From assembly GCF_013409575.1 (NCBI RefSeq), contig NZ_JACCCY010000003.1, positions 643,001 through 707,000 on the forward strand: 64,000 nt of DNA, in the 5' to 3' direction. Position 1 is the first letter of the stretch; the number at the start of each line of letters is the position of its first letter. The stretch comes from Macellibacteroides fermentans (GTDB lineage: Bacteria > Bacteroidota > Bacteroidia > Bacteroidales > Tannerellaceae). Under the pieces are notes generated by a model. It did not search any database. It had not been told where the DNA came from and saw only the letters and a list, made by a program, of their open reading frames with translations. The position numbers and the translations under genes are program-made. Positions 1-64,000 of this stretch are shown piece by piece.

Positions 1-7
1 GGTTATC

Positions 8-1555
8 TTACCTGAAGATACTTAACGTATAATCTTTATATTGAGAATCGATTCCTCCAGCATCCAGCAAGCTGTGAAAAAGGAAATCGGTTCTCATTTT
101 TTTATCACGTTTTTGCATAGCCTTCTCGTATTTTTGAGGGTAATCGGCTTTGTAGGATGCCGACATCCAGACCATGCCTGCCGTTTGCTGCGTGACGGGC
201 GATTGAGATGCATGTAGCCAGATTCCGTCTTCACCCAAAGCTTCGCCGTGATCCGACAAGTACACGAGTATAGCTCTTTCATTTCTCAACTTTCCGATAA
301 GGCTATGAATGAAATAATCGGTATACAAAACAGTATTGTCGTACGAATTTATCATTTCTTCTTTTGTGCAGGAGGAGATAATTTTGCTTTTGGTTACCGG
401 TTGATAACCGGCAAATGAATCGGTGTAATGGGAATTATACCACCAATGGGATCCGATTGTGTGAAGAATAATCAGTTTTTTATCGGCGGCCGACTTCAAC
501 GCTGAATCAAATAGGGGAAAAAGAGATTCGTCCACCCATTTATCGAACACATAGGAAGATTTCTCTATATTGGCATAAAACAAAGAATCGCATTCGTGCA
601 TAAAGTATGCATAACTTTTGGCCGACTCCTGATTGGCCAGCCAGACTGTATAGTAGTTGCACGAATTAAACATACTTACGAAAGATTCTTCGGTAAAGGC
701 TCTGTCCGGATTAAGACTGTCCGCCCTGGTGAGTATATGCGGCAGGCTTCGATTGGTGTAGGTATATTCCGTGTGTATGTTTTTAAAGGAGATAATATCT
801 TCCTTGCTTAGCAAAGGGGTGGTATTTCGCTGGTATCCGTTCAGTCCCAAATGATCTGGACGCAAAGACTCACCCAATACGAACACCACCGTGAGGGGTT
901 TATCGTCTGTGCATTTACTTTGCTCTGTTAAGCTGATCCGCTGTTGCTTTATGCTTTGTTTTTCTTCGTTGTATTTGCTTGCAGTATAATAAATATTGAA
1001 TGGTATACGTTCTGATATAGGTCTTTGAAAGGCGCTTACGTTTGTTAAGAAAAGCATGCCTGCCACTCCAGTAAGCAGGAGACCCGGTTTATATTGGACA
1101 ATGCCTAGTTTAAAACGCAGGTAAACAAGGCCTGCCGACAAAAGCAGGGCTGCCAATAGAAACAATATAAGTCCGCCGCTTACCAGTTGCGCAGAGGTTC
1201 CCAGGTCGTTATCCAGCGCCGCATCCAGCAACATGGGAGTCAAGGTAGCATTGATGGTGTACCTGAAATAGGCCAGCACTGCCGATACCAAGGTTAGCAA
1301 CGGCATAAGGAACAGGAAAATGTAACGGTTTACCGATAAAATAAGCATTACAAAAAAGAGACTGAGGGTTACAACAATCCATTGCATAAATAGTATGCAA
1401 ACGTCATTAAATGAATTTACAGGAATGGTAAGAAAGTCGGTCGACGTAAACATGAGTGCTATAAACAGGGTGCTGATACATACAAAAAGGTAGTATCTTT
1501 TATGGATGTTTAGTAAGCCGGAAAGTCTATTTAAAGGTATTTTTATGCTTTTCAT
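8..1555 (-). CDS. Phosphoethanolamine transferase-like membrane sulfatase-fold enzyme
   Basis: The 515-residue protein has about five N-terminal membrane segments followed by a periplasmic alkaline-phosphatase/sulfatase-fold domain. The domain opens with GESLRPDHLGLNGY (metal-binding Glu and Asp) and carries SDHGEALGEDG near the C-terminus, the metal-binding Asp-His pair of EptA/MCR-type enzymes. A Thr in YTNRSLP sits where the nucleophile is expected. Family members move phosphoethanolamine from phospholipid onto lipid A or other glycans at the outer face of the inner membrane. The exact acceptor cannot be read here. The reading frame stays open nine codons upstream to a TTG, but that codon lies inside the promoter palindrome, so the ATG at 1555 is taken as the start. 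It diverges from rdgB. Confidence 0.85.
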   Translation of the reverse strand: MKSIKIPLNRLSGLLNIHKRYYLFVCISTLFIALMFTSTDFLTIPVNSFNDVCILFMQWIVVTLSLFFVMLILSVNRYIFLFLMPLLTLVSAVLAYFRYTINATLTPMLLDAALDNDLGTSAQLVSGGLILFLLAALLLSAGLVYLRFKLGIVQYKPGLLLTGVAGMLFLTNVSAFQRPISERIPFNIYYTASKYNEEKQSIKQQRISLTEQSKCTDDKPLTVVFVLGESLRPDHLGLNGYQRNTTPLLSKEDIISFKNIHTEYTYTNRSLPHILTRADSLNPDRAFTEESFVSMFNSCNYYTVWLANQESAKSYAYFMHECDSLFYANIEKSSYVFDKWVDESLFPLFDSALKSAADKKLIILHTIGSHWWYNSHYTDSFAGYQPVTKSKIISSCTKEEMINSYDNTVLYTDYFIHSLIGKLRNERAILVYLSDHGEALGEDGIWLHASQSPVTQQTAGMVWMSASYKADYPQKYEKAMQKRDKKMRTDFLFHSLLDAGGIDSQYKDYTLSIFR

Positions 1556-1568
1556 TGTAGTATAGATG

Positions 1569-1588
1569 CTATTTTTGTACAAAAATAG
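1569..1588. promoter_or_regulatory. Perfect 20-bp palindrome formed by two divergent -7 boxes
   Basis: CTATTTTTGTACAAAAATAG reads the same on both strands. Each half contains TATTTTTG, a match to the Bacteroidota -7 element TAnnTTTG: one at 1570-1577 facing rdgB, the other at 1587-1580 facing the phosphoethanolamine transferase gene. No convincing -33 TTTG was found for either direction. Both ATGs lie about 15-30 bases from the expected start points. Confidence 0.6.
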
Positions 1589-1608
1589 AAATATAAGCTA
1601 AATAACGA

Positions 1609-2196
1609 ATGAAGAAAATTGTATTTGCAACAAATAATCAGCATAAGCTGGATGAAGTAAAAAAGATTACAGAAGGATTAATAGAGATTGTGAGTCTTTC
1701 TGACATCAATTGTACCGATGATATTGAGGAAACAGCCGACACTCTGGAGGGTAATGCTTTGCTGAAAGCAAGGTATATTAAAGAGAAGTTCGGTTTTGAT
1801 TGTTTTGCCGATGATACGGGCCTTGAAGTGGAGGTGCTGAACAATGCTCCGGGTGTTTATTCGGCTCGTTATGCCGGAGTGGCACACGATTCTGAAGCCA
1901 ACATGCAAAAGCTTCTTGATTATATGAAAGGTACCGATAACCGCCATGCCCGTTTCAGAACGGTTATCGCTCTTATATTGAATGGTAAGGAATATTTGTT
2001 TGAAGGTATTGTAAAGGGAACTATTATCGAAGAGAAAAGAGGCGATCAGGGCTTTGGATACGATCCGGTTTTCGTTCCCGAAGGATACGATCAGACCTTT
2101 GCTCAGTTGGGCAGCTCTGTAAAGAATTCCATCAGCCACCGTGCCAGAGCGGTAATAAAGTTGCACGATTTTTTGCTGACCTATTCCGATAAATGA
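1609..2196 (+). CDS. rdgB: Non-canonical purine NTP pyrophosphatase (RdgB/HAM1 family)
   Basis: The 195-residue cytosolic enzyme hydrolyses dITP, XTP and related deaminated purine nucleotides to monophosphates and so keeps them out of DNA and RNA. The family signatures are visible: an N-terminal NNQHKLDEV segment, [16 protein letters not shown] in the middle, [11 protein letters not shown], and SHRARA near the C-terminus. The length is typical. It starts at an ATG about 30 bases after a TATTTTTG -7 box and is followed 24 bases later by the porZ-like gene, so the two are probably co-transcribed. Confidence 0.95.
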
Positions 2197-2220
2197 AACA
2201 AGCCGTAAATTAATACTCAT

Positions 2221-4539
2221 ATGAAAAAAAGAACTGGTTGTTTGCTTTGGTTACTTATGGTGGTTGTACAATCCGTATGCGGACAAGCCATTGGAACCTG
2301 GAAATCGTATCTTGCCTATACGAATACTACAGAATGTGCCGAGGCAAACAACCTGGTTTATGCCATTGCCGACGGCTCCATGTTCAGTTACAATAAAACG
2401 GATCAGGAGATTGTATACTATTCCAAGGAGAACGGACTGAGCGATAATGAGATTGGGCACATCGGCTTCAACGAATCTATCAACACATTGTTGATAACCT
2501 ATGCCAATGGGAATCTGGACCTGCTCAATGAACAGGGTATTTATAATATTCCTTTCCTTAAATCGTCTGTAAGTATTCAGGATAAAACCATCAATTCCAT
2601 CTATTTCCACAACGAGTTTGCCTACCTGTCCACGGAATTCGGCATCATGGTGGTTAACATGAAGAAACGGGAAATTAAGGATACATATAAATTTGATAAG
2701 GCTGTATTGCATGTGGGTATTGTTGGAAACAAAATATATGCCGCCACGTCAGGTGGTTTGTTTACAGCCGACACTTCCTCCAATCTGCTGGATCATAACA
2801 ACTGGCAGAAAGTTGTTTTGGATGCATCGCAACTTAATGAAAAAGAAATTAAAAAACTTGCCTATTTCAGCGGGGTATTATGCTTCATCGTTCCCGGAAA
2901 CGGCGTTTTTTACCTCAACAGCAGCGGTGCTACTGTCCGCCTGCTGGCAGATAACACATTGAAAGACATGGTGCATCAAAATGGATTGCTTATCCCCTAC
3001 TCTGCAACTTCTCTTACCATTTATACTTCGCTCACAGATAAAGAAAAAGTAAATGCCGGTATCGTAAATCACATATCGTCTCTTAAAGATAATACGGTTC
3101 TATGGATCGCCGCCGCCGATGAGGGCTTGAAAGCCATTAAGAAGAGCAATGCCGGAAGCTACGAATCAATTGTATCGGGTATTATATCCAACAGCATCAA
3201 AAGAAACCTGACGGCTTATATGACCTTCAGTAATTCTAAATTATTGGTTACAGGTGGCGAAAGGTGGGCCGACAGAGGATTCAAGCCTGGCACATTGATG
3301 GTATACGATGGAATAAACTGGTATAATTTTGATGAAAATAAAATTGAAAAGCAGAGTGGAATCAAGTTTTCGGACATCACATCCGTTGTAGTCGATCCCA
3401 AAGATCCTGCTCACTATTATGCCTCCTCGTGGGGAGAAGGGGTGTTCGAATTCCGTAACAATGAATTTGTGAATCTCTATTCGTTGGGGAACAGTTCATT
3501 GGAATCGGCTTTACCGGGTAGCTCGGAAAGAAATTATGTTCGTGTAGACGGACTCTGTTACGATTCAAAAGGAAATTTATGGATGACCAGCAGCGGAGTA
3601 AAAGATGGTATAAATGTGCTGAAAGCAGACGGTTCGTGGTCGAAGCTATATTATGAAGTATTGAACAATAAAAGCTTAATTGATAAGATTCTTATTACCA
3701 AAAAAGGATATAAGTGGGTGAACATACCCAGGGAAACACCCGGTATATTTGTTTTTGATGATAAAGGAACTCTGGACGATGTGAGTGACGATGTTTCCAA
3801 CTTCTATAACCTATTTACAGACTCCAATGGTAAGACGATTGAGGTTAGCAGTTATTATTGCATGACAGAGGATAAAAACGGTACAATTTGGATGGGAACG
3901 GACAAAGGTCCGGTTATTTGTCCCGTACCGGACAGAGCCATCGAAAATCCGGGAAATCTGTATTGCAGTAATATTATCCGCCCCCTCGAGGATGGTTCTT
4001 CCAATGGGTACCGTTTGCTTGAAAACGAACGGATAAATGCCATTGCAGTGGATGGAGGTAACAGAAAGTGGATCGGTACCCAGTCGTCTGGTATCTTACT
4101 GGTAAGCGAAGATGGGATGGAGACGATTGCTCACTTCACCACAGACAACTCCCCTATCCTATCTAATAATATTAAGTGTTTAGCGATAAACAGTGCCACC
4201 GGCGAAGTGTTTATTGGAACCGACAAGGGTTTGGTTTCTTATATGGGTGATGCAGTTGAAGGTAAAGATGATTATTCGGAAATAAGGGCTTTCCCTAATC
4301 CGGTTAGACCCGAATCGGACGACAGGGTTACCATTACCGGTTTGATGGAACGGTCTAATGTAAAGATAACCGACCTGAACGGACATATTATTTACCAGGG
4401 AACATCGGTTGGCGGTCAGCTTACCTGGAATTGCAGGAACCGAAAAGGAGAACGGGTGGCTTCGGGTATTTACCTTGTATTGGCAGCCACTCCAGACGCT
4501 GGTGAAAGTGTAGTTACCAAAATTATGATTATCAAATAA
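2221..4539 (+). CDS. porZ: PorZ-like type IX secretion beta-propeller protein
   Basis: The 772-residue exported protein begins with a clear signal peptide ending near VCGQA. It continues as two propeller-like repeat regions of the two-component-regulator type (repeated blocks such as ENGLSDNEIGHIGFN and KGNLWMTSSGV) and ends in an 80-residue domain with FPNPVRP and ASGIYLV, the look of a type IX sorting (CTD) domain. In Porphyromonas gingivalis PorZ is a surface component of the attachment complex that anchors type IX cargo to A-LPS. Assignment rests on architecture, N-terminal similarity to PorZ and its position after rdgB. It could be another propeller-plus-CTD protein. Confidence 0.8.
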   Translation: MKKRTGCLLWLLMVVVQSVCGQAIGTWKSYLAYTNTTECAEANNLVYAIADGSMFSYNKTDQEIVYYSKENGLSDNEIGHIGFNESINTLLITYANGNLDLLNEQGIYNIPFLKSSVSIQDKTINSIYFHNEFAYLSTEFGIMVVNMKKREIKDTYKFDKAVLHVGIVGNKIYAATSGGLFTADTSSNLLDHNNWQKVVLDASQLNEKEIKKLAYFSGVLCFIVPGNGVFYLNSSGATVRLLADNTLKDMVHQNGLLIPYSATSLTIYTSLTDKEKVNAGIVNHISSLKDNTVLWIAAADEGLKAIKKSNAGSYESIVSGIISNSIKRNLTAYMTFSNSKLLVTGGERWADRGFKPGTLMVYDGINWYNFDENKIEKQSGIKFSDITSVVVDPKDPAHYYASSWGEGVFEFRNNEFVNLYSLGNSSLESALPGSSERNYVRVDGLCYDSKGNLWMTSSGVKDGINVLKADGSWSKLYYEVLNNKSLIDKILITKKGYKWVNIPRETPGIFVFDDKGTLDDVSDDVSNFYNLFTDSNGKTIEVSSYYCMTEDKNGTIWMGTDKGPVICPVPDRAIENPGNLYCSNIIRPLEDGSSNGYRLLENERINAIAVDGGNRKWIGTQSSGILLVSEDGMETIAHFTTDNSPILSNNIKCLAINSATGEVFIGTDKGLVSYMGDAVEGKDDYSEIRAFPNPVRPESDDRVTITGLMERSNVKITDLNGHIIYQGTSVGGQLTWNCRNRKGERVASGIYLVLAATPDAGESVVTKIMIIK

Positions 4540-4574
4540 CAATAAAGGCGGTTGATACCGCCTTTATTGTTATT
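4535..4574. terminator. Bidirectional terminator between porZ and nadA
   Basis: An 18-bp perfect stem (4535-4552 with 4557-4574) closes a TGAT loop. The porZ stop codon lies inside the left arm. A/T runs on both sides suit termination of both convergent genes. Confidence 0.85.
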
Positions 4575-4582
4575 TACTATTG

Positions 4583-5569
4583 TTATAAACCAAGCTTTTC
4601 TGAAAGTTCCAACATGCGTTGAATGGGTAAAACTGCTTTTTTCTGTACAGCTTCGTCCACATGTATTTCAGGAAGTTCAAATTTAAGGCAGTTATATAAT
4701 TTCTGCATGGTATTAAGACGCATAAAATTACATTCGTTGCAGGCACAGGTGCTGTCGTTGGGAGGAGCGGGAATAAATTCCTTATCCGGACTCTTTTTCC
4801 TCATTTCATGGATCACACCCGATTCTGTTGCCACAATAAACTGTCTCTTGTCTGACTGAATGGTATGTTTAAGCAATGCAGCCGTTGAACCTATAAAATC
4901 GGATACTGTTAGCACCACTTTCTTACATTCCGGGTGAGCTATCACTTCTGCTTCCGGATATTGCTTTTTAAGCAATAGAATCTTTTCCAACGAAAACTGT
5001 TCGTGTACATGACAAGCTCCGTCCCATAACAACATGTTACGTCCGGTAATGCTGTTGATATAATTACCCAGGTTACGATCCGGACCAAATATTATCTTCT
5101 CGTCGGCAGGAAAACTTTCAACAATCTGTTTAGCATTGGTGGATGTTACCACTACATCGGTCAATGCCTTAACGGCAGCCGTTGTGTTTACATACGATAT
5201 TACCGTATGATCCGGATGGGCTTTTACAAACTTTTCAAATTCGGTAGCCGGACAGCTATCCGCCAGTGAACAGCCTGCATTCAGATCCGGAACCAGTACC
5301 TTCTTATCGGGACATAATATCTTGGCGGTTTCACCCATAAAATGTACACCGCACAAAACAATCACATCCGCTTTCGTTTTAGCAGCCCATTGCGCTAAAG
5401 CAAGACTATCTCCTACAAAATCGGCAATGTCTTGTATATCCCCTGTCTGATAATAGTGAGCCAGTATAACAGCATTCTTTTCTTTTCGAAGCTGATCAAT
5501 GGCTTTGGCTAAATCTATATTTTCGGGAACCGGCACATTCATATATCCTATCGATTGGTTTGTCAACAT
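4583..5569 (-). CDS. nadA: Quinolinate synthase
   Basis: The 328-residue cytosolic enzyme condenses iminoaspartate with dihydroxyacetone phosphate to quinolinate in de novo NAD synthesis, using a [4Fe-4S] cluster. Seen in the sequence are AVILAHYYQTGDIQDIADF near the N-terminus, the cluster cysteine regions CGVHFMGETAKI and CNECNFMRLN, and HPECKK. The length fits the family. No nadB or nadC lies beside it in the window. The upstream 380 bases contain TTATCAACA-type boxes described separately. Confidence 0.95.
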   Translation of the reverse strand: MLTNQSIGYMNVPVPENIDLAKAIDQLRKEKNAVILAHYYQTGDIQDIADFVGDSLALAQWAAKTKADVIVLCGVHFMGETAKILCPDKKVLVPDLNAGCSLADSCPATEFEKFVKAHPDHTVISYVNTTAAVKALTDVVVTSTNAKQIVESFPADEKIIFGPDRNLGNYINSITGRNMLLWDGACHVHEQFSLEKILLLKKQYPEAEVIAHPECKKVVLTVSDFIGSTAALLKHTIQSDKRQFIVATESGVIHEMRKKSPDKEFIPAPPNDSTCACNECNFMRLNTMQKLYNCLKFELPEIHVDEAVQKKAVLPIQRMLELSEKLGL

Positions 5570-5956
5570 ACCTTTTATATATTTTATTATTAGTTTTAAT
5601 AAAGAAATAAATAATGATGATAATAGCCTGTTGATAGTGTTGATAAATAAACCTCTTTATGGAGGTCCAAATTTCCTTAACCGGTTATCAACAACTATAT
5701 TAAACTTTTAACTACTGATTATCTGTAAATTATATTAGTTATTAACATACTGTTTATAAGTTACAAAGTTATAAACTTTCTTTCTTACTTTCAATTAAAA
5801 CTGTGTGAAACAAGCTCAAAAGAAATGAATAATAGCCTTATATTTTATTTTGTCAGATAAATGGACGCTCCGTATATACAGAAATATCATTTATCCAATA
5901 AATAATTATCCTTTCTTTTTTACAGGTTATAAACAGGTTATCAATAGTGTTTAAAC
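5570..5956. other. AT-rich gap upstream of nadA with DnaA-box-like motifs
   Basis: No gene is seen. The stretch contains TGTTGATAA at 5638-5646 and its inverse TTATCAACA at 5685-5693, with further near-matches at 5629-5637 and TTATCAATA at 5938-5946. These differ from the DnaA box TTATCCACA by one or more bases. The nadA promoter must also lie here, but no clear -33/-7 pair was identified. Confidence 0.4.
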
Positions 5957-5991
5957 AAAAAAGATACGGGACTATAAGAATCCCGTATCTT
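5957..5991 (-). terminator. Terminator of the carboxyltransferase gene
   Basis: AAGATACGGGA (5961-5971) pairs with TCCCGTATCTT (5981-5991) around a 9-base loop. Reading the minus strand, a run of Ts follows the stem, as expected for a Rho-independent terminator of the gene ending at 6022. Confidence 0.8.
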
Positions 5992-6021
5992 CTGTTATTT
6001 CAAGTAATATACCTGTTGTTG

Positions 6022-7878
6022 TTACTCTTCGATTTCCATTATTACGGATTCGGCTTTTACAAACGATCCTTCTTTTACAAATATACGTTTTACAGTACCA
6101 TTGTATTCGGATGCGATATTATTCTCCATCTTCATCGCTTCAAGAATAAGGACAGAATCACCTCTCTTAACAGTATCACCTTCTTTTACAAGTACTTTCC
6201 AAATAGTACCAGGCATAGGGCTTTCTATCACTTTTCCGGTGATAACCACTTCCGGTTCTTTTACAACTTCTTCCTGTTTCTTTTGTTCGGCAATTTGCTG
6301 GTTAAGCTCGTTGTATTCTTTTTCTCTCACCCCTTTCAGGTAATTAAGAGCTACCGTAGGGAATAGTTCCAGCAAAAGCTGTTCTTTTTCATCCTTTGCC
6401 AACAATACATCACCAAACTCAGGTAAAACCGGATTGGGTTGGTGTTGATAATTGGAAGTATCATACGGAATTTCTTCACGTGTTCCCGCAATTTTTAGAC
6501 GGAAATCAGGATCCACCGGTACGGGTGTTTTACCGTATTCGCCCTTCACCAATGAAATAAACTGGTTGGAAACGTTCGAGTATTTTTCGCGATTAGCTTT
6601 TGCCGCTAGTGCCGAGTTAACAGCCTGCGAACCGATAATCTGACTGGTTGGTGTAACCAATGGAGGCAGACCTGCATCCAGTCTTACACTTGGAATCAAA
6701 GCCATAGCGTCTTCGATGATATCCAATGAATTGAATTGCTTCAACTGGGCTACCATGTTTGTATACATACCACCCGGTATTTCGGCCTTTTTTACAAGTT
6801 CGTTGGGAGCCGGGAAATTAAAATAAGCTTCAATAGCATGACAAGCTCTTAATAAGCCCTCTTCGTCGTTGTTCTTAGCTGCAGCAATGGCATTGTCGAA
6901 CTCTTTATCAACAGATGCAGGAAGTGTATCTGTTAACGGATTGAAGGGCTTTGGAAACTGCTTAACAGCATCGAAGGCTTCCAGTTCTTTACGGATGAAA
7001 TACAATTCGTTGTTGATTTTTGCAACAGCTTCCATATTCACATCCATCTGAATACCTAATTTTTTACAAAAAACATAGATAAGTTCAATGGCAGGTGCAG
7101 CTGGACCGCCTGCAAAGTTCCATATATTTGTATCAACGATATCTACTCCATGAATGATGGCAGACAAAACAGATCCTAAACCATATCCGGGTGTACAATG
7201 CGTATGAAAGTCGATAGGAACGTTCAGGTGCTTCTTAAATAAATCAATGAGTCTGGCTACCCTTAATGGAGGAATAAGGCCGCTCATGTCCTTAATTGTG
7301 ATCATATCGGCGCCCAACGCAACCATTTCCTTGGCTTTGTTCAAAAAATAGCTGTCTGTGAACACCTCCTTAGGAAGCGGTTTACCCTTTAACCGGGCTT
7401 TGATTCTTTCCATGGTAGTGAAATGCGGGTCAACCGTATAACAAACAGCACAATCGGCCATACCGTTATACTTCTTGATGCTTTTTACACTTGATTTGAT
7501 GTTCTCAACATCGTTAAGCGCATCAAATATTCGCATGATATCCAGACCGGAAGAAACAGCATTCTTAAAAAAACCGTCGATGATCTCGTCTGTGTATGGT
7601 GCATATCCATACAAATTACGACCACGGGAAAGAGCTGTTAATTTAGAGACGTTTCCTACTCCTTCCTTAATTTTTTCGAGTCTGTCCCAGGGATTCTCAC
7701 CCAGGTATCGCATTACTGAGTCGGGAACTGCTCCTCCCCACACTTCCATTGCATAAAAACCTGCGTCCTTATAATAATCAAGTACACGATCAACCTGAGC
7801 TTGATTCATGCGGGTAGCAAAAGCAGACTGCTGCCCATCTCTGAGAGTTAGATCTCTGATTAGTAGCTTTGTAGACAT
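6022..7878 (-). CDS. Biotin carboxyl-carrier carboxyltransferase (pyruvate carboxylase subunit B / oxaloacetate decarboxylase alpha)
   Basis: The 618-residue protein has a DRE-TIM carboxyltransferase domain at the N-terminus (IRDLTLRDGQQSAFATRMN, metal-binding HTHCTPGYG, catalytic KDMSG Lys region), a conserved PYC/OADA linker, and a C-terminal biotinyl domain with the biotinylation site ILEAMKMENN. It transfers carboxyl groups between biotin and pyruvate/oxaloacetate. With a biotin carboxylase it makes oxaloacetate; with OadB/OadG membrane subunits it decarboxylates oxaloacetate and pumps Na+. Neither partner is in the window, so direction is unresolved. The longer open frame starts at TTG (7908); the ATG at 7878 gives the family's usual MSTKLLIRDL start. 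Confidence 0.9.
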   Translation of the reverse strand: MSTKLLIRDLTLRDGQQSAFATRMNQAQVDRVLDYYKDAGFYAMEVWGGAVPDSVMRYLGENPWDRLEKIKEGVGNVSKLTALSRGRNLYGYAPYTDEIIDGFFKNAVSSGLDIMRIFDALNDVENIKSSVKSIKKYNGMADCAVCYTVDPHFTTMERIKARLKGKPLPKEVFTDSYFLNKAKEMVALGADMITIKDMSGLIPPLRVARLIDLFKKHLNVPIDFHTHCTPGYGLGSVLSAIIHGVDIVDTNIWNFAGGPAAPAIELIYVFCKKLGIQMDVNMEAVAKINNELYFIRKELEAFDAVKQFPKPFNPLTDTLPASVDKEFDNAIAAAKNNDEEGLLRACHAIEAYFNFPAPNELVKKAEIPGGMYTNMVAQLKQFNSLDIIEDAMALIPSVRLDAGLPPLVTPTSQIIGSQAVNSALAAKANREKYSNVSNQFISLVKGEYGKTPVPVDPDFRLKIAGTREEIPYDTSNYQHQPNPVLPEFGDVLLAKDEKEQLLLELFPTVALNYLKGVREKEYNELNQQIAEQKKQEEVVKEPEVVITGKVIESPMPGTIWKVLVKEGDTVKRGDSVLILEAMKMENNIASEYNGTVKRIFVKEGSFVKAESVIMEIEE

Positions 7879-8599
7879 ACGTTTAAAATTTAATTTTTCC
7901 TTTTTCAATTTGTAAGCAAAAGTAGTCGAAATATGAGTTCAAATATACTAATTTTTCTTATAATAATTAGTAAATTGTAATTTTTAATATCACTATGTCA
8001 AATCAAAATTTATACCCCGTAAATACTTATAATCCAGTATTATATTTCTCTATTTATTTTCATTCTTTAAACAAAAAGGGCAATATCATTTTGCTTAAAT
8101 TTCATCGCACCATTTATCCCCTCATATCCACTTATCAACACTTTATATATTATATTCTTTTATTCTTTAATTTTTAAAAAAAAAAGTATGAATATGATGT
8201 CCTGTTGATATGGTTTAAAGATTTTATCAAAAAGATTTGGTTAGTATTTTATCAAATGACGAGTGAACCTTTTATAAAGGTTATAAACAGATAATAAACA
8301 ACATTGTATTCAGTCAATCAGTTACTTAAGTGATTCTTTGTAAAATTGTTGATAACCTGGTATGTAGATAAGTTTATTTGAAAAAACACTGTTTAAATGT
8401 GTAAAACCCTTGTTGAAAGAACATCATAAATAGATTGTATTATTTCTTGCTTTGTTGGTTTGTGTCGTGCTTAATCAACTTTATGAGATTATCAAGGATT
8501 ATTTATCATTTTCTATACACACTTTATCAATACCATTTCAACAGTTATCCCATAGTATTTCAACATTCTTTATTTACTTTTGTATTCAAATAGAATGGT
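7879..8599. other. 720-bp AT-rich gene-free region with TTATCAACA-type boxes
   Basis: No credible gene is present. The region is strongly AT-rich and holds TTATCAACA at 8132-8140 (beside ATATCCACT at 8124), TGTTGATAT at 8213-8221, TGTTGATAA at 8347-8355, TTATCAATA at 8524-8532 and TTATCCCAT at 8545-8553. A motif GGTTATAAACAG near 8279 also occurs near 5926 on the other side of the carboxyltransferase gene. TACTTTTG at 8575-8582 is the likely -7 box for the methyltransferase gene at 8600. The layout resembles a replication origin or another DnaA-binding region, unproven. Confidence 0.4.
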
Positions 8600-9130
8600 A
8601 TGCGCAAATTAAAAATTACAGAAATGAACCGCCTCACACCGGAGGCATTCAGAGAAAGTAAAAAAATTCCTTTAATCGTTGTATTAGACCATGTTAGGAG
8701 TCTGAATAACGTTGGTTCCGTTTTCCGTACATCCGATGCTTTTAGAGTGGAAGCTATTTACTTGTGTGGAATTACTGCCAGACCTCCTCATCCGGAAATT
8801 CATAAAACGGCTTTGGGAGCAGAAGAATCCGTTGACTGGATCTATTTTGAAGATACACACCTGGCTGTTGATAAGTTGAAGAATGAAGGGTATGAAGTAT
8901 GTGCCATTGAACAGGCTCATGGCAGCATTATGTTAGATAAGTTGCTGTTGGACAATACAAAAAAATATGCTGTTGTGTTGGGAAACGAGGTAAAGGGAGT
9001 TCAACAATCGGTTGTTGATAACTGTAATTATTGTATTGAAATACCTCAATACGGTACCAAGCATTCGTTAAACGTTTCGGTAACGGCAGGAATTGTTATC
9101 TGGGATTTTTTCAAGCAATTGTCAGAGTAA
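8600..9130 (+). CDS. SpoU/TrmH-family RNA 2'-O-methyltransferase
   Basis: The 176-residue protein has the three SPOUT-knot motifs of TrmH-type enzymes: LDHVRSLNNVGSVFRTSDAF, VVLGNEVKGVQQ, and GTKHSLNVSVTAG. These enzymes bind S-adenosylmethionine in the C-terminal knot and methylate a ribose 2'-OH in tRNA or rRNA. The target cannot be told from sequence. It lacks an N-terminal RNA-binding extension. TACTTTTG 18 bases upstream of the ATG is a good -7 box. Its 3' end overlaps the convergent DUF4294-like gene by 9 bp. Confidence 0.88.
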   Translation: MRKLKITEMNRLTPEAFRESKKIPLIVVLDHVRSLNNVGSVFRTSDAFRVEAIYLCGITARPPHPEIHKTALGAEESVDWIYFEDTHLAVDKLKNEGYEVCAIEQAHGSIMLDKLLLDNTKKYAVVLGNEVKGVQQSVVDNCNYCIEIPQYGTKHSLNVSVTAGIVIWDFFKQLSE

Positions 9131-9727
9131 TCCGTTTTCAACCAATACCACCACCCGTTCCGTTACTTTGTCTTTTCCTTTCGGATCGTACTGGGACTTC
9201 AGGCTGGCACCGAACATGCTTGCGAAGAAGTTCCAGAATCCTGCTCTGAATGATCCCAGGTAAGCTTTCAATAGGTTGTAACTCGATTGATTACATTCTC
9301 TGTCGATCAGTTTGATAAGTAATTTGCCCTGAGAGTAGGATAGTCTCCTTAACTGAGGTTTATATTCCTTAAACATCTCTTTTTCCATCCTTTTGAGATG
9401 TTGTTGTTTAGCTTTTTCATTAGGCAGGGTTTCCATATACTCGTATGTTTCTATAAGGGTTGAATAGACCATCTTGGCATAGGGTAAAGTGCGCTTTACA
9501 TCGCGTATAAGCTTGTAATAATTATCCTGCTCTTTTTTATTTTTGAATTTCATTTCCGGAAAGATATAAACACCGGGCAGGTTTACAATGGCAAAAGTAT
9601 CTTCGCCAACCACATACGCAGGCTGAAAACCGGCGGGAGCGGAATTCATGGAAACATCCTGTGCAAATGTACTTGCAGAACTTAGAATAATTCCCAGCAA
9701 AAGTCCAACTAAATATCTTCTGTTCAT
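9122..9727 (-). CDS. DUF4294-like exported protein
   Basis: The 201-residue protein starts MNRRYLVGLLLG and has a signal peptide ending near STFAQ. The mature part is mainly charged helices (KNKKEQDNYYKLIRDVKRT, AKQQHLKRMEKEMFKEYKP) and looks like the Bacteroidota DUF4294 family of unknown function. An open frame extends upstream to a TTG at 9748, but the ATG at 9727 places the signal peptide correctly. It is a single gene between two plus-strand transcription units. Confidence 0.75.
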   Translation of the reverse strand: MNRRYLVGLLLGIILSSASTFAQDVSMNSAPAGFQPAYVVGEDTFAIVNLPGVYIFPEMKFKNKKEQDNYYKLIRDVKRTLPYAKMVYSTLIETYEYMETLPNEKAKQQHLKRMEKEMFKEYKPQLRRLSYSQGKLLIKLIDRECNQSSYNLLKAYLGSFRAGFWNFFASMFGASLKSQYDPKGKDKVTERVVVLVENGLL

Positions 9728-9803
9728 GACATTGCAAATGTATATCAATTGTTGGTTTCTTGTACCTCTTTTAATTTATTTTCAGGAATGGATCTGAATT
9801 TAC

Positions 9804-9834
9804 TTTGAATGCATTATTAATATAGTTATTTTTG
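9804..9834 (+). promoter_or_regulatory. Promoter for the two outer-membrane barrel genes
   Basis: TTTG at 9804-9807 and TATTTTTG at 9827-9834 match the Bacteroidota -33 and -7 elements with 19 bases between them. The gene starts 34 bases downstream of the -7 box. Confidence 0.7.
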
Positions 9835-9867
9835 TGAAATATATACCAAAGCCTTTATAATAATAGT

Positions 9868-10674
9868 ATGAAAACCACCTCTTTTCTGTTTTTAATATTT
9901 CTGATATTTCCTTGTCAGGCTTCCGAATTTTTACGTGTTGGAGATACCCGGTCTCTTGGATTGGGTGGGGCAGGAGTTACCCATACATTTACCTTTAATC
10001 CGGCTCTTCTGGTTTTATCAACAAATAAACAGGCTGGTGTTGATATCTTTAATCGATTTAATGTAAGTGGTTTGCAGACGCTTCAGGCATCATTTATCTA
10101 CTCTAACGATTTATTGCCGGCGGGTATTAACATCTCTTCCTTTGGTAACGATGCCTACAGAGAAACCTGTTTTATGCTTGCTGTTGGAAAGCAGATTAGT
10201 GAAATGGTTACTTTAGGAATTGCTTCAACCTATTTATTTATTCAGAGTGAAGGTGTGGATAAGAATCCGAGTCGCCTTGCTATCGATGCCGGTGTTGTTA
10301 TTAAAACTGTTGATAAGCTGTTGATTGGAATTTCAATTCTTAATTTTCCTTCTGTAAATCTGACAGTTAGAAATGAACAGTTTAAACAAACACCTGTTTA
10401 TAACCTACGCGCTGGGTTTAATTGGAACATTATAGAGTCATGTATGCTGACGTCGGAATTGATTTGTTCCGAAGAGAGTCCCCTGACTGTTAATATGGGT
10501 GTTGAATACTATCCCTACTCTTCTTTTTCGTTACGTGCCGGCCTGCAGGATAATTTCAGAATGCCTACCTGTGGTATAGGATATGTTTTTTCAAGGTTTT
10601 CTTTTCAATTGGCTACGCAGTTTCATCCTTTGTTGGGTACTTGTACAGGATTGGGGTTAAAAGCTCTTTTTTAA
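9868..10674 (+). CDS. PorV/PorQ-like outer-membrane beta-barrel protein
   Basis: The 268-residue protein has a signal peptide (cleavage near PCQASEF) followed by LRVGDTRSLGLGGAGVTHT, the glycine-rich N-terminal segment typical of PorV/PorQ and related FadL-like barrels. Alternating strands run to a C-terminal Phe, as in outer-membrane proteins. PorV and PorQ serve type IX secretion; this one is shorter than PorQ, so a specific name is not assigned. The next gene begins 14 bases after its stop, suggesting a shared transcript from the promoter at 9804. Confidence 0.65.
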   Translation: MKTTSFLFLIFLIFPCQASEFLRVGDTRSLGLGGAGVTHTFTFNPALLVLSTNKQAGVDIFNRFNVSGLQTLQASFIYSNDLLPAGINISSFGNDAYRETCFMLAVGKQISEMVTLGIASTYLFIQSEGVDKNPSRLAIDAGVVIKTVDKLLIGISILNFPSVNLTVRNEQFKQTPVYNLRAGFNWNIIESCMLTSELICSEESPLTVNMGVEYYPYSSFSLRAGLQDNFRMPTCGIGYVFSRFSFQLATQFHPLLGTCTGLGLKALF

Positions 10675-10688
10675 TACAATCGGATGCT

Positions 10689-12707
10689 ATGGAAAGGTTG
10701 TTTATAATTGTGTTGATATCCTTGTTGATTACAAGTTATGATGCTAAATCACAGATTAATACATCTGTTGATAACTGGATGGATTATGTGGAATCGATGG
10801 CCGGGGATACGGATGATCAGGAACGGATTGAGACTTTGTTTGCCGAACTGTCTTATTTGGCTGAACATCCGTTTGATATAAATAAAGTAACTGCGGAGGA
10901 GTTGGGACGATTACCGTTTTTATCCGACCAACAGATAGATGAAATAGTTTCGTATCGTGAAAAATACGGACTATTTGTAAGTCTGTACGAACTTAAGCAG
11001 CTTGTTTCACTGGATTTTTCATCAATCGGACTTCTGCTTCCTTTTGTTTATGTTGAAGAAGCAAAGGAGCCTTCCTACAACGGAAAAAGAATGAGAACGT
11101 ATGGAAAGAATGAGTTGTATCTTCGTTATGATAGAAGTTTTCAACAGAAAAAGGGATATGGTGAGTACTCGGATTCCTTGTTGAATGTAAATCCGAATAA
11201 AAAGTATTTGGGTGAACCTTTTGCCCACTCGCTCCGCTATTCATATTCTAAAGGATCGAATATACAATTGGGTATAGTGGGAGAGAAGGATGCGGGCGAA
11301 TCGTTTCTTTCCGGAAAGAAGAAAGGGTATGATTACTATTCGGCGCATCTGATAATTAAAGAGATGGGTGTTTTAAAGTGTCTGGCTTTGGGAGATTATA
11401 AAGTATCATTTGGACAAGGTTTGGTTATCAGTAACGACTTTTCTCCATCCCGTAGTTCGATGGTTCTGCAGACAAAACGAAGGAATAACGGATTCCGTCG
11501 TCATTTTTCAACCAATGAAACCGACTTTTTCAGGGGAATTGGATCTACGGTGACTTTAGGTAAGTTGGATATGAGTTTGTTTTATTCGTTTCGAAAGCTT
11601 GATGCCACAACAGACAGCTTGTTGATAACTTCGTTTAAAACCGATGGACTGCATCGTATACAAAGGGAATTGGATAAGAAAGGGGTGGTATCCACCCATA
11701 CCGGTGGTGGAAATATACGGTATGCATCGCCTCTTCTTTCGGCCGGTTTTACCGTTATCGGATATTCTTTTGGAAACAGACGGGTTGAACCAGAGTTTAA
11801 GCCTTATACGGCACATGCATTTAGAGGTAGTTTCAATATGAATATGAGTCTGGATTACGAATTAAAATTCAGGAAAATGACTCTGTATGGTGAAACAGCA
11901 TTTAGTAGAAATGGAGCATTGGCTACTTTAAATTGTTTACAGGTAACTCCGGCATCTTTTATATCCTGGCTTATTACGCATCGCTATTATGATAGACGGT
12001 ACCATGCTTTTTATGGTAATGCTTTTGGACAGAACAGTAATGTACAGAATGAACAGGGTGTTTATATCGGATTGCAGTTATTTCCAGCTTCAGACTGGAA
12101 ATTATCAATGTACGCCGATCTTTTTTCTTCTCCTTGGTTGAAGTATGGAATGAATACGCCTTCCTCGGGAAAAGAATATATGGCCGAAGCCACCTATGCT
12201 CCCCGAAATGCATGGTCGGTTTCCTTTCGTTATCAGCATAAAGAAAAAGAGGCTGAATCGGTTTCCAAACAACATCGGATGCGTTTACAAGCAATAGTTT
12301 CGCCATCGGAAACGATTTCCTTACGAACAACGTTGAATGGTATATTGTCTGATCCGTTGAATAAGAGAAGTTACGGTTGGATGGTTTCCCAAAGTGCAGG
12401 ATATAAACCGGCTTCATTACCTATACAAATGGATGGTTATTTTTCATACTTTGATACGGATGATTATGCCACCAGGATTACTTCCTATGAAAAAAATCTG
12501 TTGTATGCTTTTTCGATGCCTTCTTTTTACGGACAAGGCATCCGATGTGCGTTTTCTTTTAAAGCGTCTGTTTTGGATAATCTGTATTTATCTGCAAAAT
12601 TGGGTTGGGTACATTACTTTGACCGGAATGAAATAGGAACTGATATGGAGCTGATTGAAGGTTCTGATAAAACAGATTTGAATGTTTTGGTGGGATGGAA
12701 GTTTTAG
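10689..12707 (+). CDS. Helix-hairpin-helix plus outer-membrane beta-barrel protein
   Basis: The 672-residue protein has a signal peptide (MERLFIIVLISLL...), then an HhH segment at about residues 40-105 (FDINKVTAEELGRLPFLSD, QIDEIVSYREKYGLF, SLYELKQL) like ComEA. The rest is a long run of amphipathic strands ending in GWKF, an outer-membrane barrel. HhH motifs usually contact DNA non-specifically; the barrel places this one at the outer membrane. Function is unknown: DNA uptake is possible but unsupported. The frame is open to a TTG at 10641 inside the previous gene; the ATG at 10689 fits the signal peptide. Confidence 0.75.
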   Translation: MERLFIIVLISLLITSYDAKSQINTSVDNWMDYVESMAGDTDDQERIETLFAELSYLAEHPFDINKVTAEELGRLPFLSDQQIDEIVSYREKYGLFVSLYELKQLVSLDFSSIGLLLPFVYVEEAKEPSYNGKRMRTYGKNELYLRYDRSFQQKKGYGEYSDSLLNVNPNKKYLGEPFAHSLRYSYSKGSNIQLGIVGEKDAGESFLSGKKKGYDYYSAHLIIKEMGVLKCLALGDYKVSFGQGLVISNDFSPSRSSMVLQTKRRNNGFRRHFSTNETDFFRGIGSTVTLGKLDMSLFYSFRKLDATTDSLLITSFKTDGLHRIQRELDKKGVVSTHTGGGNIRYASPLLSAGFTVIGYSFGNRRVEPEFKPYTAHAFRGSFNMNMSLDYELKFRKMTLYGETAFSRNGALATLNCLQVTPASFISWLITHRYYDRRYHAFYGNAFGQNSNVQNEQGVYIGLQLFPASDWKLSMYADLFSSPWLKYGMNTPSSGKEYMAEATYAPRNAWSVSFRYQHKEKEAESVSKQHRMRLQAIVSPSETISLRTTLNGILSDPLNKRSYGWMVSQSAGYKPASLPIQMDGYFSYFDTDDYATRITSYEKNLLYAFSMPSFYGQGIRCAFSFKASVLDNLYLSAKLGWVHYFDRNEIGTDMELIEGSDKTDLNVLVGWKF

Positions 12708-12780
12708 TTTAGGAGGCTTTAGGGTGTAAGCAAGCGGATTATTGCTACTTTTGTAGCCCATAAAATCAAGTGTAATTATC

Positions 12781-13560
12781 ATGTCTACCATACTTTTTGA
12801 TAAGATCGTATTCGGACCAGTCCATAGCAGAAGATTAGGTGTTTCACTGGGTATAAATTTGCTGCCGGTGGACGGTAAAGTTTGTTCTTTCGACTGTATC
12901 TACTGTGAGTGCGGACTTAACAGGGATGGTCGTACGGGTAGCAAGCTACCTACCCGCGAATGTGTAAAAAAGGAATTGGAGGAGACTCTTCTTTCGATGC
13001 TCGCAACTGGTAAAGCTCCCGATGTAATAACTTTTGCGGGAAACGGAGAGCCTACATTACATCCCGACTTTGAAGGTATCATTGACGATACGATTTGTTT
13101 AAGAAACAAGTTTTTTCCGAAAGCTAAAATTGCTGTTTTATCAAATGCTACCATGCTTCATAAACGTGAGGTTTTTAATGCATTATTACAGGTGGATGAT
13201 GCCATATTGAAGCTGGATTCGATTAGTGACAGAAGGATCCGTCAGATCAATGCTCCTAATTCACCTTCTTTCTGCAGTAAAGAATTGGTTGAACAATTAT
13301 CCCGATTTAACGGAAAGGCGATTATACAGACCATGTTTTTAAAAGGGAATCTGCAGGGTGAATCGGTAGACAATACCACAGATGAAGAGATCAAGGGTTG
13401 GATTGATGCACTCAAAGTCATACAACCAAGACAGGTGATGATTTATACGATAGACAGGGAAACACCTGTAAAAAATCTGCATAAGGTAACAAAAGAAGAA
13501 TTGGAGGTAATTGCAGAGTATGCAAGGATACAGGGTTTTGAGGTTTCAGTCTCCGCCTGA
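12781..13560 (+). CDS. Radical SAM protein
   Basis: The 259-residue cytosolic protein carries CSFDCIYC, the CX3CX2C motif binding the [4Fe-4S] cluster that cleaves S-adenosylmethionine, followed by GNGEPTLHPDF, the GGEP-like SAM-binding motif. The substrate is unknown, although this FGPVHSRRLG-starting family is widespread in anaerobes. No partner gene lies next to it. TACTTTTG at 12746-12753 is a likely -7 box. Confidence 0.85.
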   Translation: MSTILFDKIVFGPVHSRRLGVSLGINLLPVDGKVCSFDCIYCECGLNRDGRTGSKLPTRECVKKELEETLLSMLATGKAPDVITFAGNGEPTLHPDFEGIIDDTICLRNKFFPKAKIAVLSNATMLHKREVFNALLQVDDAILKLDSISDRRIRQINAPNSPSFCSKELVEQLSRFNGKAIIQTMFLKGNLQGESVDNTTDEEIKGWIDALKVIQPRQVMIYTIDRETPVKNLHKVTKEELEVIAEYARIQGFEVSVSA

Positions 13561-13726
13561 TTCGCTTCGGTTAAAAATGAGAAACAAAGAGGCTCAATCA
13601 AACTTCATTTATACTTTGCGAAGCTTATTGAATTAAAGTTGCTTAAAGGACATTTCTCCCATTATAGGGTAGGTTTATCGTACTGTTTAGCAAATCTTAT
13701 CATACAAAGTATTTTGACTATACAAA

Positions 13727-13768
13727 AAAGAACCCTGAAAGCTTTTAGCATAGCTTCCAGGGTTCTTT
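13727..13768 (-). terminator. Terminator between convergent genes
   Basis: AAAGAACCCTGAAAGC (13727-13742) pairs with GCTTCCAGGGTTCTTT (13753-13768) with one imperfect pair, which becomes a G-U wobble in minus-strand RNA. A T run follows on the minus strand, so it mainly serves the gene ending at 13837. The rest of 13561-13836 shows no gene. Confidence 0.75.
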
Positions 13769-13836
13769 AAATATATCATGCTTTTTAGTCTAAATACCGG
13801 ATAGTTTGTGCTATTATATGGTATTCTTAATTTCAA

Positions 13837-15021
13837 TTACAGTTTAATGTAGATCTGTTTTTTATACAGATAGTAGCCGGGTATCCAGTTTAGAATCACA
13901 TAAAATAATGCCCAGGCCAGAGATCCTGCATACGCTCCAAAAATAGGACTGAACACATCGTTGTACATGAATCCTTTAAAAGTGGTTGTACCCTCTGCGG
14001 CAGGGAACCAGTTGCAGAAACCTATTATTGAAGAAAGTAAAGCGGCTTGTACATACAGATACAACGGATTGATACCGAATGATTCGAAAAACAGGCTCCA
14101 TTTCTTTTTACCGTTTATATCGATAATCCAAATTAATAATCCGAGGAATAATGAACCTAATCCGCAAGTAGTAAGAGCGAATGTGCTGCTCCATATTTTT
14201 TTGTTGATGGGACAACCGTATTGAAGAAGCAGTCCGGAAAACAGTAAAATGGTTCCGAAAATAAACAGACGTCGTATAATAAGTTCGTTGTCTTTTTTAC
14301 TGTCCATAATCAGTTTCCCGGCATAAAATCCCAATAAAACATGGCCGATACTTCCTAATACACTCAGCAGACCTTCCGGATCAAAAGGAATTCGAGTTCC
14401 ATCGGCTAATGTATCCTTATACATTCTGTCAGCACCAAAAAGTGCTTTATCGACAACTGCTATGATATTATTCTCCGAAAGCTCCATGCTGTTGGTAAAG
14501 CCAAGCAATGCCCAGTAGAATACAAGGATAGAAGCTACCAATGGTAGAATATATTTATGTTTAATGGATAGCCCTATCAACGAACCTATACCATAGGCAA
14601 GTGCCAGACGCTGCATAACGCCCAAAATACGTACATTTTCAAAATGGGTGAAACCGCGCCCGATACTTTCAAGCAAAGGTACACCGTCTGCCTGCAGCGA
14701 TTTCATATACCCCATACTATGTCCGAACCAGTTTAAACCGTAACCCACCAGAAAGATAAGTAGTGTACGTTTCAGAATTTTACTTACACTCTCTTTGCTA
14801 AGAGTGAAATTATATTTCCTGAGTGAAAGAAACATGGAAACACCCATGATGAACATAAAAAATGGAAATACAAGGTCCGTGGGGGTTAATCCGTCCCACG
14901 AAGCATGTTTTAAAGGTGCAAATACAAATTCCCAGCTGCCCGGGTTATTAACCATAATCATTCCTGCGATTGTTATTCCTCGCATTACATCCAAAGAAAG
15001 GAGTCTTCCTGTTTGTGCCAT
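13837..15021 (-). CDS. Heparan-alpha-glucosaminide acetyltransferase-like membrane protein
   Basis: The 394-residue protein has about ten membrane segments and the N-terminal signature SLDVMRGITIAGMIMVN, followed by WDGLTPTDLVFPFFMF, as in the HGSNAT/NagX (DUF1624/DUF5009) acyltransferase family. Members are thought to pass acetyl groups across the membrane to sugars such as glucosamine. No sugar-degradation operon surrounds it, so the acceptor is unknown. The start ATG is followed directly by the conserved region, which supports it. Confidence 0.82.
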   Translation of the reverse strand: MAQTGRLLSLDVMRGITIAGMIMVNNPGSWEFVFAPLKHASWDGLTPTDLVFPFFMFIMGVSMFLSLRKYNFTLSKESVSKILKRTLLIFLVGYGLNWFGHSMGYMKSLQADGVPLLESIGRGFTHFENVRILGVMQRLALAYGIGSLIGLSIKHKYILPLVASILVFYWALLGFTNSMELSENNIIAVVDKALFGADRMYKDTLADGTRIPFDPEGLLSVLGSIGHVLLGFYAGKLIMDSKKDNELIIRRLFIFGTILLFSGLLLQYGCPINKKIWSSTFALTTCGLGSLFLGLLIWIIDINGKKKWSLFFESFGINPLYLYVQAALLSSIIGFCNWFPAAEGTTTFKGFMYNDVFSPIFGAYAGSLAWALFYVILNWIPGYYLYKKQIYIKL

Positions 15022-15133
15022 AGTATTTCAATGTGATTTAAAGATTTAAGCAGCTCCAAAAGTAGTGCAAAGAATATTAAATCACAAAAATATGGTTTAC
15101 TTTTAGCTCAGAAAGGCTATTATGCCAACTCTT

Positions 15134-15379
15134 TTACTTTTTAAAGAGAGAAACTGCCCAGAGTAGAACGATAGCACCGGCTGTCGAGGTTATCAAACTT
15201 CCAATAATGCTGTTATCATTTACACCGATTCCCAATATACTGAATAGCCAGCCTCCAAGTACACCTCCGATAATACCGAGTACCAGATTAACCACTAATC
15301 CGAAACCTCCTCCTCTCATAATCTTACCGGCGGCAAAACCGGCAACTATTCCGATAATGATATACCAAAGAAATCCCAT
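15134..15379 (-). CDS. GlsB/YeaQ/YmgE-type small stress membrane protein
   Basis: The 81-residue protein has three glycine-rich membrane segments (GIVAGFAAGKIMRGGGFG, LVLGIIGGVLGGWLF, ITSTAGAIVLLWAVSLF), the pattern of the transglycosylase-associated GlsB/YeaQ family. These proteins are linked to stress responses, but their mechanism is unknown. It stands alone between two minus-strand genes. Confidence 0.88.
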   Translation of the reverse strand: MGFLWYIIIGIVAGFAAGKIMRGGGFGLVVNLVLGIIGGVLGGWLFSILGIGVNDNSIIGSLITSTAGAIVLLWAVSLFKK

Positions 15380-15432
15380 AATTCTATAATTTAAATGTGA
15401 TAAATAGATTTACTAATCTCTTTATTATTAAC

Positions 15433-16731
15433 CTATAGAGCTTCGTTTTTGTTGTTATCGCTTTTTGATTCTTTGTTTTTTATCTCAAGGGCTTTAATCA
15501 CAGCCTGCAGATCATCGGCACTTAGCATAGATTTTTTTCCATCCGGAGCCAACATGGGAAGTTCCTTTATTCCTTTAAAGAATAATTCCTGATGGAAGGA
15601 TTGCAAGAGATTGGTAAGGTAACGCAACTGTCCGGTGTTTGGTCCGTTTTTCAGCATTTCCGATGCATAGTAATAATGGATAAATAGTCCCCTCTGCTTT
15701 TCTTCTTCAGTACGGTAGCTTTCATTATTTTTAGCTGAATACATAAATGCAATCTGAGCCAGGTAATCAATTTGTTTTTTATTTCTCTGGTAGGCTTGAT
15801 AGTATAGCCTGGATGATTCCTCGAAATTCCGTGCTTTCATATGTATATCTGCACGGAACAACAGTAACTGATTAACAAGAAGTTCGCTTGGTTGCATGGC
15901 TTTCTCGGCTTTGTCGAAAAAGACAAAAGCTCTTTCCCTGTCGTACGTTTTTCCCAGTGATGATCCGAGTAAAAGACAAATTTCGGCACTGGTCGTATCC
16001 ATTTGATAAGCAAGCTCCAGAGGTTCGATAGATGCAAGAAACAATCCGGCGTTATATCTTGACACTCCGGTGTAAGAAACGGTTGTATAGGAAGAATCTC
16101 CTTCGGCCATCAATGCGGTATAAACTGAATCTGCCGCTGCATATTGTTTATTTGTATACAGAGCCATTCCTTTACTCTGGCGTAGCTGTATGTTTCCCGG
16201 ATTGTAGAACAAAGCCGTATCGCATATAGCTAATGCATCTGCAGCATCCTTACCTCCCAGCCGAAGCAACGTATTTATAAGTGTATTGGCCAGACTACCA
16301 TTTTCGCGGTTTAGCGAATAGGCTTTAAAATACGATAGGGCAGCGATTTCATTTTGTCTGGTACGCGTATAACAATCGCCCATGCTTCTCCACAGGGCAC
16401 TGTTATCCGGATCTTTATCAAGCAACCTGGAGTAAATTTGCATGGCATTCTTCAATTCGTCCAATTGATAATGGAGTCGGGCCAGCTGGTAGCTGGCATA
16501 AAAGTTGGTACTATCCATGGCCAGAATCTTTCCATAGCTTCTCTTTGCCTCCGAAACTTTACCCAGATTTGTAGCTGTACGGGCCATGGCATACAGGAAA
16601 TCCCTGTTTAATGAATCCTGCGCATAGCAAATTTTATAGGTACGAAAGGCATCTTTATATTTGAGCAGCCCTTCATAAGCTTCACCTATTGAATACATGG
16701 TTTCTGCATGTGTTGAATCGGATGAGGTCAA
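15433..16731 (-). CDS. TPR-repeat protein with signal peptide interrupted by a stop codon
   Basis: The visible frame encodes about 430 residues of tetratricopeptide repeats (for example AMARTATNLGKVSEAKRSY and SALWRSMGDCYTRTRQNEI), a helical scaffold for protein contacts. The start at 16731 is only a TTG. The same frame continues upstream without further stops to an ATG at 16851 that would give MNKLI-stop-LLCCIAFTANAQ, a signal peptide broken by TAG at 16836-16834. A one-base change (for example TTG to TAG) would explain it. The product is therefore either lost, made without its signal peptide, or the base is a sequencing error. The C-terminal tail is Lys/Glu/Asn-rich. Confidence 0.7.
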   Translation of the reverse strand: MTSSDSTHAETMYSIGEAYEGLLKYKDAFRTYKICYAQDSLNRDFLYAMARTATNLGKVSEAKRSYGKILAMDSTNFYASYQLARLHYQLDELKNAMQIYSRLLDKDPDNSALWRSMGDCYTRTRQNEIAALSYFKAYSLNRENGSLANTLINTLLRLGGKDAADALAICDTALFYNPGNIQLRQSKGMALYTNKQYAAADSVYTALMAEGDSSYTTVSYTGVSRYNAGLFLASIEPLELAYQMDTTSAEICLLLGSSLGKTYDRERAFVFFDKAEKAMQPSELLVNQLLLFRADIHMKARNFEESSRLYYQAYQRNKKQIDYLAQIAFMYSAKNNESYRTEEEKQRGLFIHYYYASEMLKNGPNTGQLRYLTNLLQSFHQELFFKGIKELPMLAPDGKKSMLSADDLQAVIKALEIKNKESKSDNNKNEAL

Positions 16732-17110
16732 CAGTTTGGTCTGCGACAGAACCTCTTCAAATTGTTTCCTGTTGATTAGTTCACGTAAGGAGTTTTTTTG
16801 AGCGTTGGCTGTAAATGCAATGCAACAGAGAAGCTAAATAAGTTTGTTCATGGTGGGCTGTATTACGCTTTAAAGACAAATCTACGAAACGAATAGTTAT
16901 TTACATTGTAAATACAATTAAATTGTGTTAATTATTTATACAAATAAACCTTGTTGTTATATAGTATTTCTATCTGGATAACAAATGTATAGCTTAGGAT
17001 AACAAACCAGCTGCTTTCATGTGTACAAGCTCCTTTTCTTTTTTTTATACCGAATACTTGTTGTATCTTCGTTTACTATAAATTATAAAGCTAACTAACT
17101 AAGTAAAATT

Positions 17111-17944
17111 ATGAAAAACCTACCTTTAGAGTTGGAGATTCAAAACCTGGCAGATGCGAAGGCGAAATCACTTATTTACACAAGACCATTGAGAGCAACT
17201 TCTTATCAACTGATTTGGGTATCCGAAGGTGAAGCTATTTTTGATATAGATTTTAATGAAGTTACAATTAAAGCCGGTGAACTTCTTGTTATTTATATAG
17301 GTCAGGTTTACAGAATGAACACTAATGCATCTTTTAACGGCAAGAAAATACTGTTTTCGGATGCATTTTTTAAGCAAACGGAACTTGATGATAATTTTCA
17401 ACAAGTTGCCGAACTGTTGAATCCGGATAGTCCGAACCAGAAAGTGAAGCTGGACATAGAAAAAGTAGAAAAGATCTTTTCTCTTGCTGAAGCAGAGTTG
17501 AAAAACGAGGCAGATAATTTTCAGACACAGATTGTATATGGATACCTACGTACCTTGCTATTTGAAGCCGAACGTATCCTCGAAGCAGGTCAGCCAGCAG
17601 TTCGTTATAGCCTAAGTGATAATCTGACCCGTCGTTTCTGTAATGCGGTTGAAAAGAATTTCCATACGTTGAAGCACACAGAGTTTTATATGCATATGTT
17701 AAATGTCTGTGAGAAGACTTTGACAAGGCAATTGAAGAACGACATCGAAATAACTCCCAAAAAATATCTGATCAAACGGGTGGTGCTGGAAGCCAAAAGA
17801 ATGTTGGCAAGCAGCGATGCTTCCGTAAGAGAGGTCAGTATTGATCTGGGATTTGACGAAGTGACAAATTTCAACAAGTATTTTATACTTCATACCAGTT
17901 TTACTCCGGGGGCCTTTAGGGATAATCATCGTTTCAATTCCTGA
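17111..17944 (+). CDS. AraC-family transcriptional regulator
   Basis: The 277-residue protein has an N-terminal cupin-like sensing region (SEGEAIFDIDFNEVTIKAG) and a C-terminal AraC DNA-binding domain with two helix-turn-helix units; the second ends in IDLGFDEVTNFNKYFILH with TPGAFR, the usual family signature. It probably senses a small ligand and controls nearby or distant promoters. The next gene, a PfkB kinase, has its own promoter and could be a target, though this is only proximity. A near -7 box TATCTTCG lies at 17064-17071. Confidence 0.88.
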   Translation: MKNLPLELEIQNLADAKAKSLIYTRPLRATSYQLIWVSEGEAIFDIDFNEVTIKAGELLVIYIGQVYRMNTNASFNGKKILFSDAFFKQTELDDNFQQVAELLNPDSPNQKVKLDIEKVEKIFSLAEAELKNEADNFQTQIVYGYLRTLLFEAERILEAGQPAVRYSLSDNLTRRFCNAVEKNFHTLKHTEFYMHMLNVCEKTLTRQLKNDIEITPKKYLIKRVVLEAKRMLASSDASVREVSIDLGFDEVTNFNKYFILHTSFTPGAFRDNHRFNS

Positions 17945-17977
17945 TTGTAGTGTAGTATTATTATTATCTAATTCTTA

Positions 17978-18007
17978 TTTGACAACGGATATTTATTTTT
18001 ACTTTTG
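17978..18007 (+). promoter_or_regulatory. Promoter of the PfkB kinase gene
   Basis: TTTG at 17978-17981 and TACTTTTG at 18000-18007 match the -33 and -7 elements with 18 bases between them. The ATG follows 29 bases after the -7 box. Confidence 0.65.
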
Positions 18008-18036
18008 CATCAATCAATAAAATAAGAATTGTAACT

Positions 18037-18930
18037 ATGCATGATCTTTGTTGCGTTGGCCACATCACTTTGGATAAAGTTGTGACACCGAAGAATACCG
18101 TCCACATGCCTGGAGGTACCTCTTTTTATTTCTCACATGCCATAAGAAATCTCAAGGATATTAATTATACATTGGTAACAGCCATAGCCGAATCGGAAAT
18201 GGCTGTTGCTAATGATTTACAGTCGAAAGGCATCGATGTAAAGGTAATGCCCAGTAAGCATTCGGTTTATTTTGAAAATATATACGGAGAAAATCAGGAT
18301 AACCGTACACAACGGGTTTTAGCTAAAGCTGATCCCTTCACGGTTGATTATCTGGAGGATATAGATGCCCGTATTTATCATTTAGGTAGCTTGTTAGCAG
18401 ACGACTTCTCACTGGATGTTATCCGGTTTTTATCTCAAAAAGGACTAGTTTCGGTCGACTCACAAGGTTATCTGAGGGAGGTTAGGGAGCAGAACGTGTA
18501 TGCTGTGGATTGGACCGAAAAGAAGGAGGCGCTTCAATACATTCATTTTCTGAAGGCTAATGAACACGAAATGGAGGTTCTTACCGGTTACGATGATGTG
18601 GCGATGGCCGCAAAACAACTTTATGATTGGGGTGTTAAAGAGGTGTTGATCACCCTTGGTAGCATGGGGTCTGTAATTTATGATGGTACCACTTTCCATA
18701 AGATTCCGGCCTATAAACCCAAAGAGGTGGTGGATGCTACCGGATGCGGAGATACCTATATGACCGGCTATTTGTATAAACGTGCCAAAGGGGCAGGAAT
18801 TGAAGAAGCAGGACGTTTTGCTGCAGCCATGTCGACGCTTAAGATAGAATGTCTGGGACCGTTTAAAGGAACTAAAGAAGATATCGAACACTGCCTTGAA
18901 ACAGCAGAACAAAGAATGCCTGAACTTTAA
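18037..18930 (+). CDS. PfkB-family sugar kinase
   Basis: The 297-residue ribokinase-fold enzyme has the C-terminal PfkB signature VDATGCGDTYMTGYL, which contains the catalytic Asp and the anion hole, plus a short N-terminal GGTSFYFSHAIRNL segment. It phosphorylates a sugar, nucleoside or sugar-like compound with ATP; the substrate is not readable. A bidirectional terminator overlaps its stop codon. The convergent neighbour is a sugar-type MFS permease, which may or may not be functionally linked. Confidence 0.88.
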   Translation: MHDLCCVGHITLDKVVTPKNTVHMPGGTSFYFSHAIRNLKDINYTLVTAIAESEMAVANDLQSKGIDVKVMPSKHSVYFENIYGENQDNRTQRVLAKADPFTVDYLEDIDARIYHLGSLLADDFSLDVIRFLSQKGLVSVDSQGYLREVREQNVYAVDWTEKKEALQYIHFLKANEHEMEVLTGYDDVAMAAKQLYDWGVKEVLITLGSMGSVIYDGTTFHKIPAYKPKEVVDATGCGDTYMTGYLYKRAKGAGIEEAGRFAAAMSTLKIECLGPFKGTKEDIEHCLETAEQRMPEL

Positions 18931-18950
18931 TAGTTCAGGCATTCTTTGTT
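18908..18950. terminator. Bidirectional terminator overlapping the kinase stop
   Basis: A 19-bp perfect stem (18908-18926 with 18932-18950) closes a TTAAT loop that contains the kinase stop codon. Both sides carry A/T runs, so it should end transcripts from both convergent genes. Confidence 0.88.
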
Positions 18951-18965
18951 TTCAATAAAAGTATA

Positions 18966-20192
18966 TTATTTTGTAGATTCTTCAACCTTGAATGCCTTGC
19001 TGAAGCTGGTCATCAGTAAGATACAAAGCCCCAATAATCCAACCACCATATAGGCATATTTCATGTTGAATGCCTGCGAGATAGCCCCGATAAGCAGCGG
19101 AGCAACCAACGATCCGATAAAACTGATACTTGAAAGAATGGTAAGAGCAATGCTTACCGGTGTTTTTGATTTAGCTCCAACCAGACTGTAAATGGTAGGT
19201 ACCATGCACGAAATACCCAGACCTACCAGCATAAATCCAAGCGAATTAACCACAACCGTTACGATCATCGATTCGAATAGTCCACCAAACAGGGCCGAAA
19301 CCATGAAACCGGCAAAGATAAGTGCTCCAGCTACTTGCAATACACGCTGTTTTCCCAACACACTATAAGCATAGTTGGTAAGGAATCTTCCTACCGTCAT
19401 CATCACCATAAATACAAGGAATCCAATTTGGAGGGATTTCGGAACTTTCAATACCGACTCAAAATATAGTCCGCTCCAGTCGAACATGGCACTTTCTACA
19501 ATTAATGCAAATAAGCCCACAATACCCAACTGAATAAGCAGTTTTTCGGGTTTTCGTATAAAGCTCATCTTATCGGCCACCGGTTCTTTAGTATCTTTTT
19601 CTTCTGCTTCCACGTCATCCTGTAAATATTTCCGGCTGATCAAAACAATGCATGTAATGATCGCAGTGATGATAGTAAAATGCCAGAAAGGGGCAACTTC
19701 CCACACAATCATGATAAAACCAATCAAGGCCCCTAAACAGGCAGCAAGACTCCATCCTCCATGAAAGGAGGCCATGATTGTTCTTCCATACAGTTTCTCA
19801 ATACCGATACCTTGTGTATTAAGTGAAATATCGCATAAGTTCCAGCAAACACCGAAACAGAATAAGAAGAGGCCGAGCAGATATACATTGGATACTGATC
19901 CGATGGCAAAAAGAGAAAGTGCATATCCAAGGATGCTTATCTGTACCATAATACGGCTTCCCAGATTTGTAACCAGATAGCCGGCCAAAGGAATAGCGGT
20001 AAATTTTCCCACAGGAATCAGAAACAAAATCATTCCCCAATAAAAGGCATAGTCGATTGCAAATAAATCCTTGATATCCGGAATACGGCTTGCCCAACTA
20101 GAGAAGCACAGCCCCTGGGCAAGATAAAAAGAAAGCACGGCATATCGTATAAGCCCCTTGGGGTATACTGCCTTAGTTGAAGTATTTTCCAT
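18966..20192 (-). CDS. MFS transporter
   Basis: The 408-residue protein shows about twelve membrane segments in two halves, with a charged central loop (DDVEAEEKDTKEPVADKM) between segments six and seven. The N-terminal region SFYLAQGLCFSSWASRIPD is typical of the fucose-permease-like MFS subgroup (FucP/YbjJ-like). It is an inner-membrane secondary transporter, probably for a sugar or small metabolite, substrate unknown. It ends at the shared terminator facing the PfkB kinase gene. Confidence 0.85.
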   Translation of the reverse strand: MENTSTKAVYPKGLIRYAVLSFYLAQGLCFSSWASRIPDIKDLFAIDYAFYWGMILFLIPVGKFTAIPLAGYLVTNLGSRIMVQISILGYALSLFAIGSVSNVYLLGLFLFCFGVCWNLCDISLNTQGIGIEKLYGRTIMASFHGGWSLAACLGALIGFIMIVWEVAPFWHFTIITAIITCIVLISRKYLQDDVEAEEKDTKEPVADKMSFIRKPEKLLIQLGIVGLFALIVESAMFDWSGLYFESVLKVPKSLQIGFLVFMVMMTVGRFLTNYAYSVLGKQRVLQVAGALIFAGFMVSALFGGLFESMIVTVVVNSLGFMLVGLGISCMVPTIYSLVGAKSKTPVSIALTILSSISFIGSLVAPLLIGAISQAFNMKYAYMVVGLLGLCILLMTSFSKAFKVEESTK

Positions 20193-20281
20193 GATAAATT
20201 TAAAAACGTTAAACGAAAAACATGCGAAACTACATCTTTTATTTCTTTTATTATCAACTATCAGCCTTTAATTTCCCAAAA

Positions 20282-23083
20282 TTACCACCGGCCATGCCCT
20301 TGTCCGCCTCTGTCGAATCTTCTTTCACGCATGCCATCTCTCATACCTTCGGGTCTCTCGCCCGGCATGTTTCCTCCTTTTCCTCCAAAAAGGTTGAATC
20401 GGTAGGTGAACGACGCAAGGAAGTAGCTTGTAAGGCTGTTGTTGATAGATTCAGTGATGGCCGTTTCTGACACAGAACGGCTTATGTTTTGTCTTTGTTG
20501 GAGGATATCGTAGATACGGAAGGCTATCATTCCGGCATTTTTCAATACTGATTTCTGTATATTGGCATTCCATATTGTCTGATTCTGACTGTATCCGGCG
20601 GAATATCCAGAACTGGTTTGATAACCTATATCACTTGAAAGAGAAATACTGAGCGGCAGAAACAAAGTAACATTGCCGTTTACACGGTAGGTAAATACAT
20701 CCTGGTTGCTGCTGGTCTTGGCTGTACTTCGAACACCGTTGTACCCGATAGAGCCGTTGGTTGCCAGTTCGATTACCGGTGTAATAAACCGTATACCCAG
20801 ATTCTGATTCAATATGGAATTCTTTGTTATATTCTTGGTCGGGATTGTAGCCAACCGGTCGGATGTGTAACCCACGTGGTTGTTAAAGCTGAATCTGGTA
20901 AATGAATTAAACCGGAATTTGGTTGAAAAAGGAAGGTTGGTCATCAGAAAAGCCGATGTATTCCAAACCCCGTTCACATTGTCGTAAGTAGTCTCTCTTT
21001 TACCAGAGCCATCTTCGGCATAAATTACTTTCGAAACAATGCTGTTGTTTGTGGTGCTACCTTCCAGACTTGCCATGATTGACCGCTGCGACTTGCGTTC
21101 CATCAACTGTAAGCGAACTTCCAGCGACTGACTGAAACTGGGTTTCAGTCCGGCATTTCCATACCGGATGTTGCTGGGATTTGAATCATCTATGGTTTCG
21201 TCAAGCTGACTGAGGTCTGGTTGAGAGGTATTGGTCCGGTAGTTTATACGCAGATTCTTTTCTCTGGAGAAATTATACTGAAACCTTGCAGTGGGAGCCC
21301 AGTTTGTAACCGATCGGCTTAATACCTTATTTTCCGATTCAACAAGATATGAACGCCTGCTGGTTGATTTCTGAGGTTCGATATTCACGCCAAGCTGGTA
21401 TTCGTATTTATCTCTTACGGTACGGAAGCTTGCCTGAATCTGCTGACGGATATTGTCGTTTTCAAAGTTGTTGGTCAGACTGATGCTTTCATCCAATTCA
21501 CCGATCAGATCCTCTTCCGATTTACGAGCATAGGTTTTTTTATCGCTTTCTCTGTTGTTAAACCTATAAGAGTAAGATAACTGCAGAAACCGGTTGGTAA
21601 ACACCGGCTCTACGTACGAGGCATACACCCGGTAATTATAAGACGATGTGATATTTTCAACCCTGCGGATAAGGTCTGTATTATTCGCATCCGGATTGAT
21701 GGTGTATATGGCGGTAGAGCGTGAAAACGATTCCGATTCATTTTCACCCACCGTTCCGCTTACACTCAGGTTAAACCTTCTGCCGGGCTTGTTTTTAAAA
21801 GAATGGCTATAGTCCACGTCCATTCCTCCACTTTGTGAAGATGATTCTGAAGACGACTTAGAATTACTTTTATTCAGGAAATCTTCCGGATTTCCTGCTT
21901 CCGTATAGGTGTTGTTATCGCTTTGCGAAAAGGAGTTCGATTTGGAATAGCCTGCTCTGGGCTTGAAGCGGAATGTATTATATTCGTCGGGTTTCCATTC
22001 CAGACGAAACTCTGTATTGAAATCGTCTGTTTCAGAAAGGTTGAATGAATTTCTGTCGGAGAACTGAGATGAATTACTCAGAAATGTTTCGGTGTAACTT
22101 TTGGATTCGGCGTCTGTATTCCGGAACGAATACTGTCCGCTTCCCTCAATCTTAAGCTTGGGACTGGTTTCTGTACCTACAGAGAAATTGAGAGATCCGG
22201 CTTCGGTATTTCCATTTCCTCCACCGTAACTACGGTTTCCACCTCGTCCGGAATTGGTATTGCCCACATTGCCGATAACCGAATAGACGTTATTACCTAC
22301 AAACCGGTTGAACATACCGTTTCCTTCGTATCGTTCTTTATTTCCAACACCGGCACCGAAGTTACCCAACCATCCCTTTTTCCGTTCGGGTTTAATCTGC
22401 AGATTGATAATCGTTTCCTCTTCACCATCGCTTATTCCTGTAAGCCGTTCCATCTCCGATTTACGTTCCACAACCTGAAGTTTATCAATCATGTCTGCCG
22501 TGAGATTTTTGGTAGCCATGGTTGGATCATCAGCAAAAAACTCTTTACCGTCTACTAGGATTTTCTTTACCTGTTTTCCTCCGGCGGTTATCTTTCCATC
22601 GCTTGCTACTTCAACACCCGGCAATTTTTTTAATAAATCTTCAACCACGGCATTCTCTTGTGTTTTGAAAGCCTCCGGATTATATTCTACCGTATCATTC
22701 CTGATCACCATTTCGGCAGCCTTTCCTACCACAGTTACACCATCCAGTAAAACATTGTCGGTCGACAGTTTTATAACCCCCAACGTATGTTTGTTATTTT
22801 GAGATGTTATACGGATGTTTTTTGTGTTTGCAACATATCCGATATAGGATGATTTGACTACGTAATTACCATTTTTTATCTGATTGATGCTGAAGTTTCC
22901 ATTGGAAGAAGTAACGGCACCTTTTGCCATCGAACTATCAGGAAGATTTAACACAACAACTGTAGCGTGTTCTATGGGCTTGTTGAATTCATCTACAACT
23001 TGTCCGGAAATTGTACCCGAAGATTGGGCAAAAGACACTGAACTGAAAGCAGACAAAAGCAAAATAAGAAATGACTTTTTCAA
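20282..23083 (-). CDS. TonB-receptor-like outer-membrane beta-barrel protein
   Basis: The 933-residue protein has a signal peptide (ends SVSFAQ), a carboxypeptidase-like regulatory domain at about 22-105 (ISGQVVDEFNKPIEHATV), a plug-like domain (EDLLKKLPGVEVASDGKIT, KKILVDGKEFFADDP), and a long beta-barrel of the OMP_b-brl_3 type. The C-terminal tail is Gly/Arg/Met-rich (GGKGGNMPGERPEGMRDG). It lies at the outer membrane, but no SusD partner is present, so a nutrient substrate is not indicated. The only start that keeps the signal peptide is a TTG at 23083; no in-frame ATG or GTG lies upstream, and the next ATG is far inside. Confidence 0.85.
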   Translation of the reverse strand: MKKSFLILLLSAFSSVSFAQSSGTISGQVVDEFNKPIEHATVVVLNLPDSSMAKGAVTSSNGNFSINQIKNGNYVVKSSYIGYVANTKNIRITSQNNKHTLGVIKLSTDNVLLDGVTVVGKAAEMVIRNDTVEYNPEAFKTQENAVVEDLLKKLPGVEVASDGKITAGGKQVKKILVDGKEFFADDPTMATKNLTADMIDKLQVVERKSEMERLTGISDGEEETIINLQIKPERKKGWLGNFGAGVGNKERYEGNGMFNRFVGNNVYSVIGNVGNTNSGRGGNRSYGGGNGNTEAGSLNFSVGTETSPKLKIEGSGQYSFRNTDAESKSYTETFLSNSSQFSDRNSFNLSETDDFNTEFRLEWKPDEYNTFRFKPRAGYSKSNSFSQSDNNTYTEAGNPEDFLNKSNSKSSSESSSQSGGMDVDYSHSFKNKPGRRFNLSVSGTVGENESESFSRSTAIYTINPDANNTDLIRRVENITSSYNYRVYASYVEPVFTNRFLQLSYSYRFNNRESDKKTYARKSEEDLIGELDESISLTNNFENDNIRQQIQASFRTVRDKYEYQLGVNIEPQKSTSRRSYLVESENKVLSRSVTNWAPTARFQYNFSREKNLRINYRTNTSQPDLSQLDETIDDSNPSNIRYGNAGLKPSFSQSLEVRLQLMERKSQRSIMASLEGSTTNNSIVSKVIYAEDGSGKRETTYDNVNGVWNTSAFLMTNLPFSTKFRFNSFTRFSFNNHVGYTSDRLATIPTKNITKNSILNQNLGIRFITPVIELATNGSIGYNGVRSTAKTSSNQDVFTYRVNGNVTLFLPLSISLSSDIGYQTSSGYSAGYSQNQTIWNANIQKSVLKNAGMIAFRIYDILQQRQNISRSVSETAITESINNSLTSYFLASFTYRFNLFGGKGGNMPGERPEGMRDGMRERRFDRGGQGHGRW

Positions 23084-23259
23084 AATAAGTAGAATTAAAA
23101 CCTGTGAATAATCAATTATCTTTAAACTAAGATAGAAACAAAACGAAAAGGTTTAATCGGAAGGAAAGTATTTCGTGTTTTTATTCTTATTTTTACGGTT
23201 CGAGTTAAGCTGATCTTTCAGCAAGACTTGCTTTTAACCTTAAATTTGTTCATCCTATT

Positions 23260-26200
23260 ATGATAACACGAAGAGATTTTATTAAGGTAGCGGCAGCTGG
23301 CGGGGCTTTGGCTACGTTGGGAGATATGCCGGAAGCAAAGGCAGCAGTGAAGACTATTGTGCCCGATCCGGCTTATTGTTATGAATCAGAAAAGAAAATA
23401 CCTGTTATAGCCGAGGTCGATCTGGTTGTGGTTGGTGGAAGCTCGGCTGCAGTAGCTGCGGCGACTGCAGCATCCAAAGCGGGAAGAAAGGTTTTCCTTT
23501 TTACCCCGCTTTCGTATCTGGGTGACGATATTTGCGGTTCGTTTCAATACCATCTTAAGAAGGACGAAAAACCGGTGACGGCTCTTTCTCAAAAAATCTT
23601 TGTGCAAAAGAAGGAGCCAACGCCGTTGCATGTTAAGCAAATCCTTGAAAATGAACTGATAGACAATGATGTTGTCTTTCTATATAATTGCTTCTTAACC
23701 AATGTGCTTCAGGATAACAACCATGCAGCAGCCGGTGTGGTCTTTGCCAATCGATCCGGACGGCAGGCGGTTGCCTGCAAAGGAGTGATCGATGCAACTT
23801 TAACGGCTGTAGCTGCACGTATGTTCGGACTGCAATTCTCTCCGTTTGTTACGGGCAAACAACGTTTTGAATTTACTGTTGTGGGTAACTCGATCAAAAA
23901 AGCTCCCGAACTTCTGTCGGCCGAACTTTTACCATATAAGATGAAAGCCAAGGGGAAGGAGTTCCCGGTTGTAAACTATGCGTTTGAACATGAACTGAAA
24001 AGTGACACTTATGCATCACTTATGGAGGTTGAGCAGAAGATCCGGGATATCACCTGGGACGCAGATCAGGGAGATAGTTCCGATCTGCTGTGGTATGTGC
24101 CGCAACAGAAAATTATTGGTCAGCAATCCTATACTAATACATTTACATCTGTACGGGATATTCCGCTGCAAGCCTTTACCCCTCAAAACAAGAAAAATAT
24201 CTGGATTCTGGGACCTTCGCTGGATGCCGATCGTAAGATTGCCGAGGTACTGATGCGACCGGTTAACGCATTGCTTCTGGGAGATATTATGGGTGAATTG
24301 GTTGCGGCCCGGTTAGCAGATACTTCAATGCCATCAGAACTGCACACGGTACAAAGTAATGCCATGGCATCGGATTATGGTCTGGTGGGCGAATTGCTTA
24401 ATCCGCTTCGGCCTTCCATGCGTTTTGGATTTGCTCAATCGGAAAGGGGGGCATTGCCTGTATTGGGTACTTACGACGTTGTTATCTTAGGCGGAGGAAC
24501 TGTGGGTGCTCCTGCCGGTATAGCTGCGTCCCGTCAGGGTGCCAGAACATTGGTTATTGAACAACTGCACGGATTAGGAGGTATGGGAACGCTCGGATTG
24601 ATAGGCCGCTATTGGGATGGATACCGGGATGGGTTCTCTTCCGAAATAGATTTGGGGGTAAAGAATATGGCGCCAGAAGATCATCCCCGTCAGCAAAAGA
24701 ACTGGAAAAACGATTACAACTCCGATTGGAAGCAGGAGTGGTATCGCCGGGAAATACGCCGTGCCGGAGGCGAAATCTGGTTCGGCGCCATTGGATGTGG
24801 CGCAGTGATAAAGAATAATGTGATTACCGGAGTGGTGGTAGCTACCCCTTGGGGCAGAGGTGTTATCTTGTGCCGTACGGTTATCGACAGTACAGGTAGT
24901 GCTGATATTGCCATTGCTGCAGGGGCTCCATTCGAATATACCGGAAAAAGAAGTATTGCCGTACAGGGTGCGGGATTGTCTCATATATCTCCGACCGACT
25001 ATTACAATAACAACGACTGGGCTTTTATCGATGATTCGGATATGCTTGACGTAACTCGTATGTTTGTACAGGCCAAGGTTAAGAACGAGGGAGCATACGA
25101 TATTGTAAAACTTCCTCAAACCAGAGAGCGCCGACGTGTTATTGGCGACCATATCGTATCTGTTTACGATGTACTTAATCATCGTCGTTATCCGGATACC
25201 ATTTCGTATCATAAAAGTTCCTTCGATACCCATGGGATGATTGTTGACCCCTTTTTTATTTTAAGTCCGCCTTTGGCCCGTCATACCATTTACGAAGCAG
25301 ATGTTCCGTTGCGTAGTCTGCTTCCGTCAGGGTTGGACGGCATTCTTACTACCGGATTAGGAGCCAGCGCCCATCGGGATGCCATGCCAGTGATCCGTAT
25401 GCAATCGTGCCTGCAGAATCAGGGGTATGCCGTAGGTTATCTGGCCGCATTGGCCGCAAAAGAGAATAAGACGGTCCGGAAAGTCGACTTCAAGAAAGTG
25501 CAACGTCATCTGGTCGGTATAGGTAATTTACCCCAAAGGGTATTAACCGACAAGGAGTTCAAAGGTTTTTCCAATAAGGAGATGGAGCTTGCAGCACAAA
25601 GTATTCCCGATGATTTTAAAGGATTGGAAAAGCTGCTTACCGACACCAAACGATGTATCCCATTGGTAAACAAACAGCTTTCACTATGCTCCGATGCCGA
25701 GGCTAAGGTGAAATATGCAAGCATACTTTGTATCTTAGGCGAAAGCAGTCATGTTACTTTGTTGGAAGATAAAATCAAGTCTTACCCGCAATGGGATAAA
25801 GGATGGCATTATACGGGTATGGGGCAGTTTGGTATGAGTATGAGCACCCTCGATGCCCTTATCATCGCCTTGGGAAAAGCGAAACAGACCTCATCACTTC
25901 CTGTTATTCTGGAAAAGGCCCGATTGCTGGAGCCGGATGACTATTTCTCTCACTTTAGGGCTATTGCTTTGGCTACTGAATCGATCCGCTCCGGAGAGGC
26001 AGTCGCTGTATTGGCCGAATTGCTTTCCAAACCGGGTATCAGGTACCATCACATAGCCAACTTAAAAGATGCCCGGAACCGGGTAGTTCCGGGATCGGAC
26101 GATGTTAGTACCCGTAACAGGGCGCTCAAGGAGCTGCATCTTGCCCGGGCATTGTACGGTTGTGGCGATCAAGATGGAATGGGAGAGAAGATACTGAAAA

Positions 26201-26268
26201 AATATGCCGAAGGTTTACAGGGACATTATGCCCGCTATGCGAATGAGATTTTACAAGATCAAATCTGA
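23260..26268 (+). CDS. Tat-exported protein with two FAD-dependent oxidoreductase domains
   Basis: The 1002-residue protein begins with a Tat signal (RRDFIKVAAAGGALATLG). A first dinucleotide-binding region, VDLVVVGGSSAAVAAA, is degenerate: GGSSAA replaces GxGxxG. A second at about residue 405, YDVVILGGGTVGAPAGIAAS, is canonical and followed by GLGGMGTLGLIGRYW. The last 200 residues are helical repeats (HEAT-like). Related proteins are found in polysaccharide-degradation loci and are often mislabelled xanthan lyase. The reaction is unknown; export folded with FAD bound is inferred from the Tat signal. TAAATTTG at 23241-23248 is a likely -7 box. Confidence 0.8.
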   Translation: MITRRDFIKVAAAGGALATLGDMPEAKAAVKTIVPDPAYCYESEKKIPVIAEVDLVVVGGSSAAVAAATAASKAGRKVFLFTPLSYLGDDICGSFQYHLKKDEKPVTALSQKIFVQKKEPTPLHVKQILENELIDNDVVFLYNCFLTNVLQDNNHAAAGVVFANRSGRQAVACKGVIDATLTAVAARMFGLQFSPFVTGKQRFEFTVVGNSIKKAPELLSAELLPYKMKAKGKEFPVVNYAFEHELKSDTYASLMEVEQKIRDITWDADQGDSSDLLWYVPQQKIIGQQSYTNTFTSVRDIPLQAFTPQNKKNIWILGPSLDADRKIAEVLMRPVNALLLGDIMGELVAARLADTSMPSELHTVQSNAMASDYGLVGELLNPLRPSMRFGFAQSERGALPVLGTYDVVILGGGTVGAPAGIAASRQGARTLVIEQLHGLGGMGTLGLIGRYWDGYRDGFSSEIDLGVKNMAPEDHPRQQKNWKNDYNSDWKQEWYRREIRRAGGEIWFGAIGCGAVIKNNVITGVVVATPWGRGVILCRTVIDSTGSADIAIAAGAPFEYTGKRSIAVQGAGLSHISPTDYYNNNDWAFIDDSDMLDVTRMFVQAKVKNEGAYDIVKLPQTRERRRVIGDHIVSVYDVLNHRRYPDTISYHKSSFDTHGMIVDPFFILSPPLARHTIYEADVPLRSLLPSGLDGILTTGLGASAHRDAMPVIRMQSCLQNQGYAVGYLAALAAKENKTVRKVDFKKVQRHLVGIGNLPQRVLTDKEFKGFSNKEMELAAQSIPDDFKGLEKLLTDTKRCIPLVNKQLSLCSDAEAKVKYASILCILGESSHVTLLEDKIKSYPQWDKGWHYTGMGQFGMSMSTLDALIIALGKAKQTSSLPVILEKARLLEPDDYFSHFRAIALATESIRSGEAVAVLAELLSKPGIRYHHIANLKDARNRVVPGSDDVSTRNRALKELHLARALYGCGDQDGMGEKILKKYAEGLQGHYARYANEILQDQI

Positions 26269-26399
26269 TTTTCTCGAATTTGATCTGTTATCTATCATTT
26301 TTAGGGTTAAATTGTTGTATGACAGGGTGATGTTTAATGACAGATGGGGGTGATAGATGCAATTTGATCTGTCATCTGTCAGCTTTGAAAAATGTAGGC

Positions 26400-26443
26400 A
26401 AACGGCTGTTATGTAATGCTTATGGCTTATGTAACAGCCGTTT
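26400..26443. terminator. Probable bidirectional terminator
   Basis: AAACGGCTGTTA (26400-26411) pairs perfectly with TAACAGCCGTTT (26432-26443) around a 20-base loop. It lies between the convergent FAD-oxidoreductase and HU-like genes. Only short T runs follow, so the assignment is moderate. Confidence 0.5.
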
Positions 26444-26467
26444 GTGTGCCATTTATGTCTTGTTTTG

Positions 26468-27064
26468 TCACAGAGACTTGTTTAGGTACTGGGTGGCGTT
26501 TTTGGATCCTATCTTAGTGATTTTATCTTCTTGGACCAGGCTTTTCAGCTCTTTCAGGGCTTTTTGCCTGCTGCAATAGGTAAGATTCATATACTCTGTG
26601 GTAGTGAGATTTAGCTTTTGTTCGAAATGCTTTTTTAGCCGCAACTCCTTTTCTGCCTGACTCAGATTGGGTACTGTTACGGATTGGGCGCGGGTAACCT
26701 CCATGGTTGAGAGCTTGTCTTTCAATTCTTGTGAGCACCTGAAATTCACGTGACTGAAGTGTACGGATTCACTCCGTATTTCGTTTTTCTCCATTACCGG
26801 CCTCGACTTAAGGGATACGCTGAAATAGCCAATGTTATTCAGATTTACATTGTAACCTTCTCTCAGCGTTTCCTGCAAAAGATCGGAAATAACCAATAAG
26901 GCGCTTTTGATGGTGGCAGGCGACAGGCTGCTTCGGCCTTGTGCGCGGTCGGCCAACTGCTCGATGCTAAGCGTTCCAAGTGATTTGATGCGGGGGTGTA
27001 ATGGTTTTAGTTCTTCGCTATTAGCTGGGTCTGGGTTACGTACTAACTTATAATTTGCGGCCAT
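26468..27064 (-). CDS. HU-like DNA-binding protein
   Basis: The 198-residue protein starts MAANYKLVRNP and matches the Bacteroidota HU-type (HU-HIG) proteins: an N-terminal IHF/HU-like domain to about residue 115 (TLSIEQLADRAQGRSSLSP, VNLNNIGYFSVSLKSRP) and a C-terminal helical part (TTEYMNLTYCSRQKALKEL) that resembles a winged-helix-like region. It probably binds DNA; target and role are unknown. An in-frame ATG at 27127 would add 21 residues unlike the family, so 27064 is preferred. The minus-strand -7 box TACTTTTG lies at 27219-27212. Confidence 0.75.
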   Translation of the reverse strand: MAANYKLVRNPDPANSEELKPLHPRIKSLGTLSIEQLADRAQGRSSLSPATIKSALLVISDLLQETLREGYNVNLNNIGYFSVSLKSRPVMEKNEIRSESVHFSHVNFRCSQELKDKLSTMEVTRAQSVTVPNLSQAEKELRLKKHFEQKLNLTTTEYMNLTYCSRQKALKELKSLVQEDKITKIGSKNATQYLNKSL

Positions 27065-27146
27065 ACAGTTGTTTTTTATTGGTTTTAAGGTGAACAATTC
27101 TTTCTGATACTTGCATAAGCTGGTCATACTTTAGCTGATAAACAGT

Positions 27147-27188
27147 CATTCTACAGTTGAGGTATTATCATTCACCAACTGTGGAATG
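27147..27188. repeat. Imperfect 13-bp inverted repeat in the HU-like gene leader
   Basis: CATTCTACAGTTG (27147-27159) is the inverse complement of CAACTGTGGAATG (27176-27188) apart from one base. It lies between the predicted -7 box and the start of the HU-like gene, so it could be an operator or an RNA hairpin. Confidence 0.45.
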
Positions 27189-27297
27189 ATCATACTACAG
27201 CCGCAGTATAACAAAAGTATGCTTTGTAAAGATACAATTAATTATTGTATCTGCCTTACTTATACGTATAGAAATGGCTAATAAACAGAAGCATTCG

Positions 27298-28917
27298 TTA
27301 AAAGGGTGCTTTCGCTTGCAGACAGAGCTCTTGTCCGGTTACCGGATGCCTGAATGAAAGACTCTCGGCATGAAGATAGAGTCGGCCGCCCCCTTTCCCA
27401 TAAAGGGAATCGCCCACAATGGGAGCATTCAACCCGGAAGGGTGCGCCGCATGAACACGTAACTGGTGAGTACGGCCCGTCTGGGGATGAAAAGCCACCC
27501 GGGTACCATGTGTTTCATGCTGAACAACCTCGTATCGGGTAATGGCCGGTTTGCCATGCTGGTAATTAACGGTTTGCCGGGGCCGGTCGTCCGGATCCAG
27601 ACAAAGGGGAAGCTCTATCGTTCCCTGTGTACAAACCAAATCTCCATCCACGATGGCGATGTAACGCTTCTCCATCTTGCGGTTTTTGAACATGGCTTGG
27701 AGTTGTTTGTGAATCGCTTTGGATTTAGCCAGCAACAGGAGTCCCGATGTAGCCATATCCAACCGGTGAACGATAAGCGGACCATCGGCATCGGGGTAGC
27801 TGCTTTTCATCCAGTCGTACACCGAATAAACGGCTTGCTTTCCGGGAACGGACAACATGCCGGCCGGTTTGTTTACCGCTACCATCCAGGCATCTTCATA
27901 CACAACCTCGGGCGATGAATGGCGGTGCTTGTCGCACGTCAGCGGATTCTCTTCCACCGTGAGCCCCTGCAACATGAAATTAAGAATAGGTCCGCATTTG
28001 CCGCTGCAGGCAGGATAATAATTCCCATGGCGGCGAATCTCCGTCTTTGGCGAGTCACCCCACCAGAATTCGGCCATGGCAATCGGTTTCAACGAATGTA
28101 TATAAGCAAACTGCAACAATTTTGGTGCGGCACATTCGCCTGCTCCGGCAGGAGGTATCTTTCCGGTAGCATCTTCAAATACGGTTCGCAAGGCCCTCCT
28201 CTCTCCGTAGGCATTCATCAATACAAAACAATCAAATAATTGCTGTTGCAGCGCTGCCGAACGCGTCTTCCTTTCCGAACATAGAGATTCGATCTCCTGA
28301 ACAAACAAACCCACTTCCTGCTGCAGAAGCGCAATCTTTTCTTGCCAAAAACGCTCTAACCGTTTAAATTCGGCTTTGGCAAACTGACTTTCGCGGATTA
28401 ATTGATGGTTTTTCCATTCATCCAACCCCTCTTTTCTACGTTTATCCCTTGCCTCCTTCCCGGCTTTCAGCTCTTTTTTAGCATCAGCCAGTTTGTTGCC
28501 AGCCTCATCGATGGCTTCTTGAAGTTGAGTTTTGAGCTGCAGGAACTTCGGGTCATTCTCCAATCTTTCGATACGGCTGTTAAGCGCTGATATATTTCTC
28601 TCTTCCACCCTGAAGAAACCATCCGGATCTGTAAAATCGCAGATGGGAGGAACAAACCACGGGTGACGGCTTTTTCCGTCCAGGTTGCCCGAAAAGGCCG
28701 CCAGGTATCCCAACGTATTTTCCGTAGTCTGTACCACCAGCACCCCGAACATCTTTCCCTGCTGCAGCTCATCGGTCCACGCTTTCTGCTCCTTCAGGTA
28801 AGCTTGTACCTCGTTGGCCGCCGAAATACACAGCGGATGCGGTTCATAATGGAACGGGAAGGTGAACTTTTCCGGTAAGGGAAAGGTTTCAACCGATCGG
28901 GGAAAAAGATGTATCAT
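27298..28917 (-). CDS. RluA-family RNA pseudouridine synthase with long N-terminal extension
   Basis: The 539-residue protein carries the RluA catalytic motif IVHRLDMATSGLLLLAKS in its C-terminal half, where the Asp attacks the target uridine, plus GRTHQLRVHAAHP. The N-terminal 300 residues hold a predicted coiled coil at about 120-230 and a cysteine-containing stretch (CSGKCGPILNF then CDKHRH), possibly an RNA-contact or metal site. Long RluA proteins of this type are common in Bacteroidota. It isomerises uridines in rRNA or tRNA, target unknown. ATGs at 28929 and 28917 are both possible; an open frame to TTG at 28959 is less likely. Confidence 0.85.
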   Translation of the reverse strand: MIHLFPRSVETFPLPEKFTFPFHYEPHPLCISAANEVQAYLKEQKAWTDELQQGKMFGVLVVQTTENTLGYLAAFSGNLDGKSRHPWFVPPICDFTDPDGFFRVEERNISALNSRIERLENDPKFLQLKTQLQEAIDEAGNKLADAKKELKAGKEARDKRRKEGLDEWKNHQLIRESQFAKAEFKRLERFWQEKIALLQQEVGLFVQEIESLCSERKTRSAALQQQLFDCFVLMNAYGERRALRTVFEDATGKIPPAGAGECAAPKLLQFAYIHSLKPIAMAEFWWGDSPKTEIRRHGNYYPACSGKCGPILNFMLQGLTVEENPLTCDKHRHSSPEVVYEDAWMVAVNKPAGMLSVPGKQAVYSVYDWMKSSYPDADGPLIVHRLDMATSGLLLLAKSKAIHKQLQAMFKNRKMEKRYIAIVDGDLVCTQGTIELPLCLDPDDRPRQTVNYQHGKPAITRYEVVQHETHGTRVAFHPQTGRTHQLRVHAAHPSGLNAPIVGDSLYGKGGGRLYLHAESLSFRHPVTGQELCLQAKAPF

Positions 28918-29115
28918 TGCATGGAACATTATGCTGTGTATGATAAAAAAGTCCGGCAAAGATACGAATTTAAAAAAGGAAGATCATCCGGCTGCATTAT
29001 TTGTAAAATATATTCTTTATCAGAAGGTTCTTAAATAATTTATTGTATATTTGTAGCTGACCCGTAAACGGAACCGGGATTTTGTATTATTTTATTAACC
29101 TTAAAAAAGAAAAAC

Positions 29116-29247
29116 ATGGGTAATATTAGTGTTGCTATGATTTTTATCCCTTTGTTTACCTTCTTGATTATACTTGGAGCAGTGTATCTGGCTCTTCGTT
29201 CATTAATCCGCTTTGCCATTAAAGAATACAGGAAAAAAGAGGAATAA
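29116..29247 (+). CDS. Small single-pass membrane protein (43 residues)
   Basis: A 43-residue frame begins MGNISVAMIFIPLFTFLII, forms one membrane helix, and ends with a basic/acidic tail (AIKEYRKKEE). TATATTTG at 29046-29053 is a good -7 box and the ATG is preceded by an A-rich leader. The composition (hydrophobic helix plus charged tail) and its own promoter suggest a real small gene. No function can be given. Confidence 0.6.
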   Translation: MGNISVAMIFIPLFTFLIILGAVYLALRSLIRFAIKEYRKKEE

Positions 29248-29296
29248 AGTATTTGTTTAGGATTGAAATGGATTTATCCTTATTATTTTGAATGTA

Positions 29297-30037
29297 TTAT
29301 TTAACCATAGGAACGAATACTACACTGAAGACGGGGATTTCATGAATCAGTCCGTCGGCATCTTTAGTAACCAGATACAGAATCTGGAAGTCTGTGCCAA
29401 CAGGAATTACCATTTGTCCACCCGGAGCAAGCTGGTCGATAAGGCTTTGCGGAATGGAAGGCGGGGCGGCTGTTACGATAATGGCATGATATGGAGCGGC
29501 ATCGGGGTAACCGTTGTAACCATTTCCATACAGATAATGAATGTTTGAATAATGAAACGGACTTAAGTTCTCGCGGGCAAGGTCGTGAAGTTCTTTGATG
29601 CGTTCCATTGTATAAACCTCGCCGGCCAGTGCGGCAAGTATAGCCGTCTGATACCCTGTGCCAGTACCGATTTCCAGTACTCGGTGGTTGGGTTCGAGGG
29701 AAAGCATCTCTGTCATCTTTGCAACAATAAATGGTTGCGAGATGGTCTGTCCGCAATAGGTAAGCAAGGCGTGATCCGTATAGGCCAGATGGCGGATATC
29801 CGCAGGAACAAACAGATGCCTTGGCACTTTAGCCAATGCGTCCAGAACCATTCTGCTGCGTATCCCCCTGCATTCCAGCTGTTCTCTTACCATACGCTGT
29901 CTTTCCAAATCTTCCAACGAGCTATTCATAAGCCTTTCTTTCAAATTATTCTCAAAAACAGTACCCGGTACCGGAATCTTGTCCGTTTTCATCCGGTATG
30001 TTTCCTTTAGAACAATTGAGAAAGCAATATCGCTCAT
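29297..30037 (-). CDS. pcm: Protein-L-isoaspartate O-methyltransferase
   Basis: The 246-residue enzyme has the class I methyltransferase motif VLEIGTGTGYQTAILAALAG and the family's upstream AYTDHALLTYCGQTISQPFIV segment. It uses S-adenosylmethionine to methylate isoaspartyl residues in damaged proteins so they can revert. The N-terminus is 30-35 residues longer than usual; internal ATGs at 29992 or at MNSSLEDLERQRM are possible starts. It is a single gene at the edge of the accessory stretch at 30-34.9 kb. Confidence 0.92.
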   Translation of the reverse strand: MSDIAFSIVLKETYRMKTDKIPVPGTVFENNLKERLMNSSLEDLERQRMVREQLECRGIRSRMVLDALAKVPRHLFVPADIRHLAYTDHALLTYCGQTISQPFIVAKMTEMLSLEPNHRVLEIGTGTGYQTAILAALAGEVYTMERIKELHDLARENLSPFHYSNIHYLYGNGYNGYPDAAPYHAIIVTAAPPSIPQSLIDQLAPGGQMVIPVGTDFQILYLVTKDADGLIHEIPVFSVVFVPMVK

Positions 30038-30338
30038 TTAAAGGAAATAATAAGTGTAAATGCCCTCCAAATGAGTCCAAAACAGACTCAATAGTGTTGC
30101 TATTACGATTTTATTAGCCTCATTTCAAGAGACAAAAGTTTATGAGAAGTATAATAGAAAGGATTTTACTGAAAATAAGTATCTTCGTTTTTGTTATAAG
30201 GTTATGGATAACGATCCGCATTTGCATAGTATCGGATGAATATATCGTCTGGTTTTAGTAAAATTGGATGTAAAAGTGAAGGATATTTATACTTTTTAAA
30301 ATCGTTAAGACTTATAAATCAATTTATTAACGCTTAAA
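30038..30338. other. Gene-free AT-rich stretch upstream of the DUF1016 remnant
   Basis: Nothing coding is recognised. It contains a short hairpin GAGTC-caaaaca-GACTC near 30095 and two partial repeats of AGTGAAGGAT near 30277 and 30338. Confidence 0.3.
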
Positions 30339-31361
30339 GTGAAGGATGTGAAGGATTTTTTTGCAAACTTTTTGTTGAAAGCCGACAAAGGGGATGTAAA
30401 TTAAGCTGCCCACGCTGTCAATTTAGCCCTGACTTCCCGTAACTGGCTTATGGGGTGTTATATTGTAGAGTTTGAGCAAAACGGAGAAGAGCGTGCAGCA
30501 TACGGTGAACAGTTATTGAAGAAACTGGAACAACGACTGAAAACTAAAGGATTGAATGAGCGTAGATTCCGTGAATTTAGGCTATTGTATCTTGTTTATC
30601 CACAACTAAAAGAGCCTATTGTACAATACATTACCTCTCAAATTCAAATTCGGCATTCATTGACCGCCGAATTCACTGAACCAATTCGGCAGTCATCAAC
30701 CGAAGAATCTAAAAATGATGTTTGGAAACTATCAACAGAACACCCACAAACCTAAACATGGATGATTCCGGCTGATAGATTATTCAACAAATTATCTTCT
30801 ACCCATTTAAATACCATGTCGGGAATTGAAAATCCGGTAAAACGTGCTTTCTATGAAATGGAAACTATTCGTGGCTGTTGGTCGGTAAAGGAGCTGGAAC
30901 GACAAATAGCTTCTTTATACTACGAGCGTAGCGGACTATCCAAAAATAAAGAAGCCCTCTCCGCTTTAGTACAACAGCAAGCGACCTTATTACAGCCTAA
31001 AGACGTTATCAACACCCCTGTTACCTTGGAGTTTTTAGAACTGAATGAACGTGCATTATTGACAGAAAACGATTTGGAACAATCCATTCTCGATAACCTG
31101 CAACATCTCCTGTTAGAAATGGGACATGGCTTCTGCTTTGAAGCCCGGCAAAAACGTATATTGATAGACGAAGATTATTTCTTTGCCGACCTTGTTTTCT
31201 ATCATCGCATCTTAAAATGCCATGTCATTGTAGAATTAAAGATTGATAAATTCCACCATGAATATGCCTCCAAACTGAATATGTACCTTGTACCGTTTAA
31301 TTTACACCCCGTAAGTACTAATGAGATCTATGGCATAGTTAATATGGATACAGATTCGTAA
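30339..31361 (+). pseudogene. Decayed DUF1016/YhcG-type PD-(D/E)XK nuclease gene
   Basis: One reading frame carries recognisable DUF1016 (YhcG) sequence broken by TAA at 30402-30404 and TAA at 30753-30755. Before the first stop lies KDVKDFFANFLLKADKGDVN; then AAHAVNLALTSRNWLMGCYI and FEQNGEERAAYG; after the second, TWMIPADRLFNKL, GCWSVKELERQIASLYYERS, and the nuclease part with DEDYFFADLVFYHR and VIVELKID. The C-terminal end departs from the family after FHHEYASKLNMYL and stops early. The catalytic residues are still visible, so decay is probably recent. It overlaps the minus-strand lipoprotein gene by 34 bp. Confidence 0.8.
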
Positions 31362-31885
31362 TTATTTTGACTTACAATTTCTCCACTTTTACCGTCAATT
31401 AAAAGTTTCTCTCTGTGAATGTTACGGTTTTCACGTATAAACTTATAAACAATTTGGTGGAACTTGTCATCTCCAAAAATTGTTTTACACTTTAATTCGT
31501 ATGTAATACTGTGATTTTCTGCTTTTTTCTGATATACATCACAGCCCCACTCTAAGGAATTTTTGAATACAATGTATCTTTTTCCATCCTTATCTTCTTT
31601 AATTACAATATGTTCGATAAGCCATTCTGATGAAGGGACTTGTTTTTCATCGAAATAAACTATAAGTTCATATTCTGTTTTAGATACTACTCTAATGCTT
31701 TTTTCGTTTCCATGAGGGAAAGGATCTATGTCACTAAATGCCACGCTGTCTATTATATTTGTTCCAGATCTATTAATATAAATACTTTCCTGAAGAACTT
31801 GTAATGGAGGTGGAAAATTACCATCACTCATTTTATCACAGCTAACAAGCAATAAGAGTGCTAAAATTGCAATTAAATTTTTCAT
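31328..31885 (-). CDS. Small lipoprotein next to a C10 protease
   Basis: The 185-residue protein begins MKNLIAILALLLLVSCDKMS, a lipoprotein signal with the lipobox Cys at position 16. The mature part is predicted mostly beta with a central VYFDEKQVPSSEWLIEHIVI region. No family is recognised. It starts one base after the stop of the C10 protease gene and is therefore co-transcribed. Small inhibitors encoded beside C10 proteases are known in Bacteroides fragilis; that role here is inference from position only. Base composition is AT-rich like the protease. Confidence 0.75.
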   Translation of the reverse strand: MKNLIAILALLLLVSCDKMSDGNFPPPLQVLQESIYINRSGTNIIDSVAFSDIDPFPHGNEKSIRVVSKTEYELIVYFDEKQVPSSEWLIEHIVIKEDKDGKRYIVFKNSLEWGCDVYQKKAENHSITYELKCKTIFGDDKFHQIVYKFIRENRNIHREKLLIDGKSGEIVSQNNYESVSILTMP

Positions 31886-31886
31886 G

Positions 31887-33275
31887 TTATTTACGTGGGT
31901 TAATTGTTAATACTTTTCTGTCTTTACTGAAGTTGTAACTATTGGGAGAAACCATATCTGAGTAGAACCAACCATTCCCTGCACCAGCTCCCCATCCCCA
32001 ATTCATGTAGAAATATTCACTATTTGTTTTTCTTACGCCAGAATAATATTCATATTCTCCCAAGCCAAATTCATTTGATATATAAACAGCGGCATAAAGT
32101 GTTATATTCTCTTCATAACCTTCACACACCCAAGCATGCCCTTCATTTGAAGAAATATTTGTACCTCTCATAAATACAGGTCTATTTGCTTGGATTTCTC
32201 TCGCAGTCTTTAATCGTTCTGAAAATCCATAGTAGTTGTATATACTAGTTGAATAATTGAAATTTTTATCAAGAGCACTACTTACATTACTTATTGTTGT
32301 AGATGTTCCTTCATCGTTATATTTTGCATCGCAAGCATTTCTTACATCAGTAATCATTTTTTGTGCTGATGAGTTATCTGAAGATGGATTAAGGCCTATT
32401 TGAGTCCAATTGTAAGTATTTGGCCATTGATGAAATTTCATAATTTGTGCTGCCGCAATCGGGCCACAACCTGCATGTCCGTTTGATGCATCAATATTAA
32501 AGGGTAGTGCTGATTGATTCCAGTTTGTATTTATTAGAGGTCCGTATTTGCTATTTGATCTTTTTATAAGAAGAATGGAGGCATCCATACAATTTACATT
32601 GGGATCTGAATGAGAACAAATATCTTGAATAAATTTTTGAGCTTCCTCTGGAGTAAGAAAATAATTTATAGCAGATATGTCATGGCATTCGTAGCCTTGT
32701 TGTTGCCATTTTATTTTTTCCTCATCTTTATTGTAATTTACTGAAAGAGCTAATTGTGTTGCCGATTTTGTAATGGGGTCTTTTTCTTCAAATATAGACC
32801 ACTCAATAGCATATTTATTTCTCAAACTATCAATTGTTCCTGAGTTTATACTTTCTATATTTCCTATATACTCATCAATCATTAATCTTGCAGCAGTATT
32901 TGTTTTTAGACTTATATTATCTGAGCTTGAGTATGCTAAAATGGGTGGATAGTTTTTTGTAGCACTTACAATTATAAATCCATTGTTTGATAAATAGTTT
33001 AAAATATAAAAAGCAGGTTCATCTTCCTTATCCTTAATACAAATAACTTCTTTTATAGAAATATTTGATGGTTGAGCCTTAGTGATAGATGGAGAAAAAA
33101 AAATGTTTGCAATATTTTCTGCATCATTCTTTGATATGTTTGATGTACTTCTGCTTATTAGTCTTTTGTCGAAATATTCTGACGTAGAAACTCTATTTTG
33201 TTTATTAAATAAATCTTCATTCTCAGTACATGAAATTAAGAATAACATGGTTAATAGTAAAAGGAGGTTTTTCAT
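31887..33275 (-). CDS. C10-family (streptopain-like) lipoprotein cysteine protease
   Basis: The 462-residue protein has a lipoprotein signal (MLFLISCTENED), a pro-domain of the streptopain type at about 50-190 (PAFYILNYLSNNGFIIVSAT), and a papain-fold catalytic domain. The nucleophile Cys is in GHAGCGPIAAAQIMKF (about residue 270) and the catalytic His in GHAWVCEGY (about 381); MNWGWG near the C-terminus is also typical. C10 proteases are secreted or surface enzymes that self-activate by removing the pro-domain. The gene is clearly more AT-rich than its core neighbours, which suggests acquisition. It is followed at one base by a small lipoprotein gene. Confidence 0.88.
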   Translation of the reverse strand: MKNLLLLLTMLFLISCTENEDLFNKQNRVSTSEYFDKRLISRSTSNISKNDAENIANIFFSPSITKAQPSNISIKEVICIKDKEDEPAFYILNYLSNNGFIIVSATKNYPPILAYSSSDNISLKTNTAARLMIDEYIGNIESINSGTIDSLRNKYAIEWSIFEEKDPITKSATQLALSVNYNKDEEKIKWQQQGYECHDISAINYFLTPEEAQKFIQDICSHSDPNVNCMDASILLIKRSNSKYGPLINTNWNQSALPFNIDASNGHAGCGPIAAAQIMKFHQWPNTYNWTQIGLNPSSDNSSAQKMITDVRNACDAKYNDEGTSTTISNVSSALDKNFNYSTSIYNYYGFSERLKTAREIQANRPVFMRGTNISSNEGHAWVCEGYEENITLYAAVYISNEFGLGEYEYYSGVRKTNSEYFYMNWGWGAGAGNGWFYSDMVSPNSYNFSKDRKVLTINPRK

Positions 33276-33538
33276 TTGAGTTGGGTTTTTAAATTAATAA
33301 TTGCAAACATAAACAATTAATACACTTATTTGCCTATGTTGATTAATAATAAACATATGATATGGTTAATAATCATTAATAGAGTGTTTGTTTGTTAAAA
33401 AGGAAGTAATAAACTATCATATTCTGAATATTTACTCCATGTTATATGAGAAACGAAAGATGGAGTAATTTTGTATTCAATTATTAAGAGCTTGATCTTC
33501 TGTCAAAGAAGAAGGGCAGTTTTCATATCTGCTACTGA

Positions 33539-34744
33539 TTAATTCTCTATTTTCAAGATAGTTGTGCCGGGGCCTTTGGATACTAGTTTTATCGGGGCTT
33601 TGCCGGAATGTGTGGTTGCTGACTGTGTTTTGTCGGTGTGCCATACAGAGTAGACGTGGTTAGTGTACCCGGCAGGTAAGTCAACCACGGTGCTCACAGC
33701 TTTTTTGGTCTGAATGAAAAGGTAGTTGCCGCCATTATATGTCATTTCGTAGCACAACAGCCGGTCATTATCGATGAGAGGAGTAAACCAGGTATAACAA
33801 CCGCTCCACTTATTGATTGTGCCTTTTTTTGCTACCTGACCGTTTATCAACCGGTGGTATACTTTAGTGCCACTGGTAAAGGCCATATTGTTGTCTTCGG
33901 TTATCAACGCTCTTTTCCCCAGTTCATAAGATGGATTCATCCAACAGGCTTCATACCAGCTTCCGGCGCTGTCTCGCTGAATCCATGAGCTTAATTCGGG
34001 ATAGGCGGATTTGGGGTTGTTGATGCCTGCCTGTTTTTTAACAAAATCGGCCGTGCTTCCTCCCGGAAAGTATATTTCGTCTCCTTTCGCCATGGACTGC
34101 ATGCCATAATAAGTTGTGACCTTTACGGGGTCCCTCTGAGCATATGTGTGCTCCGTATTTACAGAGATACTTCCTCCTGCTACTCTATACTCCACCTTTT
34201 CCAGACATAAAACCGAATCGAGCGAAATAACAGTCGTCCCATCTGCACCATACGTGGGTAAAAGAGGATTGTAGATGGTATTTACGACGTTTATTTGTAC
34301 TTCGTTGCAAGCAATCAACCGATTATTATCCAATGGTTTTCCGTCTGCTGTAAAAGTGAACCAATCGCATGTGGCCGTTTTGATCTTTTTGGTATAATCT
34401 TCTTTGTAGCAATGATTGGCCCCGCAGAAGTTACCTTCTATACTGATCGGACCTATGTTGTCGCTATAGGCAAGATTGATTACCTTATCGGGATTTCTGC
34501 TTACATCTGTAAGTGGGCTGTCGGTTGTATTTGCTGCTATACCTACCTGATAGAAGCCCATCAGGTTATTGTTGAGGCATTTCCTGAAACAAATTAGCAG
34601 ATCGGATTTTTCATCGAACTTTGTGCCGATGTAAATTGTATCGCCTAAGCGTTTTACATACATCTTATCGGGATGGGGTCTTGAATTTCCGTAAGATAGG
34701 CTTGTCAGCAAGAGGTAAATCAATAATAAAGTGACCTTTTTCAT
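33539..34744 (-). CDS. Unrecognised secreted protein
   Basis: The 401-residue protein has a signal peptide (ends SLSYGNS) and no membrane segment afterwards. It contains several scattered cysteines (FCGANHCYKEDY) and many aromatic and Gly residues in the C-terminal half (NKWSGCYTWFTPLID, YNGGNYLFIQTKKAV), which suggests a beta-rich extracellular domain. No family is recognised. It stands between the C10 protease pair and tRNA-Leu, all on the minus strand but with a 260-bp gap to the protease. Confidence 0.7.
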   Translation of the reverse strand: MKKVTLLLIYLLLTSLSYGNSRPHPDKMYVKRLGDTIYIGTKFDEKSDLLICFRKCLNNNLMGFYQVGIAANTTDSPLTDVSRNPDKVINLAYSDNIGPISIEGNFCGANHCYKEDYTKKIKTATCDWFTFTADGKPLDNNRLIACNEVQINVVNTIYNPLLPTYGADGTTVISLDSVLCLEKVEYRVAGGSISVNTEHTYAQRDPVKVTTYYGMQSMAKGDEIYFPGGSTADFVKKQAGINNPKSAYPELSSWIQRDSAGSWYEACWMNPSYELGKRALITEDNNMAFTSGTKVYHRLINGQVAKKGTINKWSGCYTWFTPLIDNDRLLCYEMTYNGGNYLFIQTKKAVSTVVDLPAGYTNHVYSVWHTDKTQSATTHSGKAPIKLVSKGPGTTILKIEN

Positions 34745-34797
34745 AGAATCTGAGTTGAGTTTTTATCTGTAAATCAAACCTGGTGGTTGAAAAAAGA

Positions 34798-34828
34798 AAA
34801 GCCTGTAAATGTTTCATTTACAGGCTTT
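34798..34828 (-). terminator. Terminator of the tRNA-Leu gene
   Basis: AAAGCCTGTAAATG (34798-34811) pairs perfectly with CATTTACAGGCTTT (34815-34828) over a TTT loop. On the minus strand a T-rich run follows, directly after the tRNA 3' end. Confidence 0.85.
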
Positions 34829-34840
34829 CTTTTTGGGTTA

Positions 34841-34927
34841 TGGTACCCAGAGCCGGGATCGAACCGGCATGGAAGTGAATCCACTGGTGTTTGAGACCAG
34901 CGCGTCTACCAATTCCGCCATCTGGGC
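34841..34927 (-). tRNA. tRNA-Leu (anticodon CAA)
   Basis: Read on the minus strand, the 87-base sequence folds as a class II tRNA: acceptor GCCCAGA with TCTGGGT, D-arm GCG..CGC, anticodon stem CTGGT/ACCAG with loop CTCAAAC (anticodon CAA), a long variable arm, T-arm GCCGG-TTCGATC-CCGGC, and an encoded CCA end. Confidence 0.95.
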
Positions 34928-35084
34928 ATTTGATTTGTTTTCAAATGCGTGGCAAAGGTATGGATTTTTTCTAAATGCGCAAACGTTTGATTACTTTTTT
35001 TTAAATATAATTCAAAGGCAGATTAAATCACAGATTATTTATTTAGCTTTGTATCTGTTTGAATACATTAAATCAACCTAAATC

Positions 35085-36164
35085 ATGAAAGATAATTATT
35101 GTGTCATCATGGGTGGCGGGATTGGAAGTCGTTTCTGGCCATTTAGCAGAGAAAGCTATCCGAAACAGTTTCTGGATTTCTTTGGAACCGGACGTTCGTT
35201 GTTACAAATGACTTTCGATCGGTTTGCCAAGATCATCCCAGTGGAGAACATCTTTATTGTTACCAATGAACAATATGCAACCCTAATACACGAACAGCTG
35301 CCGGAATTGTCTGTCAGCCAGATTTTGCTTGAACCTGCCCGCAGAAATACGGCTCCCTGTATTGCCTACGCAGCTTACCATATACGTGCCTGTAATCCAA
35401 ATGCCAACATAGTTGTGGCTCCATCGGATCATTTAATTCTGAAGGAAGATCTCTTCCTGAAGGATGTTTCCAAAGGATTGGAATTTGTAAAACAGAACCG
35501 GGCACTGGTTACCATGGGTATCAAGCCCAGCAGACCTGAAACGGGGTATGGATATATCCAGAGCAGCGGGGTGATGGCCGACGATTTTACAAAGGTGAAG
35601 ACTTTTACAGAAAAGCCTAACCTGGATCTTGCCAAGGTCTTTTATGAAAGTGGTGAGTTCTATTGGAACTCGGGGTTGTTTTTATGGAATGTAAATACCA
35701 TTCTGGAGGCTTTTGAAAAATACCTTCCGGATATCGCCACCCGTTTTGATATGGGTAAAGACAAGTTCAACACCGATGAGGAGGTCGATTTCATTAAAGA
35801 GAACTTTGCTTATTGTCTCAATATCTCCATCGATTACGGAATTATGGAGAAAGCCGATAATGTGTTTATGCTATGTGTGGATTTCGGTTGGGCCGACTTA
35901 GGCACCTGGGGTTCTTTATTTGATATTGCCCGTAAAGATGACCAGAATAATGCTTCATTGAAGAGCCGGGCTCTGTTATACGAAAGCTCTGGAAATGTGG
36001 TGGCTTTGGATGATCCGGGTAAATTGGCTGTAATACAGGGACTGCATGATTACATTGTGGCCGAAGCCGATAATGTATTGCTGATTTGCAAAAAAGAAGA
36101 CGAACAGCGTATCAAACAGTTTGTAGCCGATGCTCAGATGAAGTTCGGTAAAGAATACAACTAA
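35085..36164 (+). CDS. manC: Mannose-1-phosphate guanylyltransferase
   Basis: The 359-residue enzyme makes GDP-mannose from mannose-1-phosphate and GTP for glycan and LPS synthesis. The nucleotidyltransferase signature MGGGIGSRFWPFSRESYPKQ is at the N-terminus, followed by LLEPARRNTAPCIAY and FTEKP, all typical of GMP-type enzymes. It lacks the C-terminal isomerase domain of bifunctional ManC/AlgA proteins. TAGCTTTG at 35044-35051 is a likely -7 box, and a strong hairpin follows the stop. Confidence 0.93.
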   Translation: MKDNYCVIMGGGIGSRFWPFSRESYPKQFLDFFGTGRSLLQMTFDRFAKIIPVENIFIVTNEQYATLIHEQLPELSVSQILLEPARRNTAPCIAYAAYHIRACNPNANIVVAPSDHLILKEDLFLKDVSKGLEFVKQNRALVTMGIKPSRPETGYGYIQSSGVMADDFTKVKTFTEKPNLDLAKVFYESGEFYWNSGLFLWNVNTILEAFEKYLPDIATRFDMGKDKFNTDEEVDFIKENFAYCLNISIDYGIMEKADNVFMLCVDFGWADLGTWGSLFDIARKDDQNNASLKSRALLYESSGNVVALDDPGKLAVIQGLHDYIVAEADNVLLICKKEDEQRIKQFVADAQMKFGKEYN

Positions 36165-36189
36165 GAAACATTGTTTTATTGAATAGAAT

Positions 36190-36237
36190 CGTGAATCTTC
36201 GAGGTTACCCGGGTAGCTTTGGAGATTCACGTTTTTT
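36190..36237 (+). terminator. Terminator after manC
   Basis: CGTGAATCT (36190-36198) pairs with AGATTCACG (36223-36231), with an inner palindrome TACCCGGGTA, and is followed by TTTTTT. It overlaps the stop codon of the convergent DedA-like gene. Confidence 0.8.
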
Positions 36238-36685
36238 ATATGAATTCCTGTACTTTATATACAAATTCCATCCATACCCAATAACGGATGGCTTTGCCCA
36301 GAAACATGGAAATGGCAACAATCCATACGTTACCCCGTAAAAAGCCTAAAGCAACTGCGATAAAGTCGCCGATGCCCGGCAAAAATACGAAGAAAGCCAT
36401 AACGGAACCTTTCCCTTTTATCCAGTTCTGTACCTTTTCAAGCTTTTTTATATCCAGTTTAAGGTACTTTTCAATCCATTCCATTTTTCCCAGCATACCC
36501 AGATAGTAACAGCTCATTCCTCCCAGAAAGTTTCCCAATGTGGCCGCCACCATACATTGCCAGTAGTCGGCTCCCGCAAATAATACGCCTGTAAGTACCA
36601 CTTCGGAGCTGAAGGGAAGTACGGTTGCTGCAAGAAACGAGGCGATAAAGACGCCGATGTATCCCCATTCTATAAGTTCTGCCAT
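36236..36685 (-). CDS. DedA/YqaA-type (VTT domain) membrane protein
   Basis: The 149-residue protein has four to five membrane segments with the SNARE-associated/VTT pattern: FLAATVLPFSSEVVLTGVLF, then GNFLGGMSCYYLG, and FLPGIGDFIAVALGFLRG. DedA-superfamily proteins act in lipid scrambling, proton-dependent transport or undecaprenyl-phosphate recycling; which applies is unknown. Its start overlaps the end of the upstream membrane-protein gene by 16 bp, so the two are translated from one mRNA. Confidence 0.85.
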   Translation of the reverse strand: MAELIEWGYIGVFIASFLAATVLPFSSEVVLTGVLFAGADYWQCMVAATLGNFLGGMSCYYLGMLGKMEWIEKYLKLDIKKLEKVQNWIKGKGSVMAFFVFLPGIGDFIAVALGFLRGNVWIVAISMFLGKAIRYWVWMEFVYKVQEFI

Positions 36686-37677
36686 AGCTGGATGCTTATA
36701 AGGGTAAAATAAAACAGGATGGAGCCATAAAAGATCCAGTTAACCACCTTGCCTTTGTTAACCGTAAAATAATGAGAGACGAGTATGGCCGAAGGCACAC
36801 AGGCCATTCCCATAAATTCTTCCGACGTGTGGTCGTACAGAAAGAAAAGGAAAGCCGACCATACCGAAAGGGCGATCAAAAACGAAAGAAACTGCCTGGT
36901 ACGGAGATTATCGTCGTATTCGTGGGTAAGGATATTAAAGGATGCGATGGCAGTGAGCAATGCAGCATAGCCTATTCCGGTCCACTCGATCCATCCGGCA
37001 TTTTTCACCAGCGAGAACTTTATATCCAGCAGTTCTCCGAATGGTTCTACAAATGGGGTAATATTCTGCTGCCAGACACTCCATCCCAATAAAAACCAAT
37101 ATACGGAAATCACACCAATAAAGGATGAAAGGATTGTTTTTCCGCTGATGGAGCGCAACTGGTACATACCCCACCAAAACAGCGGAAGGTACCAGAGTAT
37201 CTGGATCCACAACAGGCTTCCGATACCGAGTACAAAGGCGATGTTGAAAGCTTTTGACTTTGATTCGGGGTTATGATACGAGGTGAATAATTCGTAGATA
37301 GCCAAAATCAGGCAGAATACAGCCAATGAGTTCGACTTTAACGGAAAGAAGCCCAGATTGGTGCTTACATACAACAGATAAAACAGAAAAGGCAGGAGCG
37401 TTTTCTCGCGGATGAGTCCCAGGGCATAATTGGCCCGGTGCAATAAAAACGCTCCGCCAATAGTAAGGATAAATCCGATAAGGTAGGCAGATTCTTTACT
37501 TGTAAGGCTTTGGCAGACTACTTTCCACAGGGGAGTGTCGCTGCTGTTGATAGTCAGCGGAAACCCCACGGCAAAATAATAACCTACAGCCCAACAAAGA
37601 ATACAGGCCAGTAAAGTGCTTGTAAACAGTACCGGTCCGCATATATTATTGCGTCTTCTTATCGTATCTCTTCTCAT
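36670..37677 (-). CDS. Multi-pass membrane protein of unknown function
   Basis: The 335-residue protein has about nine to ten hydrophobic segments after a strongly basic N-terminus (MRRDTIRRRNN). It looks like the Bacteroidota DUF6427-type membrane proteins, but the match is from memory of the pattern and not firm. It lies two bases after purD on the same strand and overlaps the DedA-like gene, forming a purD-membrane protein-VTT operon. Confidence 0.75.
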   Translation of the reverse strand: MRRDTIRRRNNICGPVLFTSTLLACILCWAVGYYFAVGFPLTINSSDTPLWKVVCQSLTSKESAYLIGFILTIGGAFLLHRANYALGLIREKTLLPFLFYLLYVSTNLGFFPLKSNSLAVFCLILAIYELFTSYHNPESKSKAFNIAFVLGIGSLLWIQILWYLPLFWWGMYQLRSISGKTILSSFIGVISVYWFLLGWSVWQQNITPFVEPFGELLDIKFSLVKNAGWIEWTGIGYAALLTAIASFNILTHEYDDNLRTRQFLSFLIALSVWSAFLFFLYDHTSEEFMGMACVPSAILVSHYFTVNKGKVVNWIFYGSILFYFTLISIQLWQNL

Positions 37678-37679
37678 AT

Positions 37680-38948
37680 TTATAAATCGAATCCGATATC
37701 GCTACGGAAGTATTTTTTATCGAACGAGATTTTATTGGCCACATCGAACGATTGTGCCAGAGCTTCAGCTTTTGTTTCTCCGTAAGAGCTAACAGCAATT
37801 ACACGTCCGCCGTTGGTTACTATTTGTCCGTTTGCTTCTTTTGTACCGGCATGAAATACAATACTGCCTGCAGTTTTATCGAGTCCGCTTATCTCTTTTC
37901 CCTTTTCGTAGTCTCCGGGATAGCCTCCGGATACCAACATAACGGTTACAGCGGAGCGCGGATCTTGCTCAAGCACACGGTCTTGCAGATTTCCCTGACC
38001 AACACCTTCCAGCAGGTCTACCAGGTCCGACTTGATACGCAACATCACAACCTCGGTTTCCGGGTCGCCCATTCTGCAGTTGTACTCGATAACCATCGGT
38101 TCGCCGTTCACTTTAATCAGACCGATGAAGATGAAGCCTTTGTATTCGATACCTTCGGATTTAAGTCCCTGTACAGTAGGAATGATAATGCGTTCTTCCA
38201 CCTTTTTCATGAATACTTCATCGGCAAAAGGTACCGGAGAAACAGCTCCCATACCTCCGGTATTCAAGCCCGTATCTCCCTCTCCGATGCGTTTGTAATC
38301 TTTTGCTTCGGGAAGGATCTTATATGAATTGCCGTCGCTCAGCACAAATACAGAACACTCAATTCCGGATAGGAACTCTTCTATCACCACGGTCTTACTT
38401 GCGTCGCCAAACATTCCGTCAAGCATCTCTTTCAGTTCGTTTTTGGCTGTTGCCAGGTCGGATATAATCAACACACCTTTTCCGGCTGCAAGTCCGTCGG
38501 CTTTCAACACATAAGGAGCCTGCAACGATTCAAGAAAGGCATAACCTTCTTCCAGGTTGCCGGCAGAAATACTTTTATATTTTGCGGTAGGAATGTTATG
38601 GCGCATCATGAAGGCTTTGGCAAAGTCTTTGCTACCTTCCAGCTGGGCACCTTCCTTACTGGGGCCGATAACCGGGATGGATACCAGTTGTGGATCGTTT
38701 TTGAAGAAGTCGTAGATTCCCTTTACCAACGGATCTTCCGGACCAACCACCACCATGGTGACCTGATTGGCCAATACAAATTCCCTGATTGCAGGAAAAT
38801 CGGTTGCAGACATCGGTACGTTGATGCCCACAGTGGATGTTCCGGCATTTCCGGGAGCTATAAATAATTTGTCCACTTTCGGACTCTGACTTATTTTCCA
38901 GGCCAGTGCATGTTCACGACCTCCTGAGCCAACGAGTAGTATATTCAT
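37680..38948 (-). CDS. purD: Phosphoribosylamine--glycine ligase
   Basis: The 422-residue ATP-grasp enzyme joins glycine to phosphoribosylamine in step two of purine synthesis. Visible motifs are [15 protein letters not shown] at the N-terminus, [21 protein letters not shown], and the ATP-grasp core [15 protein letters not shown]. The length is normal. It lies 24 bases downstream of the DPP IV gene and two bases upstream of the membrane-protein gene, within a minus-strand operon of five genes. Confidence 0.97.
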
Positions 38949-38972
38949 TTGTCTATGTATTTATTCGGTTTA

Positions 38973-41156
38973 TTATTTCAGATAATCCATAAAATAGCGG
39001 GTGATCTTTTCCGACAGATGCGGACGATCCTTTCCAATCACATTGTGTTCGTGTCCGGGATAGACGAAATAGTCCGGATAGGTTCCCTCATTCACGCAAG
39101 CTTTCAGGAAGGTAAGGCTGTGCTGCCATACAACCACCGGATCAATATCTCCGTGAATAAGCAAAAGATGTCCTTTCAAGTTGCCTGCCTTCAGTTTCAG
39201 GTTGGCATTTTTGTAGCCTTCCGGGTTCTCTTTGGGTGTGTCCATATAGCGTTCGCCGTACATTATTTCGTAATATTGCCAGTCAATCACCGGACCACCT
39301 GCAACACCTACCTTGAATATGTCGGGATAGCTCAGCATCAGATTGGTGGTCATAAACCCGCCGTAACTCCATCCATGTACACCAAGTTTGTCGCCATCTA
39401 CGTAAGGAAGCGATTTTAAGAACTCAACTCCTTTAATCTGATCGGCCATTTCATTTACACCCAGGTTACGGTGAATCACCTGTTCGAATGCTGCACCACG
39501 GTTGGCAGAACCTCTGCTGTCTACCGTAAATACAACAAATCCCATTTGAGCCATGTATAAGTCCCATCCCCGTGCGTCGGCCATCCAGGTGTTATTCACC
39601 AGCTGGGCATGCGGACCTCCATATACATAAACTACAGCGGGGTATTTTTTTGTTTCGTCCATTCCCACCGGTTTTACAAGTCGGTAGTACAGATCGGTCG
39701 TGCCGTCGGCAGCTTTGATGGTGCCGGTTACAATTTCCGGAAATGCGTAATCTTTGTAAGGATTGGATGCTTTCAGCAATTCGAGCGATTGACCCGAGGC
39801 AACAGTCGTAACCTGTATGGTACGGGGGTTATGCTGACTTGAAAACTGATCTATAAAAGCCTCTCCGCCGGGAGCCAGTTTAATCTGGTGTGTTCCCTCC
39901 AGGGTGGTATGTTTCTTTATGACTCCCGATGCCAGGTTGACACTATACAGATGACGTTCCATCGGGCTTACCTCGGTAGACATATAGAACAGATTCTTTC
40001 CTGAGGCATCAAAGCCTACAACATCCGTCACAATCCAATCACCCTTGGTAAGCTGTTTTACCAATTTACCGTTGATGTCATACAAATATAGGTGGTTGAA
40101 ACCATCCCGCATACTTTGCCAGATAAAACGATCGGAATTTTGAGGTAAAAACAAGACGGGATTCTGTGGTTCCACATAGGCGGAATCTTCTTCCGTAAAG
40201 AGAATGACTTCGCGTTTTCCGGTGTTGGCATCGTAACGAACCAGGTTGCACACATTCTGTTCGCGGTTTACCTCTGCAAGGTAGATGCTTTGTCCGTCGG
40301 GACTCCAGGCAAGGTTGGTCAGATACTTGTCCTTTGGTGTACCAGTCTGTAGAAATACCGTTTTACCGGTGGATGGATTGTAAACACCAACAGTAACCTC
40401 ATGGCTTTTCATTCCGGCCATGGGATACTTAATAGGATTTGCTACAGCCGTGCGGGCCGTAACATCCACGATGGGATAGTCTGTAACCATTCGCTCGTCC
40501 ATTCTGTAAAAGGCCAGTTTGTTTCCGTTGGGCGACCAGAAAGTACCTTTGCTGATTCCAAATTCATTTCGGTGCACAGACTGACCGTTTACAATCCCTT
40601 TGTCATGGTCGGCAGTTACTTCCATTACTTTTTCATCGGGACCAACCACTCGGAGGTTATTATCTTCGGTAAATGCCAGCCATTTATTATCGGCAGTCCA
40701 GTCACAATTTTTCCAGTTTTCATCCACTTTACGGAATGAAACCACCTTACCCGCTTTCCAATCGTACTGAACCCGTACCTGTTTAGATTCGAAAACCAGT
40801 TCCGTCTTGTCATGATCCGTCACGGTAAAAGCCGGTAAGCCGGAAACTGTTTTAAGTCCGGCAGCCATAAGAGCTTCATTTAACGATGCGCGTGTAAACA
40901 ATACTGTTTCTTTACTCTTTTTACCCGGTTTGCCACCCAATACACTATCACCTTTAGCATACAGATAAGTAGTTCCGCTCCATTGCAGTTGTTTTAAAGT
41001 GCGTGGCGTAAATTTGCTGTATGTCTTCCCCCCGGGAATCAGATCATCCAGTGTAAATTGTTTATTCTGGCCATGTATTCCCATAGGCAACGTAAAACAT
41101 ACAATGTAAAAGAGGATGGAAGCCATCCTCCTTTTGTATTGATTATAAATCATCAT
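38973..41156 (-). CDS. Dipeptidyl peptidase IV (S9B serine protease)
   Basis: The 727-residue exported protease removes X-Pro (or X-Ala) dipeptides from peptide N-termini in the periplasm. It has a signal peptide (ends MGIHGQ), an eight-blade propeller with WSPDGQSIYLAEVNR-like blades, and a C-terminal alpha/beta-hydrolase domain: nucleophile in GVHGWSYGGFM, Asp in HGDIDPVVVW, His in PGHEHNV. The start at 41156 overlaps the methyltransferase gene by 14 bp; an internal ATG at 41126 (MASILFYIV) is equally possible. It likely serves growth on peptides. Confidence 0.92.
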   Translation of the reverse strand: MMIYNQYKRRMASILFYIVCFTLPMGIHGQNKQFTLDDLIPGGKTYSKFTPRTLKQLQWSGTTYLYAKGDSVLGGKPGKKSKETVLFTRASLNEALMAAGLKTVSGLPAFTVTDHDKTELVFESKQVRVQYDWKAGKVVSFRKVDENWKNCDWTADNKWLAFTEDNNLRVVGPDEKVMEVTADHDKGIVNGQSVHRNEFGISKGTFWSPNGNKLAFYRMDERMVTDYPIVDVTARTAVANPIKYPMAGMKSHEVTVGVYNPSTGKTVFLQTGTPKDKYLTNLAWSPDGQSIYLAEVNREQNVCNLVRYDANTGKREVILFTEEDSAYVEPQNPVLFLPQNSDRFIWQSMRDGFNHLYLYDINGKLVKQLTKGDWIVTDVVGFDASGKNLFYMSTEVSPMERHLYSVNLASGVIKKHTTLEGTHQIKLAPGGEAFIDQFSSQHNPRTIQVTTVASGQSLELLKASNPYKDYAFPEIVTGTIKAADGTTDLYYRLVKPVGMDETKKYPAVVYVYGGPHAQLVNNTWMADARGWDLYMAQMGFVVFTVDSRGSANRGAAFEQVIHRNLGVNEMADQIKGVEFLKSLPYVDGDKLGVHGWSYGGFMTTNLMLSYPDIFKVGVAGGPVIDWQYYEIMYGERYMDTPKENPEGYKNANLKLKAGNLKGHLLLIHGDIDPVVVWQHSLTFLKACVNEGTYPDYFVYPGHEHNVIGKDRPHLSEKITRYFMDYLK

Positions 41157-42894
41157 CTCCTTTTATCTTTTTAATAGGCAGGTCACTAAAGCTTCGTTTG
41201 TCGATGCGACTATCCCGAAAGTCCTTTCCTTCTTTTTTATCTTTAAACGGCTTACCCTTGTCTTTGAAGTTTTTCCCGCCAAAGCGGTCGTCATCTTTAT
41301 ATTTCATCTTAGCCGGACGATCATCAAACTTCTTTTTACCGGGTCCGCCTGGCGAGAAACTAGACTTTCCCGGACCGCCAGGCGAGAAACTTGATTTTAC
41401 AGGACGTTCAAAAGGTTTGTCTTTAGAACGTTTTGCATCCTCTCTGCCAAATTGTTTGCGTGCAGGTTTTCCGTCGTTGCGATCTTCTCCGAAGAAACGT
41501 TTTCCCGGAGCAAAAGCTGCTTTTTCCTCTTCCGTTTCGCTGTGTGCGGCGGCAAATCTTCTGTCCGGACGGTCCATCCGGTCTGTTTTGAAGTTTTTCC
41601 GCTCCGGACGTTCGCTGTACTCCTTGCGTGGAGCTCTTTCACCTCCGGATGAATTTTCGTTTCTTGCGGGTCGGTCACTGCTAAACGAACGGGCCGGTCT
41701 TTCGGTAGAAACATCTGAAGCTTCTTCTCCTTCGGCCAAAGCTTTCTTATAGTCCTTGTTTTTTCCTTCAAATATATCGTAGCAACGGAATTCACAATCC
41801 AGCGAACCGTTTATTACCTTCATTTTATCACTGGGGCGTAATCCTATCTTTTCAAAACATTCGTCCTTGTAGCTCAATATCCAAACTTTATAGCCGGTAA
41901 AGACATGTTTCATGCGCTCGCCGATCATCGCGTAAAGGCCCATTAAGTCGCGAGAAGAGATACGCTCTCCGTAAGGAGGGTTGGTAACCATGATCCCTGG
42001 TCTGGGTGGTTCCTGGTATTGCTGTAATGGAAGCACCTGCAGGTCAATGTACTTGGAGAGACCGGCACTACGAACGTTCGTTCTGGCAATTTCAATGGCG
42101 TCCGGACTGATATCCGATCCGTAGCACTTGAATGTGAATTCTTTTTCGTTGGATTCGTCGTTATAAATCCGGTCGAACAACTCCTGATCAAAGTCGACCC
42201 ACTTTTCGAAGGCGAAGTTTTTACGATGAATACCGGGAGCGATATTCAGGGCGATCATAGCTGCTTCTATAAGCAACGTTCCGGAACCACACATCGGATC
42301 CACGAAGTTGGATTCCCCTTTCCAGCCCGTCTTCATGATCAACCCGGCAGCCAGAACCTCATTCAGAGGGGCTTCCGTCTGATCAACCCGGTATCCGCGT
42401 TTGTGCAGACTCTCGCCCGAACTGTCGATAGAAAGTGTACAGTCGTTATGAGAAATATGAATGTTAATGTATAAATCGGGATTACTTACGCGTACAGACG
42501 GACGTTTTTCGTATTTCTCCATGAAATAATCAACAATCGCATCTTTGGTACGATAAGCAACAAACTTGGAATGGTTAAAGTCTTCAGAATAAATTACCGA
42601 GTCAATGGCAAACGTTTTATCTAAAGACAGGTATTTTTCCCATTCTATCTTTTTCACCTCTTTGTAAACTGTGTCGGCATCTTTGGCTTTGAAGTGATAG
42701 ATGGGTTTCAGGATGCGGAGTGCGGTACGGCAATAGAAATTAGCCTTGTAAAGCAACTCCATGTTGCCTTCGAAGGAAACCATCCGGCGACCGATCTGCA
42801 CCTCATTGGCTCCCAGCGAAATTAACTCACCGGCTAATACTTCCTCTAAACCATAGAGGGTTTTAGCCACCATTTCAAACGTCTCGTTATTCAT
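41143..42894 (-). CDS. THUMP-domain 23S rRNA methyltransferase (RlmL-like) with disordered tail
   Basis: Residues 1-385 form a THUMP RNA-binding domain (YGLEEVLAGELISLGANEVQ) and a Rossmann methyltransferase with VDPMCGSGTLLIEAAMIAL and the catalytic NPPYGER motif for N2-guanine methylation, as in the N-terminal half of RlmL. Residues about 385-583 are a low-complexity tail rich in Arg, Lys, Asp, Gly and Phe, with the ten-residue unit KSSFSPGGPG repeated in tandem. RlmK's second methyltransferase domain is absent. The tail probably binds RNA non-specifically. It leads the operon with DPP IV and purD and lies 14 bases after the serine acetyltransferase gene. Confidence 0.88.
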   Translation of the reverse strand: MNNETFEMVAKTLYGLEEVLAGELISLGANEVQIGRRMVSFEGNMELLYKANFYCRTALRILKPIYHFKAKDADTVYKEVKKIEWEKYLSLDKTFAIDSVIYSEDFNHSKFVAYRTKDAIVDYFMEKYEKRPSVRVSNPDLYINIHISHNDCTLSIDSSGESLHKRGYRVDQTEAPLNEVLAAGLIMKTGWKGESNFVDPMCGSGTLLIEAAMIALNIAPGIHRKNFAFEKWVDFDQELFDRIYNDESNEKEFTFKCYGSDISPDAIEIARTNVRSAGLSKYIDLQVLPLQQYQEPPRPGIMVTNPPYGERISSRDLMGLYAMIGERMKHVFTGYKVWILSYKDECFEKIGLRPSDKMKVINGSLDCEFRCYDIFEGKNKDYKKALAEGEEASDVSTERPARSFSSDRPARNENSSGGERAPRKEYSERPERKNFKTDRMDRPDRRFAAAHSETEEEKAAFAPGKRFFGEDRNDGKPARKQFGREDAKRSKDKPFERPVKSSFSPGGPGKSSFSPGGPGKKKFDDRPAKMKYKDDDRFGGKNFKDKGKPFKDKKEGKDFRDSRIDKRSFSDLPIKKIKGDDDL

Positions 42895-42908
42895 TTGTTT
42901 TTAATATA

Positions 42909-43808
42909 TTATCTTAATGCATTGTTTTGTGTGATAACCATTCCCGCAGGTACGTCCTGGGCAATCCAAACGTTTCCGCAAATGGTAGCTCCTTTTCCAA
43001 CGCGGATGCGTCCGATAAGAGTAGAATTGGAATAAACCGTAACATCGTCTTCCAGGATGGGGTGTCGTGCCACACCACGTATGGTTTGTCCGTTTTCGTC
43101 GGGAGGTAATTTTTCGCCGGCAAGACTGACTCCCTGAAATATCCTTACCGAATTTCCGATCACGCTGGTTTCTCCTATTACGGTTCCGGTTCCATGGTCG
43201 ATGGAAAAGGAATGGCCGATGGTGGCCCCCGGGTGGATGTCTATCCCTGTTTCGCTATGCGCCATTTCGGTAATCATTCGCGGAATAAAAGGAACGCCCA
43301 GACTGTATAGCCGGTGTGCGATACGGTAACCAACGATGGCTCTGAATCCCGGATAGCAGAATATTACCTCACCAACATTCTGTGCCGCCGGATCTCCGTT
43401 AAAAGTAGCTTCGGCGTCTGTAGCAAGTATCTCCCTGATTTCGGGAAGAGTTTTTATAAATGCTTCTGATAATCTCTTTGCCTGCTCGCTTATTTTTTCT
43501 TCCGGACATGCCGTGCAGGAGCTGTCGGCAAAGCAAAGTCCTGCATAAATCTGCCCGGACAACCGTTCGTGAAGCATTTCTATGTTCACTCCCGTCTGAA
43601 ATCGAATAGTCTGTTTGCTTATCCGGGCATTTCCATAATAGCCCGGAAAAAGAATGGATCTGCAAAGATCCACGATCTCTTTCAATACTTCGCCGGAAGG
43701 GAGGGCTTCCTCATCGCGATACGCATGAAACAGTTGTTTATACGATGCCTCGTCCGAAAGTTGTTCAACTGTGTCAGCCAGTATTGTACTATGCTTCTGC
43801 AAGCCCAT
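42909..43808 (-). CDS. Serine O-acetyltransferase (EpsC type)
   Basis: The 299-residue enzyme acetylates serine with acetyl-CoA, the first step of cysteine synthesis. The N-terminal helical domain is followed by left-handed beta-helix hexapeptide repeats with the catalytic motif ETGIDIHPGATIGHSFSIDH and HGTGTVIGETSVIG. It is longer at the N-terminus than classic CysE, as in the EpsC subgroup of anaerobes. No cysK lies nearby. It is followed by the RNA methyltransferase gene 14 bases on. Confidence 0.93.
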   Translation of the reverse strand: MGLQKHSTILADTVEQLSDEASYKQLFHAYRDEEALPSGEVLKEIVDLCRSILFPGYYGNARISKQTIRFQTGVNIEMLHERLSGQIYAGLCFADSSCTACPEEKISEQAKRLSEAFIKTLPEIREILATDAEATFNGDPAAQNVGEVIFCYPGFRAIVGYRIAHRLYSLGVPFIPRMITEMAHSETGIDIHPGATIGHSFSIDHGTGTVIGETSVIGNSVRIFQGVSLAGEKLPPDENGQTIRGVARHPILEDDVTVYSNSTLIGRIRVGKGATICGNVWIAQDVPAGMVITQNNALR

Positions 43809-43875
43809 GAGATAAAGTATTCATAATTTGGTGCAAAAATAGTAATAAAGATTGAAATACCGACAATTACGTGGC

Positions 43876-44349
43876 CTACTTCTTATGCGGTTCGCCGAAT
43901 ACTTTGCATGTAAGGGTGTCTAACGCCACTTTCCATATCTTTACATTTTTAACGGCAGGGTCCGAATAGGTGAACTCTTTTTGAGTATATTGGTGCATGA
44001 TGATGTCCAATGCCTCTTTCTTTTTGTCGAAATCTTCTTCAAAAAGCACGGTCCCCCATCCGATAACGCTTTTAGACCGCATCCGGTAGCTGCAGGCAAC
44101 CTGTGGGTGCTGAAATACAAGGGCGTGGTCGGTGCTGAAGGTGATGCATATTTGGGGGTTTCTAGACAGAATGTCGATACTTCTTCCCTCTTGTGCGGAG
44201 TGCAGGTAGACTGTACCTTCTTTATATCCAAAATTCATGGGAATTACATAAGGGGTGAGGTCCGTATCTGCCAATCCCACAAAACATACCGTACATTTGA
44301 CAATTATTTGTTCTATTTCCTCTTTTTCAGTGATAATAAGTGTTTTCAT
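43876..44349 (-). CDS. NimA-like pyridoxamine-phosphate-oxidase-fold flavoprotein
   Basis: The 157-residue protein has the FMN-binding split-barrel pattern of the Nim/PNPOx family: PYVIPMNFGYKEGTVYLHSA, EGRSIDILSRNPQICITF, and RSKSVIGWGTVLFEE. Some relatives reduce 5-nitroimidazole drugs; most have no known role, and this sequence alone does not show resistance. It is a single gene between the acetyltransferase and the divergent fumarate reductase operon. Confidence 0.82.
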   Translation of the reverse strand: MKTLIITEKEEIEQIIVKCTVCFVGLADTDLTPYVIPMNFGYKEGTVYLHSAQEGRSIDILSRNPQICITFSTDHALVFQHPQVACSYRMRSKSVIGWGTVLFEEDFDKKKEALDIIMHQYTQKEFTYSDPAVKNVKIWKVALDTLTCKVFGEPHKK

Positions 44350-44465
44350 AAAGATTTTGTCTTACTTTTATGCATACAAACATACGGTTTTTTTTGCGGT
44401 AACAAAAGTATGGCTTTTATTGTTTCGAATCTCCTGCGCTGATTGGCGAAATATTTCTTTAATCG

Positions 44466-44497
44466 TTTGCGTGATATGGGGATTTAGCATACCTTTG
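44466..44497 (+). promoter_or_regulatory. Promoter of the fumarate reductase operon
   Basis: TTTG at 44466-44469 and TACCTTTG at 44490-44497 match the Bacteroidota -33/-7 consensus, with exactly 23 bases from TTG to TA. A leader of about 60 bases precedes frdC. Confidence 0.78.
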
Positions 44498-44564
44498 CCA
44501 GACTTTTTGTACGTGACACGAACGTAATTTTTAAATATAATTAAATAACTTAAATTATTATCTT

Positions 44565-45233
44565 ATGTGGTTACTTAATTCTTCTATCGGAAGAAAGCTG
44601 ATTATGAGTATCTCAGGGCTTTTTCTGATCGTATTTTTAACAGTACACATGGTGATGAACTTAGTGGCGGTATTCTCGCTGGATGGTTATGATGCCGTAT
44701 GTCATTTCATGGGTACCAATCCAGTCATTCAGTTAATGGTTCCTGTGTTAGCAGCAGGTTTCATTGTTCACATCATCTATGCGGGCATGTTAACCTTGCA
44801 GAATCAGAAAGCCAGAGGCAACGACAAGTATGCATCGGCCAGCAAAACACAAGTAAGCTGGGCTTCAAAGAACATGTTCGTTTTAGGCGCAATTGTTCTT
44901 GGTGTATTGGTTTTCCACCTTACTCACTTTTGGGCAAAGATGCAATTGCTGGAGTGGAAAGGCGAAGAGTCGATGTTGGGATCAGAATTGATTGTCACTG
45001 TGTTCAAAAATCCGGTTGTAGTTGCAGTTTATCTGGCTTGGATCTTGGCTGTATGGCTTCACCTTACTCATGGTTTCTGGAGTGCATTCCAGACACTGGG
45101 AATTAACAACAAGAAATGGTACAGCCGTCTGAAAATGATCGGTATCATCTACGCTACTATCCTTGCCGTTGGTTTCGCTGTTGTAGCTGTATACTTCTAC
45201 TTTGCTCCTTTCGGTGCTTGCTGTGCAGCTTAA
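44565..45233 (+). CDS. frdC: Fumarate reductase/succinate dehydrogenase cytochrome b subunit
   Basis: The 222-residue membrane subunit has five hydrophobic helices with histidines that can ligate b-type hemes (LTVHMVMNL, VHIIYAGML, FHLTHFW, LHLTHGFW). It passes electrons from menaquinol to the iron-sulfur subunit so that fumarate is reduced at the end of anaerobic mixed-acid metabolism. It begins the frdCAB operon and is 37 bases ahead of frdA. The single-peptide, di-heme form agrees with the Bacteroidales enzyme. Confidence 0.93.
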   Translation: MWLLNSSIGRKLIMSISGLFLIVFLTVHMVMNLVAVFSLDGYDAVCHFMGTNPVIQLMVPVLAAGFIVHIIYAGMLTLQNQKARGNDKYASASKTQVSWASKNMFVLGAIVLGVLVFHLTHFWAKMQLLEWKGEESMLGSELIVTVFKNPVVVAVYLAWILAVWLHLTHGFWSAFQTLGINNKKWYSRLKMIGIIYATILAVGFAVVAVYFYFAPFGACCAA

Positions 45234-45270
45234 TATCATGAATGTCTGACAACTTAAAAGAATAAGAATT

Positions 45271-47214
45271 ATGACTAAAATAGATTCAAAAATCCCTCAG
45301 GGGCCGTTGGCTGAGAAGTGGAGTAATTATAAAAATCACCAGAAGCTGGTGAATCCCGCTAACAAACGTCGTCTGGATATCATTGTAGTTGGTACAGGTC
45401 TTGCCGGAGCTTCGGCTGCTGCCTCTCTGGGTGAGCTGGGTTTCAATGTGTTGAATTTCTGTATTCAGGATTCTCCACGTCGTGCACACTCTATCGCTGC
45501 ACAAGGTGGTATCAATGCGGCAAAGAACTATCAAAACGACGGCGACTCGGTTTACCGTTTGTTCTACGATACAATCAAGGGTGGCGACTACCGTGCACGC
45601 GAGGCTAACGTATATCGTCTGGCAGAAGTGTCTAACTCCATCATCGACCAATGTGTGGCTCAGGGTGTACCTTTCGCTCGCGAATATGGTGGTTTGCTGG
45701 ATAACCGCTCTTTTGGTGGTGCTCAGGTATCCCGTACATTCTACGCACGTGGTCAGACCGGACAGCAGTTGCTTCTTGGTGCCTACTCTGCATTGAGCCG
45801 TCAGGTTGGCAAGGGTGCTGTTAAATTGTATACCCGCTACGAAATGCTTGACTTGGTTAAGGTTGACGGTCGTGCACGCGGTATCATCGCCCGTAACCTG
45901 GTTACAGGTAAAACAGAACGTTTCTCTGCACACGCAGTTGTTGTAGCTACCGGTGGTTATGGAAACACATTCTTCCTTTCTACCAATGCGATGACTTCAA
46001 ACGGTTCTGCTGCTGTTCAGTGCTATAGAAAAGGTGCTTATTTTGCCAACCCATGTATGGCTCAGATCCACCCTACCTGTATCCCTGTTCACGGTGAATT
46101 CCAGTCAAAACTGACCTTGATGTCCGAATCTTTACGTAACGACGGACGTATCTGGGTTCCTAAAAATATTAAAGATGCGGAAGCAATCCGTGCCGGCAAG
46201 CTTAAGCCAACCGCCATTAAGGAAGAAGACCGCGACTACTATCTGGAAAGACGCTATCCGGCTTTCGGTAACCTGGTTCCCCGCGACGTAGCTTCGCGTG
46301 CAGCTAAAGAACGTTGCGATGCCGGTTACGGTGTTGGTACAACCGGATTGGCCGTATACCTTGATTTTGCCGATGCTATCCAACGCCTGGGTAAAAAAGT
46401 GGTGGAAGCTAAATATGGTAACCTCTTCCAGATGTACGAAAAGATTGTTGACGATGATCCATATGTAACTCCTATGATGATCTATCCGGCTATCCACTAT
46501 ACAATGGGTGGTCTTTGGGTTGATTACGAATTGATGACATCAGTTCCCGGATTGTTCGCCATTGGTGAAGCAAACTTCTCCGATCACGGAGCAAACCGTT
46601 TGGGAGCTTCTGCATTGATGCAAGGTTTGGCCGATGGTTATTTCGTATTGCCTTATACTATCCAGAACTACCTGGCCGATCAGATTCGTGTTCCTCGTTT
46701 CAGTACAGATTTACCTGAATTTGTGGAAGCAGAAAAAGAAATCCAGGCTCGCATCAACAAGTTGATGAACATCAAAGGTCAGCATTCTGTAGACAGCTTG
46801 CATAAGAAACTGGGTCACATCATGTGGGACTTCGTTGGTATGGGACGTGATGCCGAAGGTTTGAAGGCAGCTATCCAGAAGTTGAGCGATCTGAAGAAGG
46901 AATTCTGGAGTGATCTTCGTATCCCTGGTTCAGGAAATGATTTGAACGTTGAGCTTGAAAAAGCGCTTCGTTTGGCCGACTTTATTGAAATAGGCGAATT
47001 GATGGCTCACGATGCTCTCGACAGAGAAGAATCTTGTGGCGGACACTTCCGTCTTGAACACCAGACCGAAGAAGGTGAAGCGTTACGTCACGATGATAAA
47101 TTCGCGTATGTATCTTGCTGGCAGTATCAGGGAGAAGATAAAGCTCCTGTGATGTTGAAAGAAGAGCTTGACTACGAATTTATTGTTCGTCAGCAACGTA
47201 ATTACAAGAGCTAA
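45271..47214 (+). CDS. frdA: Fumarate reductase flavoprotein subunit
   Basis: The 647-residue catalytic subunit binds FAD covalently through the His of [17 protein letters not shown]. The dinucleotide-binding [19 protein letters not shown] is at the N-terminus, and substrate residues lie in [11 protein letters not shown] and [18 protein letters not shown]. It reduces fumarate to succinate on the cytoplasmic side. The coding sequence uses codons typical of highly expressed genes (frequent ggt, cgt, gaa). It sits between frdC and frdB in the usual order. Confidence 0.96.
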
Positions 47215-47253
47215 GGAGTAAGTAGTCGTAAAATTAAAGTAAAGATTAAAATC

Positions 47254-48009
47254 ATGGATAAAAATATTGATATCACACTGAAAGTTTGGCGTCAGAAAGG
47301 TCCGAAAGAAAAGGGCTTTTTCGAAACGTATCCGCTTAAAGGAATTTCCCAGGGAAGTTCTTTCCTTGAAATGCTGGATATCCTGAACGAGCAATTAATC
47401 AACGAGGGAAAAGATCCTGTAGTTTTTGACCACGACTGTCGCGAAGGTATTTGTGGTATGTGCTCTTTGTACATTAACGGACACCCTCACGGACCAGACA
47501 GTGCAGTTACTACTTGCCAGCTTCACATGCGTCGTTTCAATGACGGCGACACGATTACAATCGAGCCATGGCGTTCGGCCGGTTTCCCGGTTATCCGCGA
47601 CTTGATGGTGGATCGTACCGCATTCGATAAGATCATGCAGTCGGGTGGTTTCGTTTCTGTAAACACAGGTGGTATACCTGATGCTAATGCAATACCCATT
47701 CCTCAGTACAAGGCAGAAGAAGCTATGGATGCTGCTGCTTGTATCGGTTGTGGTGCTTGTGTTGCAGCCTGCAAAAACGGATCGGCTATGTTGTTTGTTT
47801 CAGCTAAGGTTAGTCAGCTTGCTCTGCTTCCTCAGGGACAGATTGAAGGTGCACGCCGTGCAAAAGCAATGGTTGCCAAAATGGACGAGCTGGGCTTTGG
47901 TAACTGTACAAACACCCGTGCCTGCGAAGTTGAATGTCCGAAGAGTATTTCGGTAAGCAACATTGCTCGCTTGAATCGTGAGTTCCTTGTAGCCAAGCTA
48001 AGAGACTAA
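47254..48009 (+). CDS. frdB: Fumarate reductase iron-sulfur subunit
   Basis: The 251-residue subunit relays electrons through three clusters. The [2Fe-2S] site is in [20 protein letters not shown], and the ferredoxin-like C-terminal part has [14 protein letters not shown] and [12 protein letters not shown] for the [4Fe-4S] and [3Fe-4S] centres. It is 39 bases after frdA and is followed by a strong terminator, which closes the operon. Confidence 0.95.
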
Positions 48010-48032
48010 GAGTTCTCACAACTTACAATAAG

Positions 48033-48064
48033 AAAAAGGATGCCCAAAAGGCATCCTTTTTTTT
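48033..48064 (+). terminator. Terminator of the fumarate reductase operon
   Basis: AAAAAGGATGCC (48033-48044) pairs with GGCATCCTTTTT (48050-48061) over a CAAAA loop and runs into more Ts. It is a textbook Rho-independent terminator. Confidence 0.93.
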
Positions 48065-48235
48065 GTTTTCTCTCTGAAAAGGCCTCTGCCTGTTCAGGCA
48101 GTTGCGAGAGGTTGTAATTTGAAAGCGATAGATCTTATAAATTATCAAATGTATGTTATTAGTTGATTTAATATTTCATATTGAAATATTAAATCTTTTT
48201 GTTATATACTTATGTAAATTAAAACTGCCAAAATG

Positions 48236-48266
48236 TTGACAATATGAAAAATGTTTGTTATGTTTG
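48236..48266 (+). promoter_or_regulatory. Promoter of small RNA unit 1
   Basis: TTG at 48236-48238 and TATGTTTG at 48259-48266 stand exactly 23 bases apart, as in the frd promoter. The conserved leader begins six bases after the -7 box. Confidence 0.7.
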
Positions 48267-48271
48267 CAATA

Positions 48272-48350
48272 GGTTTTTTCATAATAGTATTAAATTAAAG
48301 GTTAACAAAGATTGGTTAGGGGATGTCGGGATGACATCCCCTGATTTTTT
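48272..48350 (+). ncRNA. Small RNA unit, copy 1 (leader plus terminator hairpin)
   Basis: After its own promoter, a roughly 45-base leader (TTTTTTCATAATAGTATTA, then GGTTAACAAAG and TTGGTTAGG) runs into a 9-bp perfect hairpin GGGGATGTC/GACATCCCC with a GGGAT loop (48319-48341) and a T run at 48345-48350. No reading frame is present. Promoter, leader and terminator together predict an RNA of about 78 bases. The layout recalls the Bacteroidales-1 RNA motif described in this order, but identity is not established. A second copy follows 185 bases later. Confidence 0.65.
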
Positions 48351-48419
48351 ATACAAACTCCCCTTTACTCCTATGAAAGGTAATTATATGTTATTTAACA
48401 TGTTTTAGACAAAAAAGAC

Positions 48420-48450
48420 TTGACAAACCCGAATATAGCCCGTATCTTTG
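48420..48450 (+). promoter_or_regulatory. Promoter of small RNA unit 2
   Basis: TTG at 48420-48422 and TATCTTTG at 48443-48450 are again exactly 23 bases apart. The spacer sequence differs from that of copy 1, while the boxes and the spacing are kept. Confidence 0.7.
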
Positions 48451-48456
48451 TATCGT

Positions 48457-48530
48457 GGTTTTTTCATAATAGTATTAGATTTAAGGTTAACAAAGTTTGG
48501 TTAGGGGATGTCGGGAGACATCCTTTAATT
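48457..48530 (+). ncRNA. Small RNA unit, copy 2
   Basis: This copy repeats the copy 1 leader with only a few changes (TTTTTTCATAATAGTATTA is identical) and then GGATGTC/GACATCC with a GGGA loop (48506-48523). The hairpin is two pairs shorter and the T run after it is broken (TTTAATTG), so termination may be weaker. From 48531 to 48714 nothing further is recognised. Confidence 0.6.
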
Positions 48531-48714
48531 GTTTATAGATGTTTCTATCCCCAAAATCCCATTCTGCTAGTGAATGCATCCTTTCCACTCATATGATTTA
48601 TATTTCAGACAACCCCGCATACTATTGCCTTACAAGTAAATTTTCCCTATTCTCAGTCGGATATGTACCGAAAAGATATTAACTTGCGCGCAGATTAACA
48701 ATAAACAGTTTATT

Positions 48715-49527
48715 ATGAGATTCCTTAGAAGTGTTACATTATTTCTCTGCCTGCTTACAGCGCTTCAGGCCACGGCCGGCGACAAGCTGAGCTTCCTTAA
48801 AAAACAGTTTACCTCCCAAAACGGCTATAAGCTGAACTATCGGGTGCTGCTGCCCGCAGACTATTGTCCGGAGCAGAAATATCCCGTAATCCTGTTCCTG
48901 CACGGAGCGGGCGAGCGTGGCAACGACAACGAGAAACAGCTGGTACACGGATGGGACCTCTTTACCAATCTGCAGAACCGGGCAGACTATCCCGCCATTG
49001 TGCTGGCGCCACAATGCCCCGAACAGCCCGACGTACCTACCAAGAACTACTGGGTAGCCATTAAACGTCCGGTTACACCCCAGGAACGCATGTTCAGAAC
49101 CTTCCCGGCCAATGCCCCCATCACCGAACCCCTTGCGGCGGTAAAAGAACTGCTGGACAGTTACATTGCCAAAGGGGTGGTAGATACCAAGCGCATCTAT
49201 GTAACGGGACTCTCTATGGGAGGAATGGGAACCTTCGACCTCGTATGCCGTTACCCCAACCTCTTTGCGGCAGCTGTTCCTATCTGCGGAGCAGTCAATA
49301 CCGACCGTCTGGCCAGGTATAAAGGCAAAACCCCGTTCCGTCTTTTCCACGGAGCAGACGACGATGTAGTACTACCCAAGTTCTCGCAGGAAGCCTATAA
49401 AACCCTGAAGTCCATCGGAGCCGAAGTGCAATATACCGAATACCCCGGAGTAAACCACGGAAGCTGGGTACCCGCTTTTAAAGAACCCGACTTCCTGAGC
49501 TGGATGTTCAAACAGGTTAAAAAGTAG
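48715..49527 (+). CDS. Secreted esterase/peptidase-like alpha/beta hydrolase
   Basis: The 270-residue exported protein has a signal peptide (ends ALQATAG) and an alpha/beta-hydrolase fold of the PHB-depolymerase/esterase type. The oxyanion region ILFLHGAGERGND, nucleophile elbow VTGLSMGGMGTFDLVC, Asp in GADDDVV and His in PGVNHGSW give a complete triad. Likely substrates are acetylated or feruloylated glycans or other esters; none is proven. The gene is more GC-rich than the flanking DNA and has its own terminator. It lies between the small RNA units and IS66. Confidence 0.82.
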   Translation: MRFLRSVTLFLCLLTALQATAGDKLSFLKKQFTSQNGYKLNYRVLLPADYCPEQKYPVILFLHGAGERGNDNEKQLVHGWDLFTNLQNRADYPAIVLAPQCPEQPDVPTKNYWVAIKRPVTPQERMFRTFPANAPITEPLAAVKELLDSYIAKGVVDTKRIYVTGLSMGGMGTFDLVCRYPNLFAAAVPICGAVNTDRLARYKGKTPFRLFHGADDDVVLPKFSQEAYKTLKSIGAEVQYTEYPGVNHGSWVPAFKEPDFLSWMFKQVKK

Positions 49528-49623
49528 TCTGTAATTGCGTTAATCCGTTCCAACACGAATTAAACGCAAAAACATCTGTCATCCCTCATTTTTGAGGGTT
49601 AACAGTCAGTATATCAATCCATA

Positions 49624-49660
49624 AAAAAATGATAGATGTATAAATCATCTATCATTTTTT
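49624..49660 (+). terminator. Terminator after the esterase gene
   Basis: AAAAAATGATAGATG (49624-49638) pairs perfectly with CATCTATCATTTTTT (49646-49660) over a 7-base loop. It ends ten bases before the IS66 left end. Confidence 0.85.
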
Positions 49661-49693
49661 CTCTTTCATCGTAAGCGTCTCCGCGATGCCATC

Positions 49694-49724
49694 TTGTGAA
49701 CACATTTGATCCCCTTTACCTTTG
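49694..49724 (+). promoter_or_regulatory. IS66 promoter reaching into the left inverted repeat
   Basis: TTG at 49694-49696 lies inside the left inverted repeat and TACCTTTG at 49717-49724 follows at exactly 23 bases, a full Bacteroidota promoter for the transposition genes. Confidence 0.68.
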
Positions 49725-49742
49725 TTTTCAAAAAAGAAACAA

Positions 49743-50144
49743 ATGAAAGCATCCGAACTTTATGCATTGGCAATCGAAGAGTACAGGCAAATCTGTATTT
49801 TAAGTAGCATGACTTTACGGGACTATTGCAAAGAACGTCATGTCTGCTACGGAGGTATCCAGAATTGGATGAGCAGGCATTCGATCAAAGTAGCAGATCT
49901 CAAGCCTCGTCCCGTATTACCCGATACTTCTGCCTCCACTCCTGAGCAAGCCTCTTGTGAAGGACAACAACTCTATCCGCTCTCCTTTATAAAGGAAGCA
50001 TCAGAAAAACCGGTTTTCACAGGGAATGTTTTCCCTGTGCTTAAAGGCGTCAACATCACTTTTCCCGATGGCGTAATTATAACCATTAAAGAGATTAGCC
50101 AGGAAGATCTGAATAAATTTATACAAACCTATTTTAACCAATAA
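49743..50144 (+). CDS. IS66 TnpA-like accessory protein
   Basis: The 133-residue protein begins MKASELYALAIEEYRQ and contains an HTH-like region (MTLRDYCKERHVCYGGIQNW), as in the first gene of IS66 elements. It is needed for transposition and probably binds DNA. The open frame reaches a TTG at 49722, but this overlaps the -7 box; the ATG at 49743 is preferred. The next gene starts four bases after its stop. Confidence 0.85.
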   Translation: MKASELYALAIEEYRQICILSSMTLRDYCKERHVCYGGIQNWMSRHSIKVADLKPRPVLPDTSASTPEQASCEGQQLYPLSFIKEASEKPVFTGNVFPVLKGVNITFPDGVIITIKEISQEDLNKFIQTYFNQ

Positions 50145-50148
50145 TCCG

Positions 50149-50490
50149 ATGTTTGCACTTACAGAATCCATGAGCTATTATCTATGTCCGCATTACGTGG
50201 ACATGCGCAAAGGCATCTATTCCCTATACCAGTTAGTGAAGACAGACATGAAACGGAATCCTTTGTCGGGAGAGGTTTTTCTCTTCCTTGGCAGGAACCG
50301 GTCGTTAATTAAGATCCTTCACTGGGAAGACGGTGGATTTGTTTTGTATCAGAAAAAGCTGGAACGGGGCACCTTTGAAGTCCCCCGATTTAACCCTTCA
50401 AACAATGAGTTTGAGATGAAATGGAAGACCTTTGTCTTGATAATGGAGGGCGTCTCGGTCCGTTCGGCAAAGTACAGGAGAAGGTTTTAG
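50149..50490 (+). CDS. tnpB: IS66 TnpB accessory protein
   Basis: The 113-residue protein matches IS66 Orf2/TnpB: YLCPHYVDMRKGIYSLYQLV, then GEVFLFLGRNRSLIKILHWE and GGFVLYQKKLERGTFEVP. It is essential for IS66 transposition, though its mechanism is unknown. It sits four bases after tnpA and is separated from tnpC by a 92-bp gap with its own promoter. Confidence 0.93.
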   Translation: MFALTESMSYYLCPHYVDMRKGIYSLYQLVKTDMKRNPLSGEVFLFLGRNRSLIKILHWEDGGFVLYQKKLERGTFEVPRFNPSNNEFEMKWKTFVLIMEGVSVRSAKYRRRF

Positions 50491-50547
50491 ATAAGGCTTA
50501 ATATATTGTATACCAAATACATAGCTAAATTATTTATTGTAATTTAC

Positions 50548-50578
50548 TTTGATATCCGAAGTATTGTCCGTATCTTTA
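50548..50578 (+). promoter_or_regulatory. Internal promoter for the IS66 transposase
   Basis: TTTG at 50548-50551 and TATCTTTA at 50571-50578 are close to the -33/-7 consensus with 19 bases between them. The last base of the -7 box differs. The transposase ATG follows five bases later, so the leader is very short. Confidence 0.5.
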
Positions 50579-50582
50579 TGAC

Positions 50583-52154
50583 ATGAATAGCAAACGGATT
50601 ATTGAACTACAGGAAGACCAGCTGAAACTTTCCGCTCAAAGGGAAAAGATGTATTTGGAACAACTCGTCCGGCAATCTGAACAAATAGAAAGACTCTCTG
50701 TCCAGGTTGGTAGTTTAACCGAAACAATCCGTTCGCTGGAAAAAAGCCTGCTTCAAAAGAACGGGGACATGCAGAAGGTTGAGGGGAAAAACCGGAGAAT
50801 GAGCAAGCTTCTCTCCAATAAATCGGAAAAGCTTGTGCCCGATACCGCAAAAGAAGAACCGACAGAAACCGCTCCCCCTGTTTTGCCCAAAGACCGCGGA
50901 AACAACAATGCCAAACGGAAAGAATACTTCTCTCTAGAAACCATTGTCGAGCATGTATATCCCGATGATCCTGCCTTTGACAAAGAAAAGGCCAGGGTGA
51001 TCGGATCTGTAGACTCCGTCATGTATACCTACAGCAAGGCTACTTTTAAGAAAATCATATACAGACAATATAATTGCGTACAGCAGGAAAAGGTTTACTC
51101 GGGTAAAGCCCCCAGATCTCCCCTGCAGAACTCAAACTATGATGCCTCCTTTATCGCCGGCATGCTTCAACTGCGGTATGTTTACTCCATGCCTGTGGAG
51201 CGGATTGTCAAGTATTTTACAGAAAATGGCTTTGAATTAAACAAAGCTACCGCCCACGGACTGATTAAGAAGTCTGCCGGATTAATGGACCGCCTGGATG
51301 ATGTTCTTCATACAGCGATCCTTGAAGATGACTATCTTTGTATGGATGAAAGTTACCATACCATCCTTACCAAAGAGAAAAACAAGGATGGTAAGGGCGT
51401 ACGCAAAGGGTATATCTGGGCTGCGCTGGCCAATACAAAGAAATTGGTCCAGTACTTTTATGAAAACGGGTCTCGATCCCGGGAGGTTCTGACCAACTAT
51501 ATCGGCAATCATTACAAAGGAGCCATCCAGAGTGACGGGCTGATCAACTATAAAATACTTGAGACCGATACCTATCCTGATGTAATCCGGCTGGCATGCT
51601 TCCAGCACTGCAAGCGTCAGTTCCTGGATCTCGCAAACGATAAAGAAGCCATCGGAATTGTCAACATAATCAACCGGCTTTATCAGGCGGAGCATAAGAT
51701 TGACCCGAAATGGAAGCCCGACAAAATCCTTGAACATAGACAAGAGTACGCCCCACCCATACTGGCTGAACTAAAAAGCAAACTGTTGGAAATACAATCC
51801 AATCCATCCACCCTTCCCAAGAGTCCCCTCTCGAAGGCCGTGAATTATACTCTCAACGAGTACGATGCACTGTGTAATTACATTGTACGTCCGGACTATG
51901 CGTTGGATAACAATGCCGTGGAAAGATGTATGCGAAGCATATCTTTAAGCAGAAAAAACTCTCTTTTTTGTGGCAGTCATGCCGGAGCTAAAAGAACGGC
52001 ATTGCTCTACTCGCTATCCATCTCCTGCAAACTTCATAATATAAACTCCTTCGAATACTTTACGGACATACTAAACCGACTGGCATACATAAGTCCAACC
52101 GCTCCCGATCAAATATATCGCGATTTACTTCCAGACAAGTGGACTAAACTCTAA
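50583..52154 (+). CDS. tnpC: IS66 transposase (TnpC)
   Basis: The 523-residue transposase has an N-terminal coiled coil (EQIERLSVQVGSLTETIRSL), a zinc-finger-poor linker, and the DDE domain of IS66 (LCMDESYHTIL, IQSDGLINYK, CFQHCKRQFLDL, and the Glu in DNNAVERCMRSISLSRKN). Frame and ends are intact, so the element could be active. It is preceded by a 92-bp gap after tnpB. Confidence 0.95.
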   Translation: MNSKRIIELQEDQLKLSAQREKMYLEQLVRQSEQIERLSVQVGSLTETIRSLEKSLLQKNGDMQKVEGKNRRMSKLLSNKSEKLVPDTAKEEPTETAPPVLPKDRGNNNAKRKEYFSLETIVEHVYPDDPAFDKEKARVIGSVDSVMYTYSKATFKKIIYRQYNCVQQEKVYSGKAPRSPLQNSNYDASFIAGMLQLRYVYSMPVERIVKYFTENGFELNKATAHGLIKKSAGLMDRLDDVLHTAILEDDYLCMDESYHTILTKEKNKDGKGVRKGYIWAALANTKKLVQYFYENGSRSREVLTNYIGNHYKGAIQSDGLINYKILETDTYPDVIRLACFQHCKRQFLDLANDKEAIGIVNIINRLYQAEHKIDPKWKPDKILEHRQEYAPPILAELKSKLLEIQSNPSTLPKSPLSKAVNYTLNEYDALCNYIVRPDYALDNNAVERCMRSISLSRKNSLFCGSHAGAKRTALLYSLSISCKLHNINSFEYFTDILNRLAYISPTAPDQIYRDLLPDKWTKL

Positions 52155-52200
52155 TAACAATTAATAAATCTTACAAGACGGTATCGCGGAGACGCTTACG

Positions 52201-52359
52201 TCTCAGAGGTGTTTTCAGGATACTATCTTGTATGGTTCGACAGACTGTAATCAGACCGTTGAGCACCTCCGTAAGTACAACTTTAATCTTAAGCGGAAGT
52301 TTTAAACGTTTTTCATTCCTGAATCAGAGGTTTTCCCTTAAGGATTTAATGCTTTTCAT
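52201..52359 (-). pseudogene. Possible gene remnant cut by the IS66 right end
   Basis: On the minus strand from ATG 52359, the frame reads MKSIKSLRENL, TGA, then FRNEKRLKLPLKIKVVLTEV, NGLITVCRTIQDSILKTPLR and runs into the IS. The composition looks coding (basic, helical), but one stop and the IS end break it. No family is recognised. The left flank of the IS does not continue this frame in an obvious way. Confidence 0.35.
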
Positions 52360-52401
52360 AACGATGATTAGTCATTAACCTAAAGTATATTCTTCGTCCC
52401 A

Positions 52402-52480
52402 CATCTGAGTGATCATTGTCTTCCATCTGTGTGACAATGGTCCCTCAGCTGTGTGACTATTGTCCCTCAGTTGGAAGACG
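52402..52480. repeat. 22-bp imperfect tandem repeat, three and a half units
   Basis: Units begin at 52402, 52424 and 52446 (CATCTGAGTGATCATTG, CATCTGTGTGACAATGG, CAGCTGTGTGACTATTG...) with a partial fourth at 52468. GTCTTCCA (52419-52426) and TGGAAGAC (52472-52479) form an inverted pair around the central units. No gene is present. Confidence 0.55.
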
Positions 52481-52498
52481 AGTAAAGTCTGGAATGAA

Positions 52499-54129
52499 AC
52501 AGGGCAGACGCATATTATTTTAGAGCTAAAAGAGTAAGGATTATTACTTAATGTGTATATATATAATGCAGATATTCAATATATTAAACATAGCATATCT
52601 GACGTTCATAATTTATTGTATCAAAACATCGTCAATTTAAAATAAGATTAAAATAGCCATATTTAATATTAATCGTACATATTGTATGTGATAAAATTTG
52701 CTTTAAAAATAATAACCGTCTCTAAAAATTGGATGTATCTTTTTGCTACGACAACTTTGTTAAGTTAAAACTTTAATCAGAATATTTAAGTTCAGTTTGA
52801 AGTCATATTGACATTACTAAAAAGAGCCCAAAAACGGTAATTACAACTACGAAAAGAAAGATAATAAATCTTCAAAATAATCACTTAAACTCATTGATAT
52901 CTCAGTAAAAAATCGTATATTTACCTTATTATCAATAGTTTAAATACATAAAATATGACATTGCTTGCTTTTGCTTCAAGTATCGAAGATTATCGTTTTG
53001 ACAGAAATAAGGTTCACTCTGCAGAAACTATTATTTATATTACGTTAGCTGCCGTTATTTGCGGGGCCGAGACATGGAATGAAATAGAAGACTTTGGTCA
53101 TTGTAAAATTGATTTCTTCTCTCGTACGATCCCTTCTTTTAATGGAATACCCTCACATGATACATTTAACCGATTTTTCACAGTCTTGGATACCTCATAT
53201 TTTGAAAATCAATTCAGAGAATGGGTTAAATCCATATGTGGCAAGTATAAAGGCGTGGTTGCTATCGACGGCAAAACAATATGCGGAGCATATGAGTCTG
53301 AAGAGGCTAAATTATTCAGAGGTACCTACTTAAAACCATCGAGTCCCAAATATAAACTTCACATGGTAAGTGCCTGGGCCGCAGACAATGGAATAAGCCT
53401 TGGACAAATCAAGACAGAAGAAAAATCCAATGAAATTACCGCTATCCCCGAACTATTGGAAGCATTAGATATTAAAGAGTGTATAATCACTATTGATGCT
53501 ATGGGATGTCAAAAGACAATAGCATCTAAAATAATAGACAAAGAAGCTGATTACGTTTTGGCTGTGAAAAACAACCATATGCATTTATACAAAGAAATAG
53601 AACATTTTTTCACCATTTGGAGTGCTGAGAAGCCCAACCGGGTAAGCGTTTACGAGAAGAGCGAGACTGGACATGGTCGTTTGGAAAAAAGAACTTGCAT
53701 AGCCTGTGACAACCTATACTGGTTAAATACTAAAGACTTCACTCAATGGGCTGGTTTGAAAACATTTGCCTGTGTCATTACAGAGCGTACCGTTCCAGGC
53801 GAAAAAGGCCCTCGTAAACAAAAAGAAACCAGATACTATATTTCTTCATTAGCTTTAGATGCTGAATTAATCGCTAGTTCTGTCAGAAAACACTGGTCTG
53901 TGGAAAATAATTTACACTGGCAATTGGATGTCTCGTTTAATGAAGATTACGGAAGAAAGAAGAACAATGCTGCCGTCAACTTTTCGCTTGTCTCTAAAAC
54001 AGCTTTATCTATGTTAAAGCACTATGAAAGTAAAAGTAGCATTGCTCGCAAAAGAAAATCAGCAGGATGGTCTGACGACGTTCTCCAAAGCATACTTTCT
54101 GTGGAGAAATTTTAATGCGTCTGCCCTGT
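52499..54129 (+). mobile_element. ISAs1-family insertion sequence
   Basis: A 15-base perfect inverted repeat ACAGGGCAGACGCAT lies at 52499-52513 and, inverted, at 54115-54129, the right copy touching the transposase stop codon. The element is about 1.63 kb, with one intact transposase gene and an unusually long 440-bp AT-rich stretch before it that holds no gene. No target duplication is seen in the flanking bases. Confidence 0.85.
52955..54115 (+). CDS. ISAs1-family transposase
   Basis: The 386-residue DDE transposase (H-repeat-associated type) has the expected motifs: NGIPSHDTFNRFF, GVVAIDGKTICGAY (first Asp), ITIDAMGCQKTIASKII (second Asp), and KHWSVENNLHWQLDVSFNED (Glu). The length is normal and the frame intact. 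It probably mobilises the element bounded by the ACAGGGCAGACGCAT ends. No partner gene is needed. Confidence 0.95.
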   Translation: MTLLAFASSIEDYRFDRNKVHSAETIIYITLAAVICGAETWNEIEDFGHCKIDFFSRTIPSFNGIPSHDTFNRFFTVLDTSYFENQFREWVKSICGKYKGVVAIDGKTICGAYESEEAKLFRGTYLKPSSPKYKLHMVSAWAADNGISLGQIKTEEKSNEITAIPELLEALDIKECIITIDAMGCQKTIASKIIDKEADYVLAVKNNHMHLYKEIEHFFTIWSAEKPNRVSVYEKSETGHGRLEKRTCIACDNLYWLNTKDFTQWAGLKTFACVITERTVPGEKGPRKQKETRYYISSLALDAELIASSVRKHWSVENNLHWQLDVSFNEDYGRKKNNAAVNFSLVSKTALSMLKHYESKSSIARKRKSAGWSDDVLQSILSVEKF

Positions 54130-54594
54130 CGTATGGAAAGAAATTAATCTTCGTTTACAAATCGGTTAAACATATAAGGAAAAGTGTTTAAGAATAAGGA
54201 AGAAATTCAAATTTATTCAATACGATTTACTTAACATCATATTTTTCTCATGTTAATAAAAACGGCTTTTGTTAACATGAGAATTTAATCTTAACTGGCA
54301 GCTGAATTGTATATCTGAATGTATTACACTAAATGTGCCACTTTTCACAAACTGTAATTAGATTGCTAAAGTAATTTTTATTTTTTTACGTCTCATGGAA
54401 TGAAAGCCTCCCAAATGGATCAAAAATAAAAGAATATGACCTACGTTTAGATTACTTTTTTATCTTCGCAAACAATGAGTACTGATATACATTTCATCAG
54501 GAATCTTGTATCATTTTCAATTGTTATATACACAAAATTCGTTAAAAAAAATAAATCAGATTATTATTCTTACTTTTGTGATATATATAGTAAT
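54130..54594. other. Gene-free AT-rich gap between ISAs1 and the Fic gene
   Basis: Apart from a 17-bp hairpin (54245-54283) and the TACTTTTG -7-like box at 54571-54578, nothing is recognised. A frame open to an ATG at 54475 would extend the Fic protein by 40 unlikely residues. Confidence 0.35.
54245..54283. repeat. 17-bp hairpin with five-base loop
   Basis: TTCTCATGTTAATAAAA (54245-54261) pairs with TTTTGTTAACATGAGAA (54267-54283), one pair being G-U in RNA, over an ACGGC loop. No clear T run follows on either strand, so it is not an obvious terminator. Confidence 0.5.
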
Positions 54595-55710
54595 ATGAGT
54601 TACAAAATCCCCGAATTACCCCTAAGTTTCGATGTCGAAACGAAGGCTGTGTTAAAGCAAACAATCGAGGCCAACCGCAGGTTAGCCGAGCTGAAAGGAG
54701 TAGTGAAATCTATGCCCAATGCATCTATTCTTATAAATACACTCGCTTTGCAGGAAGCTAAAGACAGTTCTGCTATCGAAAGTATTATTACTACGCACGA
54801 TGAACTTTATAAAGCAGAGCTCTTTATACACCAATTTGCGTCTGCAGGTGCTAAAGAAGTGCAAACTTATGCAGATGCTTTAAAACGTGGTTTTGAAATG
54901 GTCTCAAAAAAGCATCTGTTGACCAACAATGCTATAATTGAAATTTTCAGGAATGTAAAACAAAATGATTCCGGTTTCAGAGTTACACCCGGTACAACGC
55001 TCAAAAATGAACGAACTCAGGAAATTGTCTACGAACCTCCACAAAGCATTGATTTGATTCAAAATTATATGTCAAATCTCGAAAAGTTCATTAACGATGA
55101 ATCAATTAGCGATTTGGATCCACTGGTTAAGATGGCTATCATACACCACCAGTTTGAAAGTATTCATCCATTTAGTGATGGTAATGGGCGTACGGGGCGT
55201 ATCATTAATATCCTTTATCTTGTACAACAAGGGTTGCTCGATTTGCCGGTTCTGTATTTAAGCCGGTACGTAATTAAGAATAAAGGTAAATATTATGAAT
55301 TGCTCCAAAAAGTAAGGGATGAGCATGCTTGGGAAGAATGGATATTATTTATGCTTAAGGGCGTTGAACTTACTGCCATTGAAACCATAAATTTGGTAGA
55401 GGGTGTAAAAAAACTAATGGCTCAATTCAAAAAGGATATTCGTGATAATTTATCAAAGATTTACTCGCAGGATCTTCTGAATAATTTGTTTCGTCACCCT
55501 TATACACGTATTGAATTTGTGATGAAGGAACTTTCAATTAGCCGCCCAACAGCAAGTTCCTATTTGAAACAATTAGAAGCGAGAGGGTTAGTGGTAAAAC
55601 TAAAATTAGGCAGAGAAAATTTCTATTTAAACGAAAAATTATTCAATCTTTTGATTAACGCATTTCACTTGGAATCGGAGTTCGTAGATTCGATAGATTC
55701 TAACGGATAA
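54595..55710 (+). CDS. Fic-domain protein
   Basis: The 371-residue protein has a Fic_N region, the Fic core motif HPFSDGNGRTGR at about residue 191, and a C-terminal winged-helix-like part (SISRPTASSYLKQLEARG). Fic enzymes usually move AMP from ATP onto hydroxyl groups of target proteins. SSAIESI at about residue 57 resembles the inhibitory S/TxxxE helix of class II Fic proteins, which would make it self-limiting. The target is unknown and no antitoxin gene adjoins. The ATG at 54595 is preferred: MSYKIPELPLSF begins the family similarity and TACTTTTG is at 54571. A 40-bp hairpin array starts immediately after the stop. Confidence 0.85.
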   Translation: MSYKIPELPLSFDVETKAVLKQTIEANRRLAELKGVVKSMPNASILINTLALQEAKDSSAIESIITTHDELYKAELFIHQFASAGAKEVQTYADALKRGFEMVSKKHLLTNNAIIEIFRNVKQNDSGFRVTPGTTLKNERTQEIVYEPPQSIDLIQNYMSNLEKFINDESISDLDPLVKMAIIHHQFESIHPFSDGNGRTGRIINILYLVQQGLLDLPVLYLSRYVIKNKGKYYELLQKVRDEHAWEEWILFMLKGVELTAIETINLVEGVKKLMAQFKKDIRDNLSKIYSQDLLNNLFRHPYTRIEFVMKELSISRPTASSYLKQLEARGLVVKLKLGRENFYLNEKLFNLLINAFHLESEFVDSIDSNG

Positions 55711-55860
55711 CATGTAAAGAAAACCGCAAAATCTTTACATGTTCGGAAAACGTGTAAAGAAAATCGCAAAACCTTTACATGTTCGGAAAACGTGTAAAGA
55801 AAATCGCAAAACCTTTACATGTTCGGAAAACGTGTAAAGAAAATCGCAAAACCTTTACGT
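55711..55860. repeat. Four tandem 40-bp hairpin repeats after the Fic gene
   Basis: Units at 55711, 55751, 55791 and 55831 follow each other without gaps; the first is the most divergent and the last is truncated at about 30 bases. Each carries GTAAAG...CTTTAC arms (the first CATGTAAAG/CTTTACATG) around an A-rich loop, then GTTCGGAAAA. The array begins directly after the Fic stop codon. The absence of spacers rules out CRISPR. Confidence 0.85.
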
Positions 55861-55940
55861 AAATTGGTCTTCGTCAATTGCTCAACTTTTGTGTTGATCC
55901 AATACTTGATCTATTATTTATGAAGTTTCTATTATAAAAG

Positions 55941-55974
55941 AAAAAGGTTTGAAATTTTCATTCCAAACCTTTTT
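55941..55974 (-). terminator. Terminator of tRNA-Gln
   Basis: AAAAAGGTTTG (55941-55951) pairs with CAAACCTTTTT (55964-55974) around an AT-rich loop. It lies ten bases past the tRNA 3' end on the minus strand. Confidence 0.78.
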
Positions 55975-55983
55975 TCCTTTCTG

Positions 55984-56054
55984 TTGTCTCACGAGGATTC
56001 GAACCTCGACAGACAGAACCAAAAACTGTAGTGCTACCGTTACACCATGAGACA
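55984..56054 (-). tRNA. tRNA-Gln (anticodon TTG)
   Basis: On the minus strand the 71-base sequence folds with acceptor TGTCTCA/TGAGACA, D-arm GTG..CAC, anticodon stem ACAGT/TCTGT with loop TTTTGGT (anticodon TTG), and T-arm CGAGG-TTCGAAT-CCTCG. The base pair next to the loop (31-39) is U-U. CCA is not encoded. Confidence 0.92.
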
Positions 56055-56127
56055 ATCCGATGCTTTATTGTAAAGCGTTGCAAAGGTAAGCATATTTTTT
56101 AACTTTGCAAATCTATTGCTCGAAATT

Positions 56128-57420
56128 TTACTTTATAATGAGCAGGAAGTAGTTCTTCTTACCCTTTTGTACAAGTAAGTATTTGTTATTCAGCAACGAT
56201 GCAGAGGTTACTACCTCGTCGGCCGCTGCCAGCTTTTCCTTATTTACACTTACACCACCGCTCTGAACCAGCTTGCGCATTTCGCCTTTGGAGGGGAATA
56301 CGGCAGCTTTTTCTGTAAACAGATCTACAGCTTTGATGCCTGTAGCAAATTCGTCCATGGATACTTCAAATTGAGGTACCCCTTCGAATACGGCCAACAG
56401 AGTATCTTCGTCCAGCTTCTTGAGGGCTTCGGATGTGGCATTGCCAAACAGGATGTTGGATGCCTCTACGGCTGCATTGTAGTCTTCCTCAGAGTGTACC
56501 ATGATGGTTACCTCTTTGGCCAGACGCTTCTGCAACGGACGCAGGTGGGGTGCGGCTGCCTGTTCTGCCTCCAGGTCGGCAATCTCTTCTTTGCTCAGGG
56601 CAGTGAAGATCTTTATATATTTGGCTGCGTCGGCATCGCTTACGTTAAGCCAGAATTGATAAAATTTGTAGGGAGAGGTATAGCGGCGGTCCAGCCACAC
56701 GTTACCCGATTCGGTTTTACCAAACTTGCCACCGTCTGCTTTGGTGATAAGCGGACAGGTAAGGGCGAAGGCTTCGCCTCCCTGCTTGCGGCGGATCAGT
56801 TCTGTTCCGGTTGTGATGTTACCCCATTGATCGGAGCCTCCCATCTGCAGTCTGCATCCTTCGTGCTGGTACAGGTACAGGAAGTCGTATCCCTGCAGCA
56901 GCTGATACGAGAATTCAGTAAAAGACATACCTACGTTTGATTCCGAGCTGAGGCGTTTCTTTACGGAGTCTTTAGACATCATATAGTTTACGGTAAGGTG
57001 TTTACCGATGTCGCGAATGAAATTCAGGAATGAGTAGTCTTTCATCCAGTCGTAGTTGTTAACCAGCTTGGCGGCATTAGGTGCGTCCGAATCGAAATCC
57101 AGAAACTTAGCCAGCTGGTTTTTAATACTTTCCTGGTTATGACGAAGGGTGGCTTCGTCCAATAAGTTACGCTCTGCCGATTTTAAGGATGGGTCGCCAA
57201 TCATTCCGGTAGCGCCGCCTATCAAGGCGATGGGCCGGTGACCGGCACGCTGCAGGTGCTTTAACATCATAACGCCTACCAGGTGTCCAATATGTAAAGA
57301 ATCTGCGGTTGGATCGATACCAACGTAAGCAGAGGTCATCTCTTTTTGTAACTGTTCTTCTGTACCGGGCATCATGTCATGAATCATGCCTCTCCATCTT
57401 AATTCTTCAACAAAATTCAT
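56128..57420 (-). CDS. tyrS: Tyrosyl-tRNA synthetase
   Basis: The 430-residue class I synthetase charges tRNA-Tyr. Visible are the HIGH motif in [19 protein letters not shown], the KMSKS-type [29 protein letters not shown] for tyrosine binding, and a C-terminal S4-like RNA-binding domain (ALRKLVQ-like [19 protein letters not shown]). Length is typical. TAACTTTG (57459-57452, minus strand) is a likely -7 box within the 54-bp gap to tatD. Confidence 0.97.
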
Positions 57421-57474
57421 CGTACTAAATTATTGTATTATTTGAGTGAGGCAAAGTTAGTACTTATTTTTAAA

Positions 57475-58140
57475 TCAAATAGTAAAAACCGTGCGAACAT
57501 TCTCTCTTAATGTGTTGGAAAATAGATGTGCATCTATTCCGGAGGTATCAGCAAGCTGTTGGTATATTTTTTGGATGGAGAGCAGGCTTTCGTCCGTTTC
57601 CGCCAGGATACGGTTCGGATAGGCTGCCCGTACGGCTTCTGGATTGAATTTTTCGCCGAAGGAGAGCCAGCAATCCTGGCGTATGAGCTGTTCGGCCAAT
57701 TGCTTGTTGCCCCTGAACCCGTGTATCACCCAGGGCATGCGGGGAGTCGTCTCTTTTTTGAAGGTGATTAGCTGTTGCCAGGCTTTTACGCAGTGTATAA
57801 CCAGCGGTTTGCAGAGCGCTTCAGACAAGGCTATCTGCTGGCGGAAGACTTTTTCCTGCAGGATGAAAGGCGTGGAGGCAAGCGTGTCCAGTCCGGCTTC
57901 ACCCAGTGCCACGATGCCCGGCAGGTTGCAGGTGTGGCGCAGCAGCTCCATTTGCTGGTCGGGGTCGCTGATGTACCACGGGTGTATGCCTGCCGAATAG
58001 TAGATGCCGTTTTCGTTTGGAGTGTTTGGCAGTTGCTGCCCTTCCGTTGCGATGATCAGATTTACGATACAGGCGTATGAGTCTGCACCGGAGGATGCCT
58101 GGTGAGGGGTGTGGTGGGTATGTATATCTACGTAATGCAT
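57475..58140 (-). CDS. TatD-family metal-dependent hydrolase
   Basis: The 221-residue protein is a TIM-barrel amidohydrolase with metal ligands in YVDIHTHHTPH, the Glu of VALGEAGLD, HCVKAW and the Asp of ETDESLLSI. TatD enzymes are 3'-5' DNA exonucleases or esterases; which reaction this one does is not known. It is somewhat shorter than TatD (about 260). It begins one base after the yidD stop codon, inside a packed operon. Confidence 0.88.
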   Translation of the reverse strand: MHYVDIHTHHTPHQASSGADSYACIVNLIIATEGQQLPNTPNENGIYYSAGIHPWYISDPDQQMELLRHTCNLPGIVALGEAGLDTLASTPFILQEKVFRQQIALSEALCKPLVIHCVKAWQQLITFKKETTPRMPWVIHGFRGNKQLAEQLIRQDCWLSFGEKFNPEAVRAAYPNRILAETDESLLSIQKIYQQLADTSGIDAHLFSNTLRENVRTVFTI

Positions 58141-58141
58141 G

Positions 58142-58363
58142 TCAGGGAACCGGATCGTAACCGCTTCCTCCCCAGGGGTTGCAGCGGAGTATTCGTTTTA
58201 TAGCCAGATAGAGTCCTTTGATGGGACCGTGTTTCCTGAGGGCCTGCACAGCATATTCGGAACAGGTAGGGGTGTACCTGCACGCAGCCGGAGTCATGGG
58301 TGAAATAAAATACTTATAAAAATATACCGGCAATAACAGGATGTAGGTGAAGAATTTCTTCAT
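58142..58363 (-). CDS. yidD: Membrane protein insertion efficiency factor YidD
   Basis: The 73-residue protein has the complete YidD pattern: [32 protein letters not shown], and [14 protein letters not shown]. It lies on the inner face of the membrane and helps YidC-dependent insertion. Its start overlaps the rnpA stop by four bases, a usual pairing. Confidence 0.95.
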
Positions 58364-58746
58364 TTATCTTTGAGGGCCTTCAGGGCCTTGATCATGGATT
58401 TTTCAATCTCGGCAAAGGAGCGGATCTCCTTATCTACATATAAGAAGGCGACAAGCATGCTGGTTCCTTTCTCTTGCAGCGGATCAATCAGGTCGTATTT
58501 GTGTATCCGGTAGCTTTCGCGTATCTGCCTTTTAATAAGGTTCCGCTTGTTGGCCCGTTTGAATTTCTTTTTGGGTACACTGGCCATGATGGCTACCCTC
58601 GACGGGAGCTCCTTTTCTTCTACCGGAAGATATACTACCCGAAGGGGGAAAGATATAAAAGAACGGCCTTCGGCAAACAACAAATCAATGTGACGTTTCC
58701 ACGAAAGCCGTTCTTCTTTTGAAAGAGTATGCCTTCTGTCTATCAT
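58360..58746 (-). CDS. rnpA: Ribonuclease P protein component
   Basis: The 128-residue basic protein binds the RNase P RNA and helps cleave tRNA 5' leaders. The conserved RNA-contact segment [18 protein letters not shown] is clear, and the start [15 protein letters not shown] is typical of the family. It overlaps yidD by four bases and hemD by four bases. rpmH is not adjacent, unlike in many bacteria. Confidence 0.95.
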
Positions 58747-59504
58747 CCTTTTTCGGACTGCTGCTTTTTCAGGTACATTTCCAGGGCAGCTGTGATGGAG
58801 GGAGCCTCCGGCGTGGGAGCTTCCATGTCCAGCCTTAAACCGGCATCTTTGATTGCTTTAGCGGTTGTAGGTCCGAAACATCCGATCTTGATATCTTTCT
58901 GCTCGAAGTTGGGGAAGTTCTTCAATAAAGAAGAGATTCCGGACGGGCTGAAGAATACCAGCATATCGTAATCGAATTTCTCGTTATCCTCAAAATCGTT
59001 GCTTACTGTTCTGTACATAACCGCTTTGGTGTAGCTGATTTTCTTTGCTTCAAGCAACGAAATTAAATCTTCCTTGTGTATATCGGATACAGGTATCAGG
59101 TATTTTTCCTTGGGATGTTTACCTATAACAACGGCCAGATCTTCCACTTTTCCGGTCTGACCGAAAAAGATCTTGCGCTTTCTGTATACAATGTATTTTT
59201 GCAGGTAAACTGCAATTGCTTCCGTAACACAGAAGTATTTCATCGTCTCCGGAATGGCAACCCTCAGCTCTTCGCACAGATGGAAGAAGTGATTGATAGC
59301 ATGCCTCGATGTAAACACCACGGCTGTATGATCCAAAATGGAGATTTTCTGTTGTCTGAACTCTTTGGAAGTTAACGGTTCTACTTTAAAAAATGGGCGG
59401 AAATCTATTTCCACTCCAAATTTCTCTGCTATATCGAAATACGGAGATTTCTCGGTTGCAGGCTTGGGTTGTGACACCAATACTTTTTTTATTTTCAATG
59501 CCAT
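58743..59504 (-). CDS. hemD: Uroporphyrinogen-III synthase
   Basis: The 253-residue protein fits the HemD fold of two lobes: KKVLVSQPKPATEKSPYFDI at the start, VVFTSRHAINHFFHLCEEL in lobe two, and DMLVFFSPSGISSLLKNFPNF with IGCFGPTTAKAIKDAG near the end. It closes hydroxymethylbilane to uroporphyrinogen III for heme or cobamide synthesis. HemD sequences are poorly conserved, so assignment rests on these motifs and on the rnpA-DUF4271 context. No other hem gene is here. Confidence 0.85.
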   Translation of the reverse strand: MALKIKKVLVSQPKPATEKSPYFDIAEKFGVEIDFRPFFKVEPLTSKEFRQQKISILDHTAVVFTSRHAINHFFHLCEELRVAIPETMKYFCVTEAIAVYLQKYIVYRKRKIFFGQTGKVEDLAVVIGKHPKEKYLIPVSDIHKEDLISLLEAKKISYTKAVMYRTVSNDFEDNEKFDYDMLVFFSPSGISSLLKNFPNFEQKDIKIGCFGPTTAKAIKDAGLRLDMEAPTPEAPSITAALEMYLKKQQSEKG

Positions 59505-60253
59505 AAAGTACTTGTCTCGATAAAGTTATACAAATAAGTTAAACCTTCGTACAAAAATACCAGAGGTAAAATTTCTTGGGCGCAAAGGTACAAACTTAAG
59601 TAGAATAAATCGCTTTTTTTCTTGTAAAATATCCGTATCGTTTTGTAAATAATTGCAAATCGACACAAAATATAGCTAATAATGAACAATATTGTGGGGG
59701 TAGCCGTATAGGTTTCTACGAAAGAGAGCCATAAAACAGGCAAATATAAAACAACACCCCATAAACCGATGATGGCGTTATAACTTGTTTTCCACAGCTT
59801 GTATTTGAAGTGGTCGTCCATTATGACACCCATAATGAAATAGATGAATTGCTTGAACTGATAAAACAGGAAGGATACACCCAACAGGCCTGCGATGGTG
59901 AGCAGAGTCTGTGTTTCGTTTAACCGGGATACGTATCCGTACGACCGGCCGATGGCGTAGATGGCAAGCGAGCACAATAAAAGTGCCTGGTAAGTCATGA
60001 AGTTTCTGTAAAAAACATCGTTGGAGACGGTTTGTGTAAAGAGACTGTGGCGCTCTTTAACCAGAAACACATCTTTTGTCATCTTAATGAAGTGACGGAT
60101 ATAATTACGGTACACAATGGCAAAAACTGACAACTGAACAAGAAGTAATGCAAACATTACATCGTTGATCAGTTGTCCGTCCCAGAGACGGATACCCACA
60201 AATCCTTCAAATCCGTGGGTTCCGCTAGCTTGTATGGTTACCAATGTACTCAC
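59495..60253 (-). CDS. DUF4271 membrane protein
   Basis: The 252-residue protein has about six to seven membrane segments (VMFALLLVQLSVFAIVY, LLLCSLAIYAIGRSYGY, TLLTIAGLLGVSFLFYQF) and resembles the Bacteroidota DUF4271 family of unknown function. It starts at GTG 60253 and overlaps hemD by ten bases, so it belongs to the same operon. Its constant place next to hemD in this phylum might point to a heme link, which is unproven. Confidence 0.82.
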   Translation of the reverse strand: MSTLVTIQASGTHGFEGFVGIRLWDGQLINDVMFALLLVQLSVFAIVYRNYIRHFIKMTKDVFLVKERHSLFTQTVSNDVFYRNFMTYQALLLCSLAIYAIGRSYGYVSRLNETQTLLTIAGLLGVSFLFYQFKQFIYFIMGVIMDDHFKYKLWKTSYNAIIGLWGVVLYLPVLWLSFVETYTATPTILFIISYILCRFAIIYKTIRIFYKKKSDLFYLSLYLCAQEILPLVFLYEGLTYLYNFIETSTLWH

Positions 60254-60288
60254 TATTACGTTTTATTTGGGTACAAAGGTAGCTATTT

Positions 60289-61641
60289 CTATGTAAATAA
60301 AGTCTCCTTTATGATTTCTCCCACCGTTGGATGTGGAAAAACCATGGAATTAAGTTCCCGGGCTGTCATATTCTTTTCAATGGCTATACCCAGGTTGACG
60401 ATAAGTTCGGATGCAGGGTTACCCAGCAGATGGGCGCCCAGGATGGTGCCGTCTGCCGACAGCAATATTTTACACAGTCCGTTTCCTTGTTCGTTTTCCG
60501 CAACAAACCTGCCCGAAAAGGCCATTGGTAGTTTACGGCTCGTATAGGCAACACCCTCTTGCTGCAGTTGTTCTTCTGTTTTTCCGACTCCGGCAACCTC
60601 CGGATTGGTATAGACCACCCCCGGAACTGTAAGATAGTTGATTCCCTGCGGAGCCTTACCCAGGATATGTTTGATTGCCAGTTCGGCTTCGCTTACAGCT
60701 GTATGCGCCAGAAGCGAAAAGCCGGTTATGTCTCCGCAGGCATATACATTGGGGCGCGAAGTCTGCATAAATGGATTTACCTTAATACCGGCCCGGTTCA
60801 TCTCCAGTTCCAGTGTTTCCAGTCCGAATCCTTTGCTAACCGGACGCCTGCCTACGCTTACTAGTATCTTTTCGGCTGTAACGGTGCTTACAGCTCCGTC
60901 TTTCGAAACCTCCACCGTGTTGCCGTGTATGGCCGTAACCGTGGTTCCCAGCTGAAACTTAACCCCTTTCTTCGTGTATTCTGCCCGCAGCATGGCCGAT
61001 ATCTCGCGATCCATACCTCCCAGTATTTCGTCCATCATCTCGATAACATGCACCTCTGTACCCATGCTGTTGAAGAAGGAGGCAAATTCCATCCCGATAA
61101 CGCCTCCGCCTATAATTACCAGCGATGAAGGAAGTTCCTTGCTTTGCAGCGCCTCTCTGTTGGTCCAGAAGGGAGCCTCGGCCAAGCCGGGGATGGGGGG
61201 TATAACTGTTTCGGACCCGGTGCATATCAGCAGGTTCTCCGCCTCGAAGGTATCGTCGGCACAGGTGATGGTGATAGTTCCGTCGGCCGCACAGCCCCGG
61301 ATGCAGGCTTCGCCCTGTATCACCTCCACGTGATGTTCTTTCATTTTCAGCTTGATGCCTCCGGTCAGCTTTTTTACAATTTTATTTTTTCGGGCTATGA
61401 TTTTGTCCATGTCGAACGAGAAGGCATCGGCCGATATGCCGTATTTGGATGCGTGTTTCAGTGTATCGTATACTTTGGCCGAGTAAAGAAGTGTCTTCGT
61501 GGGCACACATCCTTCGTTGAGACATACGCCTCCTAAAGCATTTTTTTCGAACAGGACGACAGAAAGGCCCTGAGCTGCAGCTTTTTCGGCTGCCGTATAG
61601 CCTGCGGGACCTCCCCCTATTATGGCAACATTGTACTTCAT
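60289..61641 (-). CDS. lpdA: Dihydrolipoyl dehydrogenase
   Basis: The 450-residue flavoenzyme reoxidises dihydrolipoamide and reduces NAD+ in 2-oxoacid dehydrogenase or glycine cleavage complexes. The FAD site VAIIGGGPAGYTAAEKAA, redox disulfide GGVCLNEGCVPTKTLL, NAD site VIIGGGVIGMEFASFF and C-terminal FPHPTVGEI are all present. No partner subunit is in the window. It lies 35 bases upstream of the DUF4271 gene on the same strand. Confidence 0.93.
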   Translation of the reverse strand: MKYNVAIIGGGPAGYTAAEKAAAQGLSVVLFEKNALGGVCLNEGCVPTKTLLYSAKVYDTLKHASKYGISADAFSFDMDKIIARKNKIVKKLTGGIKLKMKEHHVEVIQGEACIRGCAADGTITITCADDTFEAENLLICTGSETVIPPIPGLAEAPFWTNREALQSKELPSSLVIIGGGVIGMEFASFFNSMGTEVHVIEMMDEILGGMDREISAMLRAEYTKKGVKFQLGTTVTAIHGNTVEVSKDGAVSTVTAEKILVSVGRRPVSKGFGLETLELEMNRAGIKVNPFMQTSRPNVYACGDITGFSLLAHTAVSEAELAIKHILGKAPQGINYLTVPGVVYTNPEVAGVGKTEEQLQQEGVAYTSRKLPMAFSGRFVAENEQGNGLCKILLSADGTILGAHLLGNPASELIVNLGIAIEKNMTARELNSMVFPHPTVGEIIKETLFT

Positions 61642-61722
61642 GTTTAATTTAATTATGGTTTTAAAGTATTGTAAGATGACTGCAATATTAACTCTTTTTA
61701 TCGAGAATTACAATTTATAAAT

Positions 61723-61740
61723 ATACCATAGGTATGGTAT
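61723..61740. promoter_or_regulatory. Perfect inverted repeat at the SusC-type gene promoter
   Basis: ATACCATA-GG-TATGGTAT is an exact 8+8 inverted repeat. It ends where a -33 element would lie for the -7 box TAATTTTG at 61763-61770. An operator is the simplest reading. Confidence 0.5.
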
Positions 61741-61805
61741 TTCCTAAACATGTTGTTCGGCATAATTTTGTCGCATTAAATGAATTAATTAAAAAAGTTA
61801 CCATA

Positions 61806-64000
61806 ATGCGAAACAAAGAATTCATCAGAAAAGCGCTGTTCCTTGTTCTCTCACTGTTTATCCTGGTGAAGGCGGGTGCGCAGATTACAGTAAAAGGACA
61901 GGTGATCAACGGAGAAGACAATACCCCTTTTCCTTTCGTCACAGTGTATGAGAAAGGAAAAACCAACGGGGTGGTTACCGACGGCAACGGACAGTTTTCA
62001 ATCAGTCTGCCTGCTGCGGAGGCTATTCTTGTAGCCTCTTCACTGGGTTACAAATCGCAGGAACTTCCTGCTGCAGCAGGAAAGGAGTTAAGGTTCGTGC
62101 TGTTGCCCGATCTGATCAATATAGACGAGGTAGTGGTTACTGCCTTGGGTATATCCAGAGAGAAGAAGGCCCTGAGCTATGCGGTACAGGATGTAAAGGG
62201 TGAGGAGCTGACCAAATCGCGTCAGACCAATGCCATCGGGTTGCTTTCTGGAAAGGTGGCCGGTTTGCAGATTATCTCCGCCGGAGGTGCTTTGGGTGGA
62301 TCCAGCCGTGTGTTGGTTCGCGGGGTGAGTTCGGTATTGGGAAACAACCAGCCTTTGTACGTAATAGATGGTACGCCAATCGACAATACGCAGTTGGGTA
62401 GCACCACTACGGCTATAGGGTATGGCGAAAAGGATTATGGGAATACCGCTGCCGATATCAATCCGGACGATATAGAAAGTATGTCGGTTCTTAAGGGAGC
62501 CTCGGCAACTGCTTTATATGGTTCGCGGGCGAACAACGGGGTGATATTGATTACAACCAAGAAGGGCACCAATAAGAATAAGACAGAGATATCGTTGAGT
62601 ACGGGTATCAGCCTGGAAAACCAGCTTAGAAGCAGCTTTGCTCCCATGCAGAAATTTTACGGAGGGGGCGCCAGCAATCAGCAGACTTTCAACCAGGTTG
62701 TTATAAACGGACAGAGTTACAATGTGCCTGCCTATGCCATCGACGAGAGTTGGGGACCTAAATTCAGCGGTCAGCAGGTACTTTCGTGGGAAAACCTTTA
62801 TCCGGAAGATGAGGCCCGTTATCTGAAGACTACCGAATGGAAATATCCGGAGCACGACTTGATGTATTATTTTAAGACGGGTGTGGCTTTCGATAACAAT
62901 ATTTCGGTTCGCGGAGGAAATGAGATTGCTAATTACCGCGTATCGTACACCAACCGTACGGCAACGGGAACCACTCCTAATTCAAAGCTTTCACGTAACA
63001 ATTTAAGTGCAAGCGGTAGCCTGAAACATAAGAACTTTATCTTCTCGTCTTCCGTAAATTATATGAATACCGGGGTGGTTGGTCGTCCGTGGACAGGTAC
63101 TTCCAACCGGAATGTGATTACCCAGGCTTACTCGTGGGGACAGAATCAGGTGGATTACAAGGAGTTGTCTAACTATAAACGTCCGGACGGATCGCAACGA
63201 CTTTGGAACGTTACCTCGTGGGATAACCTGAAGGCCAAATATATAGATAATCCCTACTGGGCTTCGTATACCAGTTATTCCGACGAGAACCGCGACCGTG
63301 TGTATGGAAATGCGGGCGTAGAATGGAACATTGCCAAGGGATTGAAAGCTACGGCCAAGGTACATGGCGACGTGTACACCTATTCGGTGGAAGATCGTAT
63401 CGCGGTCTATTCTCGTACAACATCCATGTACAGCGAGAAGGTGCAGCGGTTCCAGGAGTTCAACTACGAGGCTATGCTTCACTATAATACGGCTCTTAAA
63501 AACTTTACTTTAAATGCTTTTATCGGGACCAACCTGATGCACCAGCGTCGCAATATCAATAACGGCGAAACGCAGGGGGGACTTATTATCCCCGAATATT
63601 ATAACCTGAGCAACGCTACCAGTGTGCTTACTACGGATAAGACCTATCGGAAAGAGATCCGTTCGCTGCTGGGCAATGTTTCGCTGGGATGGAAAAGTAT
63701 GTTGTTTGCCGATGCGACTTTCCGTAACGACTGGTCTTCCACCTTGCCTGCCAACGAGAATTCGTACTTCTATCCCTCTTTCTCGGGCAGTTTTATCTTT
63801 ACCGAACTCGAACCGGTGAAAGCTGTTTCGTGGCTGAACTTCGGTAAGGTTCGTCTGGGATGGGCCCAGGTGGGTAACGATACGGATCCCTACAGCTTGT
63901 CGCGTACCTACGAGTACAAGAACAGCTCCTTTGGCGGGGTTCCCAACTACGGACTGGATATAATATTGAACAATGCGCATCTGAAACCGGAACTTACCAA
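61806..64000 (+). CDS. SusC/RagA-type TonB-dependent receptor (5' part)
   Basis: The visible 731 codons run off the window. The product has a signal peptide (ends VKAGAQ), a carboxypeptidase-like domain (TVKGQVINGEDNTPFPFVTV), a TonB-box-like region DEVVVTALG, a plug with QPLYVIDGTPIDN, LKGASATALYGSRANNGVIL, and then barrel strands. SusC proteins import glycans or peptides through the outer membrane with a SusD lipoprotein, expected downstream but outside the window. The start ATG follows a TAATTTTG -7 box at 61763-61770. Confidence 0.93.
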   Translation, partial: MRNKEFIRKALFLVLSLFILVKAGAQITVKGQVINGEDNTPFPFVTVYEKGKTNGVVTDGNGQFSISLPAAEAILVASSLGYKSQELPAAAGKELRFVLLPDLINIDEVVVTALGISREKKALSYAVQDVKGEELTKSRQTNAIGLLSGKVAGLQIISAGGALGGSSRVLVRGVSSVLGNNQPLYVIDGTPIDNTQLGSTTTAIGYGEKDYGNTAADINPDDIESMSVLKGASATALYGSRANNGVILITTKKGTNKNKTEISLSTGISLENQLRSSFAPMQKFYGGGASNQQTFNQVVINGQSYNVPAYAIDESWGPKFSGQQVLSWENLYPEDEARYLKTTEWKYPEHDLMYYFKTGVAFDNNISVRGGNEIANYRVSYTNRTATGTTPNSKLSRNNLSASGSLKHKNFIFSSSVNYMNTGVVGRPWTGTSNRNVITQAYSWGQNQVDYKELSNYKRPDGSQRLWNVTSWDNLKAKYIDNPYWASYTSYSDENRDRVYGNAGVEWNIAKGLKATAKVHGDVYTYSVEDRIAVYSRTTSMYSEKVQRFQEFNYEAMLHYNTALKNFTLNAFIGTNLMHQRRNINNGETQGGLIIPEYYNLSNATSVLTTDKTYRKEIRSLLGNVSLGWKSMLFADATFRNDWSSTLPANENSYFYPSFSGSFIFTELEPVKAVSWLNFGKVRLGWAQVGNDTDPYSLSRTYEYKNSSFGGVPNYGLDIILNNAHLKPELT

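Follow-up and report, generated by a model that had tools for sequence, protein, structure and literature searches.

The window, that is the whole stretch of 64,000 nucleotides of Macellibacteroides fermentans that was analysed, contains two small RNA units in direct repeat between an iron-sulfur subunit gene (47254-48009; Pfam Fer2_3/Fer4), which we take to be sdhB, and an esterase gene (48715-49527). The repeat comprises 60 nt with 57 of 60 positions identical (95%), occupies 48272-48331 and 48457-48516 with starts 185 bp apart, and is the sole direct-repeat family of at least 20 nt within 48100-48720. A first-pass annotation had described two copies with a shared leader about 185 bp apart, each with its own promoter and 23 bases from TTG to TA, and both coordinates and spacing were right, as were the promoters (TTG at 48236 and 48420). 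Its view of a promoter-leader-hairpin small RNA, in which the RNA itself is conserved and the unit is doubled, is upheld in all three parts. The absence of a reading frame, claimed as well, is true in practice but not to the letter, as two ORFs (54 and 58 amino acids) traverse the copies; they were discounted because both begin upstream of the expected transcription starts. Further 3' of the pair and the esterase gene there are an ORF with no Pfam match (49722-50144), an IS66-type transposase gene (50583-52154) and a DDE_Tnp_1 transposase gene (52955-54115). The features of the two units are as follows.

48236-48266, forward strand: promoter of copy 1, TTGACAAT at -33 and TATGTTTG at -7 (from the sequence; TTG to TA 23 bases)
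48273-48354, forward strand: small RNA of copy 1, FopS-like, under the Rfam cut-off, ends predicted (RF04319, 53.0 bits, E 6.4e-07; genome-level E 9.4e-07)
48287-48306, forward strand: seed region of copy 1 with two substitutions, ATTAAATTAAAGG against ATTAGATTTAAGG of the family (variant unique to this record in a set of 146 distinct ones)
48314-48346, forward strand: terminator-like hairpin of copy 1, 14-bp stem followed by TTTTATA (whole-RNA fold z -3.36; covarying stem)
48388-48401, forward strand: candidate regulator site, dyad ATGTT-ATTT-AACAT with its centre near -60.5 relative to copy 2 (weight matrix; fixed-position enrichment)
48420-48450, forward strand: promoter of copy 2, TTGACAAA at -33 and TATCTTTG at -7 (from the sequence; TTG to TA 23 bases)
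48455-48540, forward strand: small RNA of copy 2, FopS, ends predicted (RF04319, 58.6 bits, gathering score 56)
48472-48491, forward strand: seed region of copy 2 (R1/R1'), family consensus (ATTAGATTTAAGGTTAAC, unchanged in 123 of 146 records)
48499-48530, forward strand: terminator-like hairpin of copy 2, 14-bp stem with G-U pairs and the tail GTTTATA (fold; covariation)

Both copies are preceded by TTG-N20-TAnnTTTG, and we take this TTG/TA layout to be that of the canonical sigmaABfr promoter named for FopS. The RNAs themselves belong to a known family. In a scan of the whole window RF04319 (BTncRNA_FopS) matched copy 2 at 48455-48538; the 58.6 bits reached there exceed the gathering score of 56. 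In a permissive scan of 48100-48720 copy 1 matched the same model at 48273-48353 with 53.0 bits, under this cut-off. Copy 1 is a FopS-like paralogue and not a formal member. Within this 621-base stretch the E-values are 5.2e-08 for copy 2 and 6.4e-07 for copy 1, and since both copies match one covariance model the repeat is not due to chance. The likeness to the Bacteroidales-1 RNA motif that had been suggested before pointed to the wrong family: comparison with the Rfam covariance models did reveal a known one, but it was FopS, and the Bacteroidales-1 model was dropped as it gave no match at the gathering threshold in the whole window or at E<=1 in 48100-48720. GibS (RF04182) was rejected too: its gathering score is 115, and the copies reach 24.9 and 23.4 bits. 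The genome of the window has 23 matches to RF04319 at E<=10, including 13 at E<=0.01 and nine over the cut-off, as befits a multicopy family. We are highly confident that both units are FopS paralogues arranged in tandem, with an upstream dyad before copy 2 and presumably FopS-type regulation. As a locus of an sRNA family already described, the pair is real and ordinary; its tandem arrangement is conserved in the genus. Two weak FopS matches elsewhere (L014 and L015; 29.4 and 26.0 bits) have leaders of similar type, TTTTTTCATAGTTAAGG and TTTTTCATTGGTTAAAG, and possibly represent a separate sRNA family.

Minimum free energy folding predicts for either copy a stem of 14 bp (-22.3 kcal/mol and z -3.36 for copy 1; -18.3 kcal/mol and z -2.81 for copy 2, where the lower half of the stem has G-U pairs), and for each copy two of 200 shuffles were as stable. 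Hairpins of 9 bp in copy 1 and 7 bp in copy 2 had been reported earlier; the figure for copy 2 was wrong because its G-U pairs were missed, and both copies have 14-bp stems with covariation. Over 55 distinct RNAs of this subtype, in which seed and leader are nearly invariant, standard pairs fill 97.9% of the 770 cells of the stem, a figure that is favoured by copy 2 having supplied the structure. Two-sided changes occur at six of the 14 stem pairs, and the covariation score of 0.256 exceeds those of all 500 shuffles and all slid versions, the shuffles keeping no relatedness. As the stem of the Rfam model has only 7 bp, the lower half of the stem is a feature of this subtype that is absent from the model. 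The tail following the stem of copy 2, AATTGTTT, recurs in 25 of the 55 RNAs and AATTTTTT in another 22. Fold and covariation together predict a 3' intrinsic-terminator hairpin of the kind known from FopS.

FopS RNAs serve gut Bacteroidales to lower the expression of genes for sugar uptake. In Bacteroides thetaiotaomicron the R1' sequence of FopS pairs with the start regions of SusC mRNAs and thereby blocks translation, the RNAs bind the protein RbpB, which counters SusC repression, their levels rise under bile salts, and four of the members in that species have a few SNPs in the seed (PMC11697453). The possible partners are encoded in the genome of the window as well, with 41 SusC matches (40 over the cut-off) and three RRM_1 matches. 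The seed of copy 2 is the consensus R1/R1' seed and lies unpaired in the single-stranded 5' leader of the predicted fold; that of copy 1 is also unpaired and differs from the consensus by two substitutions. Pairing was calculated for 30 of the 41 SusC loci, with the most upstream in-frame ATG assumed as start, a region from -45 to +15 and 300 shuffled seeds. In silico, the consensus seed reached a mean of -9.56 kcal/mol against the start regions versus -6.84 for shuffled seeds, with p<=0.05 in nine of 30 start regions versus one of 30 regions inside genes and three of 30 further upstream (10, 1 and 3 in a repeat run). The copy 1 seed gave a mean of -7.08 kcal/mol versus -6.01 for its own shuffles, and six of 30 start regions versus one and none of 30 in the two controls. 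The copy 1 seed is thus weaker, yet still enriched over its own shuffles, and may not be dead. A search for near-complementary targets (20 nt, at most three mismatches) returned matches only in the FopS genes themselves, so that pairing with targets would be short or imperfect.

Upstream of the core promoter the two copies differ. We collected 146 distinct FopS records by leader patterns, with the named-locus set and records with fewer than 85 upstream bases left aside, and distinguished by labels of our own a long type (L, leader TCATAATAGTATTAG) and a short type (S, leader TCATGGTATTAG). After removal of upstream regions 80% alike 122 records were retained, namely 78 L, 35 S, eight Bacteroides-like (TCATAGTATTAG) and a doubtful one (L017, 21.6 bits) that was excluded from dyad counts and weight matrix. 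The core of the shared upstream element is the dyad ATGYT-N4-AACAT. With at least eight of ten positions matching, L promoters have it in 37 of 78 cases, where shuffling gives an expectation of 4.8, or in 27 of 65 (3.7 expected) when the genus of the window is removed, and S promoters in 26 of 35 (1.6 expected). Its place is fixed: it starts at -75 or -76 before the TCAT of the leader in 33 of the 37 L cases and at -41 or -42 in 21 of the 26 S cases. Among the 12 distinct Bacteroides-like records, which come from clustered loci, ten have the dyad, all starting at -74 (1.2 expected; six of eight after thinning); six of the ten belong to B. luti, three to B. salyersiae and one to a record titled Phocaeicola faecalis. 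The data in which the dyad was first spotted also served for the counts, of which those from other genera and from the Bacteroides-like records are the more independent part.

A weight matrix was built from the 65 L promoters of other genera, covering -74 to -47 before TCAT, and applied to the genus of the window. Copy 2 scores 10.8 in the window, 8.7 in G002 and 10.5 in G001, the two other species of the genus examined, and these values were matched by 1, 0 and 0 of 500 shuffles. For copy 1 the scores in the same order are -3.4, -3.9 and -5.5, values that 62%, 86% and 87% of shuffles attain. This means that copy 2 has the element in three of three species and copy 1 in none. Two further copies in the genus score weakly (L006 5.6, reached by 7% of shuffles; L145 4.4, by 6%). 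Only six of 93 L records score below 0, and three of these six are the copy 1 promoters of the genus. In the window the dyad of copy 2 (48388-48401) is centred 60.5 bp before 48455, the transcription start predicted from the Rfam match. Allowing up to three mismatches, the sequence ATGTTRTTTAACATGTTTTA has 14 matches in the whole genome versus two for its reversed control; all six matches with 0-2 mismatches and one with three lie upstream of FopS genes, and the other seven have three mismatches. A genome-wide regulon of the short-type dyad was not apparent (57 sites versus 51 for the reversed control at up to three mismatches), and the flanks of 30 loci with the short-type dyad showed no clear common gene. 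At one locus (L190, G000:C1:445165) a perfect TATGTTGTACAACATA dyad is flanked by a -7-like box and a reading frame of 25 codons, and this or a similar regulator perhaps binds there too.

The topology of the dyad appears to resemble that of FNR/CRP-type sites, and a centre at -60.5 would suit a class I activator. We consider the dyad a candidate site, proposed from sequence comparison, for the "unknown transcriptional regulator" postulated in the FopS paper (PMC11697453). More specifically, ATGYT-N4-AACAT would be an operator common to many FopS genes of Bacteroides and of the family of the window, placed near -60 or near -28, i.e. about three helical turns apart, for a regulator that co-activates or derepresses the set; in the genus of the window the pair would then split this programme, with copy 2 under the regulator and copy 1 released. 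In our judgement the chances of this proposal are evenly balanced. What is new here is the fixed-position upstream dyad, the FopS family itself being already described. No earlier report of the dyad was found in the main texts of open-licence papers, nor was a report of tandem paralogous sRNAs in Bacteroides found in that literature, and the words "tandem" and "palindrom" are absent from the main text of PMC11697453.

A tentative alternative with an appreciable chance of being correct is that the dyad is no site of a dedicated regulator but an UP-element-like contact of RNA polymerase or a part of the known promoter class PM2. It is A+T-rich and in the long type lies directly upstream of -33, where its right half is much better kept than its left (at least four of five positions in 67 versus 36 of 78 promoters, both halves in 32), and such incompleteness in many promoters speaks against a clean operator. 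PM2, compared here by description, is near-palindromic with boxes at -10 and -30 (PMC7366714), and near -28 lies the centre of the short-type dyad. However, the long-type dyad is too far upstream for a -30 box, and the enrichment of the dyad (at least eight of ten positions) at fixed places in all three groups (37 of 78, 26 of 35 and 10 of 12) is at variance with this alternative.

The distribution of the family was surveyed in 40 genomes, that of the window included. At E<=0.01 RF04319 matched in 30 of them (in 26 over the cut-off), comprising all 24 genomes of the window's family, its own among them, and six of 16 others of the order. This family, which we take to be the Tannerellaceae, includes Parabacteroides and Massilibacteroides (G018 is a Massilibacteroides, G022 Parabacteroides chinchillae and G020 Parabacteroides sp. 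PH5-46). All 18 genomes reached via named iron-sulfur subunit loci have a match over the cut-off, with Parabacteroides, Porphyromonas gulae, Dysgonomonas, Coprobacter, Bacteroides luti and B. salyersiae among them. The range of FopS as published is the Bacteroidaceae (PMC11697453). The short-type leader was found exactly in eight IMG/VR contigs (L279-L286), which may be phage or host DNA and agree with the remark on a phage copy of FopS in PMC11697453; the 27-base leader of the long subtype had no exact match in the same viral contigs.

Comparison of related genomes for one or two copies, as the first-pass annotation had proposed, showed that both copies are kept 185 bp apart in all three species of the genus examined, and in each the pair lies 3' of the iron-sulfur subunit gene, which in G001 and G002 is 86% identical to that of the window. 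Close same-strand pairs (<400 bp) occur in at least five further genomes (G016, G048, G050, G055, G056), and G005, G015, G017, G022 and G023 are among those with looser clusters, so doubling of FopS recurs in the order and is not unique to this locus. Four FopS genes lie within about 3.4 kb at L167 (G005:C5:815500-822000) and four within about 12 kb at L168 (G015:C112:15500-31000), each preceded by promoter-like sequence. It is rather unlikely, although such a reading carries some weight, that the pair is an accident of duplication and its arrangement has no role. The two transposase genes 2.0-5.6 kb downstream of the pair, the close pairs in the further genomes and the changed seed of copy 1 would fit such an origin. 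Against it stands the persistence of pair and spacing over three species despite the divergence of the neighbouring presumed sdhB genes; moreover, the promoter and hairpin of copy 1 are retained in all three, which argues against a dead copy.

The consensus seed 13-mer is found in 135 of 146 records, the copy 1 variant in the species of the window alone, and copy 1 of G001 and G002 has ATTAGATTTAAGG. We regard it as very improbable that this seed was selected to hit a new SusC mRNA at locus L292 (G000:C3:633972-633992). A 12-nt exact match lies there next to the start codon, with a predicted duplex of -12.5 kcal/mol versus -8.7 for the consensus seed, and neither relative has this site together with its start codon, even with two mismatches allowed; an equal gain against some SusC start region, however, was obtained in 37% of random double seed mutants (35% with A/U-only changes). 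Selected retargeting did not beat this null and was rejected, so that drift is the simpler reading of the copy 1 seed.

That copy 2 would act as leader or attenuator of the same-strand esterase gene downstream, with read-through past a weak hairpin as suggested earlier, is scarcely credible and was rejected, since in spite of a poor U tract (GTTTATA) its stem has 14 bp and not 7, its tail is of a kind common in the subtype, the pair in G001 is followed by a different gene (translated by eye; G001 alone has sequence past the pair, the G002 contig stopping there) and blastn with the esterase at E<=1e-10 matched only the window's own loci among 150 loci; the gene starts 184 bp past the stem.

From what was observed, namely the family match, the build of promoters and hairpins, the conserved pair and the presence or absence of the element, we infer the following course of transcription, target repression and regulator binding. 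Each unit would give rise to an RNA of about 80 nt from its own sigmaABfr-type promoter, in which a 5' leader free of structure bears the R1/R1' seed and is followed by the 14-bp terminator-like hairpin. To judge from the homologous RNAs of B. thetaiotaomicron, the leader would pair with the start-codon region of mRNAs for SusC-type transporters and block their translation, and an RbpB-like RRM protein may antagonise this repression. Copy 2 can be considered as the standard member, and the shared dyad at about -60 may bind a common regulator. Copy 1 would be an older duplicate that has no dyad and whose seed, in this species, has also changed at two bases. The dyad before copy 2 but not copy 1, together with the altered seed, points to a probable split of the copies in control and pairing: copy 2 is probably under the shared FopS programme, copy 1 would rely on its core promoter and pair more weakly with SusC mRNAs.

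Of these results, the one to pursue is the upstream dyad, which many FopS genes share and which distinguishes copy 2 from copy 1. At a fixed position in FopS promoters of several genera, it provides a defined target for mutation and a bait with which to look for the regulator, and the tandem pair offers a natural comparison with and without the dyad inside one locus.

Among known systems, the likeness to the Bacteroidales-1 RNA motif is an analogy of the first-pass annotation alone, and its model has no match here. Some multicopy sRNA sets of the Qrr, LhrC or OmrA/B kind sit in tandem. These sets, named in PMC11697453 and likened here by description, share with the pair paralogous copies and overlapping targets but are other RNAs in other hosts with other targets. 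GibS (RF04182; PMC7366714) has a related 5' leader with an R1 seed (PMC11697453), but the copies of the window fall far below its cut-off, and its 3' part and promoter differ. The closest system is FopS (RF04319; PMC11697453; also named in PMC12119571), with which the window shares the leader with R1' seed, the single hairpin, an own promoter, many copies per genome, and a genome that also encodes RRM proteins and SusC. Unlike FopS as published, the window has a tandem pair at 185 bp, and its 85-nt subtype has a 14-bp stem versus 7 bp in the Rfam model. The host family also differs, being Bacteroidaceae in the published case and presumably Tannerellaceae here, and copy 1 departs from FopS furthest, with its score below the cut-off, its altered seed and a promoter that lacks the upstream dyad.
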